Positions 1 to 47,913 of a stretch of 47,913 nt of DNA are shown here, piece by piece; position 1 is the first letter of the stretch, and each line of letters begins with the position of its first letter. Under the pieces are notes generated by a model that saw only the letters and a list, made by a program, of their open reading frames with translations, had not been told where the DNA came from and did no database searches. Both the position numbers and the translations under genes were made by a program. Source of the DNA: Halanaerobium congolense (GTDB taxonomy: Bacteria > Bacillota > Halanaerobiia > Halanaerobiales > Halanaerobiaceae); the NCBI RefSeq assembly GCF_004366375.1, contig NZ_SOEF01000024.1:1-47913 (forward strand), in the 5' to 3' direction.

Positions 1-1
1 C

Positions 2-85
2 AACTCAAAAAGTTATTATTTAGTTCTTAAATTAGATAATTTTAGAGTTAAACCAGAGGAAAATTATATTTCGTGGTTGCTATGA
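2..85 (+). CDS. 3' end of an unidentified protein (partial)
   Basis: The frame starting at base 2 is open from the window edge to a TGA at 83-85. It encodes 27 residues ending in ENYISWLL. Composition looks protein-like, but the fragment is too short to place in a family. It sits on the same strand as nadE, about 50 bases upstream, and could be cotranscribed with it. Only the sequence before this window would show what it is, and the open frame could be chance. Confidence 0.4.
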   Translation, partial: NSKSYYLVLKLDNFRVKPEENYISWLL

Positions 86-138
86 ATAATTCAGGTTAAA
101 ATAATAATTTAGTTACTTTATAAGATGAGGTGTTAATA

Positions 139-921
139 ATGTTAGACAGAAATTATAAAAAAATTGAAAGTAATTTAATAAATTGGATCAGAGAAAAAGT
201 TCATGATGCTGGATGTCAGGGAGCAGTAATTGGTTTATCAGGTGGGATTGATTCTTCTGTTACCTCTCTCCTCTGCCAAAAAGCTTTTCCAGAAAACACT
301 TTGGGAATTATTATGCCCTGTTTTAGTAATCCAGAAGATAAAGTTGATGCTGTTAAACATGCAGAAAAGTTTAGTATTAAATATAAGGAAATTGATCTAA
401 GTGCTCCTTATCAAAAATTACTCCAAACAATTAATAAATATGATTCGGAAGCTGTTTTAGAAGAAGTGATAAATAATAAAAATTTAGCTGCTGCTCAGGG
501 CAGTCTTAAATTAGCTCTTGCTAATATGAAGCCCCGATTGAGAATGACACTGCTCTATTATTACGCAAATTTAAATAATTATTTGGTAGTTGGAACTGAT
601 AATCGCAGCGAATTAAAATTAGGTTATTTTACTAAATATGGAGATGGTGGTATAGACATTGCACCTCTAGGTAATTTAGTTAAACTCGAAGTAAGAGGTC
701 TGGCCCGGAAAATGGGGATTGATCAAAAAATAATTACCAAAAAGCCTTCTGCTGGACTCTGGAATGGACAAAGTGATCAGGATGAGATTGGATTAAGTTA
801 TCGAGAAATAGATTACTACATTGTAGACGGTAAAGCTGATGTTAAAACTTCAGACAAAATAGAAAAGATTGCTGCAGCCAATCAACATAAATTAGAGCTA
901 CCTGCAATTCCTGATTTTTAA
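139..921 (+). CDS. nadE: NH3-dependent NAD+ synthetase
   Basis: Converts deamido-NAD, ATP and ammonia to NAD+, the last step of NAD synthesis, in the cytosol. The ATP-pyrophosphatase P-loop SGGIDSS lies at residues 34-40. The NADS core follows, with GTDNRSELKLGY and the C-terminal KPSAGLW stretch. At 260 residues it has only the synthetase domain and no glutaminase domain, so it should use free ammonia. The neighbouring ammonium transporter fits this, though that link is inference. An in-frame GTG lies at 130, but the Shine-Dalgarno GAGGTG (127-132) has proper spacing only for the ATG at 139, so I start there. Confidence 0.93.
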   Translation: MLDRNYKKIESNLINWIREKVHDAGCQGAVIGLSGGIDSSVTSLLCQKAFPENTLGIIMPCFSNPEDKVDAVKHAEKFSIKYKEIDLSAPYQKLLQTINKYDSEAVLEEVINNKNLAAAQGSLKLALANMKPRLRMTLLYYYANLNNYLVVGTDNRSELKLGYFTKYGDGGIDIAPLGNLVKLEVRGLARKMGIDQKIITKKPSAGLWNGQSDQDEIGLSYREIDYYIVDGKADVKTSDKIEKIAAANQHKLELPAIPDF

Positions 922-959
922 TTGAATTACTGTATACTGTTATATAAACTGCAGAATCC

Positions 960-988
960 TTGCTTTTTATGTGAGCTATCTATATAAT
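960..988 (+). promoter_or_regulatory. Sigma-70-type promoter of the ammonium transporter/PII pair
   Basis: TTGCTT (960-965) and TATAAT (983-988) are separated by exactly 17 bases. Transcription would begin near 995, about 37 bases before the start codon. No other gene start lies nearby. This is a consensus match only. Confidence 0.65.
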
Positions 989-1031
989 TTACTCATAGTT
1001 AACATATACCTAACACAAGGAGGAAATTATT

Positions 1032-2372
1032 ATGAGTAGTAGAGAAGTAAGTAGTGGTTTTTTTAAGAAAGTATTTATGACATTAATGCTGGTGATTTTA
1101 TTCAGCAGTCTGGCTTTAGCACAAGAAGATCAGGCGGCAGCAAATGCGGTTGCAATTGACACAATTTGGACTTTAATCGCGGCTTTTTTAGTTTTCTTTA
1201 TGCAGGCTGGATTTGCAATGGTTGAGGCTGGATTTACCAGAGCAAAAAATGCAGGTAACATTATCATGAAAAATATAATGGACTTTGCATCTGGTTCTTT
1301 AGTTTTCTGGGCTGTTGGTTTTGCTTTTATGTTTGGTTCCGGCAACAGTTTTATCGGAACTACAGGTTATTTTCTGCAGGATACATTCGCAAATCTTGGC
1401 CTTGAGATTCCAATTGCAGCTTTCTTTATCTTTCAGACAGTTTTTGCAGCAACAGCAGCAACAATTGTTTCTGGTGCAATGGCTGAAAGAACTAATTTTT
1501 CCGGTTACTTAGCTTACAGTGTTGTAATTACAGCCTTTATTTATCCCGTAGTTGGACACTGGATCTGGGGTGGTGGCTGGTTAGCAGAAATGGGAATTAT
1601 AGACTTTGCTGGATCAACGGTTGTTCACTCTGTTGGTGGCTGGGCTGCTTTAGCCGGTGCCATTGTTTTAGGTCCTAGAATTGGTAAATATAATGAAGAC
1701 GGCAGTGCTAACGCTCTACCGGGTCACAACCTTTTAATGGCAGCCCTTGGTGTCTTTATTCTCTGGTTTGGCTGGTTTGGATTTAACCCCGGTTCTACTG
1801 TTGCCGGTACTGATTTATCAATTGCCTCAATAGCAGTAACAACTAATCTAGCTGCAGCAGCCGGTGCTGTAATGGCCATGAGTGTCAGCTGGATTAAATA
1901 TGGAAAGGCAGATGTAAGTATGACTTTAAATGGTGCTTTAGCAGGTTTAGTTAGTATAACAGCCGGTACAGCAAATGTTGGTAACCTTTCAGCTATAATT
2001 ATCGGTGCTATTGCTGGTATGATAGTTATTTATTCTGTTGAATTCTTTGATAAATTACAAATTGACGATCCTGTTGGTGCAGTATCTGTCCATGGAGTTT
2101 GCGGTGCTTTTGGAACTCTAGCAGTTGGAATTTTTGCAGCAGAAGGTGGACTTCTTTTTGGTGGTGGAATTAGTCTTTTAATCACTCAGTTCATTGGTGT
2201 AATAACTGTCTTCTTCTGGGCATTTGGACTTGGTTTTGTACTCTTTAAAACAATTGATGTAGTGATTGGACTTAGAGTTTCTGAAGCAGATGAGATTGAA
2301 GGTCTTGATTACTCTGAACACGGTGCTCAATCTTATCCAGATTTTATGATCAATATTAACGCTCAAAATTAA
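1032..2372 (+). CDS. amt: Ammonium transporter (Amt family)
   Basis: Integral membrane channel for ammonium/ammonia. Residues 1-30 look like a cleavable signal peptide ending LALA-QE, as in E. coli AmtB. About eleven membrane segments follow. The two pore histidines are in VVHSVGGW (H199) and VSVHGVCG (H354), and the family stretch WFGWFGFNPGS is present. Its 446 residues are typical. A strong AAGGAGG site precedes the ATG. The PII gene follows after 14 bases, the usual amtB-glnK pairing, in which PII plugs the channel when nitrogen is plentiful. Confidence 0.95.
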   Translation: MSSREVSSGFFKKVFMTLMLVILFSSLALAQEDQAAANAVAIDTIWTLIAAFLVFFMQAGFAMVEAGFTRAKNAGNIIMKNIMDFASGSLVFWAVGFAFMFGSGNSFIGTTGYFLQDTFANLGLEIPIAAFFIFQTVFAATAATIVSGAMAERTNFSGYLAYSVVITAFIYPVVGHWIWGGGWLAEMGIIDFAGSTVVHSVGGWAALAGAIVLGPRIGKYNEDGSANALPGHNLLMAALGVFILWFGWFGFNPGSTVAGTDLSIASIAVTTNLAAAAGAVMAMSVSWIKYGKADVSMTLNGALAGLVSITAGTANVGNLSAIIIGAIAGMIVIYSVEFFDKLQIDDPVGAVSVHGVCGAFGTLAVGIFAAEGGLLFGGGISLLITQFIGVITVFFWAFGLGFVLFKTIDVVIGLRVSEADEIEGLDYSEHGAQSYPDFMININAQN

Positions 2373-2386
2373 AGGAGGAGAATGCA

Positions 2387-2725
2387 ATGAAAAGAATTGA
2401 AGCAATTATTCGCCCTGACAAAACAGATAAATTAATTGACAGGTTAGAAGCCATAGGTATCAACGGTTTAAATATTACAGAAATTAAGGGCTATGGTTCT
2501 CAAAAGGGTCATTCTGAAACTTACAGAGGTGTGACTTATAGAATTAGACTCCGAAAAAAAATAAAGGTTGAAATAATTGTTGAATACACAGAAGTAGACA
2601 AAATTGTTGAAGCTATTAAAGAAGCTGTACAAACTGGTGAAGTTGGTGACGGAAAAATATTTATCTCTGATATTGAAAATGCAATCAGAATCAGAACTGG
2701 TGAGGAAGGAACAGCAGCTTTATAA
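2387..2725 (+). CDS. glnK: Nitrogen regulatory protein PII (GlnB/GlnK family)
   Basis: Trimeric signal protein that reads ATP/ADP and 2-oxoglutarate and controls nitrogen uptake. At 112 residues it is full length. The T-loop has KGHSETYRG with the uridylylation-type tyrosine at position 51 (YRGVTY). The B-loop region TGEVGDGKIF and the C-terminal IRIRTGEEG motif are intact. It is cotranscribed with the transporter (14-base gap, AAGGAGG at 2373-2379), which points to the GlnK role of gating Amt. Whether Tyr51 is modified cannot be told: no GlnD is visible here and many Firmicutes lack it. Confidence 0.94.
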   Translation: MKRIEAIIRPDKTDKLIDRLEAIGINGLNITEIKGYGSQKGHSETYRGVTYRIRLRKKIKVEIIVEYTEVDKIVEAIKEAVQTGEVGDGKIFISDIENAIRIRTGEEGTAAL

Positions 2726-2763
2726 AAGTTTGAAATCAGAAATAAAAATTATATTCAAAAAAT

Positions 2764-2804
2764 CAAAAACCCCCTGCTTAAGAAATTATAACAGGGGGCT
2801 TTAA
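2764..2804. terminator. Intrinsic terminator between convergent genes
   Basis: A perfect 7-bp stem CCCCCTG/CAGGGGG (2770-2776 with 2792-2798) encloses a 15-base loop. On the minus strand it is followed by TTTTTGATTTTTT, so it should end the cyclic-di-GMP gene efficiently. On the plus strand the tail is CTTTAAATT, a weaker terminator for the PII gene. Confidence 0.8.
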
Positions 2805-2805
2805 A

Positions 2806-4704
2806 TTAATCAGAAAATATTTTAACAAAAACATCTGCTAATTCGGGATCAAATTGTGTCCCAACACAGGAATTGATTTCTTTTAATGCTTCTTCTTTTG
2901 TAACAGCTTTTTTATAGACTTGATCATGGGTCATTACATCATAAGCATCTATAATTGCAATTATTCTGGCTAATAAAGGAATTTTTTCTCCTTTTAAACC
3001 TCTGGGGTAACCACTGCCATCCCAATGTTCATGGTGTGATAAAACATCCTCAGATATATGAGAATAATCTTCAGTAGTATTTAATATTCTATGGCCGACA
3101 GCTGAATGAGTTTTAACTTCCTGCCACTCTTTATCTGAAAGTTTTCCTTTTTTGTTTAAAATTCTCTCTGGTATGACAGTTTTTCCAATATCATGTAACT
3201 CTGCAGCTAAGATCAGTTTTTCTATTTCAGCTTGACTTAAATTTAAAGCCTCTGCAAATTTTTCAGCTGTAGCGATCATTCTTTTTGCATGATCAGCTGT
3301 TTCCTGGCTTTTTTTATCTAAACTTTTCAATAATGTACTTACAATCCTGTTTTTAATATTTCTACTTTCAGTAAGTTTATTTTTATACATTCTCGATTCT
3401 GCTTCATTTAAAATATCAAAAAAATCTTGATAATTATATTTTTTTACAGCATATCCCAAGGCTGTAGAAAGAGGTAATTTATTACCATTTTCAAAATTTA
3501 AATATTCATCTGCAATTTTTCTATCAATTCTTTGGACTATTTTTTTAACTGCCTTTAGGTCAGTTTGAGGAAGTATGATTACAAATTCATCTCCACCCCA
3601 GCGGGCTATTAAATCTTCTCCACGGCAGCTGCTTTTTAATATTTTAGCAGTTTTAATAATTAACTTATCACCCTGATGATGGCCATAAGAATCATTTATT
3701 AGTTTGAGCGCATTTAAGTCAGCCATTATCACTGCTAACGGTAATTTCTCTTCTCTATTAATTTTTTGAATCTGCTTTTCAATATATGATCGATTATATA
3801 AATCAGTTAGACTATCATGATAACTTGCATATTTTATTTTGTTTTCACTTTCAACTTTATCAGTCACATCACTTTGAATAGAGATGATTCCACTTTCACC
3901 ATTTGGCAGCTTAATTCTTTTTTCATGCATGCGAGAATAACTTGTTTCCCCATTCTTTTTTGAAGTTATAACTTCATGAGTTAAAGTTTTTCCACTGATA
4001 ATTTTTTGGATATCCTTTTTTGCTTTTTCTATATTTTCTGCCAGGACTACTGTTTCAAAAATACTGTTACCGACAAGTTCATCTTTACTATAGCCGGTCA
4101 TTGATTCAATAGCATCATTCACCTTAAGTATTTGACCCTTTTGATTAATTATCATTATTCCTGCCGGCAGACTATCTACCATCTTTGAATAGTATTGATT
4201 CAAATTATAATTTATTTGACTTTGATAAAGGCTTTTAAGATTATTTTCCACTAAATCTTTGACAAATTTGAGCTGTTTCTTTAATTGAGAACTAAAATCT
4301 CTTTTTTGATTATCATGAAGACAAATAGTACCATAAACTTCACCATTTGGCCATAAAATAGGATAACCTAAATAAGCAACCAGGCCATTTTCCATATAAA
4401 TAGAATTTTTCCATTTTTTAATTTCAGCTGCGTTTTTAACCTCTAAACTTGATTTGCTTTCAATTACATCTTCACAATAAAGACCCTCAAGTTTAAACTT
4501 CTCTCCTTCAAAAAATAAATTATCTGGATTTGAGCTAGCTTTTTTTACTTCTAAATATGGTGCCTGATAATTATTAATGAGAATATCTTGGACACCATAA
4601 AATTGAACAAACATATCTAATAGTTCCTGCCACTGATCAACAGTTTTCTCAGGAATCTTAATATCTTCTGTTTTTACATCCATTTTTTTAAATAGATCAT
4701 TCAT
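2806..4704 (-). CDS. GAF-PAS-GGDEF-HD-GYP cyclic-di-GMP synthesis/degradation protein
   Basis: A 632-residue protein without membrane segments, so probably a cytosolic sensor. A GAF-like region covers about 20-155 and PAS about 165-285 (NDAIESMTGYSKDELVG). GGDEF covers about 290-440, with intact GGDEF at 370-374 preceded by a product-inhibition site RGED at 361-364. HD-GYP covers about 450-630, with HD at 504-505 and HHEHWDGSGYP at 557-567. Both catalytic motifs are intact, so it could make and degrade cyclic-di-GMP. The signal sensed cannot be read from sequence. It has its own GTGAGGT ribosome site, and the leader carries the repeated element at 4729-4745. A terminator follows. Confidence 0.9.
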   Translation of the reverse strand: MNDLFKKMDVKTEDIKIPEKTVDQWQELLDMFVQFYGVQDILINNYQAPYLEVKKASSNPDNLFFEGEKFKLEGLYCEDVIESKSSLEVKNAAEIKKWKNSIYMENGLVAYLGYPILWPNGEVYGTICLHDNQKRDFSSQLKKQLKFVKDLVENNLKSLYQSQINYNLNQYYSKMVDSLPAGIMIINQKGQILKVNDAIESMTGYSKDELVGNSIFETVVLAENIEKAKKDIQKIISGKTLTHEVITSKKNGETSYSRMHEKRIKLPNGESGIISIQSDVTDKVESENKIKYASYHDSLTDLYNRSYIEKQIQKINREEKLPLAVIMADLNALKLINDSYGHHQGDKLIIKTAKILKSSCRGEDLIARWGGDEFVIILPQTDLKAVKKIVQRIDRKIADEYLNFENGNKLPLSTALGYAVKKYNYQDFFDILNEAESRMYKNKLTESRNIKNRIVSTLLKSLDKKSQETADHAKRMIATAEKFAEALNLSQAEIEKLILAAELHDIGKTVIPERILNKKGKLSDKEWQEVKTHSAVGHRILNTTEDYSHISEDVLSHHEHWDGSGYPRGLKGEKIPLLARIIAIIDAYDVMTHDQVYKKAVTKEEALKEINSCVGTQFDPELADVFVKIFSD

Positions 4705-4728
4705 AATTTTACCTCACATCTTTTAGTC

Positions 4729-4745
4729 CGTTACGTCAAATCTAA
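4729..4745 (-). repeat. 17-nt leader element, copy 1
   Basis: Minus strand reads TTAGATTTGACGTAACG, identical over 17 bases to 8475-8491. It lies about 25-40 bases before the start codon of the cyclic-di-GMP gene, just upstream of its ribosome-binding site. Function unknown. Confidence 0.6.
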
Positions 4746-4757
4746 CATAAGGCTCAC

Positions 4758-6695
4758 TTAAACTATTTTTTCCCACTCCTGATATAAAGTTTCCAACCTA
4801 CTATTTTGTTGTTCATATTTATCTTTTAACTCCTGCAGCAGTTCAAAATCATTAATATTTTCTTCAGCTGTCATTTGACTTTCTAAATCACTTAAATTCT
4901 TTTCTAAAGCTTCTATTTCAACTTCAATTTCTTCTAGCCGCTTTTGTCTTTTTTGCTCACGACTGCGTGCCTCTTTCTGAGCCTCATAATCAAGTTTTCC
5001 TTCACTTTTATCTTCCTGCTCATCTAAGTCCTGCTGCTCAGAAATTTCGTTTTTCTTTTTCTGCTTATAATAACTATAATCTCCAAAATACTTATTCAGT
5101 TCCTGATTTTCTAACTCATAGATATAATCAATAACTTTATCTAAAAAATAACGGTCATGTGATACAATTAAAACTGTACCTGAATAATCTTTTAAGGCCT
5201 CTTCCAGCACCTCACGGGAAGCCAAATCCAAATGATTTGTTGGCTCATCCAAAATTAAAAAGTTATAATTACCGCTCATCAGCTGCAGCAATCTTAAACG
5301 ACTTTTTTCGCCCCCACTCAGCTGTTTAACTTTTTTAAAAACATCTTCTCCAGTAAAGAGAAAGGAAGCCAGCATATCTCTTGCTTTAGAATTTGTGACA
5401 GCAGTTTCACGCTGTAAAGCTGTAATTAAATCATCTTCAGGGTTAAAGCCTTCAAATTCCTGACGGTAATAAGCAGGATAAACATTTGTTCCAATCCTAA
5501 CCTGTCCCCGATCTGCTGGTATTTCGCCCATTATAATTCTCAAAATTGTTGATTTACCTGTACCATTATCACCTATAATTGCTGCTTTATCAGTTCGATG
5601 CAGTTCAAAATTTAGATCCTGGAATAAATTTAAATCTTCAAATCTTTTACTTAAATTTTCTACAAATAGAACATCGTCTCCACCACGAATCTCAGTCTCA
5701 AGTTCTAGCTTCATCTTTCTTCCCTTTAGCTGAGGTTTTTCCAGACGATCAATTTTTTCTAAGCGCTTTTCCATGGCCTTTGCCCTTTTAAACATTTTTT
5801 CGCTGTCACGAGAGCGGCCCCAGATATAGAGCTGTTCTATTGCATCTTCCAGCTGTTTAATTTTTTTCTGCTGGTTTTTATATTCGCGCAGACGCTGTTC
5901 GTACCTTCTTTTTCTTTCTTTTTGATAATAGCTGTAATTACCGCTGTAATCTTCATTTTTACCATTTTTTATTTCTACAATTCTTTCGATAGTATTATCC
6001 AGAAAATATCTATCGTGAGAAATAATTAAAAGACTTCCCTGGTAAGAATTAAGATAATTTTCAAGCCATTCAACAGATTTTAAATCAAGATGATTTGTCG
6101 GTTCATCTAAAAGTAATAAGTCAGGCTCAATTAAAAGTAATTTGGCCAATCCGACTCTGGTTTTTTCACCACCACTTAGCTGATCTAAGGTTTTTTCATG
6201 AATCTCTTCTTCATCAAAACCCATACCAGCAGCTACCTGACGGATCTTACTCTGATATTCATAGCCTACTCCTTTTTCAAACTCTCTCTGTAGAGCACTA
6301 TATTCCCTCATAGTTGCTTCTAAATTATCAGAATGGCTTGCAGACTTATCAACCCGCTCACCATGATGAGTAATTTTTTCCTCCAGCTTTTTCATTTTCT
6401 TGATCTGCTGTTTAACCTCTGCAAAAACTTTTTCTAGTTCCTGATAAATGCTGAGTTCAGATTTGAAATCCGGCAGCTGATCAAGGTAACCAACTTCAAT
6501 ATCATTTCTAACCGAAACCGTACCGTCAGAATAATGTTCCCGGCCAGTTATAATCTGAAAAATTGTTGTTTTACCAGAGCCGTTGGGGCCAATTAAAGCC
6601 ACCGACTCACCCTCATTTACATTTAGAGAAAAGTCTTTCAAAACAGTCTCAATTCCATATTCTTTTTTTAAGTTATTAATATTTAAAATAGCCAT
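4758..6695 (-). CDS. ABC-F family ribosome-associated ATPase (YdiF/Uup type)
   Basis: Two ABC ATPase domains with no membrane domain, the hallmark of ABC-F proteins that act on the ribosome rather than in transport. Domain 1 has Walker A GPNGSGKT (36-43), signature LSGGEKTR (173-180) and DEPTNHLDL. Domain 2 has GDNGTGKST (375-383), LSGGEKSR (459-466) and DEPTNHLDL. A charged linker (about 260-330) joins them. Residues 560-645 form a predicted coiled-coil tail, as in Uup and YdiF. At 645 residues it is of normal length. The ribosome site is weak (AGTGTGG). It lies directly upstream of the cyclic-di-GMP gene (53-base gap). A specific antibiotic-protection role cannot be inferred. Confidence 0.9.
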   Translation of the reverse strand: MAILNINNLKKEYGIETVLKDFSLNVNEGESVALIGPNGSGKTTIFQIITGREHYSDGTVSVRNDIEVGYLDQLPDFKSELSIYQELEKVFAEVKQQIKKMKKLEEKITHHGERVDKSASHSDNLEATMREYSALQREFEKGVGYEYQSKIRQVAAGMGFDEEEIHEKTLDQLSGGEKTRVGLAKLLLIEPDLLLLDEPTNHLDLKSVEWLENYLNSYQGSLLIISHDRYFLDNTIERIVEIKNGKNEDYSGNYSYYQKERKRRYEQRLREYKNQQKKIKQLEDAIEQLYIWGRSRDSEKMFKRAKAMEKRLEKIDRLEKPQLKGRKMKLELETEIRGGDDVLFVENLSKRFEDLNLFQDLNFELHRTDKAAIIGDNGTGKSTILRIIMGEIPADRGQVRIGTNVYPAYYRQEFEGFNPEDDLITALQRETAVTNSKARDMLASFLFTGEDVFKKVKQLSGGEKSRLRLLQLMSGNYNFLILDEPTNHLDLASREVLEEALKDYSGTVLIVSHDRYFLDKVIDYIYELENQELNKYFGDYSYYKQKKKNEISEQQDLDEQEDKSEGKLDYEAQKEARSREQKRQKRLEEIEVEIEALEKNLSDLESQMTAEENINDFELLQELKDKYEQQNSRLETLYQEWEKIV

Positions 6696-6812
6696 TTATA
6701 ACCACACTTTTCTTTTAGCTTAATCAGATACTAGTAAAATTCTGGTCAGCAATTTTTTATTGTTTTTAAAAACAACCGCCAGTGAAGCTCTCCCCCCGGA
6801 TCTGATATTTAG

Positions 6813-7100
6813 TTAAAGTTTAAAATTAGAGTCTTCATCTCGTTGACGGAATAATACAGCAATTCCTCCGATTACCTGAACCACTTCTGAACCAGTTGCT
6901 GTAGCAAGTTCTTCAGCAGCAGAACGAGTTGTTCTACCTGTGCTTTCTAGAATTCTGACCTTTAAAAGTTCATGATCTTCTAAGGCTTCATCAAGCTGTT
7001 CGATTACAGATTCTGTTATTCCATCTTTACCAACATGGACTATTGGATTTAGAGAATTTGCTTCTCCTCTAAGATAACTTCTATTTTTTCCTGTTAACAT
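6813..7100 (-). CDS. yhbY: YhbY-family RNA-binding protein (CRM domain)
   Basis: A 95-residue single CRM-domain protein associated with the large ribosomal subunit precursor. Visible motifs are LRGEANSLNPIVHVGKDG at residues 10-27, containing the GK.G core, and the C-terminal VVQVIGGIAVLFR. The ribosome site AAAGAAGGTG precedes the ATG. It ends the obgE-yhbY pair, a common arrangement that fits a shared role in 50S assembly. The 117-base gap to the ABC-F gene holds an AT inverted repeat (TTGTTTTTAAAAACAA) but no convincing terminator. Confidence 0.92.
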   Translation of the reverse strand: MLTGKNRSYLRGEANSLNPIVHVGKDGITESVIEQLDEALEDHELLKVRILESTGRTTRSAAEELATATGSEVVQVIGGIAVLFRQRDEDSNFKL

Positions 7101-7177
7101 TATAACACCTTCTTTCTTTACTAATATTCTTGTTATATTATAATTTAATTATCATTTTATAAATCAATTTTGTCTAT

Positions 7178-8491
<1,314 letters not shown>

Positions 8492-8550
8492 TTTAAATAA
8501 TTATATATATTCTTATCCACAGGAAAACATTTGAAATGATCTCTAATATG

Positions 8551-8581
8551 AAAAAACCCTCAGCACCTAAAGCACTGAGGG
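8551..8581 (-). terminator. Terminator after rpmA
   Basis: On the minus strand a 7-bp stem CCCTCAG/CTGAGGG with an 11-base loop is followed directly by TTTTTT. It ends the rplU-rpmA unit, so obgE probably has its own promoter or depends on readthrough. Confidence 0.82.
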
Positions 8582-8597
8582 ACATTATACAATAATA

Positions 8598-8876
8598 TTA
8601 GTTAGCAATAGCTGCTACTTGATCTTCTGTATAAACACTGATCTGACGATTCTTTTTACCTTTTCTTTCAAATTTAACATAACCGTCAACCTTGGAGAAT
8701 AAAGTATCATCATTACCACGGCCAACATTTAAACCTGGCTTAAACTTAGTACCTCTCTGACGTACTAAAATACTACCAGCTGTTACGAATTCGCCGTCGA
8801 ATTCCTTAACACCAAGTCGTTTCGATTCACTGTCACGACCATTCCGGGAACTACCAACACCCTTCTTCTGGGACAT
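8598..8876 (-). CDS. rpmA: 50S ribosomal protein L27, without N-terminal extension
   Basis: Large-subunit protein whose N-terminus reaches towards the peptidyl-transferase centre. Family signatures are [19 protein letters not shown] at residues 4-22, VRQRGTKF and [11 protein letters not shown]. The protein begins MSQKKGVGS directly. The cleavable LQFFA-type leader found on most Firmicutes L27 proteins is absent, and no in-frame coding precedes the ATG. The Shine-Dalgarno is AAGGGGGTGGAG. The protease gene prp, usually between rplU and rpmA in Firmicutes, is also missing: the gap is only 97 bases. Confidence 0.96.
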
Positions 8877-8925
8877 TTAACTCCACCCCCTTAGAAAATA
8901 AATTTTTTAAAATATTTATAAGTTA

Positions 8926-8949
8926 AATACTAGACTAAAATCTAGTATT
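8926..8949 (-). other. Stem-loop between rplU and rpmA
   Basis: A perfect 9-bp inverted repeat AATACTAGA/TCTAGTATT with a six-base loop. It has no T-run after it, so it does not look like a terminator. It could be an RNA processing or stability element between the two ribosomal protein genes; that role is inference. Confidence 0.45.
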
Positions 8950-8973
8950 GCTGCTAATTTATAATTTATAAAA

Positions 8974-9285
8974 TTAAGCATTAATGTCTTCGATTAAAAC
9001 TTTAGTGTAAGGCTGTCTGTGACCAGTTTTCTTGCGATATCTAATCTTTGGCTTATATTTGAAAACAACAATCTTTTTATTCTTGCCCTGCTCAATTACC
9101 TTTCCCTTAACAGAAGCTCCTTCAATCATTGGAGAACCTGCTTTAAAACCATTTTCATCAGATAAAGCTAAAATCTGATCAAATTCAACACTATCGCCTT
9201 CCTCAGCAGAAAGCTTTTCAATTTTTAAGATTTGACCTTCTTCAACGCGGTACTGTTTACCGCCAGTTTTAATAATAGCATACAT
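8974..9285 (-). CDS. rplU: 50S ribosomal protein L21
   Basis: Binds 23S rRNA early in 50S assembly. At 103 residues it is of standard length. It starts [18 protein letters not shown] and ends with the family signature [20 protein letters not shown] strong GGGAGGTG ribosome site precedes the ATG. Upstream lie a structured leader resembling the L21 leader family and a good promoter, so the protein probably regulates rplU-rpmA expression through its own mRNA. rpmA follows after 97 bases. Confidence 0.97.
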
Positions 9286-9299
9286 TATATGTTACACCT

Positions 9300-9395
9300 C
9301 CCTTACCTCAGACTCGCCGGATGAGGCACTCTTCTTAGAAGAGATTTTACGGCCTATACCGTGCGGTTTTGGCACCTTCAAAATGAAGGCTGGAT
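9300..9395 (-). ncRNA. Ribosomal protein L21 leader (cis-regulatory RNA)
   Basis: The 5' leader of rplU is rich in stems. CCTTCA/TGAAGG (9375-9389) comes first, then a conserved-looking segment GGTGCCAAAACCGCACGG, then ACGG/CCGT. CTCTTC/GAAGAG (9329-9343) and CCTCA/TGAGG (9306-9326) lie nearest the ribosome site. Position and stem order match the L21 leader known from Firmicutes, thought to be bound by L21 for feedback control. I assign it by position and recalled features; a covariance-model search was not run. Confidence 0.72.
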
Positions 9396-9413
9396 AAATA
9401 ACTCCAGATATAA

Positions 9414-9442
9414 ATTCTAGCATAAATCAGCTCTATAGTCAA
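9414..9442 (-). promoter_or_regulatory. Promoter of rplU-rpmA
   Basis: Minus strand TTGACT (9437-9442), 17-base spacer, TAGAAT (9414-9419), with an extended -10 TG two positions upstream. Transcription would start just before the L21 leader. This is the best promoter match in the cluster. Confidence 0.72.
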
Positions 9443-9483
9443 GGAAATGACTAAAATGATTGGCTTTATTTTATCAGCTATCT

Positions 9484-9503
9484 AAAAAAATCAAATTTTT
9501 GAT
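9484..9503 (-). terminator. Weak terminator after rng
   Basis: Minus strand ATCAA/TTGAT stem followed by a seven-T run, located five bases beyond the rng stop codon. The stem is short and AT-only, so termination is probably partial. Confidence 0.4.
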
Positions 9504-9508
9504 AATCA

Positions 9509-11191
9509 CTAAGCAAGATGGGCTCTAGCGTAAGTTCGATGCATATCATCAATAATTATCTCTACTTCATTTTCCACCATATTCCCAGCCCCGTTGACGA
9601 TTATTATATAACCATCAATTCTTGCAATTCCTGCATTTTCATTGCTGGCATGCTGATCTTCAATTTTAACAGTAATTCGATCACCGGCATCTAAATCTAA
9701 AATCTCAGGCTGCAGATCTTCTTTTGATCCTTTTTCAATAACCATGTCTTCATATTTAAGCTCTGCATTACCGCTGATAAAAATATCGATTCCAAATTTA
9801 TCTTCCAGTTCCTGCAGCTTTTCTCCTCCAGCCCCAATTAAAACTGCTGCCACTTCTGGATGCAGTTCTAAGGATACAGCTGGATATTTTTTTCGGCTGG
9901 TTATCTCATCAATCTTGCGGATTACTTTCATAGCCACTGTTGATTCAGATAAAACCTTACCAGTTCCTCCACAGACAGGACAATCCTTCTGCATCAAAGA
10001 GCCAAAACCTTCTCTAACCTTTTTTCTGGTCATCTCAAGCAGTCCCAGCTGGGTAAAACCTAAGATAGAAGTTTTAGTTCTATCTTTTGCCAGCTCATTT
10101 GCTAAAAGATCAGTTACAGACTGCTGATCTGATTGATTATTCATATCTATAAAGTCAATGATAATGATTCCACCAATATCTCTCAGTTTAATCTGACGGG
10201 CAATTTCGGCAACAGCTTCTTTGTTTGTTTTAACAATTGTATCCTGCAAATTTTTCTTACCGGTAAATTTACCTGTGTTAATGTCAATTGAAACCAGGGC
10301 TTCAGTTTGATCTATAACCAGATATCCTCCCGATTTAAGCCAGACTTTACGCTGCAGTAAACTCTCAATTTCTTTTTCAATATTATAAGCAGCCAGAATT
10401 GGTATATTGCGCTGATAAAGTGCAATTCTATTTTTTAAATCTGGTGCAAAAATTGAGGTTAAATCAATTAACCGCTGATAATCTTCTTTATCATCTACAA
10501 CTACTCGATCTATATTTTCATCTAAATAATCTCTAATTAAATTTTTAAGCAAATCTTCTTCCTGATATAAAATATCTATATCATTTTTCTGGAAAAAATC
10601 ATTACGAATTCTTTTCCAGGTTCCTGATAAAAAATTATAATCATTCTGTAGCTTGGTATAACTCTCATCTCTGGCATTTGTTCGAATGATTAAACCTTCT
10701 TTGCCATCTTTTAAATCCTGAGCTATTGATTTTAAACGACCCCGCTCACCATCATCATTGATTCTGCGAGAAATACCAATTTTGTTGTCAGATGGGATAT
10801 AAACAAAAAATCTACCTGGTATAGAAATTTTACAGGTTACTTTTGCTCCTTTGCTGCCCATTGGCTCTTTGACAACCTGAACCATCAGCCACTGTCCCGG
10901 CTGTAATACATGCTTTACATTTAATTCCTTTTTACTCAACTTCTTTTTCTGCTCACTATTTAAAATTGGGTATAAATCATTTAAGTGAATAAAAGCATTG
11001 CGTGCTATTCCAATATCAACAAAAGCTGCCTGCATCCCCGGCAGCACATCCTGTACTCTGCCGCGGTAGACGTTACCAGCTATTTTATGATAGGTGTCTC
11101 TTTCAAAAAAAAGGTCTTCCAAAGAATTATTATTTAATAAAGCTGCTCTTCTTTCTCTATATTCCGAATTTATTATTATTTGTCTGCTCAT
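9509..11191 (-). CDS. rng: Ribonuclease G/E family endoribonuclease with C-terminal TRAM-like domain
   Basis: Single-strand endoribonuclease for rRNA maturation and mRNA decay. An S1-type domain covers about 36-120. The catalytic carboxylates are at SIDINTGKF (D303) and IIIIDFIDM (D346). The zinc-link CPVCGG has cysteines 404 and 407. These numbers coincide with E. coli RNase E. Residues 500-560 (DAGDRITVKIEDQ, DGYIIIVNGAG) look like a TRAM RNA-binding domain, which the E. coli enzymes lack. The long unstructured RNase E scaffold is absent. It lies five bases downstream of the DUF2344 gene and upstream of the L21 unit, as in many Clostridia. Confidence 0.94.
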   Translation of the reverse strand: MSRQIIINSEYRERRAALLNNNSLEDLFFERDTYHKIAGNVYRGRVQDVLPGMQAAFVDIGIARNAFIHLNDLYPILNSEQKKKLSKKELNVKHVLQPGQWLMVQVVKEPMGSKGAKVTCKISIPGRFFVYIPSDNKIGISRRINDDGERGRLKSIAQDLKDGKEGLIIRTNARDESYTKLQNDYNFLSGTWKRIRNDFFQKNDIDILYQEEDLLKNLIRDYLDENIDRVVVDDKEDYQRLIDLTSIFAPDLKNRIALYQRNIPILAAYNIEKEIESLLQRKVWLKSGGYLVIDQTEALVSIDINTGKFTGKKNLQDTIVKTNKEAVAEIARQIKLRDIGGIIIIDFIDMNNQSDQQSVTDLLANELAKDRTKTSILGFTQLGLLEMTRKKVREGFGSLMQKDCPVCGGTGKVLSESTVAMKVIRKIDEITSRKKYPAVSLELHPEVAAVLIGAGGEKLQELEDKFGIDIFISGNAELKYEDMVIEKGSKEDLQPEILDLDAGDRITVKIEDQHASNENAGIARIDGYIIIVNGAGNMVENEVEIIIDDMHRTYARAHLA

Positions 11192-11196
11192 CTATT

Positions 11197-11898
11197 TCAA
11201 CTCCCGATGAATTTTTCTGCATAGGGAGGGTAAAAGTCTGCTTCATCTCTAACAAAAACTCCCTCTCTTATAACCTGTAGAGGTGAAAAACCCTTAACTT
11301 CTGAAAACTTTTCTCTTAAAGCTCTGTTTAGTTCTTCAGGTCTCACATTACCTCTACTCCCTGTTACAACTGCAAATTTCCATTTGTTTTTATCTATAAT
11401 TTCTGCAGAAAATATTCTTTTCTTTAAATCAATTTTTCTGTCGGATTTTTTTCTCCGATGTCTGATAATCATAATCTCCGATTGTGCCATAAATTCCTCT
11501 AACATTTTCTTTTCTTCTTCTAAACTTTTGGCTGAGGTGTATTCAAAATTTATTGTATAAATAGCAGTATCTAAAAGAGATGAAAGTGATCGAATATCAT
11601 CCGGTATTTTTACTGCCTTTTTAAATCTTAAATCAGCCGGCGAAACAGCATTCAAATCTTCGATCAGTTTTTCAGGATCTATTTCAGAATCCAGTTCAAG
11701 GTCAAAATATTCTCCCTGACTGATTAAACCAACTGCAAGAGGTGGTCCAATCGCTAGATTAATTCTAGGATTATATCCTTGAGAAAAAGCTGCCGGCAGT
11801 TCTGCCCTTCTAATTATTCTTCTTAAAGTTTTAATAACTTCTAAATGAGAAATATACATTAAGTCTTCTAATTTAGCAAATTTAATCCTGTAATTCAT
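11197..11898 (-). CDS. TIGR03936/DUF2344 family radical-SAM-associated protein
   Basis: A 233-residue protein of the DUF2344 family with no cysteine cluster of its own. Typical features are the N-terminal FAKLEDLMYISHLEVIKTLRR, and RRAELPAAFSQGYNPR at residues 28-43. It occurs next to, or fused to, the B12-binding radical SAM protein encoded just upstream, so the two presumably act together; the reaction is not established as far as I know. An in-frame GTG at 11910 exists, but the GGTGG ribosome site fits the ATG at 11898. It overlaps the preceding gene by 17 bases. Confidence 0.85.
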   Translation of the reverse strand: MNYRIKFAKLEDLMYISHLEVIKTLRRIIRRAELPAAFSQGYNPRINLAIGPPLAVGLISQGEYFDLELDSEIDPEKLIEDLNAVSPADLRFKKAVKIPDDIRSLSSLLDTAIYTINFEYTSAKSLEEEKKMLEEFMAQSEIMIIRHRRKKSDRKIDLKKRIFSAEIIDKNKWKFAVVTGSRGNVRPEELNRALREKFSEVKGFSPLQVIREGVFVRDEADFYPPYAEKFIGS

Positions 11899-13759
11899 TT
11901 GTTCTACCACCTACTAACTCTAGATCAACTTCAAAATTACCACAGATTGCACAACCATGACAGTCGGCAAATCTACAGTCATCTATTAATACTTCATTAT
12001 ATGCATTTTTGTATTCTTTAATTAAGAAAGATTTGGGAATTCCAATATCTAATTTCTCCCAGGAAAAAATTTCATTTTCTCCTCTTTCTCTTAAATATTC
12101 TTCTGGCTGAATGTCGTTTTCTCTAAAAGCCTCTCCCCAAATTCTGGGCTCAAAACATTCATGCCAGCCTTCAAAGCGGCTGCCTTTTTCCCAGGCAGAA
12201 GCAATTACTTGAGAAAGTCTTCTGTCTCCTCTGGCAAGTACTCCTTCCAAACGCGAAAGTTCTGGGTCATTCCAGCTAAAGGAAAAACTTCTCCCTTTAA
12301 TATTATCTCTTAAATAATCGTGTTTTTTAATAATCGTCTCTACATCATCCATCTTGTGCCACTGAAATGGTGTAAAAACTTTGGGAACAAAGGTTGAGAC
12401 ACTGACAGAAACTTCTATTCGCCTCATTCTTTTCTTAGTATTTCGGCGGACTTCCTGACCGATATTTCTTATTTTTTGGGCCATCTCTGCTATACCTTTA
12501 ACATCTTCCATTGTTTCAGTCGGCAGACCAATCATAAAATAAAGTTTGATCTTGGACCAGCCGTTTTCAAAAGCTGAGCGGGCTGCGCTGTAGATATCAT
12601 CTTCACTAATATTTTTATTAATTACATCTCTTAAACGCTGTGTCCCTGCCTCTGGGGCAAAGGTTAAACCTGTTTTTCTGACCTTATTAACCTCTTCTGC
12701 CAGTTCAACTGAAAATTTATCAACTCTCAATGAAGATAAAGAAACACTAATTTTTTTCTCACTAAATTTTTTAGTCATGGCCTGCACTAATTTTTTGGCT
12801 TCGGTATAATCGACAGTACTTAATGATGTTAAGGAAATCTCATCATAACCTGTCGACTTTAAAGCCTTTTCGGCAAGTTCCATTAACCGCCCAACACTTC
12901 TTTCTCTAACCGGTCGGTAAGCTATTCCAGCAGCGCAAAATCTGCAGCTTCTGGTACAGCCGCGTGAAATCTCTAAAACAACTCTTTCATGAACCGTATC
13001 CCGGTAGGGTACAATAAAATCTGTTGGAAAAAAAGCCTGATCTAAGTTCTGAACCACCTGTTTTTTGACTCTATCTTTTTGGCCAGGGGCTGAATTTAAA
13101 GCTAAAATCTCACCCTGCTCACCATATTCTTCACTATAGAGTGAAGGAACATAAACTCCGGGCATTTTATTTAGCTTTTTTAAAATTTCAGCTTTTTTTA
13201 ATCCCTGAGCCTTCAAATCCTGATATTTATTTAAGAGTGTGATAATAAAAGCTTCTGCCTCACCCACAAAAAACAAATCTATAAATTCGGCTATTGGTTC
13301 AGAATTAAATACAGTTGAACCGCCGGCAATAACCAGTGGATCCTCTTCCTTTCTTTCGGAAGCATAAATTGAAAGCCCACTTAAATCCAGCATATTTAAA
13401 ATATTTGTATAACTCATCTCATACTGAAGTGTAAATCCTAAAATATCAAAATCTTTAATTTCATGGTAAGATTCTAAGCTATAAAGAGGAATCTCTTCTT
13501 CCTTCATCAGATCTTCCATGTCCTGCCAGGGAGCATAAACTCTTTCTGCCAGCATATTATCTTCTCTATTAATTAAATGATATAAAATTTTAAGCCCTAA
13601 ATGAGACATACCAATTTCATAAACATCTGGAAAGGCCAGGGCCACCTTCAGCCTTTCTGGATCCCAGTCTTTAGTAATAGAGTTCCACTCATTACCGGTA
13701 TATCTTTCCGGACTGGAGATCTTATATAAATTTTCTATAATTTTTTCTTTATACTGCAA
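11882..13759 (-). CDS. TIGR03960 family B12-binding-domain radical SAM protein
   Basis: A 625-residue radical SAM enzyme. The N-terminal cobalamin-binding-like region covers about 35-190 (LAFPDVYEIGMSHLGLKILY). The iron-sulfur motif SRGCTRSCRFC has C268, C272 and C275. A C-terminal cysteine pair HGCAICG lies near residue 605. The start is TTG, preceded by GAGGTGG. It is translationally coupled to the DUF2344 protein. This pair next to rng and rplU is conserved in Firmicutes, suggesting a job in RNA or ribosome modification, which remains inference. Confidence 0.88.
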   Translation of the reverse strand: MQYKEKIIENLYKISSPERYTGNEWNSITKDWDPERLKVALAFPDVYEIGMSHLGLKILYHLINREDNMLAERVYAPWQDMEDLMKEEEIPLYSLESYHEIKDFDILGFTLQYEMSYTNILNMLDLSGLSIYASERKEEDPLVIAGGSTVFNSEPIAEFIDLFFVGEAEAFIITLLNKYQDLKAQGLKKAEILKKLNKMPGVYVPSLYSEEYGEQGEILALNSAPGQKDRVKKQVVQNLDQAFFPTDFIVPYRDTVHERVVLEISRGCTRSCRFCAAGIAYRPVRERSVGRLMELAEKALKSTGYDEISLTSLSTVDYTEAKKLVQAMTKKFSEKKISVSLSSLRVDKFSVELAEEVNKVRKTGLTFAPEAGTQRLRDVINKNISEDDIYSAARSAFENGWSKIKLYFMIGLPTETMEDVKGIAEMAQKIRNIGQEVRRNTKKRMRRIEVSVSVSTFVPKVFTPFQWHKMDDVETIIKKHDYLRDNIKGRSFSFSWNDPELSRLEGVLARGDRRLSQVIASAWEKGSRFEGWHECFEPRIWGEAFRENDIQPEEYLRERGENEIFSWEKLDIGIPKSFLIKEYKNAYNEVLIDDCRFADCHGCAICGNFEVDLELVGGRTNELQD

Positions 13760-13773
13760 AAAACCACCTCATA

Positions 13774-14913
13774 TTAAAACATCAATTTATTTTTCCTCAA
13801 GTTTATATTAATTGCTATTGCAACTGCAGTCAGCGAGGTCAACATAAATGTACCTCCATAACTAATAAAGGGTAGAGGAATACCAGTGATTGGCATAATA
13901 CCCATTGTCATTCCGACATTCTCCAGCACGTGAAATAAAAACATAGCTATAATTCCTATCATAACTAAATAACCATATCTATCCCTTGCATTTTCGGCAA
14001 TGCTTAAAAATTGCCAGAGTAAAAATAAAAATAATAAAATTACGACTGCTGTTCCTAAAAAGCCAAATTCTTCTCCAATTACTGAAAAAATGAAATCAGT
14101 ATGTTTTTCAGGTAAGAAATTCAGCTGATTTTGAGTCCCTGCAAAAAGTCCTTTTCCAAATGATCTTCCAGATCCCAGAGCAATAATTGATTGAATAATA
14201 TTATAGCCGCTGCCGTGAGGATCTATATTCGGGTTTATAAAAACTATCAATCTATTTAGCTGATATTCTTTCAAAAAAGGAAGCGGTGTATTAAAAAATA
14301 CATGGGCTGTGATAGTGGAAACAATTACTAAGAAACCGCCTCCAAAAACTGAAGCCATATATTTGAAATTACCACCACCCGCAAAAAGCATCAGCAAGTA
14401 AATAAAAAACAAGACTAAAGCAGTACCCAAATCATTTTGTAAAATAACCAGTGAAAAAGGAATAAAAGCTACTATTGAAGGCAGAAACATTCCTTTTAGA
14501 TAACCCATATCATCTGAATTATTATCAATCACTGCTGCTAAAACTAAAATTAACATTATTTTAGATAATTCTGAAGTCTGAAGGTTAAAAGCACCAATAC
14601 TAATCCAGTGAGCCCCTCCGGAAACACCCTGACCTAAAAATAAGGTTGCAGTTAACATCAGAAGCATTGAAATATAAATCAAAATAGCATACTGTTTAAA
14701 TATTTTATAATCAAAGGCCTGCATGATAAAAACTACCAGCAGCCCCAGCACAACTGAGACTGCCTGTTTTTGAAGAAATCTTAATGCACCACTACCCGCC
14801 TGATTAATTTCAACAGCAGAACTAATACTGATAAAGCCAATTAAAATTAATAAAATAACAGCAAATGGTACATTGAAATTTAAGTAACGCAGAAATTTTT
14901 TGTTCCAGTTCAT
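13774..14913 (-). CDS. rodA: Rod-shape peptidoglycan polymerase RodA (SEDS family)
   Basis: Multi-pass membrane glycosyltransferase that polymerises lipid II for side-wall growth with PBP2. About ten membrane helices are visible. SEDS signatures include QNDLGTAL, the loop NPNIDPHGSGYNIIQS, GEEFGFLG, and the C-terminal PITGIPLPFISYGGT. A TTG in frame at 14922 is possible, but GAGGGG is better spaced for the ATG at 14913 (379 residues). It lies 14 bases after minE and in the same run as its expected partner mrdA. Confidence 0.94.
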   Translation of the reverse strand: MNWNKKFLRYLNFNVPFAVILLILIGFISISSAVEINQAGSGALRFLQKQAVSVVLGLLVVFIMQAFDYKIFKQYAILIYISMLLMLTATLFLGQGVSGGAHWISIGAFNLQTSELSKIMLILVLAAVIDNNSDDMGYLKGMFLPSIVAFIPFSLVILQNDLGTALVLFFIYLLMLFAGGGNFKYMASVFGGGFLVIVSTITAHVFFNTPLPFLKEYQLNRLIVFINPNIDPHGSGYNIIQSIIALGSGRSFGKGLFAGTQNQLNFLPEKHTDFIFSVIGEEFGFLGTAVVILLFLFLLWQFLSIAENARDRYGYLVMIGIIAMFLFHVLENVGMTMGIMPITGIPLPFISYGGTFMLTSLTAVAIAININLRKNKLMF

Positions 14914-14927
14914 TTGGAGCAACCCCT

Positions 14928-15191
14928 CTACTTAGAGCCTTTTAGGGGGAAATTCGCAACTAAGGCTGTCATGTCATCTTCACGTTTAACATCCATTTCA
15001 ATTTTCTGAGAATCGACATCTATATATTTACTTAAAACACCTATTAATTCATCACGCATTGCATCCATTTCATCTGGAGTTAATTTTACTCTATCTTGAA
15101 CAAGTACAAATTGTAATCTTTCCTTTGCTACACTTTTACTTTTTTTATCTTTATCATCACTTTTTAAACCGAGCCACTTTAATATATCGAT
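14928..15191 (-). CDS. minE: Cell division topological factor MinE, non-canonical (AUC) start
   Basis: An 87-residue MinE read from the minus strand between minD and rodA. It begins I/M-DILKWLGLKSDDK and carries the MinD-binding VAKERLQFVLVQDR (residues 21-34). A C-terminal dimer domain follows: TPDEMDAMRDEL, LSKYIDVDSQKIEM. No ATG, GTG or TTG lies in this frame upstream of the conserved region. The frame runs back to the minD stop. The G-run ribosome site AAGGGGGGG (15198-15206) is six bases from an ATC codon at 15189-15191, exactly where MinE proteins have their Met. I therefore read an AUC start; AUA at 15183-15185 is a poorer alternative. Sequencing error (C for G) cannot be excluded. Confidence 0.88.
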   Translation of the reverse strand: MDILKWLGLKSDDKDKKSKSVAKERLQFVLVQDRVKLTPDEMDAMRDELIGVLSKYIDVDSQKIEMDVKREDDMTALVANFPLKGSK

Positions 15192-15209
15192 TTTACTCCC
15201 CCCCTTGTA

Positions 15210-16004
15210 TTAAGATAAACCAACTAACTTTTTAAATCTAGTTAAAAAACTATCTTTTTCTAAAGGCATCATTGGTAGATCCTCACCCATGATTCTGCGA
15301 GCAATATTACGATAAGCCTGTCCTGCTTTAGCATTATCATTTAAGGCAATAGGTTCACCTTTATTAGTCGAAACAACAATACCTTCGTCTTCTGGTACTA
15401 TACCAATTAAGTCAATAGCTAAAATTTCTATCATATCATCAATTCCCATCATATCACCACGGTCAACCATATCTGCTCTAATCCTATTGATTATCACTTC
15501 TGGATCACGTAGACCTTCAGCCTCTAATAAACCAATAATTCTATCGGCATCACGAACAGCTGAGATTTCAGGAGTTGTTACAATAATAGCCCTATCTGCA
15601 CCGGCTATTGCGTTTTTAAATCCCTGTTCAATTCCAGCTGGTGAATCAACAACAATATAATCCATATCTTCTTTTAACTTTTCAATAAGCTCCTTCATTT
15701 GAAAAGGAGTAACAGAAGTTTTGTCTCTTGTTTGAGCTGCTGGTAAAAGATATAAACCGTCATAACGCTTATCTCTAATCATGGCCTGTTCAAGTCTGCA
15801 GTTATTTTCAACTACATCAACAATATCGTAAACAATTCTATTTTCAAGTCCCATAACAACATCCAAATTTCTAAGTCCAATATCAGCATCAATCAAACAA
15901 ACTTTGTTGCCCTGCATTGCAAGAGCAGTACCAATATTAGCTGAAGAAGTAGTTTTGCCTACCCCACCTTTACCTGATGTAATAACAATTGTCTTGCCTG
16001 CCAA
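15210..16004 (-). CDS. minD: Septum site-determining ATPase MinD
   Basis: ParA-like ATPase that carries MinC to the membrane and oscillates with MinE. The deviant Walker A GKGGVGKT is at residues 11-18, DADIGLRNLD follows, and VVDSPAG is the Walker B region. The last residues (SFLTRFKKLVGLS) form the amphipathic membrane-targeting helix. The start codon is TTG with GGGGGGA upstream. An overlapping ATG in another frame is not used. At 264 residues it is of normal length. It sits between minC (24-base gap) and minE (18-base gap). Confidence 0.96.
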   Translation of the reverse strand: MAGKTIVITSGKGGVGKTTSSANIGTALAMQGNKVCLIDADIGLRNLDVVMGLENRIVYDIVDVVENNCRLEQAMIRDKRYDGLYLLPAAQTRDKTSVTPFQMKELIEKLKEDMDYIVVDSPAGIEQGFKNAIAGADRAIIVTTPEISAVRDADRIIGLLEAEGLRDPEVIINRIRADMVDRGDMMGIDDMIEILAIDLIGIVPEDEGIVVSTNKGEPIALNDNAKAGQAYRNIARRIMGEDLPMMPLEKDSFLTRFKKLVGLS

Positions 16005-16028
16005 ATTTCATCCCCCCTGAATTTATAA

Positions 16029-16634
16029 CTAAATTTTTTCTACAATAATTTGATCTTCTTCTATAAATGCTCTTTCTGCCTGTAATTTAGAACTATCACT
16101 GTCATCTGGTGATCTGGCAATTAATGAAGCTATTCTCAGCTGGGTTGGATCCAGCATTAAAGCTGCTACCTGAGCTTCTTTACTGCCACCAGCACCCGCA
16201 TGGACAACTCCTCTTAACCTACCAAAAACAATAATATCACCACCAGCAATTACTTCTGCACCGGGATTAACATCACCAACAATTACTACATTAGCCTGAT
16301 GTTTAACTCGCTGACCTGATCTGAGGGTTCTATTTATTATTACTGCCTCAGAAGTGCTTTCTTTATTTTTTTCTTCTGTTTCAATTTTTTTTGCTGTAAA
16401 ATAAATTTTATTAACCTGATTATAATTTTTAACTAAATTCATCAGTTCTTCTAGCTGTTCAAAAGCTAATTCTAATCCACTCAAATTCAAATATAAATTA
16501 ACACCTGTAAAAAAATCAGAAGCCTCAGCAGCGTGAAGGCCAACAGCTTTTTTGATATTGCCGAAGGTACTGCCTTCACGAAAATTCATTACTATTCCAT
16601 CTGAAACTGCCTGAAAAGAAAACACAGAAGCCAT
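16029..16634 (-). CDS. minC: Septum site-determining protein MinC
   Basis: FtsZ polymerisation inhibitor of the Min system. The N-terminal domain covers about 1-90. The C-terminal beta-helix domain covers about 100-195, with NVVIVGDVNPGAEVIAGGDI and VFGRLRGVVHAGAGG, which binds MinD. GAGGAGAG lies just before the ATG at 16634, so I choose MASVFSF as the start (201 residues) over an ATG eight codons upstream. It lies between mrdA and minD in one transcription direction. Confidence 0.95.
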   Translation of the reverse strand: MASVFSFQAVSDGIVMNFREGSTFGNIKKAVGLHAAEASDFFTGVNLYLNLSGLELAFEQLEELMNLVKNYNQVNKIYFTAKKIETEEKNKESTSEAVIINRTLRSGQRVKHQANVVIVGDVNPGAEVIAGGDIIVFGRLRGVVHAGAGGSKEAQVAALMLDPTQLRIASLIARSPDDSDSSKLQAERAFIEEDQIIVEKI

Positions 16635-16681
16635 AAAATCTCTCCTCATTATAAACACTTTTTAATATATTCTTTAATAAA

Positions 16682-18559
16682 TTATTCTTCCCTACTGTTA
16701 TAATAAATCTTTTTTCTACCATTCTCATAATTTTTAAAGCCAAAATAATATTCCATTATTTCTCTGGCAATTGGAACAGAATAGGCGCTTGAACCACCAT
16801 TTTCTATAAAAACAACAATCGCTATTTGAGGATCTTCATAGGGAGCAAAGCCTCCAAACCAACCATGATTTGCACCTCCAGTTTGGGCAGTACCCGTTTT
16901 ACCGGCTGCTTTAACTGGAAAATCACTAAAATGTCTAGAAGCAGTACCATAACTTTTATTTACAACATCGTGCATTCCTTCTTTTAGAGCCTCAAAAACT
17001 TCTGGCTCTACTTCATCTCTTAAATCAATTCTAATTTCTGGTTTAAAAGTTTCAACAATGTCACCATCTGCTCCCCTTATTTCTTTAACCAGCTGTGGTT
17101 TATAGGAAACTCCCTCTGCAGCTACTGTTGAAATTAAGGAGGCAATCTGTACCGGTGTTGTCAATAAACTTCCCTGACCTATTGATAAATTAACTGAATC
17201 ACCTGGATACCATCCCTGATTTAAATTGCTTCTTTTCCAGCTGTCGTCTGGGACTAAACCGCTTTTTTCAGATGGTAAATCGATATCAGTTTTAGTTCCC
17301 AGGCCATATTTATGAGCATATTCAGCCAGTTTTTCTCCTTTATATTCTTTATAAAGCTCATAACCCAGTTCATAAAAAACAACATTATTTGAGCGGGCTA
17401 TTGCTTTTACAAAATCAAGTTTACCCTCTCCAACTGGATTCCAGTTTTTAAAGGGTCTGGACCAATTTGGAATTGAAAAAGTTCCATTTGAGTCGTAAAA
17501 ACTGGTATTTGCTCGAACTCCTAACTCTTCCATAGCTGCTGTTCCGGTAACGAGTTTAAAAATCGAGGCTGGTGGAACCGCTGTCATTGTTGTCCGATTA
17601 ATCATTGGCCGCAAGGGATCATTGATCAATTCTTGATAATCACTGCTGCTGATTCCCTTAGCAAATAAATTTAGATTATAATCAGGAAGACTGGCAGAAG
17701 CAAGAATACCTCCTGTATCAATATCCATCACTACGGCAGCAATACCAGTAGGGGTTGATCTGTCTTCATCTTCAGCTGCCAGTTCTCTAAGTTGATTATA
17801 ATTTTTCTCTAATAAATCTTCTAGAACTGACTGTAGTGAAAAGTTAATATTTAAAATTAAATCATTTCCAGCCTCTGGATTTTTAATACCAATGGTTTTA
17901 ATTTTTTTACCACGGCTGTTGACCTCAATCTGTTCAGCGCCTCGTTCTCCATTTAAATAAAACTCGTATTCCTTTTCCAGCCCACCTTTACCTACAAAGT
18001 CACCACCGCGGTAATTGTAGCCCTGTTCATTAAATGAAATCAATTCCTGTTCATTAATCTCACCAATATAGCCGGTGGCATGAACCAGTTTCTCAGGATA
18101 AATATAATCTCTCATGGATGATTCGTTAACTATCAAGCCGGGTAAAATATCCTTGTTTTCAGCTATTATAACCATATCTTCTTTATCCAGATGTCTGGCC
18201 AGTAATATTGGTTCTACAGCAGTATCAACCTCAGAATTTTTATAATTCTGGAGCAGTCGCGATTCTGCTAAACTGCTAATTTGAGAAAGCTTATTTAGAA
18301 TTTCTGCAGCTGAGCTTTCTGGCGGTATTTCATTCTGCATCAAATATAGATTATAGCTTAATCTGTTAGATACAATGATTTCGCCCCGCTTATCATATAT
18401 TCTGCCTCGTGGTGCATTTATTGGCCTAACAGAAATTCTATTACCTTCGGAAAGTTCATAATAATAGTCACCCTGTACAATTTGTAAATAAGCAGCTCTG
18501 GACAGCAAAATAGTAAAAATTAAAAGTATAACAATCCTGATAATTTTATGTCTGTCCAC
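16682..18559 (-). CDS. mrdA: Penicillin-binding protein 2 (peptidoglycan transpeptidase)
   Basis: Class B transpeptidase that cross-links side-wall peptidoglycan together with RodA. One N-terminal membrane anchor covers residues 8-26. The dimerisation region includes NAPRGRIYDKRG. The transpeptidase domain has SxxK at S332-IFK335, SxN at S390-N391-N392 and KTG at 554-556. The start is GTG with a weak AAGGCG site. It overlaps mreD by 14 bases, which suggests translational coupling. At 625 residues it is of standard size. Confidence 0.95.
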   Translation of the reverse strand: MDRHKIIRIVILLIFTILLSRAAYLQIVQGDYYYELSEGNRISVRPINAPRGRIYDKRGEIIVSNRLSYNLYLMQNEIPPESSAAEILNKLSQISSLAESRLLQNYKNSEVDTAVEPILLARHLDKEDMVIIAENKDILPGLIVNESSMRDYIYPEKLVHATGYIGEINEQELISFNEQGYNYRGGDFVGKGGLEKEYEFYLNGERGAEQIEVNSRGKKIKTIGIKNPEAGNDLILNINFSLQSVLEDLLEKNYNQLRELAAEDEDRSTPTGIAAVVMDIDTGGILASASLPDYNLNLFAKGISSSDYQELINDPLRPMINRTTMTAVPPASIFKLVTGTAAMEELGVRANTSFYDSNGTFSIPNWSRPFKNWNPVGEGKLDFVKAIARSNNVVFYELGYELYKEYKGEKLAEYAHKYGLGTKTDIDLPSEKSGLVPDDSWKRSNLNQGWYPGDSVNLSIGQGSLLTTPVQIASLISTVAAEGVSYKPQLVKEIRGADGDIVETFKPEIRIDLRDEVEPEVFEALKEGMHDVVNKSYGTASRHFSDFPVKAAGKTGTAQTGGANHGWFGGFAPYEDPQIAIVVFIENGGSSAYSVPIAREIMEYYFGFKNYENGRKKIYYNSREE

Positions 18560-19043
18560 TCAGATCACGCCTTCCCCAGAAAAAATAAATTAAATAAACA
18601 AAGAAGGTGATTAGAGAATTTAATGCTGCCATTGGTAAAATCATATCTTTAATCAAGGTTAAATAATTTGCGGCAAATAAATAATTTTCTTTTAACAGCA
18701 GGTATAAAAGTTCATGCACAATTGTTGCTAAAAAGACACCAAGAGGCGGAATTAATAAATTTTCAGGAAAAAATCTTCCCGACAGCAGAGCCGATAAAAA
18801 AGCAACCGCTGTTTTTACTGGTGTAAAAAGTCCAATAAAAGATGTTATAAAAACATCCTGCAGCAAGCCACCTACCGCTCCATAAATCATCGCATCTTGG
18901 GCCCCAAAAATAATAGCTCTAATTACAATGTAAATTAATATAAAATCTGGTATTAAATTTAAAGATGGAAAAAATATAGGTAGGGTCAGCTGAAAAATCA
19001 ACAGGAAGATTATGATTGAAATATTAAATATATATTTTTTCAA
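18546..19043 (-). CDS. mreD: Rod shape-determining protein MreD
   Basis: A 165-residue membrane protein with five or six hydrophobic helices, between mreC and mrdA. This is the standard place for MreD, which anchors the elongasome. Visible family features are FFPSLNLIPDFILIYIV and the central GAVGGLLQDVF. The start codon is TTG, preceded by GGGGAG. MreD proteins are poorly conserved, so the call leans on order and topology as well as sequence. Confidence 0.9.
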   Translation of the reverse strand: MKKYIFNISIIIFLLIFQLTLPIFFPSLNLIPDFILIYIVIRAIIFGAQDAMIYGAVGGLLQDVFITSFIGLFTPVKTAVAFLSALLSGRFFPENLLIPPLGVFLATIVHELLYLLLKENYLFAANYLTLIKDMILPMAALNSLITFFVYLIYFFWGRRDLSGQT

Positions 19044-19073
19044 TTTAAACTCCCCATCATTAAGATTTTTCCT

Positions 19074-20024
19074 TTAATTTGCTTCACTTTCTGAGTCTCC
19101 ATCATTTTCTTCACTTTCCTCATCTGAATTAATTTCAGCTTCATTTTCTAATTGAAGATTTTCACTACTTTGAATTGATTCTCGATTAATTGAATTAAAA
19201 TTTTTGATAATCATTACTTCCTCTAATGTTATCTGATGTATAAAAAGATTTATATCCGCTTTTTGAGAAAGACCGTAGTTATCTGTTTCAACTGCTTCCA
19301 CTTCGCCAATTTTTAGGCCTGAGGGGAAATTGTTTGATAGACCAGAAGTTAAAACAACATCTCCTTTTTCTAGATCAGCATCCCAGGCGATACTATCCAT
19401 AATATTTGGTCTGTCATCCCTACCACTTCCTTTAACTAAGCCGATCTCTCTAGAATCAGTTCGGGCAATTATTCCACCCACAACAAAATTATGATCGGTA
19501 ATTAGTCTTACCTGAGCTGAGCTGCTGCCGACATTTTCTACTCTGCCAACTAAATAGCCCTGGTAACTAATAACAGGCATCCTTGCCTTTAAACCATCCT
19601 TGCTGCCTCGATTAATCGTAATTGTTTTTTCCCAGATCGAAGGAGAGTTTGCAATCACTTCTGCCCCAAGCATCTGATAATTAACTTTTTCTTTAAAATC
19701 TAGCAGTTCTCGCAAGCGTTGGTTTTCTCTATTTATATTTTCCAAAAATAGTATCTGTCTTTCTAAAACACTATTTCTCTGTCGAAGTTCTTTTATTTCC
19801 TGATTGATTTCATCAATAGAAAATAGAGTTATAAAAAAGTTTTTAACACTTTCAACTAGCTGATTTAATAAGTTAATGATCGGACTAATTAGATTATATA
19901 TTAGATCACTCAACCAATTAAATATGGGTAAATCTATTTCTGTAAAATAAATAAAACTAAAGACTAGTATAATAGAAATTAAAATTACTGCTGTGATTAA
20001 AGTATTCCTGTTAAAGTTAAACAA
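19074..20024 (-). CDS. mreC: Rod shape-determining protein MreC
   Basis: Membrane-anchored periplasmic scaffold that links MreB to PBP2/RodA. One N-terminal transmembrane helix (about 8-27) is followed by a coiled coil (about 60-105) and a beta-rich domain with NRGSKDGLKARMPVIS and GGIIARTDSREIGLVKGSG. The last 30 residues are strongly acidic (EINSDEESEENDGDSESE). That fits a halophile's exported protein, though this is inference. A GTG at 20033 overlaps the GGGGG ribosome site, so I choose the TTG at 20024 (316 residues). Confidence 0.93.
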   Translation of the reverse strand: MFNFNRNTLITAVILISIILVFSFIYFTEIDLPIFNWLSDLIYNLISPIINLLNQLVESVKNFFITLFSIDEINQEIKELRQRNSVLERQILFLENINRENQRLRELLDFKEKVNYQMLGAEVIANSPSIWEKTITINRGSKDGLKARMPVISYQGYLVGRVENVGSSSAQVRLITDHNFVVGGIIARTDSREIGLVKGSGRDDRPNIMDSIAWDADLEKGDVVLTSGLSNNFPSGLKIGEVEAVETDNYGLSQKADINLFIHQITLEEVMIIKNFNSINRESIQSSENLQLENEAEINSDEESEENDGDSESEAN

Positions 20025-20036
20025 CAGGTACACCCC

Positions 20037-21077
20037 CTATGAAAGTTTTTTGGGTGTAATTAAAATCTTTTTTAAAGAGTCAATTTCTTCTAAAGCCATT
20101 CCTGTTCCCTTAGCTACACAGTCTAAAGGTTCATCTGCAATATGAACGGGCATCTGTGTCTGATCAATTAGTAGTTTATCTAAACCCTGTAGTAAAGCTC
20201 CACCACCGGTTAATATTATACCTCTATCCATAACATCAGATGCTAGTTCAGGAGGTGTTTTTTCTAATGTCATTTTCACTGCGTCAATAATGTTAACCAC
20301 CGGTTCTTCTAAAGCTTTTTGTATTTCGGCTGCTGTAATTTCTATAGTTTTTGGTAAGCCGCTGACAAGGTCACGTCCTCTAATTTCTTTGCGGCCATCA
20401 GGATTATCACTGTAAGCTGCTCCAATATCTATTTTAATTTCCTCAGCAGTTCTTTCTCCAATCATTAAATTATACTTTCTTTTAACATACTGCACAATAG
20501 CAGCATCCATATCATCTCCACCAATTCTAATCGAGCGACTGGTTACAATCCCACCTAAAGAAATAACTGCAACTTCAGTAGTTCCACCACCAATATCAAC
20601 AATCATATTTCCAGTTGGTTCATGAACAGGCAAACCAGCACCAATAGCTGCTGCCATCGGTTCTTCTATCAAATATGCTTCTCTGGCGCCAGCATGAACA
20701 GCTGCATCAATAACAGCTCTTTTTTCAACTTCTGTCACCCCAGAAGGAACACAGATTATTATTCTAGGCCTAACCATTCGGCTCCTTTTATGAGCTTTAG
20801 TTATGAAATAACGGAGCATTGATTCTGTAACATCAAAATCGGCGATTACCCCATCCTTCATTGGTCTAACAGCAACAATATTTCCGGGTGTTCTACCTAT
20901 CATTCTTTTTGCTTCATCACCGACAGCAAGTACTTCCTGTTTATCCTTTTTAAGGGCTACAACTGAGGGCTCTCTAATTAAAATCCCCTTACCCTTAATA
21001 TAAACTAGTGTGTTTGCTGTCCCAAGGTCAACACCCATATCCCTTGAGAATGGTGCACTTAAAAATTTAAAAACCAT
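20037..21077 (-). CDS. mreB: Rod shape-determining actin homologue MreB
   Basis: Filament-forming actin-fold ATPase that guides side-wall synthesis. Motifs include the N-terminal phosphate-1 loop [24 protein letters not shown] and the C-terminal [15 protein letters not shown]. At 346 residues it has the normal MreB length. GAAAGGGG precedes the ATG. It heads mreBCD-mrdA-minCDE-rodA. A TATAAT on the minus strand (21087-21092 region) lies too close to the ribosome site to be a confident promoter; readthrough from radC after a 78-base gap is equally possible. Confidence 0.97.
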
Positions 21078-21155
21078 TTATTTAAACCCCTTTCAAATTA
21101 TATAAACTTAGATTAAAAACTTAAATTAAATTTAATTAAAATAAAATATCAAAAA

Positions 21156-21851
21156 TCAAAATAAAGATTTTTCCTTAAAACTTAAATATTTATCACCGGC
21201 AATTATAATATGATCGATAACTTCAATTCCAATTATTTTTCCTGTTTTAACCAATTTTTTGGTAATGCTTAGATCGTCAGCACTTGGTGTCGGGTCACCA
21301 CTTGGATGATTATGAACAAGAATCACAGCTGCACTGCTGCGTCTAATTGCCTCTTTAAAAACTTCTCTTGGATGGACAATTGAACTTGACAGCCCTCCCC
21401 GAGAAATTTCCGGAACCGCAATCACCTTATTTTTGACATCTAAGAGTATTACTCGTAAAACTTCCTGTTTTAAAAATCTCATTTCACCAGCCAGTAATTC
21501 TGCAGCTTGAATTGGATTACTTACTAAATCTTTTTGCTGGTTTTTTAAAGTTCTAATTCTACAGCTTAATTCTACTACTGCTTTAATTTGAGCAGCTTTA
21601 GCAGTTCCTATTCCATTAATCTGCTGCAGTTCTTCACAGCTTAAATCCTGAAGACCTGTTAACCCTCCATAAAAACTTAATAAATCTTGTGCCAGTTCTA
21701 CAGCAGTTCGGTCCTTATTTCCTGTCCTGATTATTAAGGCCAAAAGTTCTGCTGTTGATAAATATTTACTACCTTTTTTTAAAAGCTTTTCTCTTGGTCT
21801 TTCCTCTGCTGGTAATTCTTTGATGGTAAAATTGGTCTGAAGACCATCCAT
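21156..21851 (-). CDS. radC: RadC/YsxA-family JAMM-domain protein
   Basis: A 231-residue member of the RadC family. Helix-hairpin-helix residues (INGIGTAKAAQIKA) are in the N-terminal half. The zinc JAMM motif HNHPSGDPTPSADD is in the C-terminal half. Despite its name, a repair function is not well supported for the family. AAAGGGG is best spaced for the ATG at 21851 rather than one 11 codons earlier, which leaves 19 bases after maf. The maf-radC-mre order is conserved in Firmicutes. Confidence 0.92.
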   Translation of the reverse strand: MDGLQTNFTIKELPAEERPREKLLKKGSKYLSTAELLALIIRTGNKDRTAVELAQDLLSFYGGLTGLQDLSCEELQQINGIGTAKAAQIKAVVELSCRIRTLKNQQKDLVSNPIQAAELLAGEMRFLKQEVLRVILLDVKNKVIAVPEISRGGLSSSIVHPREVFKEAIRRSSAAVILVHNHPSGDPTPSADDLSITKKLVKTGKIIGIEVIDHIIIAGDKYLSFKEKSLF

Positions 21852-21870
21852 CAAAATTAGCCCCTTTCTT

Positions 21871-22476
21871 TTATAGGATTCCATAGTTGAATTTATCTAA
21901 TAGTCTTGCCAGTTGATGGATCGGCAAGCCCATTACTGAATGATATGAGCCTTTTATTTCTTCCACAAAAAGACCCCCAAAACCCTGAATAGCATATGAA
22001 CCAGCTTTATCCATTGGTTCTCCTGTTTCTACGTAACTGTTTATTTCTTTTTGGCTCATCTTGGTCATTGTTACATCGGTTAAATTATAATCAACATGAC
22101 TTTCTTTGTTTTGCGAATTTAAAACTGCAACTCCTGTAATTACCTGGTGATCGCTGCCACTTAAAGTCTGCAGCATTTTCTTGGCTGCTGCTTCATCTTC
22201 TGGTTTGCCAAGTATTTTTTGATCATAAACAACTATTGTATCTGCTGCAATAACTATCGCATCTTCTACTAGATTTGAGACAGATTTAGCCTTTTCTAAA
22301 GCCAGTGTTTTTACCAGTTCAATCGGATCATCACTGGTGAAATTTTCTTCATCTATTTTTGAAGGAACGATTGTAAATTTCAAATTCAATTTTTTTAATA
22401 TCTCTTCTCTACGAGGAGAAGCAGATGCTAAAACTAATTTTAAATCATTTGTAACATTATTTGCTTTTTTAATCAT
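21871..22476 (-). CDS. maf: Maf family nucleotide pyrophosphatase
   Basis: A 201-residue Maf protein. The family hydrolyses dTTP, UTP and modified nucleotides and has been linked to septum control. Motifs: LASASPRREEILKKL near the N-terminus, the DTIV active-site region, LGKPEDEAAAKKML, ITGVAVL, and KAGSYAIQGFGGLFVEEIKGSY. Its start overlaps the last base of the preceding membrane protein gene, so translation is probably coupled. GGAGGTAATTTTTA precedes the ATG. Confidence 0.95.
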   Translation of the reverse strand: MIKKANNVTNDLKLVLASASPRREEILKKLNLKFTIVPSKIDEENFTSDDPIELVKTLALEKAKSVSNLVEDAIVIAADTIVVYDQKILGKPEDEAAAKKMLQTLSGSDHQVITGVAVLNSQNKESHVDYNLTDVTMTKMSQKEINSYVETGEPMDKAGSYAIQGFGGLFVEEIKGSYHSVMGLPIHQLARLLDKFNYGIL

Positions 22477-22997
22477 TAAAAATTACCTCCAGTAATCGAA
22501 AATGGTAAATGTTTAAGAGTAAAATAGCTAACAAGTCCAACCCCAAATCCAGTTGGCAGAGCCAGTAAAATCAAAAATGGTAAATAATAAAATATGCCGA
22601 GATTAGAAATAATCAAATAAGCTGCTGTGATTTGGGCAGTGTTATGAGCTACAGCTCCGATAATACTAATCCCTATCAAAGAAAGGTAGTCTTTGAGAAA
22701 ATAATAAGCTAAATACATCAAGAGAAAACTTAAAATACCGCCACTAAAACTTAAATAAAAATTTATTGTCATAAATGTCCCTGCCAGCAGTGAGCCCAAT
22801 ATAACCCTAAAAATAACTACTTGAAAAGCAGCAGGAAATCCAAATAACGAAATTGCAATTAAAGAAACAATATTGGCCAGCCCCAGCTTTGCTCCCGGAA
22901 CAACTGCAGTTAGCGGAAAAAAACTTTCTACTAAATGCAGAACAAGTCCTAAAGAAATTAAAAGTGAAATAACTACAATTTTTCTAGTTTTTTTCAT
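22476..22997 (-). CDS. Gx-type/Hpre_diP_synt_I family membrane protein
   Basis: A 173-residue protein with five or six hydrophobic helices. It begins KKTRKIVVISLLISLGLVLH and has VPGAKLGLANIVSLIAISLFG. That resembles the family labelled heptaprenyl diphosphate synthase component I or Gx transporter, which is similar to ECF substrate-binding subunits. The substrate is unknown; earlier isoprenoid naming may be wrong. It starts one base after the stop of the NusG-domain-II gene and overlaps maf by one base, so the three are tightly coupled. Confidence 0.82.
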   Translation of the reverse strand: MKKTRKIVVISLLISLGLVLHLVESFFPLTAVVPGAKLGLANIVSLIAISLFGFPAAFQVVIFRVILGSLLAGTFMTINFYLSFSGGILSFLLMYLAYYFLKDYLSLIGISIIGAVAHNTAQITAAYLIISNLGIFYYLPFLILLALPTGFGVGLVSYFTLKHLPFSITGGNF

Positions 22998-22998
22998 C

Positions 22999-23406
22999 TT
23001 ACCAGCTCATCCCATCTATATCTGAATCAGTACTTTCCAGCCAGAGGCTTAAAGAGTTTGGTACACAGACTATAATTGGTCCTTCACGGTCTATCCAACC
23101 GGTCTTTTCGCAAATCTTAAGTGGATCATCTGCTGGTGCTTCTAAAACACGCACTCTGCCCTGATTAACCTCAATAATATGAGTTCCAATTAGCCCTTCT
23201 ACTTCAAAAACTATTGGTTTTTCATAACTATCTGCTACAGGAACTGTTTTGATCAACTCATTATCCAGTTGAACCTTTAACAGCAATTCAGCATCCGATT
23301 CAGAGGCAAAATAATAGAAAGGAATAACCAAAAGTGCTAAAGCCAAAAGAACTACAAAGATAATTAAAATTTTATCATAAAATGTCAAAATATCTGTTAT
23401 TTTCAA
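22999..23406 (-). CDS. NusG domain II-containing membrane-anchored protein
   Basis: A 135-residue protein with one N-terminal membrane helix (about 12-33). The extracytoplasmic domain resembles NusG domain II (IGTHIIEVNQGRVRVLEAPADDPLKICEKTGWI, with a long central gap). The CVPNSLSLWLE end is typical of the family. Such proteins often lie beside the Gx-type membrane protein and near Rnf or flavin-transfer genes; the function is unknown. The start codon is TTG with a GTGGTG site. A promoter lies at 23449-23477. Confidence 0.82.
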   Translation of the reverse strand: MKITDILTFYDKILIIFVVLLALALLVIPFYYFASESDAELLLKVQLDNELIKTVPVADSYEKPIVFEVEGLIGTHIIEVNQGRVRVLEAPADDPLKICEKTGWIDREGPIIVCVPNSLSLWLESTDSDIDGMSW

Positions 23407-23448
23407 TTATATTCACCACTAATTTCTTTTTTACTACCATTACTATAT

Positions 23449-23477
23449 ATTTTAACATCTTTAGACGCTGATGTCCA
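23449..23477 (-). promoter_or_regulatory. Promoter of the NusG-II/Gx/maf/radC unit
   Basis: Minus strand TGGACA (23472-23477), 17-base spacer, TAAAAT (23449-23454). It lies immediately after the rnf terminator and 43 bases before the first start codon. The same hexamers and spacing occur before transketolase. Confidence 0.62.
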
Positions 23478-23502
23478 CAGTTTAACGCTTAGTTTAAAGC
23501 TT

Positions 23503-23535
23503 AAGAAAAAACCCGTCCTTATAGAAGAACGGGTT
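23503..23535 (-). terminator. Terminator of the rnf operon
   Basis: Minus strand AACCCGT/ACGGGTT stem (7 bp, extended by CTT/AAG) followed by TTTTTTC. It lies 30 bases beyond the rnfB stop and separates rnf from the following unit. Confidence 0.85.
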
Positions 23536-23564
23536 CTTTAGTTATTTAGATTTTAATTTAAATT

Positions 23565-24557
23565 CTATTCTTCATCTTTATAAAAAAGATCTACTGCATC
23601 TACATTACAAGCTTCAAAACAAAGACCACATTGAATACATATTTCTTGATCAATCTCATGCAGTTTTTTTACTTCTCCTTCAATTGCATCAACCGGACAA
23701 GCTTTTGCACAGAGAGTACAGCCAACACAGTTATCATTAATTTCAACTTTTTCAATCATTCTTCCCTGAAATTCAATTGTGCCAGTTGGACAAACTTCTG
23801 CACACTTACCACAGTTAACACATTTTTCATAATCTATTACAGCTAAATTATCTTTCATCTCAATTGCATCAACCGGACAGGTTTTTGCACAGAGGCTGCA
23901 GCCGATACAGCCAACCTCACAAGTTTTACGTACTATTTTACCTGTATTGTGGGATGAACATCTGATATGAGTTTTAGCTGAAAGAGGTGCCAGTAAAAGA
24001 ATATTACGTGGACATTCTTCCACACATTTACCACAGCCGGTACATTTTTCTGGATCAATTTGTGGTAAGCCATTTTCGCTCATAATAATCGCATCAAAAG
24101 GACAAACTACCTCACAATCTCCAAAACCAAGGCAGCTGTACTGGCATTCTTTTTCGCCACCATTAACAGCATTTGCCGCTTTACAGGTTTTAATACCCTG
24201 GTATTTACCGGATTTGGTAGTTTCTTTAATTCCACCACCACATAATAATTCGGCAACTACCTTATCTGAACTATCAGCATCAGCACCCATAATATCTGCA
24301 ATATTAGAAGAAACTTTGTCTCCTCCAACAGGACAACCGCCAACAGGTGCTTCTCCATTAACTACTGCTTCTGCAAAAGCACTACAACCTGCATAACCAC
24401 AGGCACCACAGTTAGCACCAGGTAAAGCATCATTTACTTTTCCAACTCGTGGATCCTGTTCTACCTTAAAGTGTACTGAGGCAAAACCTAAACCTGCAGC
24501 TAAAAATGCTGCAATTCCTCCCATACTAATCAAAGAATATAAATATGTTGGATTCAT
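23565..24557 (-). CDS. rnfB: Electron transport complex protein RnfB (multi-ferredoxin)
   Basis: Cytosolic iron-sulfur subunit that takes electrons from ferredoxin into the Rnf complex. One N-terminal membrane helix is followed by the Fe-S domain CGACGYAGC (about 50-58, closing cysteine in GGCP). Six further cysteine groups of ferredoxin type run to the C-terminus: GDCEVVCP, CTGCGKCVEECP, CIGCSLCAKTCP, CVNCGKCAEVCP, CVGCTLCAKACP and CIQCGLCFEACN. At 330 residues it is much longer than the E. coli subunit (about 190) and like those of anaerobic Clostridia. It is the last gene of rnfCDGEAB. Confidence 0.95.
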   Translation of the reverse strand: MNPTYLYSLISMGGIAAFLAAGLGFASVHFKVEQDPRVGKVNDALPGANCGACGYAGCSAFAEAVVNGEAPVGGCPVGGDKVSSNIADIMGADADSSDKVVAELLCGGGIKETTKSGKYQGIKTCKAANAVNGGEKECQYSCLGFGDCEVVCPFDAIIMSENGLPQIDPEKCTGCGKCVEECPRNILLLAPLSAKTHIRCSSHNTGKIVRKTCEVGCIGCSLCAKTCPVDAIEMKDNLAVIDYEKCVNCGKCAEVCPTGTIEFQGRMIEKVEINDNCVGCTLCAKACPVDAIEGEVKKLHEIDQEICIQCGLCFEACNVDAVDLFYKDEE

Positions 24558-24577
24558 TTAATTTACTGCCACCTCCA

Positions 24578-25168
24578 CTACATTGAGATGAGACCGGAGA
24601 AGCCCATAAAAGCCATAGCCATAATTCCCGCAATAATCAGGGTAACTGGCACACCTTTTAGTACTCCCGGTACATCGCCAAATTCTAATTTTTCTCTCAA
24701 ACCTGCCATTAACACAATTGCTAGAGTAAAACCAACACCAGCTCCAAATCCAAAAACTACACTGGCAATAAAACTGTAGCCATTAAGTGGAATCAGTAAA
24801 GCCAATCCCATGATAGCACAGTTAGTTGTGATTAACGGAAGGAAAATACCTAATGCTTTATATAAAACCGGACTTGTTTTCTTAATAAACATTTCTACAA
24901 ACTGTACCAGAGATGCAATAACAATAATAAATGAAACATACTGCAAAAATGGTAAGTTAAAAGCTTCTAAGATGAAAGTATTAATCATCCAGGTTGCTGC
25001 AGCAGTTAGAGTCATAACAAAAGTTGTAGCAAGACCCATACTGAAAGCTGTTTCAACCTGTTTGGATACACCTAAGAAAGGGCAGATCCCTAAAAATCTA
25101 ATTAAAACAAAGTTATTTATTAAAACAGTACTAATAAATAATAATAATATTTGTGTGAATTCTTCCAT
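24578..25168 (-). CDS. rnfA: Electron transport complex protein RnfA
   Basis: A 196-residue membrane subunit with six helices. Signatures are LINNFVLIRFLGICPFLGVSK and ITTNCAIMGLALL, each with the cysteine thought to help hold an iron-sulfur centre between RnfA and RnfE. It overlaps rnfE by one base and is followed by rnfB after 20 bases. GGGAGGGT precedes the ATG. Confidence 0.96.
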   Translation of the reverse strand: MEEFTQILLLFISTVLINNFVLIRFLGICPFLGVSKQVETAFSMGLATTFVMTLTAAATWMINTFILEAFNLPFLQYVSFIIVIASLVQFVEMFIKKTSPVLYKALGIFLPLITTNCAIMGLALLIPLNGYSFIASVVFGFGAGVGFTLAIVLMAGLREKLEFGDVPGVLKGVPVTLIIAGIMAMAFMGFSGLISM

Positions 25169-25776
25169 TATTTACCCTCCCTGCTGATTTGATTCATAAT
25201 ACCAACCAGAATTCCTAAAGTAATAAAAGCTCCAGCAGGTAGTACCATAATAACCATTGGACGATACCATTCACCTAATACTTGAAATCCAAAAATTGAT
25301 CCCATACCGAAAACTTCTCTGATTATACCTAAGAGAGTTAAAACCCAGGTAAAACCAATTCCCATCCCCAGCCCATCTGCGATAGCTCTGTGAGTAGGAT
25401 TTTTAGAAGCAAAAGCTTCCTGACGTCCTAAGATCAAACAGTTAACAACAATTAGAGGAATAAAGATACTTAGTGATGCTGCAATTCCAGGGAAAAATGC
25501 CTTTAGAAAATAATCTGTAAAGGTTACGAATGTAGCAATAATTAATATGTAACTTGGAATCCTTACATTTGCTGGAATCAACTTTTTAATAATTGAAATT
25601 ACGATTTCAGACATAATCAAAACAAATGATGTTGCTAATCCCATTGCCAGACCATTTGAAGCTGTGTTAGTTACAGCTAATGTTGGACACATACCAATTA
25701 CTAAACGAATAATTGGGTTTTCTGCCCAGAGTCCATTTGTAAAGTCTTTAACTAGTTCTTTAAAATTCATAGACAT
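25168..25776 (-). CDS. rnfE: Electron transport complex protein RnfE
   Basis: A 202-residue six-helix membrane subunit and pseudo-symmetric partner of RnfA. LVIGMCPTLAVTNTASNGLAMG and VVNCLILGRQEAFASKN carry the matching cysteines. It overlaps rnfG and rnfA by one base each. A second in-frame ATG two codons in is an equally possible start. Confidence 0.96.
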   Translation of the reverse strand: MSMNFKELVKDFTNGLWAENPIIRLVIGMCPTLAVTNTASNGLAMGLATSFVLIMSEIVISIIKKLIPANVRIPSYILIIATFVTFTDYFLKAFFPGIAASLSIFIPLIVVNCLILGRQEAFASKNPTHRAIADGLGMGIGFTWVLTLLGIIREVFGMGSIFGFQVLGEWYRPMVIMVLPAGAFITLGILVGIMNQISREGK

Positions 25777-26336
25777 TAATTTCCACCTCCATAAACATCG
25801 GTAATTGTACTAACTGCTTCTTCAATAATTCTGGTAACACTTACGGAAGATATTGTTGCACCAGCGATTGCCTGCACTTCTGTTTCTTTAGAAGGCGGAG
25901 TTTTTATTACATTATATTCACCAAAAACTTTATTTTCGAAATTAGACTTAAATTCAGCTTCTGTTATTCTTGCTCCTAAACCAGGAGTTTCTTCGTGGTT
26001 TAAAACACTGAATTTATAAATCTCTTGGTTATCAAGGTTAACACCAACCATAACATCGATCATACCATTATAGCCACCACCACTGTTCTGATAAGCTACT
26101 CCTATTCGATTGCCATCAGCATCAAAACCTTCAAAGAAAATTTGGCCATTTTTTTCTACTTCCTCAACTTCTTCAGCTCCAGGAAGAACTTCGCTAATTG
26201 CCAATCTTTGAGTTTCAGCCTGATTAGCCTGAATATAGGGAGTAGTCCATTCATAAACAAAGGTTAAAATTAAAGCAGATACTATACCAATTGTAGCTAG
26301 AGTAAGAATTAAATTTTTTGTGCTATTCTTTTCCAT
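25776..26336 (-). CDS. rnfG: Electron transport complex protein RnfG (flavin-binding)
   Basis: A 186-residue subunit with one N-terminal membrane helix and an extracytoplasmic FMN-binding domain. The covalent flavin site is in AIAGATISS near residue 163, where family members have SGAT-x-T/S. Here the acceptor hydroxyl would be a serine. EETPGLGARI is also typical. Attachment needs a flavin transferase (ApbE), which is not in this window. It abuts rnfD by a single base. Confidence 0.93.
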   Translation of the reverse strand: MEKNSTKNLILTLATIGIVSALILTFVYEWTTPYIQANQAETQRLAISEVLPGAEEVEEVEKNGQIFFEGFDADGNRIGVAYQNSGGGYNGMIDVMVGVNLDNQEIYKFSVLNHEETPGLGARITEAEFKSNFENKVFGEYNVIKTPPSKETEVQAIAGATISSVSVTRIIEEAVSTITDVYGGGN

Positions 26337-27245
26337 TTATTTCACCTCTCCCAAACTACGAGGTCTTGTATAACGATCAATTAGTGGTACTGCAGTGTTC
26401 ATTAATAAAATACTATACATAACTCCTTCTGGATATCCACCCCAGAGTCTGATTACAACAACAAGTAATCCAGCTCCAAGTCCAAAAATCCAGCGTCCAT
26501 TTTTAGTTGTCGGACTGGAAACCATATCAGTTGCCATAAATAAAGCTCCGAGCATTAAACCTCCACCAAAAAGATGGAAAATAGGATCTGCACCAAAAGC
26601 AAAGGTTCCAACAAATACAGTTCCAACCATTGCCAGTGGAATTCTCCAGTTTACATAACCCTTATATAAAAGATAAGCAAAACCTAATAATAATGCCAGG
26701 GCTGAAGTTTCTCCGAGTGATCCACCAATTTGGCCGACAAAAAGATTCCAGGTATCAGTTGCTATACCATCCATCTTCATCTTACTTAAAGGAGTAGCAG
26801 TGGAAACTCCATCTACTGTCCAGGTTGTCATTAATACCGGATAAGCAGCTGTTAAAAAAGCTCTACCAACTAAAGCCGGGTTAAATGGATTTTGACCTAT
26901 ACCACCAAAAACCTGTTTACCAAGTCCAATAGCAACAACTGAACCAAAAAAAGCTGTCCAAAGTGGAATAGATGGTGGAAGTGTTAGTGCTAAAAGTAGA
27001 CCTGTTACTACTGCACTTCCGTCATCAATAGCAATTTTCTTATTTCTAACTTTTTGAAATATGTACTCAGTTAAAACCGCACCAACTACAGCTGTCAGAA
27101 CCACAGATATTGCTCTTGCTTTAAAGAAATATACTGCAGCAAATACTGCTGGCAGAAGGGCAAGAACAACTGACCACATTATTTTTTTTACAGAGTCCTG
27201 TGATCTGACATGTGGTGAGGATGTTACAATTAATTCATTATTCAT
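26337..27245 (-). CDS. rnfD: Electron transport complex protein RnfD
   Basis: A 302-residue membrane subunit of the NqrB/RnfD family with about nine helices. It begins with the cytosolic SSPHVRSQDSVKKIMW and has FNPALVGRAFL. The flavinylation stretch STATPLSKMK has the acceptor threonine. GGAGG precedes the ATG. It lies between rnfC (15-base gap) and rnfG. Confidence 0.95.
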   Translation of the reverse strand: MNNELIVTSSPHVRSQDSVKKIMWSVVLALLPAVFAAVYFFKARAISVVLTAVVGAVLTEYIFQKVRNKKIAIDDGSAVVTGLLLALTLPPSIPLWTAFFGSVVAIGLGKQVFGGIGQNPFNPALVGRAFLTAAYPVLMTTWTVDGVSTATPLSKMKMDGIATDTWNLFVGQIGGSLGETSALALLLGFAYLLYKGYVNWRIPLAMVGTVFVGTFAFGADPIFHLFGGGLMLGALFMATDMVSSPTTKNGRWIFGLGAGLLVVVIRLWGGYPEGVMYSILLMNTAVPLIDRYTRPRSLGEVK

Positions 27246-27260
27246 TATTGGTTATCCTCC

Positions 27261-28586
27261 TTAATTCTCTTCTCTTTTTTTCGCCATTACCTGTGCCTTA
27301 CCAAGACGCAGATGATGTACCAGAGGTATTTTAGCCGGACAGACAAAAGAACATGATCCACATTCAATACAGCTTAATACCTGCCATTCTTCTAATTCTT
27401 CTACCATATCATGTTTTGCATAATTAACCAGCTGAGTCGGCATTAAAAACATAGGACAGGCATCAACACATCTTGCACAGTTAATACAAGGAGAAGGTTC
27501 AAAATCTTCTACCTCATCTTTAACTAAAACAAGAATTCCTGATGTACCTTTTACAGTAGGAATATTAAGATGTTTTTGGGCAGCTCCCATCATTGGTCCA
27601 CCTGTTATTACCTTAGCTGCACTATCCTTAAGTCCTCCAGCCTGTTCAACAAGTTCAGCAATACTTGTACCAATTCGATAAATTAAGTTCTGAGGAGAGT
27701 TAATTCCTCTACCCGTGATAGAAATTGACCTTTCATAAAGCGGCTTTCCATCTCTAATTGCATCTGCAACAGCTGCTGCTGTAGAAGTATTGTTTACTAC
27801 AACCCCTACATCAAGCGGCAGACCTCCAGCCGGTACTTCTCGACTGATTAAAGCCTCAATCAACATTTTTTCTCCACCCTGTGGGTATTTAGTTTCTAAA
27901 GCCTGAACTTCGATATTATCATCATTTTTGGCAGCATCCTGCATACTTTCTATGGCCTCAGGTTTATTTTCTTCAATACCAATAATTCCTTTGGGTGCAC
28001 CTGATGCTTTCATTAACGCTTTTAAACCAAAAATAATACTTTTCGGTCTTTCTACCATCACCCGATGGTCAACAGTTAAATAAGGTTCGCATTCTGCACC
28101 ATTTAAGATTACATAATCAACATTTTTGTCATCTGGAACAGATACTTTTACATGGGTCGGAAACATCGCTCCACCCATACCAACTATTCCTGCTTCTCTA
28201 ATGATATTTCTAATTTCTCCTGCTTCCAGTTCATCTAAGCTCTCATGTTTATCTAAACCAGAATTTAGAGTATCTTCGTCTGCCGCTTCAATTACTACAG
28301 CATCAACAGTGTTACCACCTGGATCAGTTACCTTTCTAATGTCTTTTACAGTACCTGACACAGAAGCATGAATAGGAGCACAGACAAAACTATCACCATC
28401 AGCAATTTTTTGTCCTAAATCAACCTGATCACCTTTTTTGACAAGAGCCTTTAAAGGCGCACCAATATGTTGCTTGATTGGGATTATAACTTCTTCAGGT
28501 CTTTTAGCATTTTTTAAGGGTTTATCCTTTGTTAATTCCTTATTATACTCAGGATGTATCCCCTGTTTAAAAGTCAACGCTTTCAC
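27261..28586 (-). CDS. rnfC: Electron transport complex protein RnfC
   Basis: A 441-residue soluble subunit with NADH/FMN and iron-sulfur sites, where NAD is reduced. It begins with the RnfC barrel-sandwich domain (GIHPEYNKELT, PLKALVKKGDQVDLGQKI). The NADH/FMN-binding SLBB-type core includes GAGIVGMGGAMFPTHVK-like residues and NGAECEPYLT. Two ferredoxin motifs, CINCARCVDACP and CIECGSCSFVCP, lie near residues 370-420. The start is GTG with AAGGGGTG upstream. It is the first gene of rnfCDGEAB. Confidence 0.95.
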   Translation of the reverse strand: MKALTFKQGIHPEYNKELTKDKPLKNAKRPEEVIIPIKQHIGAPLKALVKKGDQVDLGQKIADGDSFVCAPIHASVSGTVKDIRKVTDPGGNTVDAVVIEAADEDTLNSGLDKHESLDELEAGEIRNIIREAGIVGMGGAMFPTHVKVSVPDDKNVDYVILNGAECEPYLTVDHRVMVERPKSIIFGLKALMKASGAPKGIIGIEENKPEAIESMQDAAKNDDNIEVQALETKYPQGGEKMLIEALISREVPAGGLPLDVGVVVNNTSTAAAVADAIRDGKPLYERSISITGRGINSPQNLIYRIGTSIAELVEQAGGLKDSAAKVITGGPMMGAAQKHLNIPTVKGTSGILVLVKDEVEDFEPSPCINCARCVDACPMFLMPTQLVNYAKHDMVEELEEWQVLSCIECGSCSFVCPAKIPLVHHLRLGKAQVMAKKREEN

Positions 28587-28681
28587 TATAAAATTTCACC
28601 CCTTATATATTTTTTTCTAAGAAAAATTTATAAATTGAAAATTTTGCTATAAATTTAGATATTAGAATGCAAACCATAATT

Positions 28682-28710
28682 ATTATATACTAATTGTTAA
28701 ACAAGAACAA
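28682..28710 (-). promoter_or_regulatory. Promoter of rnfCDGEAB
   Basis: Minus strand TTGTTC (28705-28710), 17-base spacer, TATAAT (28682-28687). This leaves a leader of about 90 bases before rnfC. The SPOR-domain gene ends just upstream at 28731 with no clear terminator. Confidence 0.62.
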
Positions 28711-28730
28711 CAGTAAATTAAAAAAAGATT

Positions 28731-29318
28731 TTATTCACGAGCCACTATGAATCCATTATATCCTTCTGACTTTAATTCTTCAAGCACTGATTCTGCTTCA
28801 TCTCTCGTGGAAAAACCAACTACCTGAACTTGATGGGGATTTGAATCAGTAATAAAAATTTGATATCCCAATTCTTCAACTTTATTTTTTTCGGCCAGTG
28901 CATTATTATAATTTGAGAAAGCTCCAATTTGAACTGCATATTTTCCTTCAATTTCTTCTGCCTCAGATACAGAACTTTGATTAGCAGGCTGGTTGTTCTG
29001 AGCTGTGTTAGCGCTTGAATTATTGACAGCTGCTGAATTATTAGTTTCTGCAGCTTGTGAGGCAATATTTTTTTCTTCTGGAGTGGGTGCAGTTAAATTA
29101 TTTTCTTGATTATTAACTTCTTCCGATTTTTTTTGATCTTCTGAAGCAATTTGCTGATTAACATTTTGATTATTCATCTGTTCTCCAGCCATTTCAGTGT
29201 CATCCTCTACTAAAAATGAAATTAACCAGCTGCCCATTAAGTAACCGACAAACAAAGCTGCAATTGACATAAAAATAACTACTACTATTAAAGAAAAGCC
29301 TTTTTCATTTTTATTCAT
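28731..29318 (-). CDS. SPOR-domain membrane protein
   Basis: A 195-residue protein with a short cytosolic start (MNKNEKGF), one membrane helix (about 9-30), and a low-complexity linker rich in N, Q, E and A (about 35-125). A C-terminal SPOR domain follows (YAVQIGAFSNYNNALAEKNKVEELG, with a repeat-like second half). SPOR domains bind denuded septal peptidoglycan, so a cell-division or wall-remodelling role is likely. GAGGGG is spaced for the ATG at 29318 rather than the GTG at 29327. It overlaps the end of folC by eight bases. Confidence 0.88.
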   Translation of the reverse strand: MNKNEKGFSLIVVVIFMSIAALFVGYLMGSWLISFLVEDDTEMAGEQMNNQNVNQQIASEDQKKSEEVNNQENNLTAPTPEEKNIASQAAETNNSAAVNNSSANTAQNNQPANQSSVSEAEEIEGKYAVQIGAFSNYNNALAEKNKVEELGYQIFITDSNPHQVQVVGFSTRDEAESVLEELKSEGYNGFIVARE

Positions 29319-30636
29319 TATTTTCACCCCTCACTTTTGTCATGATCTCTATCCCAGCTTCAAAAATTGTATTAAAAGAACCAGCTGCAACTATCAGATC
29401 ATTTGAAGCTGCATTTTGCAAAGCTAGACTGCTGGCTTCAGCTAAATTATTAAAACTTTTAAATTTAAAATCATATCCTTTAAATTTGCTGCTGAGATCA
29501 TCTATTTTTATAGTTCTAAATGAATGATTTTCGGCAAGATAGACTACTGTCTTTAATTTCAATTGCGAAAGTTCAGCTAAAACAGAATCTAAATCCTTAT
29601 CTTTTAAAATTGAAAAAATCAGATGTAATTGCTTAAATTCTGTACTTGAATTATTAATATTTTTGACAAGTTCTCTAAAAGCAGCCTGATTATGAGCAGC
29701 ATCTAAAATCACAAGTGGTTTTTCTGATATTTTTTCCATTCTGCCCGGCCAGTATATGTTTTTTAAAGCCTGTCTGATCTCAGATTTCCTAACAGGAAAA
29801 TCTGAATTTAGTTCTTCAACTGCTCTTAAAGCTAAAGCAGAGTTTAAAGCTTGATGTTCTCCTAAAAGTGACAGCTGATAACTTTCTTCTTTTTTTTCTG
29901 TCCTTTTTAGACAAATTAAGTTTTTTCTTAAATTACAATCACTTTTAATTAAATCGTATTCCTCATTGATATCAATAAATTTTGCCTTAACTTTTGCAGC
30001 TTTATCTTTTATTACTTTTAAAGCATCTTCCTGGTCAACTCCAGTAATTACTTTCGAGTTTTCTTTAATAATCCCAGCTTTTTCGAAAGCAATTTGGGCT
30101 GCATTATCTCCTAAAATATTTTGATGTTCTAAAGTTATATTAGTTATTATCGAAAGTAATGGCTTTTCAATTATGTTTGTAGCATCCAGCCGACCTCCAA
30201 GCCCGGTTTCTAGAATAACTATCTCGGCTTCATGTCTTTGAAAAAATTTAAAAGCTGCTGCAGTTACAATTTCAAAAAAACTCGGCTCTAAGTGGTTCCT
30301 GGATTTTAATGAAGCCGCTGCACTTTTAAGCTCTGCTAGAATTTCAGCTAATTCTATGGTTGGACAAGCCTGACCGTTAATTTTGATTCTTTCGTTGAAA
30401 TGATAATAATGAGGTGAGCTGTAGAGAGCTGTTTTATAACCTGCCTCTCGGTAAATTCTTTCTAAAATAGCAGCAGTTGACCCCTTACCATTAGTCCCAG
30501 CAAGGTGGATTACATTTAATTTTTGCTGTGGATTTCCTAATTGATCAACTAAATTTTTAATTCTATCTAAGCCTGGATTGTAACCTGATTTGTTTCCAAA
30601 AAGTGATAAAGAATTAATATAACTAAAAGGATCCAT
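29311..30636 (-). CDS. folC: Bifunctional folylpolyglutamate/dihydrofolate synthase
   Basis: Mur-ligase-like ATP enzyme that adds glutamate to folates. The P-loop HLAGTNGKGSTAAIL is near residue 45. SSPHYYHFNERIKING, ETGLGGRLDATN and DAAHNQAAFREL are present. GGAGG lies five bases from the ATG at 30636, so the four-codon upstream extension (TTG at 30648) is dropped, giving 441 residues. Whether it also has dihydrofolate synthase activity cannot be read safely. It is transcribed from a good promoter and followed by the SPOR gene. Confidence 0.93.
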   Translation of the reverse strand: MDPFSYINSLSLFGNKSGYNPGLDRIKNLVDQLGNPQQKLNVIHLAGTNGKGSTAAILERIYREAGYKTALYSSPHYYHFNERIKINGQACPTIELAEILAELKSAAASLKSRNHLEPSFFEIVTAAAFKFFQRHEAEIVILETGLGGRLDATNIIEKPLLSIITNITLEHQNILGDNAAQIAFEKAGIIKENSKVITGVDQEDALKVIKDKAAKVKAKFIDINEEYDLIKSDCNLRKNLICLKRTEKKEESYQLSLLGEHQALNSALALRAVEELNSDFPVRKSEIRQALKNIYWPGRMEKISEKPLVILDAAHNQAAFRELVKNINNSSTEFKQLHLIFSILKDKDLDSVLAELSQLKLKTVVYLAENHSFRTIKIDDLSSKFKGYDFKFKSFNNLAEASSLALQNAASNDLIVAAGSFNTIFEAGIEIMTKVRGENNE

Positions 30637-30655
30637 TTTCTCCTCCAATTCTAAT

Positions 30656-30685
30656 TTGCAATCAAGAGTATAAATAAGTTAAAAT
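30656..30685 (+). promoter_or_regulatory. Possible promoter of the DUF212 gene
   Basis: TTGCAA (30656-30661), 18-base spacer, TAAAAT (30680-30685), on the plus strand inside the folC leader. It is weaker than the divergent folC promoter; other placements are possible. Confidence 0.35.
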
Positions 30686-30704
30686 GTATTATGGCACTAA
30701 TAAT

Positions 30705-30733
30705 ATTATACACAACTTTTAAGAAAAGAACAA
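30705..30733 (-). promoter_or_regulatory. Promoter of folC and the SPOR gene
   Basis: Minus strand TTGTTC (30728-30733), 17-base spacer, TATAAT (30705-30710). The same -35 hexamer, spacing and -10 occur before rnfC. It lies about 70 bases before the folC start, divergent from the DUF212 gene. Confidence 0.65.
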
Positions 30734-30765
30734 AATTAATAAACTGAATTTTCGGGGGAGATTAT

Positions 30766-31197
30766 ATGACATTACTGCAAATTTCAATATTTTCACTTTT
30801 TGCAGCACAATTTTTGAAAATATTTTTTATAAGGCCAATTAATTTTTATACTGTTTTTACCTCTGGTGGAATGCCCAGCTCACATTCATCTTTTGTCTCT
30901 TCGCTGGCAGTGACGGTTGGTCTCAAATATGGCTTTAGCTCTGATCTTTTTGCTATAGTGACAGTATTTGCTTTGATTGTTACTTACGATGCCAGTGGAG
31001 TAAGAAGAGCTGTTGGTCTTCAGGCTAATGTCTTAAATAATCTGATAAAACACCTTGAAGATAAAAGTTTTGCTAATGATAAACAGTTAATCAAAGAAGA
31101 TTTAAAAGAATTGATCGGCCACACTCCTTTTGAGGTCTTTGCAGGTGTGCTCTTGGGTGCATTAATTGCAGTAATTAACTGGTATTTACTTATTTAA
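30766..31197 (+). CDS. Divergent PAP2 family (DUF212) membrane protein
   Basis: A 143-residue protein of the DUF212 family with four hydrophobic stretches. It has the phosphatase-like motif SGGMPSSHSSFVSSLAVTVG, DASGVRRAVGLQA, and GHTPFEVFAGVLLG. These match the three blocks of acid phosphatase/PAP2 enzymes in diverged form, so a lipid-phosphate phosphatase role is plausible but unproven. GGGGGAG precedes the ATG. It is the only plus-strand gene after 2.8 kb and ends at a strong shared terminator. Confidence 0.88.
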   Translation: MTLLQISIFSLFAAQFLKIFFIRPINFYTVFTSGGMPSSHSSFVSSLAVTVGLKYGFSSDLFAIVTVFALIVTYDASGVRRAVGLQANVLNNLIKHLEDKSFANDKQLIKEDLKELIGHTPFEVFAGVLLGALIAVINWYLLI

Positions 31198-31247
31198 TAA
31201 ATTGGCTAAAAACTAAAAAAAGTTAAAGTTTAACAAATCATGATATA

Positions 31248-31297
31248 AAAATCCGTCCACCGGGCAGAACTATGTCCGCAAGTGGACGGATTTTTTT
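31248..31297. terminator. Strong bidirectional terminator
   Basis: A perfect 13-bp stem AAAATCCGTCCAC/GTGGACGGATTTT (31248-31260 with 31282-31294) around a 21-base loop. A seven-T run follows on the plus strand and ATTTTTATAT on the minus strand. It serves the convergent DUF212 and transketolase genes. Confidence 0.9.
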
Positions 31298-31366
31298 ATT
31301 TTTTTAATGCTTTACTTTATTTTAATTAAATAATCCACTTCTGCTTCTTTAGGATTTTTTGATAGC

Positions 31367-33334
31367 CTAGTTATTTAAAGCAGATTCAATTTTTGCAGCT
31401 ACTTTTTCTGCTTTAAACCCTAGTTCTTCTCCAACTTCTTGTCCTTTACCACTTAAACCAAAACGGTCAAGTCCAATTACTAAACCATCACTACCAACTA
31501 GTTTATACCAGCCACTTGTCACTCCAGCTTCGATAGCTACTTTTAATTTTGCATCAGGTAGAGGATGTTCAGCAGCATACTGCTCCAGTTTTTCTCTTTC
31601 CGGTACTGACATTACTGCAGCTTTGATTCCCTTAGCTGTTAAAAGCTCTGCACTTTCTTCAGCTAAATTAACTTCACTACCACTGGCAAAAATAATTGTA
31701 TCAGCATCTTTGGGATCACTAACAAAATAACCACCATTTTTAAAGTTATTAAGCCCCTGATATTTTTTAATGTGCTTTAAATTCTGTCTGGTTAAGATTA
31801 AAGCAGTTGGCTGATCTGTAGTTTCTAATGCTTCAACCCAGGCAGCTTTTGCTTCTTCTTCATCACCGGGTCTTAAAACTTTAAGTCCGGGGATAATTCT
31901 TAATGCTTCAACATGTTCTATTGGCTGATGGGTAGGACCATCTTCACCAACGAAAACAGAATCATGAGTAAAGACATAGGTTACCGGCAGCTTCATTAAA
32001 GCAGCCAGTCTAACTGCTGGACGCATATAATCTGAGAAAACTAAGAAGGTTGCAGCAAATGGACGTAAGCCTGCATGTAGTGCTATACCATTTGTAATTG
32101 CTCCCATTGCATGTTCTCTAACTCCAAAACGGAAGTTTCTGCCGCTGTAATCACCTTTTTGTACTTCACCGTATTCTGCATTATAGGTTTTATTTGATGG
32201 TGCTAAATCTGCTGAGCCACCAACTAAATAAGGAATTAATTCAAATGCTTTTGTTAAAGCTGCTCCAGCTGATTTTCTGGTTGCAATTGGAGCTTCTATC
32301 TCGAGATTCATAATTTCTTCTTTTAAATCAACAGGGAGTTTTAGCTCTAATGCTTGATCCCATTCGTTTTTAAGCTCAGGATTGGCTGCTGCCCATTCGT
32401 CAAATTCTTTTTCCCAAGCTAATCTTTGATCCTGCATCTTGGCAGCATGAGCTCGGAAAAATTCCTTTACCTCATCTGAGACATAGAACTTTTTATCTAC
32501 CGGCAGACCAAACTCTTCTTTTAGACCTTTAATTTCTTCTTCTCCTAATGGTGCTCCGTGAGCATCAGCTGTATCCTGCTTATTTGGTGCACCTAAGGCA
32601 ATATGTGTTTTAGCCATAATTACTGTTGGTCTTTCTTTATCAGACTTAGCCTGGTTAATTGCTTCCCGAAGCTGATCAAGATTGTGACCGTCAACATTTT
32701 CTATTACCTGCCAGCCAAAAGCTTTAAAACGATCAGCTACAGATTCTGTAAAAGCTAAATTGGTACTTCCAGCAATTGAAATATCATTATCATCATAAAT
32801 AGCAATTAACTTATCAAGTCCTAAATGACCTGCAAGTGATGCTGCTTCAGAAGTGATACCTTCCATCATACAGCCATCTCCCATAATTGTATAGGTATAG
32901 TGGTCTACAATTGTATGGCTGTCTGTATTATATTTTGTGGCCAACATTTTTTCTGCTAAAGCCATTCCTACTGCATTAGAGAAACCCTGCCCTAATGGTC
33001 CTGTTGTTGTTTCTACTCCATCAGTTTCTCCATATTCTGGATGGCCTGGTGTTTTAGAATGAAGCTGTCTAAATTCTTTTAAATCGTCCATTGAAATATC
33101 ATAACCTGTCAGGTGCAAAAATGAATATAAAAATGCTGATCCATGTCCAGCTGAGAGCACAAAACGATCTCTATCTGCCCAATCTGATTTAGAAGCATCG
33201 ATGTTCATTACCTCTCCAAATAATAATGCCCCAATGTCAGCACAGCCGATCGGCATTCCTGGATGTCCTGAATTTGCTTTTTCTACAATGTCTGCTGATA
33301 AACCTCTTACTATATTAGCAACTTCTTTTAACAA
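31367..33334 (-). CDS. tkt: Transketolase
   Basis: Thiamine-diphosphate enzyme of the pentose phosphate pathway that moves two-carbon units between sugars. Motifs: KANSGHPGMPIGCADI, the ThDP/Mg loop GDGCMMEG...YDDNDISIAG, FGVREHAMGAI with the catalytic glutamate, and FVGEDGPTHQPIEH. At 655 residues it is full length with both halves intact. The start is TTG (33332-33334) with GGGAGG eight bases away. A promoter lies at 33376-33404. Confidence 0.96.
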   Translation of the reverse strand: MLKEVANIVRGLSADIVEKANSGHPGMPIGCADIGALLFGEVMNIDASKSDWADRDRFVLSAGHGSAFLYSFLHLTGYDISMDDLKEFRQLHSKTPGHPEYGETDGVETTTGPLGQGFSNAVGMALAEKMLATKYNTDSHTIVDHYTYTIMGDGCMMEGITSEAASLAGHLGLDKLIAIYDDNDISIAGSTNLAFTESVADRFKAFGWQVIENVDGHNLDQLREAINQAKSDKERPTVIMAKTHIALGAPNKQDTADAHGAPLGEEEIKGLKEEFGLPVDKKFYVSDEVKEFFRAHAAKMQDQRLAWEKEFDEWAAANPELKNEWDQALELKLPVDLKEEIMNLEIEAPIATRKSAGAALTKAFELIPYLVGGSADLAPSNKTYNAEYGEVQKGDYSGRNFRFGVREHAMGAITNGIALHAGLRPFAATFLVFSDYMRPAVRLAALMKLPVTYVFTHDSVFVGEDGPTHQPIEHVEALRIIPGLKVLRPGDEEEAKAAWVEALETTDQPTALILTRQNLKHIKKYQGLNNFKNGGYFVSDPKDADTIIFASGSEVNLAEESAELLTAKGIKAAVMSVPEREKLEQYAAEHPLPDAKLKVAIEAGVTSGWYKLVGSDGLVIGLDRFGLSGKGQEVGEELGFKAEKVAAKIESALNN

Positions 33335-33375
33335 AATTTATCCCTCCCGAAATTAAATGAAATCTTTCAATTATT

Positions 33376-33404
33376 ATTTTATACTTTAAGGCTCTAAATG
33401 TCCA
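33376..33404 (-). promoter_or_regulatory. Promoter of transketolase
   Basis: Minus strand TGGACA (33399-33404), 17-base spacer, TAAAAT (33376-33381), about 40 bases before the start codon. Same hexamers and spacing as the promoter at 23449-23477. Confidence 0.6.
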
Positions 33405-33434
33405 GTCAGCTCATGAATAATTTTAGCTTTCATT

Positions 33435-34322
33435 CTACTGCAGACGCTCTTTTTTTCTGTTTTGATGATTATTATAGACAGATGCTAGATAAATACCACC
33501 TAAAATAAAGGCACCTCCAAACATTGTTGTCATTCTTACTTCTTCGTTCAACAGCAGCCAGGCTAAAAATGTTGTTAGTATTGGCTCTCCCAAAATTGAC
33601 AGAGAAACTATTGATGTTGGTAGATAACGAACTGCTAGATTAAGTATTGAATGGCCGACAATTGTTGGTCCTAGGGCCAAAGCTAAAAATATTAAATAAT
33701 TAGTGGAGCCATAGCCAGCAAATGGTATCTCAAAAATATAGACTCCGGCAGCTAAAAAGATAGCAGCATATGTATAAAGAATATATAGGTAGGGAAAATA
33801 GTTGAGTTTTTTTCTAACCCCTCTTCCTATAAAAAGATAAGATGATGCAAATAAAGCTGCTGATAAGGCTAGAAAATTACCAAATAATTTATCTCCCAGC
33901 TGATAAAAATCTCCAATGCTAATAATTGAACTCCCAATTACCGCCATTACAATTCCAATAACAGCACCTTCTTTTAAATCTTCTCTGGCAAACAAATATT
34001 CTAGAATTATTGTGAATAGAGGCTGAAGTGCCACAAAAATAACTGAATTAGAAATATCTGTATACTGGATAGAACTGATCCATAAAATAAAATGTACAGC
34101 CAAGAGAAAACCGACCAATAATGGCCGGTAATCTAAAAAATAACGCGCATCTTTTCTATGTTTAATTAGAAAATATGGAGTTAAAATTAAAACCGTAAAA
34201 AACATTCTATAAAAGGCAGTAATTAATGGTGGTGCAGTAGCTACTTTTATTAAAACACCTGAGGTAGACAAAAAGAAAATACCTACCGCAAGTAATATAT
34301 ATATTTTTTTCTTATAATCCAT
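33435..34322 (-). CDS. EamA/DMT-superfamily transporter
   Basis: A 295-residue inner-membrane protein with ten predicted helices in two EamA repeats (about 6-137 and 150-287). Typical features are AFYRMFFTVLILTPYFL in repeat 1, and LSLSILGEPILTTFLAWLLLNEE near the end. Family members export or import amino acids, sugars or other metabolites; the substrate cannot be inferred. It follows the GH65 gene by 59 bases and may share its mRNA. The start has AGGTG upstream. Confidence 0.88.
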   Translation of the reverse strand: MDYKKKIYILLAVGIFFLSTSGVLIKVATAPPLITAFYRMFFTVLILTPYFLIKHRKDARYFLDYRPLLVGFLLAVHFILWISSIQYTDISNSVIFVALQPLFTIILEYLFAREDLKEGAVIGIVMAVIGSSIISIGDFYQLGDKLFGNFLALSAALFASSYLFIGRGVRKKLNYFPYLYILYTYAAIFLAAGVYIFEIPFAGYGSTNYLIFLALALGPTIVGHSILNLAVRYLPTSIVSLSILGEPILTTFLAWLLLNEEVRMTTMFGGAFILGGIYLASVYNNHQNRKKERLQ

Positions 34323-34381
34323 TTTTACACCTGCTTTGATTATTTTTGATCTTCTGTCTTTCTTTTTTTATTGTACTTTTT

Positions 34382-36715
34382 TTATAATTTTACTTTTTCT
34401 GCTAAATTACTTTCTTCTAATGAAATTAACTGCTCAAAATGTTTAAATTCTACCTTATCACCTGAAATCAGCATGTATTTAACAGTGTTTTCTTTAACTG
34501 TCACCTCTATTTGACTACCTTTAAAACGCAGTCTAAACTGATAACTATTCCAACCATCAGGTAAATGGGGATGGAAATATAGCTTTCCATTAAACATTCT
34601 CATGCCGGCAAAGCCCTGTACTAGTGAAAGCCAGGTTCCGCCCATACAGGCTGTATGTATCCCCTGATAGGCATTTTCGTTATAATCATCAAGGTCAAGT
34701 CGGGCAGTCTGCATAAAATAATTATAGGCCTGATTTTTATAACCTATTTCCGAGGCAATTATACTGTAAATTGCCGGTGATAGTGAAGAATCATGGGTTG
34801 TTTTAGGTTCATAGTAATCATAGTTTCTAAGCTTCAAGTCCTGGCTAAACTGGTCTCCAAGCTGCAGCATCAGCAGCATTACATCTGCCTGCTTAATTAC
34901 TTGATAACGCCAGATGATTAATGGATGCCAATTTTTAACCAGCGGCAATTCTTCTTCTGGAATATTATCCACTTCTATTGGGTTTTTATAAAGAAAGGAA
35001 TCATCCTGAGGGGTGATTTCTAAATCTTTATTGTACGGAAGATAGATATCTTCTTTTATTTTTTTCATCTCAGATATTTCTTTTTCAGTCAGGCCGATTC
35101 TTTCCGCCAGACGCTTATATTTCTCAGGTGCTTCTTTTTTGATAATCGCTGCCATTTTAACTGCAGTATCCAGGTTAAACTTAGCCATATAATTTGTATA
35201 AGCATTATTATTGACACCAGGCTTATACTCATCAGGTCCACAGACTGTATTAAAACAAAACTTATTATCTTTCATTGGAATATAGCTACCCAGGCTGATC
35301 CACATTCTAGCTGTTTCAACTAAAATTTCAAGACCAAAGTTTTCCATAAACTCCTGGTCATTGCTAACCTGATAATATAAATTTAAGGCATAAGCAATAT
35401 CAGCATTGATATGATACTGGACTGTAGACCCCATAAAAAATCCTGAGGCCTCTTCCCCATTAATTGTCCTCCAGGGAAATAAGGCTCCATCCAGTTTTAT
35501 TCTTTCAGCATTCTTTCTTGCCTGATCAAGTGTATTATATCTAAAAAGCAGCAGATTGCGTGCTACTTCTGGACGCTGAAAAGCATAAAAAGGAAGAACA
35601 TAGCTTTCTGTATCCCAAAAATAATGGCCTTCATAATATTCTCCACTGATTCCTTTGGCAGCAACACTAGTCTGACCATCTTTTCCAGCAGCCTGTAGTA
35701 TATGAAAGGCATTAAATCTAAATGCCTGCTGTAAAGCATCGTCTCCATCTATTTTAACATCTACATCCTGCCAGTAACCTGTCATAAATTCTGCCTGTTC
35801 TTCGAGAAGATTTTCAAAACCAGAAATTGAAGCTCTTGCCGCTGAGGCTCTGGCATCACTAAGGGGGTTTTCTCCAGCTTCCTGACTGTGGTTGACACCT
35901 ACAATTTTGTCAATTGTATATTCTTCACCCTGGCTGGCGCTGATTTCAAAAATCCAATCAATTCTATTATCTGAAGATCTCTTTTTTACTTTACAATTAT
36001 CTTGAGTATGACCTTTGATCGAATGTTCCACAACATATGCTATTTTAAAATTAGTACTTTTAACATCGTGCAGTAGATGGCCGCTTTTACTGTCAACTTC
36101 GCTTTCTATTACCTCTAAAGCTTTTTTATCTCTTAAGTGATGATGATTGCTTACATCACCATTAATGGCTGAGTTAAGACTAATTTTACCGGAAAAATTG
36201 ATTGCTTTAAATTGATACCTAATTGCACCAATATGTTCTCTGCTTAATGAAATCAAGCGGGTAATTTTAATTTCAATTTTTCTTCCCTGGCGATCTTCCC
36301 AGATAATATATCTTTTAAGTACTCCCTGTTTTAAATCTAGTTCCCGATTATAATCTAAAACCTTGCCTTTAAGTAAATTTAGTTTTTCCTCGTTAATATA
36401 TAAATTAATTTCACTCCAGTCAGCTAAGTTAATCATTGTCTGACCTTTTTTGGGTAAATTAGGTGCTTCTTCCCCATAAATAATTTCTTCTGAAGCATAG
36501 ACTCCGTTAATATAAAAACCAGGAGTTGTTGTTTCTTCACTACCTGGATAATCTTCTTCTAAAGTTCCTCTTAAACCAAGATAGCCATTACCAAGAGAAA
36601 AAATAGCTTCATTGTGATGATTATTTTCTAATAAAAATTCCTCTTCGGTGATTTTCCAGTCTTGATATGGATATATTGAATCTTTATCCATTTTTTTGGC
36701 ATGATAATTTCTCAA
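34382..36715 (-). CDS. Glycoside hydrolase family 65 enzyme (disaccharide phosphorylase type)
   Basis: A 777-residue GH65 protein. The N-terminal beta-sandwich (about 15-300) includes FSLGNGYLGLRGTLEE. The (alpha/alpha)6 catalytic barrel follows with GEYYEGHYFWDTESYVLPF, and VCGPDEYKPGVNNNAYTNYM, whose E496 aligns with the general acid of maltose phosphorylase. KTTHDSSLSPAIYS is typical of the phosphate-binding area. Most bacterial members phosphorolyse maltose, trehalose, kojibiose or similar sugars. The donor cannot be decided here, but an osmolyte-related role for trehalose is tempting in a halophile. The start is TTG behind GAGGGGG. The P-loop/Asp23 gene lies 35 bases before it. Confidence 0.9.
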   Translation of the reverse strand: MRNYHAKKMDKDSIYPYQDWKITEEEFLLENNHHNEAIFSLGNGYLGLRGTLEEDYPGSEETTTPGFYINGVYASEEIIYGEEAPNLPKKGQTMINLADWSEINLYINEEKLNLLKGKVLDYNRELDLKQGVLKRYIIWEDRQGRKIEIKITRLISLSREHIGAIRYQFKAINFSGKISLNSAINGDVSNHHHLRDKKALEVIESEVDSKSGHLLHDVKSTNFKIAYVVEHSIKGHTQDNCKVKKRSSDNRIDWIFEISASQGEEYTIDKIVGVNHSQEAGENPLSDARASAARASISGFENLLEEQAEFMTGYWQDVDVKIDGDDALQQAFRFNAFHILQAAGKDGQTSVAAKGISGEYYEGHYFWDTESYVLPFYAFQRPEVARNLLLFRYNTLDQARKNAERIKLDGALFPWRTINGEEASGFFMGSTVQYHINADIAYALNLYYQVSNDQEFMENFGLEILVETARMWISLGSYIPMKDNKFCFNTVCGPDEYKPGVNNNAYTNYMAKFNLDTAVKMAAIIKKEAPEKYKRLAERIGLTEKEISEMKKIKEDIYLPYNKDLEITPQDDSFLYKNPIEVDNIPEEELPLVKNWHPLIIWRYQVIKQADVMLLMLQLGDQFSQDLKLRNYDYYEPKTTHDSSLSPAIYSIIASEIGYKNQAYNYFMQTARLDLDDYNENAYQGIHTACMGGTWLSLVQGFAGMRMFNGKLYFHPHLPDGWNSYQFRLRFKGSQIEVTVKENTVKYMLISGDKVEFKHFEQLISLEESNLAEKVKL

Positions 36716-36749
36716 TTTATTTACCCCCTCAATAACTTAATGAAATATC

Positions 36750-37559
36750 TTAATCAACACTTAAAGAATAAATTTCAATATCAATTTCTTTAACATTGAT
36801 TCCTGTATTATTTTCTAAATGTACTTTTAGTGCTGACCTGAATTCATTAACAAAATTTGTGATAATTAAACCATATCTAATTTCTAAAGATAGATCAACA
36901 ATAAGCTGGCTGTTTATTTCTTCAACTTTTACTTTTTTGAAAGCAGTAATCTCCTCAAAATCCTTAATCAAATACTCTATAAAACTTACCAGTACTCGAT
37001 TACTGATGCTCAAGTTTCCATAAAAGCTAAAACGCGGCCGAACTATACTTTTTTCATGGCGGACTGTCTCATCATCTTTTTTGAAAAATAGTTCTAGTGA
37101 ATGCAGCAGATAACCTGAGAAATCTTGCTCTACTTCAATAGTTGGCACCGGAATGACATGTTTGCCTTCATTATTTCTGACTGAAAGTGCTTTTTCTATC
37201 TCCTCTGCTGAAGAAATTTCTTCAATATTAATATACTGGTCAATTCCATGAAGTTCCAATCGCTCATCAATTCGCTCAACCATTCCCGTAGAAGTGCCTA
37301 AAATCAATATTTTATCTTCATCTATTTCTTTAAGACATTTTTTTACTTCTTCTGTTTGTTTTTCATCATAAAAAAGAGCCCTTCGAATTGCTCCCATTTT
37401 ACTTTCTTCTCTTTTAGCAGAGCTGCCTGCCATTATTTTACCGGCATAGATCAGCAGACCATCGTCAACTATCAGGGGTATCTGATATTTATTTGCTAAA
37501 AGTACCGCACGGTGGCTTTTACCTGTTCCACTGGGCCCAACAAGAGCATATACTTTCAT
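36750..37559 (-). CDS. P-loop ATPase fused to an Asp23/Gls24-like domain
   Basis: A 269-residue protein I cannot assign a function. Residues 1-120 form a nucleotide-binding domain with Walker A VGPSGTGKSHRAVLLA at the very start, then PLIVDDGLLIYAG and a hydrophobic strand ILILGTS. Residues 180-269 resemble the Asp23/Gls24 envelope-stress domain: GNLSISNRVLVSFIEYL, then VKVEEINSQLIVDLSLEIRYG and NVKEIDIEIYSL. AAGGT is spaced for the ATG at 37559, so the upstream 18 codons are dropped. It has its own promoter and probably leads into the GH65 gene. The pairing hints at a stress or wall-linked kinase or regulator, which is inference. Confidence 0.75.
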   Translation of the reverse strand: MKVYALVGPSGTGKSHRAVLLANKYQIPLIVDDGLLIYAGKIMAGSSAKREESKMGAIRRALFYDEKQTEEVKKCLKEIDEDKILILGTSTGMVERIDERLELHGIDQYINIEEISSAEEIEKALSVRNNEGKHVIPVPTIEVEQDFSGYLLHSLELFFKKDDETVRHEKSIVRPRFSFYGNLSISNRVLVSFIEYLIKDFEEITAFKKVKVEEINSQLIVDLSLEIRYGLIITNFVNEFRSALKVHLENNTGINVKEIDIEIYSLSVD

Positions 37560-37694
37560 ATTAAAAAATACCTTCTTTCCTAAAATATAATAGAATCTTA
37601 GAACTGTGATCAACTTGTAATAATCATTTTCTAGTGCTTATTTTTAACTTATTATTTCTAAAATATTTTTTTGAAATTATCACTTAACAGCTTG

Positions 37695-37723
37695 ATTATA
37701 TATTTTTTCCAGCCTTATTTCAA
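37695..37723 (-). promoter_or_regulatory. Promoter of the P-loop/Asp23-GH65 unit
   Basis: Minus strand TTGAAA (37718-37723), 17-base spacer, TATAAT (37695-37700). It lies just after the fabF terminator and leaves a leader of about 130 AT-rich bases in which I see no clear riboswitch or stem. With the terminator it accounts for the roughly 300-base gene-free stretch 37560-37863. Confidence 0.65.
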
Positions 37724-37735
37724 TTATTTAGGACA

Positions 37736-37778
37736 ATAAAATAAAAGACCTGCCCGATTTTTTCTTGAGCAGATCTTT
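37736..37778 (-). terminator. Terminator of the fab operon
   Basis: Minus strand AAAGATCTGC/GCAGGTCTTT stem (9 of 10 paired) with a 15-base loop, followed by TATTTTATT. It lies about 85 bases beyond fabF. Confidence 0.75.
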
Positions 37779-37863
37779 ATCTCTATTTTTAATAGCAAAT
37801 TTATCCAAAGTTAATTTTAACTAGTTAAACAGCTATTAAAGTATTTTATTTTAGTTTTAGTTA

Positions 37864-39105
37864 TTAATTTTGATATTTTTTAACAATGATACAGGCGTTT
37901 TGACCACCAAAACCGAAGGAGTTACTTAAAGCTGCATTTAATTCTGCTTCTCCAGCTTGATTTGGTTGATAGTCTAGGTCACAGCCTTCTCCACCTTCTT
38001 CAAAATTCATTGTTGGAGGCACGATATTTTCTTTGACTGCCATAGCAGAAATTATTGCTTCAACCCCACCAGCAGCACCTAATAAATGGCCTGTCATTGA
38101 TTTGGAAGAAGATACCTTTAGCTTATAAGCATGGTCTCCAAATAATTTTTTAATTGCTGTTGATTCATATTGGTCATTTAATGGTGTTGAGGTACCATGA
38201 GCATTAATATAATTAATTTCCTCTGGCTGCATTCCAGCTCTTTCTATAGCAGCTTTCATAGCTCTAACTGCACCTTCTCCTTCTGGAGCTGGAGAGGTAA
38301 TATGATAAGCATCTCCAGATGCACCATAGCCAACTACCTCAGCTATAATATCAGCACCTCTTTTTTTAGCGCTTTCCAGAGTTTCTAAAATTACTATTCC
38401 TGCACCCTCTCCAATTACAAAACCATCTCTATCTTTATCAAAAGGACGACTTGCTTTTTCCGGTTCATCATTTCTACTTGATAAAGCTTTCATATTACCG
38501 AATCCGGCCACTGCAGATGGTGTAATCGAAGCCTCTGTACCTCCAGCAATCATAATGTCAGCAGCACCTCTTTTTATTGTTTCAAAAGCTTCTCCAATCG
38601 CTGTTGTAGCAGATGCACAAGCAGTTACTGGGTTAACATTAGGTCCTTTTGCACCAGTATAAATTGCTACATTACCAGCTGCCATATTAGAAATCATCAT
38701 CGGAATAAAGAAAGGACTTACTCTTCTAGGTCCTCTTTTATTAAGCTTTGCTACCTGTTCTTCGAAAACTTCTATTCCACCAATACCTGAACCAACCATT
38801 ACTCCAGCACGATCAGCATTTTCTTCATTGATTTCTAAACCGGAATTTTTTACTGCTTTCATTGCTGCTACGATAGCGTACTGACTGTATAAGGCTAAAC
38901 GCTTAGCTTCCTTACGATCTATGTATTCTCCTGGATCGAAATCCTTTAGCTCTGCTCCAATTTGACTCGGATAATCTGAAGCGTCAAAATTTTCGATTTT
39001 AGATATACCTGATTTACCTGCTTTAATATTTTCCCAAAATTCGTCTAATTCTAAGCCCAGTGAATGTACAACACCTGCACCTGTAATTACAACTCTTTTA
39101 TCCAT
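37864..39105 (-). CDS. fabF: 3-oxoacyl-[acyl-carrier-protein] synthase II
   Basis: Condensing enzyme that elongates fatty acids by malonyl-ACP addition. The catalytic triad is visible: C163 in TACASATTA, H303 in NAHGTSTPLND, and H340 in SMTGHLLGAAGG. At 413 residues it is full length. TAGGAGGAG precedes the ATG. It follows fabD after 31 bases. The acpP and fabG genes that usually sit in this gap in Firmicutes are absent. Confidence 0.96.
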   Translation of the reverse strand: MDKRVVITGAGVVHSLGLELDEFWENIKAGKSGISKIENFDASDYPSQIGAELKDFDPGEYIDRKEAKRLALYSQYAIVAAMKAVKNSGLEINEENADRAGVMVGSGIGGIEVFEEQVAKLNKRGPRRVSPFFIPMMISNMAAGNVAIYTGAKGPNVNPVTACASATTAIGEAFETIKRGAADIMIAGGTEASITPSAVAGFGNMKALSSRNDEPEKASRPFDKDRDGFVIGEGAGIVILETLESAKKRGADIIAEVVGYGASGDAYHITSPAPEGEGAVRAMKAAIERAGMQPEEINYINAHGTSTPLNDQYESTAIKKLFGDHAYKLKVSSSKSMTGHLLGAAGGVEAIISAMAVKENIVPPTMNFEEGGEGCDLDYQPNQAGEAELNAALSNSFGFGGQNACIIVKKYQN

Positions 39106-39136
39106 TAAATATTCTCCTCCTAAGTCGAAATAAGTT

Positions 39137-40066
39137 CTATTTTAATTTTTTTAATGTTTTCTTTAAGCTTTTTTCATCTTCAACATTATATGCATTAAGT
39201 GAACGGTCAATTCTTCTCATTAAACCTTTTAGCACTCGGCCTGGGCCAACTTCAACATAATCTTCATAACCATCTTCTTTAAATCTCTCAATTGTCTCTA
39301 CCCAGCGGACACTATTATTTAACTGTTTAATTAAAGCCGACTTGATTTCACTGCTTTCCTTAACATAATCAGCTGTGACATTAGCGATTAAAGGAATCTG
39401 AGCATCTTTAAATTCCACAGATTCTATAGTGTTTTTTAGTTCTTCTTTAGCTGGCTCCATAAGTGGTGAGTGAAAAGCTCCACTTACAGTTAAGGGGATT
39501 ACTCTTTTGGCTCCTTTTTCTGACAGCAATTCACCTGCAGCTTCAACTGCTGTAACTTCTCCGGAAATAACTACCTGACCAGGAGAATTATAATTAGCCA
39601 CAGTAACAATACCATCTATTTCTTTTAAAACTGATTCTACTTCTTTATCAGCCAGGCCAATTATAGCTGCCATTGTTCCTTTCCCTTCGGGATCAGCCTG
39701 GTCCATTAGTTCACCACGGCGGCGCACTAATTTCAGACCATCTGCAAAAGAAAGAACACCGGCTGCATAAAGAGCGGAATATTCTCCTAAACTGTGTCCG
39801 GCTGCTGCTGCTGCGTCTAATCCATGTTCAGCTAGAACTGCTTTGATCATTGCACTTACAGTGTAAATAGCAGGTTGTGTATTTTTTGTATTATTTAAAT
39901 CTGCTTCTGGACCATTAAAAATCATATCTTTTAAGTCAAAATCTACTATTTCTTCTGCTTTATCTAAAATACTTTTTGCAGCTTCATAATTCTCATATAA
40001 TTCTTTTCCCATTCCAACATACTGTGAACCCTGTCCTGAGAACATAAAAACTAAATTACTGCTCAT
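39137..40066 (-). CDS. fabD: Malonyl-CoA:ACP transacylase
   Basis: Loads malonyl units onto acyl carrier protein. FSGQGSQYVGMG is at the N-terminus, the nucleophile elbow GHSLGEY has S92, and SGAFHSPLM carries the catalytic histidine near residue 200. At 309 residues it is normal. GGAGG precedes the ATG. fabH lies 150 bases upstream; that gap has no ORF and is AT-rich with no stem I can support. Confidence 0.96.
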   Translation of the reverse strand: MSSNLVFMFSGQGSQYVGMGKELYENYEAAKSILDKAEEIVDFDLKDMIFNGPEADLNNTKNTQPAIYTVSAMIKAVLAEHGLDAAAAAGHSLGEYSALYAAGVLSFADGLKLVRRRGELMDQADPEGKGTMAAIIGLADKEVESVLKEIDGIVTVANYNSPGQVVISGEVTAVEAAGELLSEKGAKRVIPLTVSGAFHSPLMEPAKEELKNTIESVEFKDAQIPLIANVTADYVKESSEIKSALIKQLNNSVRWVETIERFKEDGYEDYVEVGPGRVLKGLMRRIDRSLNAYNVEDEKSLKKTLKKLK

Positions 40067-40216
40067 TTGAAAGCCTCCAGTTTAATATTTTTTTCACTTA
40101 TCTTTCAATTCATCTTTTATTATATATTTTTTTACTGTGATTTTTCAATTAATTTAAGCCAATTTTATTTTAAAATCATTTTTACAGTTTTATTTCTTTA
40201 AAGTTTTATTTCAATA

Positions 40217-41206
40217 TTATTTAAGATCATTCCATTCAATTACTGCCGAAGCCCAGGTCAAACCTGCTCCAAAAGCAACCAAGACAATCTTATCACCATT
40301 ATTGACTAATCCTTTTTCTTTGGCCTCTGCTAAAGCAATCGGAACTGAAGCTGCAGATGTATTCCCATACTCGGGTAGATTAACATAAACCTGATCATCA
40401 TTTAATTTTAACCTTTTAGCTGCTGCATCAATAATTCTGGTATTTGCCTGATGAGGAACTAATAGATTGACATCTTCTTTTTTTACTCCAGCTTTTTTAA
40501 GTACTTTAAGTGAAGCTTTACCCATTGTTTTAACTGCAAATTTAAAGACTGGAGTACCTTCCATTTTCAGAAAATGGCCCCGGTTATCAATACTCTCATG
40601 TGAGGCAGGAGTTCTTGATCCACCAGCTGGTTGATAAAGGGTATCTGCACCAGTACCATCTGCTCCTAAATCAGTTGCTAGGAATCCACCTTTGTCAGCA
40701 GCAGAAACTACAGCTGCACCAGCTCCATCACCAAATAAAACACAGGTTCCTCGATCTTCCCAATCTAAAATTTTTGATAAGACCTCGGCTCCAATAACTA
40801 AAACATTATCATACATTCCAGACTCAATGTAATTTACTGCTGTACTTAAGCCATAAACAAAACCGGAACAACCAGCACCTAAATCAAAAGCTGCTGCATT
40901 TTTTGCTCCCAATTTTTCCTGAACAATACAGGAAGTTGCTGGAAACATCATATCCGGTGTGATAGTTGCTACAATAATTAGATCAAGATCTTCAGCTGCA
41001 AGTTCTGCATCTGCTAAAGCTTCTTTGGCAGCTTCAAATGCTAAATCTGATGTTGCCTGATCTTCAGCTGCAATTCTTCTTTTTTCTATACCTGTTCTTG
41101 TTTTTATCCATTCATCGCTAGTATCCACAATTTTTTCTAAATCATGATTTGTCATTATTCTATCTGGAAGATATTTACCCAGACCTGTAATTGTTGCTTT
41201 TCGCAA
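40217..41206 (-). CDS. fabH: 3-oxoacyl-[acyl-carrier-protein] synthase III
   Basis: Starts fatty acid synthesis by condensing acyl-CoA with malonyl-ACP. The triad is visible: C113 in GAGCSGFVYGL, the histidine in VPHQANTRI and the asparagine in EYGNTSAAS. A GTG at 41215 is in frame, but AAGGAAGG overlaps it. The TTG at 41206 has good spacing and gives MRKATITGLGKYLP, a normal FabH N-terminus (329 residues). It heads fabH-fabD-fabF behind a consensus promoter. Confidence 0.94.
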   Translation of the reverse strand: MRKATITGLGKYLPDRIMTNHDLEKIVDTSDEWIKTRTGIEKRRIAAEDQATSDLAFEAAKEALADAELAAEDLDLIIVATITPDMMFPATSCIVQEKLGAKNAAAFDLGAGCSGFVYGLSTAVNYIESGMYDNVLVIGAEVLSKILDWEDRGTCVLFGDGAGAAVVSAADKGGFLATDLGADGTGADTLYQPAGGSRTPASHESIDNRGHFLKMEGTPVFKFAVKTMGKASLKVLKKAGVKKEDVNLLVPHQANTRIIDAAAKRLKLNDDQVYVNLPEYGNTSAASVPIALAEAKEKGLVNNGDKIVLVAFGAGLTWASAVIEWNDLK

Positions 41207-41231
41207 AATATTCACCTTCCTTAGTTGGTCT

Positions 41232-41245
41232 ATATAAATTTATAT
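41232..41245. promoter_or_regulatory. Possible operator at the fabH promoter
   Basis: A perfect 14-base palindrome ATATAAATTTATAT overlaps the -10 hexamer. It could bind a regulator of lipid synthesis, but it does not resemble the FapR or FabT sites I know, and AT palindromes occur by chance in this genome. Confidence 0.3.
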
Positions 41246-41267
41246 CACTTTTTCGACTCTTAGTCAA
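41239..41267 (-). promoter_or_regulatory. Promoter of fabH-fabD-fabF
   Basis: Minus strand TTGACT (41262-41267), 17-base spacer, TATAAA (41239-41244). It lies just after a long hairpin terminator and about 33 bases before the start codon. Confidence 0.7.
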
Positions 41268-41274
41268 GTTTAGC

Positions 41275-41359
41275 AAAAAAATAATGGCAGGAAGCTGATA
41301 AATTTTGCAAATTACTTAAAGTTAAGCTTAATTTGCTAATATTTACCAGGCTGCTGCCA
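41275..41359 (-). terminator. Long hairpin terminator after the MobB-like gene
   Basis: A 75-base imperfect inverted repeat (41285-41359). The outer arms TGGCAG/CTGCCA continue with about 25 further pairs, including GTAAAT/ATTTAT and GCAAATTA/TAATTTGC, broken by a few single mismatches. On the minus strand it starts six bases after the stop codon and is followed by ATTATTTTTTT. It is far longer than an ordinary terminator stem. Confidence 0.75.
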
Positions 41360-41365
41360 ATACAA

Positions 41366-41971
41366 CTAAAAGAGTCCAAGCTGACATTTTACTATTTTAA
41401 CCTTCTGTTCTTTTACTACCTTACCAACTCTAGGAACTGACATTTTTAAAAGTTCAGCCAAAAGATGTGACTGATAACATGTCATTTTGTCTGACTGGAT
41501 TGTAAATGGTAAATCACCCAATTTACCAGCTGATAATAATGTGTTTGTATTAATCTTGACATTAGCTCTATTTTTTACCATCTTTGCTGATTCTTTTTCA
41601 GCTTTATCTTGATTTTCTAAATAAAATAACAAATCAGGGTTTAAAAAATTAATTATTGTATTACCTTCGATAAATAATCTTTCTATATCATCATCTAAAA
41701 GATTGCGAGCTAGCTGATAAGCTGTTGGAAGTTCTGAAGCAGGGCTTTCTAAAAGCAGCACCTTATCTGCTCCGTGTTCTACAACCCTGGCGGTATCTGT
41801 ACCTGTTTGATTAATTATTCTAGGATCATTAATCACCTTATATTGGTCAAGATCATTATTAACTGATGTTTTAATAACTGCAGTTTTAGCACAGCTATCC
41901 TTTAACATTAAGGAAATTAAAGTAGTCTTGCCAGCCTTACTTGAAGAAGCGCTGACCCCTATCATTTCCAT
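41366..41971 (-). CDS. P-loop protein, possibly MobB-like (Mo cofactor GTPase adapter)
   Basis: A 201-residue protein beginning IGVSASSSKAGKTTLISLML. That is a P-loop of the MobB/SIMIBI kind in which the first glycine of the Walker A motif is replaced by serine. GTDTARVVEHGADKVLLLES at about 57-76, then RLFIEGNTIINFLNPDLL, recall the MobB pattern. The C-terminal 50 residues match nothing I know. Position next to a MOSC gene and the molybdopterin operon supports a cofactor role, by inference. GGAGG precedes the ATG. A small AT hairpin lies just upstream. Confidence 0.55.
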   Translation of the reverse strand: MEMIGVSASSSKAGKTTLISLMLKDSCAKTAVIKTSVNNDLDQYKVINDPRIINQTGTDTARVVEHGADKVLLLESPASELPTAYQLARNLLDDDIERLFIEGNTIINFLNPDLLFYLENQDKAEKESAKMVKNRANVKINTNTLLSAGKLGDLPFTIQSDKMTCYQSHLLAELLKMSVPRVGKVVKEQKVKIVKCQLGLF

Positions 41972-41988
41972 TGTTATTCCTCCTTAAA

Positions 41989-42023
41989 AAAGAAATTATT
42001 TTTGATAATTATGTAATTTCTTT
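41989..42023 (-). terminator. AT-rich hairpin before the MobB-like gene
   Basis: Minus strand AAAGAAATTA/TAATTTCTTT (10 bp, 15-base loop) followed by TTT and then the AAGGAGG ribosome site. It may be a weak terminator of the molybdopterin unit or an attenuator; the stem is nearly GC-free. Confidence 0.35.
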
Positions 42024-42082
42024 AAATTTTAAATATCTACAATTAAATATTAAAACATCTGCTCTTAAAAATCAAATTATAT

Positions 42083-42520
42083 TCAAATAAGTTCTAATTT
42101 AGCTCCAGCTTTTATTAAGCCACCTTTAATTACTTTGGCAAAGATTCCTTCTTTCGGCATTACACAATCACCTATTTTTTGCATAATTTCACAATCATGA
42201 TGACATTTTTTTCCGATTTGAGTGACTTCTATAATAACTTTTTCGTCAATTTTTATTTTTTGTCCAACTGGAAGTTCATAGAGTTTATCTAAGCCTTCTG
42301 TTGTAATATTTTCAGCAAAATCTCCAAATTTTAATTCATAACCCTGGTTTCGCATTTTGTCAATACTACTTTCATCTAAAAGGCTCAACTGACGGTGCCA
42401 TTTGCCGGCATGAGCATCCCCTTTTAAACCAAAATTTTCAATTAAAATCCCTTCCTCTATTACTTTTTTGGTTGTTCCTTTTTCTTCACTCAAGCAAACT
42501 GCTTTGATTTTAGCTTCCAT
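42083..42520 (-). CDS. MOSC domain-containing protein
   Basis: A 145-residue stand-alone MOSC protein. The family is a sulfur-carrying relative of the molybdenum cofactor sulfurase C-terminus. Signatures are LIENFGLKGDAHAGKWHRQLSLLD, FGDFAENITTEG and GKKCHHDCEIM, whose cysteine is the expected sulfur carrier. Small MOSC proteins often lie beside moaB/mog in Clostridia, as here. GAGGTGG precedes the ATG. It follows the MoaB gene after 88 bases. Confidence 0.9.
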   Translation of the reverse strand: MEAKIKAVCLSEEKGTTKKVIEEGILIENFGLKGDAHAGKWHRQLSLLDESSIDKMRNQGYELKFGDFAENITTEGLDKLYELPVGQKIKIDEKVIIEVTQIGKKCHHDCEIMQKIGDCVMPKEGIFAKVIKGGLIKAGAKLELI

Positions 42521-42608
42521 CTATTCCACCTCTGTAATTTTTATTTCTTAAATAATCTTTATTTATTTAATTCTTAAGAAAAAAATAGCCGAATCTCTAA
42601 AAAACTAG

Positions 42609-43166
42609 TTAATGATTATGATCATGTTGATGACTGTTGTCATTGCTGTGACGGTGTTCTGTAATTTCCCCTTTTAAAATCTTTACTCCATGGGGAATAA
42701 TTTCTATTACTGCATCCAAGCATTCTCTAACTGCTTTGGGACTTCCTGGAAAATTGATAATTAAGCTTTCTTTTCTAATACCAGCTCTGGCTCTTGATAA
42801 TGCAGCCTGAGGTGTTCTGGCAAGGGTATCAGCTCTTATTTTTTCTGGAATTCCCGGCACTTCTTTTTCTATTACTTCTAATGTTGCTTCAGGAGTAATA
42901 TCACGTTTGGCAAAACCTGTGCCACCTGTGGTTAAAATCAAATCCGCTTGCTTCTGATCTGAAATCTCAATTAAAGCTTTTTTTATTTCGGCCTTTTCAT
43001 CAGCAATGATATCTTCATACACAATTACGGCTCCAATTTTTTCCATCATTTCTTTAATAATTGGGCCACTCAGATCTTTTCTTTCTCCACGTGAGCCTTT
43101 ATCGCTAATTGTTAAAACTGCTGTTCTTATTTTAAATTTATTTTTCTTCTCGCTCATAAATCCCAC
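42609..43166 (-). CDS. moaB: Molybdopterin adenylyltransferase family protein (MoaB/MogA) with His-rich tail
   Basis: Activates molybdopterin with AMP before metal insertion. The family fold shows RTAVLTISDKGSRGERKDLSG, LTTGGTGFAKRDITPEAT and IINFPGSPKAVRECLDAV. Residues 171-185 form a histidine-rich tail (HRHSNDNSHQHDHNH) that may bind metal. GTG at 43166 has AGGAGG at ideal spacing, so I keep it over the ATG three codons later. The gene overlaps moaC by 29 bases, in a different frame. Confidence 0.9.
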   Translation of the reverse strand: MGFMSEKKNKFKIRTAVLTISDKGSRGERKDLSGPIIKEMMEKIGAVIVYEDIIADEKAEIKKALIEISDQKQADLILTTGGTGFAKRDITPEATLEVIEKEVPGIPEKIRADTLARTPQAALSRARAGIRKESLIINFPGSPKAVRECLDAVIEIIPHGVKILKGEITEHRHSNDNSHQHDHNH

Positions 43167-43620
43167 TCTTTCCTCCTGCTTTGTACATTAATTTGATTGA
43201 TCCGATCTCCATTGATTTATCAACTGCTTTAATCATATCGTAAATTGTAAGGGCAGCTAGATTAACAGCAGTCAGAGCTTCCATTTCGACTCCAGTTTGA
43301 CCGCTATTTTTAACTTCTGAAAATATTTTTATTTTATTTTCAAAGTTTAGGTCAAAATCAACTTTGATACTGCTTAAAAGTAAAGGGTGACACATAGGTA
43401 TTAAATCCGAGGTTTTTTTAGCACCTGTGATTCCTGCAATTCTTGCAGTCTCAATTACAGCTCCCTTTTTTATATTACCTGCTTTTATTTTTTTTAAAGT
43501 TTCAGGCTGCATTTTAATTTCTCCTACAGCTCTGGCGGTTCTTTTGGTTGTTTTCTTTTCTGAAACATCTACCATCTGTACTTTCCCGTTCTGGTCAACA
43601 TGTGACAATTCTTTATTCAT
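43138..43620 (-). CDS. moaC: Cyclic pyranopterin monophosphate synthase
   Basis: Second enzyme of molybdopterin synthesis; it closes the pterin ring on the MoaA product. Motifs: MVDVSEKKTTKRTARA near the N-terminus, KKTSDLIPMCHPLLL, TGVEMEALTAVN and DMIKAVDKSM. At 160 residues it is full length. TTGGAGG precedes the ATG. It starts two bases after moaA ends and overlaps moaB, so all three are one translational unit. Confidence 0.96.
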   Translation of the reverse strand: MNKELSHVDQNGKVQMVDVSEKKTTKRTARAVGEIKMQPETLKKIKAGNIKKGAVIETARIAGITGAKKTSDLIPMCHPLLLSSIKVDFDLNFENKIKIFSEVKNSGQTGVEMEALTAVNLAALTIYDMIKAVDKSMEIGSIKLMYKAGGKSGIYEREEK

Positions 43621-43622
43621 TT

Positions 43623-44582
43623 TCAGCCTCCAATTTGTGACATATTTCGATTATAAGCCTGTTCTGCAAAATCAAGATGGTGACAGGCCGGTTTTAATTT
43701 TAGTGCTTCTATAAATGCTGATTCAATTTCTGAACTATTTATTTCTTTAATCTTAACTTCTTGATTACCTGCCAGGCAGGGCTTTATTTTGGCATCAGCA
43801 GTTAAACGCAGTCGATTACAACTGCTGCAGAAATGTTCGCTAAGGGCAGAAATAAAGCCAATTGTACCTGAAGCACCTTCGACTTTAAAATAATTGGCAG
43901 GCCCACTGCCCTTAGTTACTGCAGGCAGCAATTTATATTTGTCTGCAATTATTTTTTTAATTTCTTTACTGCTGATAAATTTCTCAGCTTCTGCTTCGCC
44001 TCCCAGAGGCATATATTCTATAAATCTAATATTTAGTTCTTTATTTCGACTTAATTCCACAAAATCTAATATCTCGTTATCATTAATCCCTTTCATCACT
44101 ACCATATTAATTTTAACAGGTTTGAGATCTGCTTCAAGTGCAGCTTCAATTCCAGCTAAAACATAGCTTAAAGCCCGACGCCGTGTGATCTTCTCAAATT
44201 TTTCGGAACTCAAACTGTCTAAGCTGATATTAATCCTATCTAAACCAGCTTTTTTTAATGAAGATGCTTTATCTGCCAGAGCCACAGCATTAGAGGTCAT
44301 TGAAATATCCTCTAAATCCAATTTGTTAAGTTCTTTAATTAAAGCTTCCACATTTTTTCTAACTAATGGTTCACCACCAGTTAGACGAATCTTTTTAATG
44401 CCCATTTTAACAGCAGTTTTGGCTATTTTTATTATTTCTTCATAGCTTAAAATCTCCGAGTGATCTTTTTCTCTGACTCCTTCTGCAGGCATGCAGTAAC
44501 GGCAGCGAAGATTGCAGCGGTCAGTTATTGAGATTCTTAAATAATCTATTTTTCTTCCAAATTGATCAATTAATTTCTGCAT
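43623..44582 (-). CDS. moaA: GTP 3',8-cyclase (radical SAM)
   Basis: First enzyme of molybdopterin synthesis; it rearranges GTP with two iron-sulfur clusters. The radical SAM motif has C23, C27 and C30 (DRCNLRCRYC). The C-terminal cluster cysteines are in FCSSCNRLRLTADAKIKPC, and the catalytic double glycine ends the protein (SQIGG). At 319 residues it is typical. GGAGG precedes the ATG. Confidence 0.96.
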   Translation of the reverse strand: MQKLIDQFGRKIDYLRISITDRCNLRCRYCMPAEGVREKDHSEILSYEEIIKIAKTAVKMGIKKIRLTGGEPLVRKNVEALIKELNKLDLEDISMTSNAVALADKASSLKKAGLDRINISLDSLSSEKFEKITRRRALSYVLAGIEAALEADLKPVKINMVVMKGINDNEILDFVELSRNKELNIRFIEYMPLGGEAEAEKFISSKEIKKIIADKYKLLPAVTKGSGPANYFKVEGASGTIGFISALSEHFCSSCNRLRLTADAKIKPCLAGNQEVKIKEINSSEIESAFIEALKLKPACHHLDFAEQAYNRNMSQIGG

Positions 44583-44597
44583 TTAATTGCCTCCATT

Positions 44598-46511
44598 TTA
44601 AAGTTCTAAGCTTTTAATTTTTCCACTTTCCTGGCAGTTATAGCCCCCAAGTTTTTCTATTTTAGCTTTTATTTTATCTTGATTTAAGAGTTCTATTAAT
44701 TTTTTGACCCGGGGATCATCTATATATTTCTCTCGTATTATTAAATCATATTTTTCTTCAGCTAAAGCCAAGAAATCAACATCCATAACTTCAGCTGCTG
44801 CTCTAATACCTAAAGCTGCATCTGCTGAACCCCGTCCTACAGCGGCTGCAGCTGCAATGTGTGTAAACTCTTCTTTTTCATAACCAGAAATTTCTGCCGG
44901 CTGAATCTTATTCTGTTTTAAAAGATAATCAAATAAGACCCTAGTACCTGCACCACGCTGTCTGTTAATATAATTAATATTTTCTCCTTTTAAATCATTA
45001 ATGTCTTCTATATTTTTAGGGTTTCCCTTTTTAAGATATAAACCCTGTTCTCTCTGAACTAAATTGACTAAAAATATTTTTTCTCCTTTAAAAAATCTTT
45101 TTAAGTAAGAAATATTGTACTCACCTGTTACAGGATCTAAAAGATGGGCACCCGCTAAATGAGATTCTTCTCTTTTTAGAGCTGTTAGACCTGCCATTGA
45201 TCCTACAGTCTGCAGTTTTAAGTCAAAATTATAGTTTCTTTCTCTGATTTCATTTCTAATTAAATCTAAACTTAAATCATGGCTTCCAATTAAAAGCAGA
45301 TCATTTTCTATTTTACTTTTTTCTTTTAAAAGAATAACTGGAGCTTGATCTCCAGGATGAAGGCCTTCTTTGTTTTCACCTATTTTCATAATTCCATCTG
45401 CTTTCAGCATTGATTCCATAGCTGAAGATCCCCTTTTTAAAGGAACTGCAGTGAACTCATTTTCACTATTACTAATTAAATTAACTCTTAAAAACTCTTC
45501 TAAACCTATTTCCGATGGAACTTTACGGTTTACAACTGCTTTGATCTGATTAAATTTTGGAGCCTGGTCTCCCTGAAGTAAATAAACTATTTCTCTAATA
45601 AAAAGCTGATTATCCAGCCAGGCAGAAAGTGGATAACCTGGTAAGCCAAATACAGGTGTATCTTTTACTTGAGCTGCAATCAGAGGTTTCCCAGGCATAA
45701 TATTTACACCATGAAATAAGATTTCTCCTTCATTTTGTAAAATATCTATTGTAAAGTCACCTCTGCCGGCAGAAGATCCGGATAAAACAATTACAAGATC
45801 ACTTGCCTCAACTGCCTGCAGCATTTTGCTTTTAATAATTTCTTTTTGATCTGCTAAAATTTCTGTTATTTTAACTTTGGCTCCCCACTTGTTTAAAGCT
45901 GCTTTAACCATTTTTGAATTAAATTCTACTAATTCACCAACTTTAGGCTTTTTTTCGGCGCTGACTAGTTCATCACCGGTTGGAATTATTGATACTAATG
46001 GTTTTTTATAGACTTCAACTTCAGTGACTCCCGCTTCTAAAAGAGCTGCTAGATCATAATCACTAAGCTTATGATTTGTAGTAACCAATAAATTACCTTT
46101 GACAGTACTCTCGCCAATAGAACGGATATGATTCCAGGGTGGAACTCCTTTTTCAATCACATAATATTTTTTTTCAACTTGGTTTACTTCTTCGATTTTT
46201 ATAACTGCATTAAATCTTTCTGGTATGGGATCACCAGTATCTACAGGCTGAGCTTCTTTACCAATTTTCAGTTTAATTGGCGATCTTTCACTGGCTCCAG
46301 CAGTTTTTTGAGCTTGAACTGCAATTCCATCCATTGCAGATGCATAAAAATCGGGAGCTGAACGTTCTGCATAAAAAGGTCTAGCAGTAATTCTTCCTTC
46401 TGCATCTACGGTTTGAATTTTTTCGGTCTCAGTTCTTAAATTTTTAAATCTATTTTCTAATTTAGCTAGGGCATCTGCTAATGAGATTTTATTTAAATAT
46501 TTTTTAACCAT
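44598..46511 (-). CDS. MoeA-type molybdotransferase with C-terminal PBP-like domain
   Basis: A 637-residue fusion. Residues 1-405 are MoeA-like (FYASAMDGIAV, PTGDELV, LSGSSAGRGDFT, MPGKPLIAA, GLPGYPLSAW), which inserts metal into adenylated molybdopterin. Residues 410-637 are a periplasmic-binding-protein-like domain with no signal peptide (LLLIGSHDLSLDLI, GSMAGLTALKR, RQRGAGTRVLFDYLL), presumably an intracellular oxyanion or ligand sensor. The architecture is known in anaerobic Firmicutes. The ribosome site (AGAGGT) is far from the ATG, so the start is less certain. Confidence 0.9.
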   Translation of the reverse strand: MVKKYLNKISLADALAKLENRFKNLRTETEKIQTVDAEGRITARPFYAERSAPDFYASAMDGIAVQAQKTAGASERSPIKLKIGKEAQPVDTGDPIPERFNAVIKIEEVNQVEKKYYVIEKGVPPWNHIRSIGESTVKGNLLVTTNHKLSDYDLAALLEAGVTEVEVYKKPLVSIIPTGDELVSAEKKPKVGELVEFNSKMVKAALNKWGAKVKITEILADQKEIIKSKMLQAVEASDLVIVLSGSSAGRGDFTIDILQNEGEILFHGVNIMPGKPLIAAQVKDTPVFGLPGYPLSAWLDNQLFIREIVYLLQGDQAPKFNQIKAVVNRKVPSEIGLEEFLRVNLISNSENEFTAVPLKRGSSAMESMLKADGIMKIGENKEGLHPGDQAPVILLKEKSKIENDLLLIGSHDLSLDLIRNEIRERNYNFDLKLQTVGSMAGLTALKREESHLAGAHLLDPVTGEYNISYLKRFFKGEKIFLVNLVQREQGLYLKKGNPKNIEDINDLKGENINYINRQRGAGTRVLFDYLLKQNKIQPAEISGYEKEEFTHIAAAAAVGRGSADAALGIRAAAEVMDVDFLALAEEKYDLIIREKYIDDPRVKKLIELLNQDKIKAKIEKLGGYNCQESGKIKSLEL

Positions 46512-46539
46512 TTTAAATTAAATACCTCTTTTCTATTTA

Positions 46540-47793
46540 TTATTCAATTAATTTTAATCTAACTAATTCCCCTTTATCAATTCCCTCTTTATTTTGAGGG
46601 ATTTTTAGCACTGCATCACCATAGGCTAAATTGGTGATCAGGCTGGATTTTGCAAGTAATGGCTCTGCAAATAATTTTTCATTTTTCTCAATTATTTTTA
46701 CCGGAATATATTCTTCACGGCCTTTATCTGAGACTAAATTTCTTGTCAATTCTGCTTCAATAAAATACTTATTATTTTCACTGCCCATTTCTGAAGGCTT
46801 TTTTTCGCCATTTAAAACCCGTACAATTTCAGCTGATAGGACAGTATTTACAGTCCAGGCTGAAGCAGGATGACCGGGCAGACCGACAACAATAGTCCCC
46901 TCAATATCAGCTAAAATAGTTGGTTTCCCTGGTTTAATGGCCAGACCGTGTAACAATACACCTGGCTCTCCTAGAGAATTAAGTAAATCGATTGTCATAT
47001 CTTTGATTCCAACCGAACTACCACCTGAAATTAAAACCAAATCTTGTCCTAATTCTTTTTGTAAAGCACTTTTTAAGTTATCAAATTTATCTTTAATAAT
47101 ACCAACTTTTTTTGTTTCTGCACCTATTTTATCTAAATAAGCAGCAATAGAATAACTATTGATATCTCGAATCTGTCCTGCTTTGGCTTTTGCTTCTGCG
47201 GGAATTAGTTCATCACCAGTTGAAATTATAGAAACAGCTGCTTTTTGAAAAACATCAAATTCTGTTATTCCTAGACCAGCTAAGGCTCCAATATCTCGGG
47301 CCATAATTTTATGACCTTTTTTAAATAACAATTCTCCTGCACCAATATCTTCAGCTTTTTGGACAATGTTTTCTCCAACAGCAAGTGCTTTAAAACTTTC
47401 AATCATCTTAGATTCTATTTTTTCAGTGTCTTCAATCATTAAAACTGCATCTGCATTTTGGGGAATCATTCCCCCAGTTGGAACAGCTGCTACCTGACCA
47501 CTTTTTAATTCAATTTCTGTCTTTTGGCCCATCTGAACACTGCCAATTATATCTAAATAGGTCGGCATTGATGCTGAAGCCCCTGCTGTATCAGCAGCTT
47601 TAACAGCATAACCATCAACTGTTGAACGACTAAAAGGCGGTAAATCAACTGGAGATAAAATATCTTCAGCCAAAATTCTACCTGCAGCATTATTTAGTTT
47701 AATTTTTTCAACCTGCAGCTTCTTTTTTTCTAAGCAAGATTCTAATTGCTGCCAAAATTTTTCTAATGGATTCAATTCTAAAAATTCTCTCAT
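46540..47793 (-). CDS. moeA: Molybdopterin molybdotransferase MoeA
   Basis: A 417-residue stand-alone MoeA. Signatures: PPFSRSTVDGYAV, VPTGGMIPQNADAVLMIE, STGDELIPAE, ISGGSSVGIKDMT, KPGKPTILA and GLPGHPASAW. It catalyses metal insertion into molybdopterin-AMP. As the first of two MoeA-type genes, one may serve molybdate and the other tungstate, as reported in some anaerobes; which is which cannot be read here. The AAGGA site is about 13 bases from the ATG. A TTGACGTTAC element related to the leader repeat lies upstream at 47820-47829. Confidence 0.93.
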   Translation of the reverse strand: MREFLELNPLEKFWQQLESCLEKKKLQVEKIKLNNAAGRILAEDILSPVDLPPFSRSTVDGYAVKAADTAGASASMPTYLDIIGSVQMGQKTEIELKSGQVAAVPTGGMIPQNADAVLMIEDTEKIESKMIESFKALAVGENIVQKAEDIGAGELLFKKGHKIMARDIGALAGLGITEFDVFQKAAVSIISTGDELIPAEAKAKAGQIRDINSYSIAAYLDKIGAETKKVGIIKDKFDNLKSALQKELGQDLVLISGGSSVGIKDMTIDLLNSLGEPGVLLHGLAIKPGKPTILADIEGTIVVGLPGHPASAWTVNTVLSAEIVRVLNGEKKPSEMGSENNKYFIEAELTRNLVSDKGREEYIPVKIIEKNEKLFAEPLLAKSSLITNLAYGDAVLKIPQNKEGIDKGELVRLKLIE

Positions 47794-47819
47794 ATATAAA
47801 TTTCATTCCTTCCAATAAG

Positions 47820-47829
47820 GTAACGTCAA
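47820..47829 (-). repeat. Partial match to the leader element
   Basis: Minus strand TTGACGTTAC matches nine of ten bases with the core TTGACGTAAC of the elements at 4729-4745 and 8475-8491. It too lies just before the ribosome-binding site of a minus-strand gene. On its own it could be chance. Confidence 0.35.
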
Positions 47830-47847
47830 GTATTTTGTGTAAATAAA

Positions 47848-47913
47848 TTAATATCTTTCTTCAAATAGTTGAATTAGCTTATCTCTAGCAGCTAAAAATC
47901 CTTTTAATCTTCG
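47848..47913 (-). CDS. 3' end of an unidentified protein (partial)
   Basis: The minus-strand frame is open from the window edge to a TAA at 47848-47850. It encodes 21 residues (RRLKGFLAARDKLIQLFEERY), a believable charged helical C-terminus. It lies 54 bases before moeA in the same direction and may belong to the same operon. The fragment is too short to name. Confidence 0.5.
   Translation of the reverse strand, partial: RRLKGFLAARDKLIQLFEERY

Follow-up and report, generated by a model that had tools for sequence, protein, structure and literature searches.

What is the role of a bacterial protein that joins a predicted nucleotide-binding domain to an Asp23 envelope domain, and does the sugar-phosphorylase gene beside it explain that role? 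The question is raised by a gene of Halanaerobium congolense in the window, the whole 47,913-nucleotide stretch of contig NZ_SOEF01000024.1 under analysis. Asp23 proteins are described as widespread and highly expressed in the available part of PMC5437119, and their molecular function as still unclear in the available part of PMC6954212. A branch of this family with its own nucleotide-binding-type domain offers a handle: a site that can be mutated, a nucleotide that can be titrated, and a conserved linker that can be probed.

Domain organization of the P-loop/Asp23 protein

The gene (36750–37559, minus strand) encodes 269 residues from an ATG start, with GAAAGAAGG ahead of the ATG. Three regions can be delineated on this strand: an N-terminal P-loop domain (37167–37559; residues 1–131) with the Walker A motif GPSGTGKS at residues 8–15, a conserved linker defined by alignment (37026–37166; about residues 132–178), and a C-terminal Asp23 domain (36753–37025; about residues 179–269). 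The Asp23 domain is recognized by Pfam PF03780 with 34.5 bits over residues 201–264 (cut-off 28), and the same model was found at E ≤ 0.01 in 29 of 29 sequences in an alignment of relatives at 35–83% identity. The sequence-only reading had proposed such a fusion, a small nucleotide-binding domain with its Walker A at the extreme N-terminus joined to an Asp23-like domain, and both halves hold up: the profile search keeps the Asp23 match, and structure prediction for residues 1–150 gives a compact domain (pLDDT 84, pTM 0.79) whose listed structural matches are chiefly P-loop proteins. Judged from its sequence, this is a real two-part bacterial protein with a predicted ATP-binding-type domain and an Asp23 envelope domain, and among Asp23-domain proteins it forms a kind of its own.

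The same reading knew of no characterized protein with this design, and none turned up in a literature search that covered the P-loop plus Asp23 architecture, including nucleotide binding, assembly, and membrane location. The available part of PMC6593474 also treats Asp23 and Gls24, and the 'P-loop' mentioned there belongs to the PknB kinase, not to an Asp23 protein. By sequence search, no solved structure of the fusion was found, and the best profile match was the P-loop of an ABC protein (E 0.0055).

A nucleotide-kinase-like N-terminal domain

Conservation in the N-terminal domain is concentrated around the predicted nucleotide site. Within the 29-sequence alignment, G8 and S10–S15 of the Walker A motif are invariant, as are D32, D33, G34, S47, K49, T89, S90, R128, H134, and R174. 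The invariant Walker A core and polar residues favor a functional nucleotide site over a vestigial one, as far as can be predicted. In the wider survey described below, 86 of the 89 loci yielded a Walker A pattern and 87 yielded a DDG pattern; some variation occurs beyond the alignment, with GPPGSGKS in one locus and the Walker A pattern missed in three of the 89.

The kinship of this domain was examined by structure and by profile. Its structural matches are weak, with a best VIA Z of 6.8 and a best Foldseek E of 0.0088, and no listed Foldseek match reached E 0.001 or less. Profile similarity was compared with column shuffles that preserve the P-loop, 100 per family after a first run of 30, using alignments of adenylate kinase (17 of 20 sequences), CoaE (18 of 20), shikimate kinase (4 of 20), cytidylate kinase (4), DnaC (19), MiaA (18 of the 19 loci given, 20 fetched), and HPr kinase (21 of the 21 given, 30 fetched). 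The score of the N-terminal domain against adenylate kinase was attained by none of 100 shuffles, so the similarity reaches past the P-loop; for shikimate kinase, two of 100 shuffles attained it. With these P-loop nucleotide kinases the domain shares a probable P-loop fold in the model, the Walker A motif, and profile similarity over about 80 columns, but it is shorter, reaches the cut-off of none of their families, and carries DDG past the second strand and LGTS past the next parallel strand. Pfam ADK gave no match at E ≤ 1, and the NCBIfam adenylate kinase models scored far under their cut-offs. By these comparisons, the N-terminal domain is nucleotide-kinase-like and could be placed in no known family.

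Two more specific assignments were tried and given up. Five weak pointers led to the MiaA/IPT isopentenyl transferases, among them Pfam IPT PF01745 (23.6 bits over residues 1–63, cut-off 20), a MiaA model over residues 5–159 (E 0.0024, far under the model cut-off), a top phmmer match to 2qgn (E 0.23), and a Foldseek hit at rank 2. The IPT match exceeds its cut-off in this protein, yet it was found in just seven of the 29 aligned sequences at E ≤ 0.01, and the kinship weakened with more shuffles and control families: four of 100 shuffles attained the MiaA score (0 of 30 in the first run), against none of 100 for adenylate kinase, which also scores higher. HPr kinase was prompted by the order GxSGxGKS then DD, and the specific claim was dropped when 20 of 100 shuffles attained the score (5 of 30 in the first run). 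HPr kinase is absent among the structural matches listed for the domain, an absence that excludes nothing.

The linker and the Asp23 domain

The linker is marked by two motifs, GKHVIPVPT (residues 132–140) and EKSIVRP (residues 169–175). In the single-chain model, pLDDT falls under 50 over residues 132–183, and the linker has no predicted structure. The model of the Asp23 domain that follows is similar in fold to the C-terminal domain found in CDF metal transporters, a domain with a role in dimerization; this likeness between a predicted fold and a transporter domain does not in itself show function.

A C-terminal Asp23 domain over the curated cut-off is the feature in common with the Asp23/Gls24 family, represented by Staphylococcus aureus Asp23 and by Bacillus subtilis YloU and YqhY. 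To our knowledge, these three proteins lack both the N-terminal P-loop domain and the conserved linker. The host genome also encodes two small Asp23 proteins, for one of which a sequence search found no solved structure. One of the two adjoins a gene for the membrane anchor AmaP (80.4 bits, cut-off 55), on contig C8, whereas the window is contig C24. With the AmaP model run on this genome, no AmaP gene was found beside the P-loop/Asp23 gene in the window, where the direct neighbors are fabF and the phosphorylase gene. The arrangement differs from that in S. aureus, where the Asp23 gene lies beside an AmaP-type anchor. The part of PMC6954212 available describes filament formation by S. aureus Asp23 in vitro and names AmaP as its tether to the membrane; the accessible part of PMC5437119 links YqhY to the control of acetyl-CoA carboxylase.

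The GH65 neighborhood in Halanaerobium

The gene downstream (34382–36715, minus strand) encodes a GH65 phosphorylase-type protein of 777 residues from a TTG start with GAGGGGG ahead of it, and matches the N-terminal, catalytic, and C-terminal GH65 Pfam domains with 226, 391, and 64 bits. In the available part of PMC8537180, a confirmed trehalose phosphorylase carries the motif TRIGPP at six specificity positions. Three of the six can be aligned here, and in an alignment read by eye R 392, I 394, and P 585 (numbering of PMC8537180) agree with trehalose phosphorylase, whereas positions 64, 402, and 416 fall at or in gaps; the neighbor is possibly a trehalose phosphorylase. The next gene downstream (33435–34322, minus strand) encodes an EamA-family transporter of 295 residues, and an EamA gene also adjoins GH65 in both sister genera.

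The sequence-only reading had the P-loop/Asp23 gene share a strong promoter with GH65. Co-transcription is consistent with the 34-bp gap between the two genes (5 to 36 bp over 12 Halanaerobium loci) and with a conserved sigma-A-like site found by sequence scan, TTGAAA-17-TATAAT (37695–37723, minus strand); promoter strength is suggested by the match to consensus at 11 of 12 positions. In the 5-kb stretch scanned, 31 promoter-like sites were counted against a shuffle mean of 20.7 (sd 4.7). TATAAT is kept in all 11 Halanaerobium loci whose sequence extends far enough upstream and the full TTGAAA-17-TATAAT in 10 of them; the twelfth locus ends at a contig end and lies outside this count. In Halanaerobium, the P-loop/Asp23 gene thus probably heads a transcription unit with GH65 and the EamA transporter. 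Sugar or osmolyte conditions may therefore govern its expression there, a local wiring and not the general role of the protein.

The reach of this linkage was followed outward. The P-loop/Asp23 gene lies directly ahead of GH65 on the same strand in 12 of 12 Halanaerobium genomes. In two sister genera, it is likewise upstream of GH65 and shares its strand, but three or four genes intervene, with moaA, moaC, and MOSC genes separating the two. GH65 is near in 14 of 14 Halanaerobiaceae genomes, and it occurs at four of the 89 surveyed loci, all four in this family, and at none of the 85 beyond it. The adjacency had been open to dismissal as chance should relatives lack GH65; they do lack it outside the Halanaerobiaceae, and they keep it throughout the family. 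Having GH65 as a neighbor is particular to a single bacterial family. Among the matches listed, relatives without it share 35–51% identity with the P-loop/Asp23 protein, and the earlier suggestion that the protein ties envelope stress to the turnover of sugars or osmolytes is not supported as its role.

Distribution across the phylum

The P-loop/Asp23 protein is present in 14 of 14 Halanaerobiaceae genomes, and a strong match was found in 167 of 398 genomes of the phylum (about two fifths, by our own count). To judge by these matches, the design occurs in many Clostridia and relatives and is not a one-off. With so wide a spread, what a single tractable clostridium reveals about the function could hold for many of the genomes that encode the protein.

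A scan of named genomes gave at least 28 loci, and a broader set of 89 loci was picked at roughly one per family. Genes in these 89 loci were called by a simple open-reading-frame picker with homology support, so single neighbor names may be wrong, and the names were verified by family models for part of the genes only. The family scan of adjacent genes covered 141 genes, after 15 of 156 adjacent reading frames, mostly very short, were dropped and 10 of the 89 loci were set aside as redundant (70% identity or more). Neighbor counts over the 89 loci ignore kinship.

A proposed nucleotide-gated scaffold and its alternatives

We tentatively favor a soluble Asp23-type scaffold at the membrane that is gated by nucleotide, a reading we hold with somewhat less than even confidence. 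The C-terminal Asp23 domain would self-associate on the inner surface of the membrane, the kinase-like P-loop domain would bind ATP (or GTP), and the nucleotide state would switch scaffold assembly or partner binding; the linker, from HVIPVPT to EKSIVRP, would form a partner or inter-subunit contact altered by nucleotide. The domains, the conserved motifs, their broad conservation, and the restriction of the GH65 link to one family are shown by the sequences; that the protein binds nucleotide, self-assembles, sits at the membrane, and acts as a switch is inferred. The Asp23 domain in 29/29 sequences, the invariant nucleotide-site residues, the well-defined model of the N-terminal domain, and the S. 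aureus filaments suggest a scaffold; against it stand the missing AmaP flank and a Walker A motif that is imperfectly invariant beyond the 29 sequences. Its closest competitor, only a little less probable, is an enzyme, either a kinase acting on small molecules or another P-loop transferase, in which the Asp23 domain mainly serves dimerization and the polar residues around the P-loop make up an active site. Such an enzyme would fit the many invariant polar residues, the likeness to adenylate kinase, shikimate kinase, and isopentenyl transferases in profile and fold searches, and the CDF-like Asp23 model; however, its N-terminal domain would be just about 131 residues long, no single kinase family stands out once controls are added, and the commonest adjacent families show no recurrent metabolic partner. 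The structural matches of the domain are too weak to decide between a switch and an enzyme.

Gene neighborhoods point in other directions, each less probable than the scaffold or the enzyme. DnaD-like and DnaC-like primosome genes, the most recurrent neighbors, both occur at 19 of the 89 loci, DnaB_2 is the commonest Pfam family among the 141 adjacent genes (11 members), and 19 of the 21 loci with a DnaD-like gene spread over 17 families by our own reading. A membrane-side primosome partner, working with these replication initiation proteins in the widespread setting, is nonetheless improbable: the pair is missing at 70 of 89 loci within the stretch examined, common descent of the gene order may account for the link, and the counts ignore kinship and come from loci picked about one per family without a control gene. 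The DnaD-like gene is co-directional downstream at eight loci, divergent upstream at ten, and otherwise placed at three; the divergent set, in which the P-loop/Asp23 gene is oriented away from the pair, does not form an operon. About as doubtful is a combined version, in which a widespread nucleotide-driven membrane scaffold of Clostridia, perhaps also of Spirochaetes, would link the DnaD/DnaC primosome to the membrane, with Asp23 assembling there and the P-loop domain gating contact with the helicase-loading machinery, and in which Halanaerobium would have re-wired the gene to GH65. We give similarly little credence to the idea that GH65 lets the protein couple envelope stress to the turnover of sugars or osmolytes. 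The 12/12 adjacency on one strand with short gaps and a conserved promoter-like site, the constancy of GH65 while the upstream gene varies (fabF in six of 11 Halanaerobium loci), the three residues that fit trehalose phosphorylase, and the proximity of the two genes on one strand in both sister genera are in keeping with such a coupling; it cannot be the general role, given 0/85 loci beyond the family and the intervening molybdenum cofactor genes in the sister genera. Least probable of all is that the protein controls the synthesis of fatty acids or phospholipids in the manner of its relative YqhY. This role was suspected from neighbors, namely fabF, fabD, and fabH just upstream in the window, a carboxyltransferase gene within three genes at seven of 89 loci, and AcpP-like and PlsC-like genes (named by eye) at five loci each, but it found no support in the scan of 141 adjacent genes, whose 25 commonest families include no lipid genes, and fabF is not directly upstream in five of 11 Halanaerobium loci.

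Among known proteins, SpoIVA, an ATPase that assembles during sporulation, combines self-assembly with an NTPase domain. Its likeness to the P-loop/Asp23 protein is by analogy only, and a SpoIVA match was not reported in the Pfam search of the P-loop/Asp23 protein. SpoIVA is found in 335 of the 398 phylum genomes, and ten of 20 listed genomes among the 63 that lack it have the P-loop/Asp23 protein, so sporulation is not required for its presence.

Architecture and predicted fold of the P-loop/Asp23 protein

P0001, the P-loop/Asp23 protein (269 residues), is encoded at 36750-37559 on the minus strand. The sequence-only reading of an N-terminal Walker A joined to an Asp23 domain holds: residues 8-15 form the Walker A motif GPSGTGKS, and residues 201-264 score 34.5 bits with the Pfam family Asp23 (PF03780), whose cut-off is 28. 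Residues 1-63 also match IPT (PF01745) at 23.6 bits (Pfam cut-off 20). The full-length structural model has a mean pLDDT of 75, with residues 132-183 below 50, yet this stretch holds some of the best-conserved residues. Modelled alone, residues 1-150 reach a pLDDT of 84 and a pTM of 0.79; after a P-loop strand and its helix come a strand that terminates in DD, a beta hairpin, and a further two strands with intervening helices. Structurally, this domain matches chiefly P-loop kinases and related proteins, and every match is weak (best VIA match Z 6.8, with an rmsd of 3.5 across 124 residues; lowest Foldseek E 0.0088).

The P-loop domain was compared by profile with seven P-loop families, each against 100 shuffles in which the P-loop was kept. 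Adenylate kinase scored highest at 48.1, a value reached by none of the 100 shuffles, followed by shikimate kinase (score reached by 2 of 100) and MiaA (4 of 100); more shuffles reached the scores of cytidylate kinase (16), HPr kinase (20), CoaE (52), and DnaC (57). As judged from these profile comparisons, the domain is kinase-like but assignable to no specific family.

The Asp23 domain, modelled for 36753-37025 (minus strand), resembles the C-terminal domain of the CDF metal transporters MamM and YiiP with a Z of about 10; the matches listed have Z 9.4-10.4 and rmsd 1.8-2.9 over 75-82 residues, at 2-13% identity. This modelled resemblance may hint at how Asp23 domains fold more generally.

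Distribution and conservation

P0001 is present in all 14 genomes of the Halanaerobiaceae. Of the 398 genomes sampled across the phylum, 204 match at E ≤ 0.001; 37 of these are weak (E above 1e-7, counted by hand), and the other 167 have E of 2.5e-38 or better. Among those listed, matches outside the family show 35-51% identity at nearly full-length coverage. A scan of named genomes, mostly metagenome bins whose labels may be wrong, gave at least 28 loci, mostly from Clostridia and Selenomonadales, including four records labelled Spirochaetes. In these four (L068, L082, L084, L090) the match spans query residues 1 to 261-267, which may reflect transfer or mislabelled bins. In L125 and G021, G068, G106, and G195 (four genomes, one genus), the open frame around the match has 489-557 codons and represents either a real N-terminal extension or a mere open frame.

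In an alignment of 29 sequences, the invariant residues are G8, S10 to S15, D32, D33, G34, G45, S47, K49, A61, T89, S90, M93, I97, L103, I112, A124, R128, H134, P137, P139, R174, P175, and G181, and all 29 sequences match Asp23 at E ≤ 0.01. Across 89 compared loci, the Walker A pattern is found in 86 and the DDG pattern in 87; exceptions to the aligned Walker A, such as GPPGSGKS in one locus, lie outside the alignment.

Gene neighbourhood and the GH65 phosphorylase

The GH65 gene (34382-36715, minus strand; 777 residues) had been proposed to be coupled to P0001 through a shared promoter. It directly follows the P-loop/Asp23 gene in 12 of 12 Halanaerobium genomes, where 5 to 36 bp separate the two; in the window the distance is 34 bp. 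Among the 11 Halanaerobium loci with enough upstream sequence, TATAAT precedes the P-loop/Asp23 gene in all 11 and TTGAAA-17-TATAAT in 10; six of these loci have fabF immediately upstream. Beyond the family, none of 85 loci has GH65 nearby; of the full set of 89 loci, 79 include three or more genes on either side.

In two sister genera of the family, the order is P-loop/Asp23, moaA, moaC, MOSC (plus a MoCF-type gene in one genus), then GH65 and EamA, disregarding one likely spurious opposite-strand ORF in one locus; moaA of locus L044 was named through clustering with that of L045. The moaA, moaC, MOSC, and MoeA-type genes of the window are located farther upstream of P0001, past fabF, fabD, and fabH. 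This set (42083-46511, minus strand) encodes MOSC, MoaC, MoaA, and a 637-residue MoeA fused to a PBP-like domain, and part of it stands between the P-loop/Asp23 gene and GH65 in the sister genera. By eye, the genes flanking it resemble MobB, MogA, and a second MoeA. Most simply, the molybdenum cofactor genes would have left this position in Halanaerobium, so that GH65 came to lie beside P0001; a rearrangement in the reverse direction is possible.

The window GH65 can be aligned to structurally solved kojibiose and maltose phosphorylases. PMC8537180 gives six GH65 specificity positions, which read TRIGPP in a confirmed trehalose phosphorylase. Three of the six can be aligned in the window enzyme (R392, I394, P585), the others falling at or in gaps, and these three agree with that motif.

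Across the 89 loci (the window, 20, 28 from the named-genome scan, and 40), the commonest neighbour clusters are DnaD-like (Pfam DnaB_2; 21 loci) and DnaC-like (IstB; 19), with both in 19, as raw counts that ignore relatedness. The DnaD-like gene is co-directional and downstream in eight loci, divergent and upstream in 10, and otherwise placed in three. In the first eight (L053, L056, L057, L061, L099, L103, L107, L123), the DnaC-like gene is likewise co-directional and downstream, and in some fewer than 20 bp separate the P-loop/Asp23 gene from the DnaD-like gene. Among 141 directly adjacent genes in 79 non-redundant loci, relatedness again ignored, DnaB_2 is the top family (11), with OGG_N, HhH-GPD, and aminotransferase at six each. 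In 34 of the 79 loci, no neighbour within 60 bp of the P-loop/Asp23 gene shares its direction. From these counts the P-loop/Asp23 gene therefore resembles a housekeeping gene that stands alone and whose ancestral position may have been next to primosome genes.

Likely function

Since a conserved nucleotide site precedes the Asp23 domain, the natural reading is that P0001 is a putative nucleotide-gated Asp23 scaffold. Its chief rival, nearly as likely, is a putative small-molecule kinase. According to PMC6954212, Asp23 of S. aureus assembles into filaments in vitro, AmaP holds it at the membrane, and what it does at the molecular level is still unclear; B. subtilis YqhY is linked to acetyl-CoA carboxylase control (PMC5437119). 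Among the literature matches listed, covering titles and abstract openings with subscription journals mostly outside, we found no description of the P-loop/Asp23 architecture, nor do the passages of PMC6593474 that were read describe it.

A profile search of the window's own genome gave four Asp23-model matches, P0001 included. Another is AmaP (NCBIfam 80.4 bits, cut-off 55), which adjoins a small Asp23 protein on a contig other than the window's; the last match is a further small Asp23 protein. For one small Asp23 protein of this genome, a sequence search gave no solved relative (best match E 0.85). Elsewhere in the window, a ribosomal protein L21 leader RNA lies at 9300-9378 on the minus strand (Rfam RF00559, 40.3 bits).
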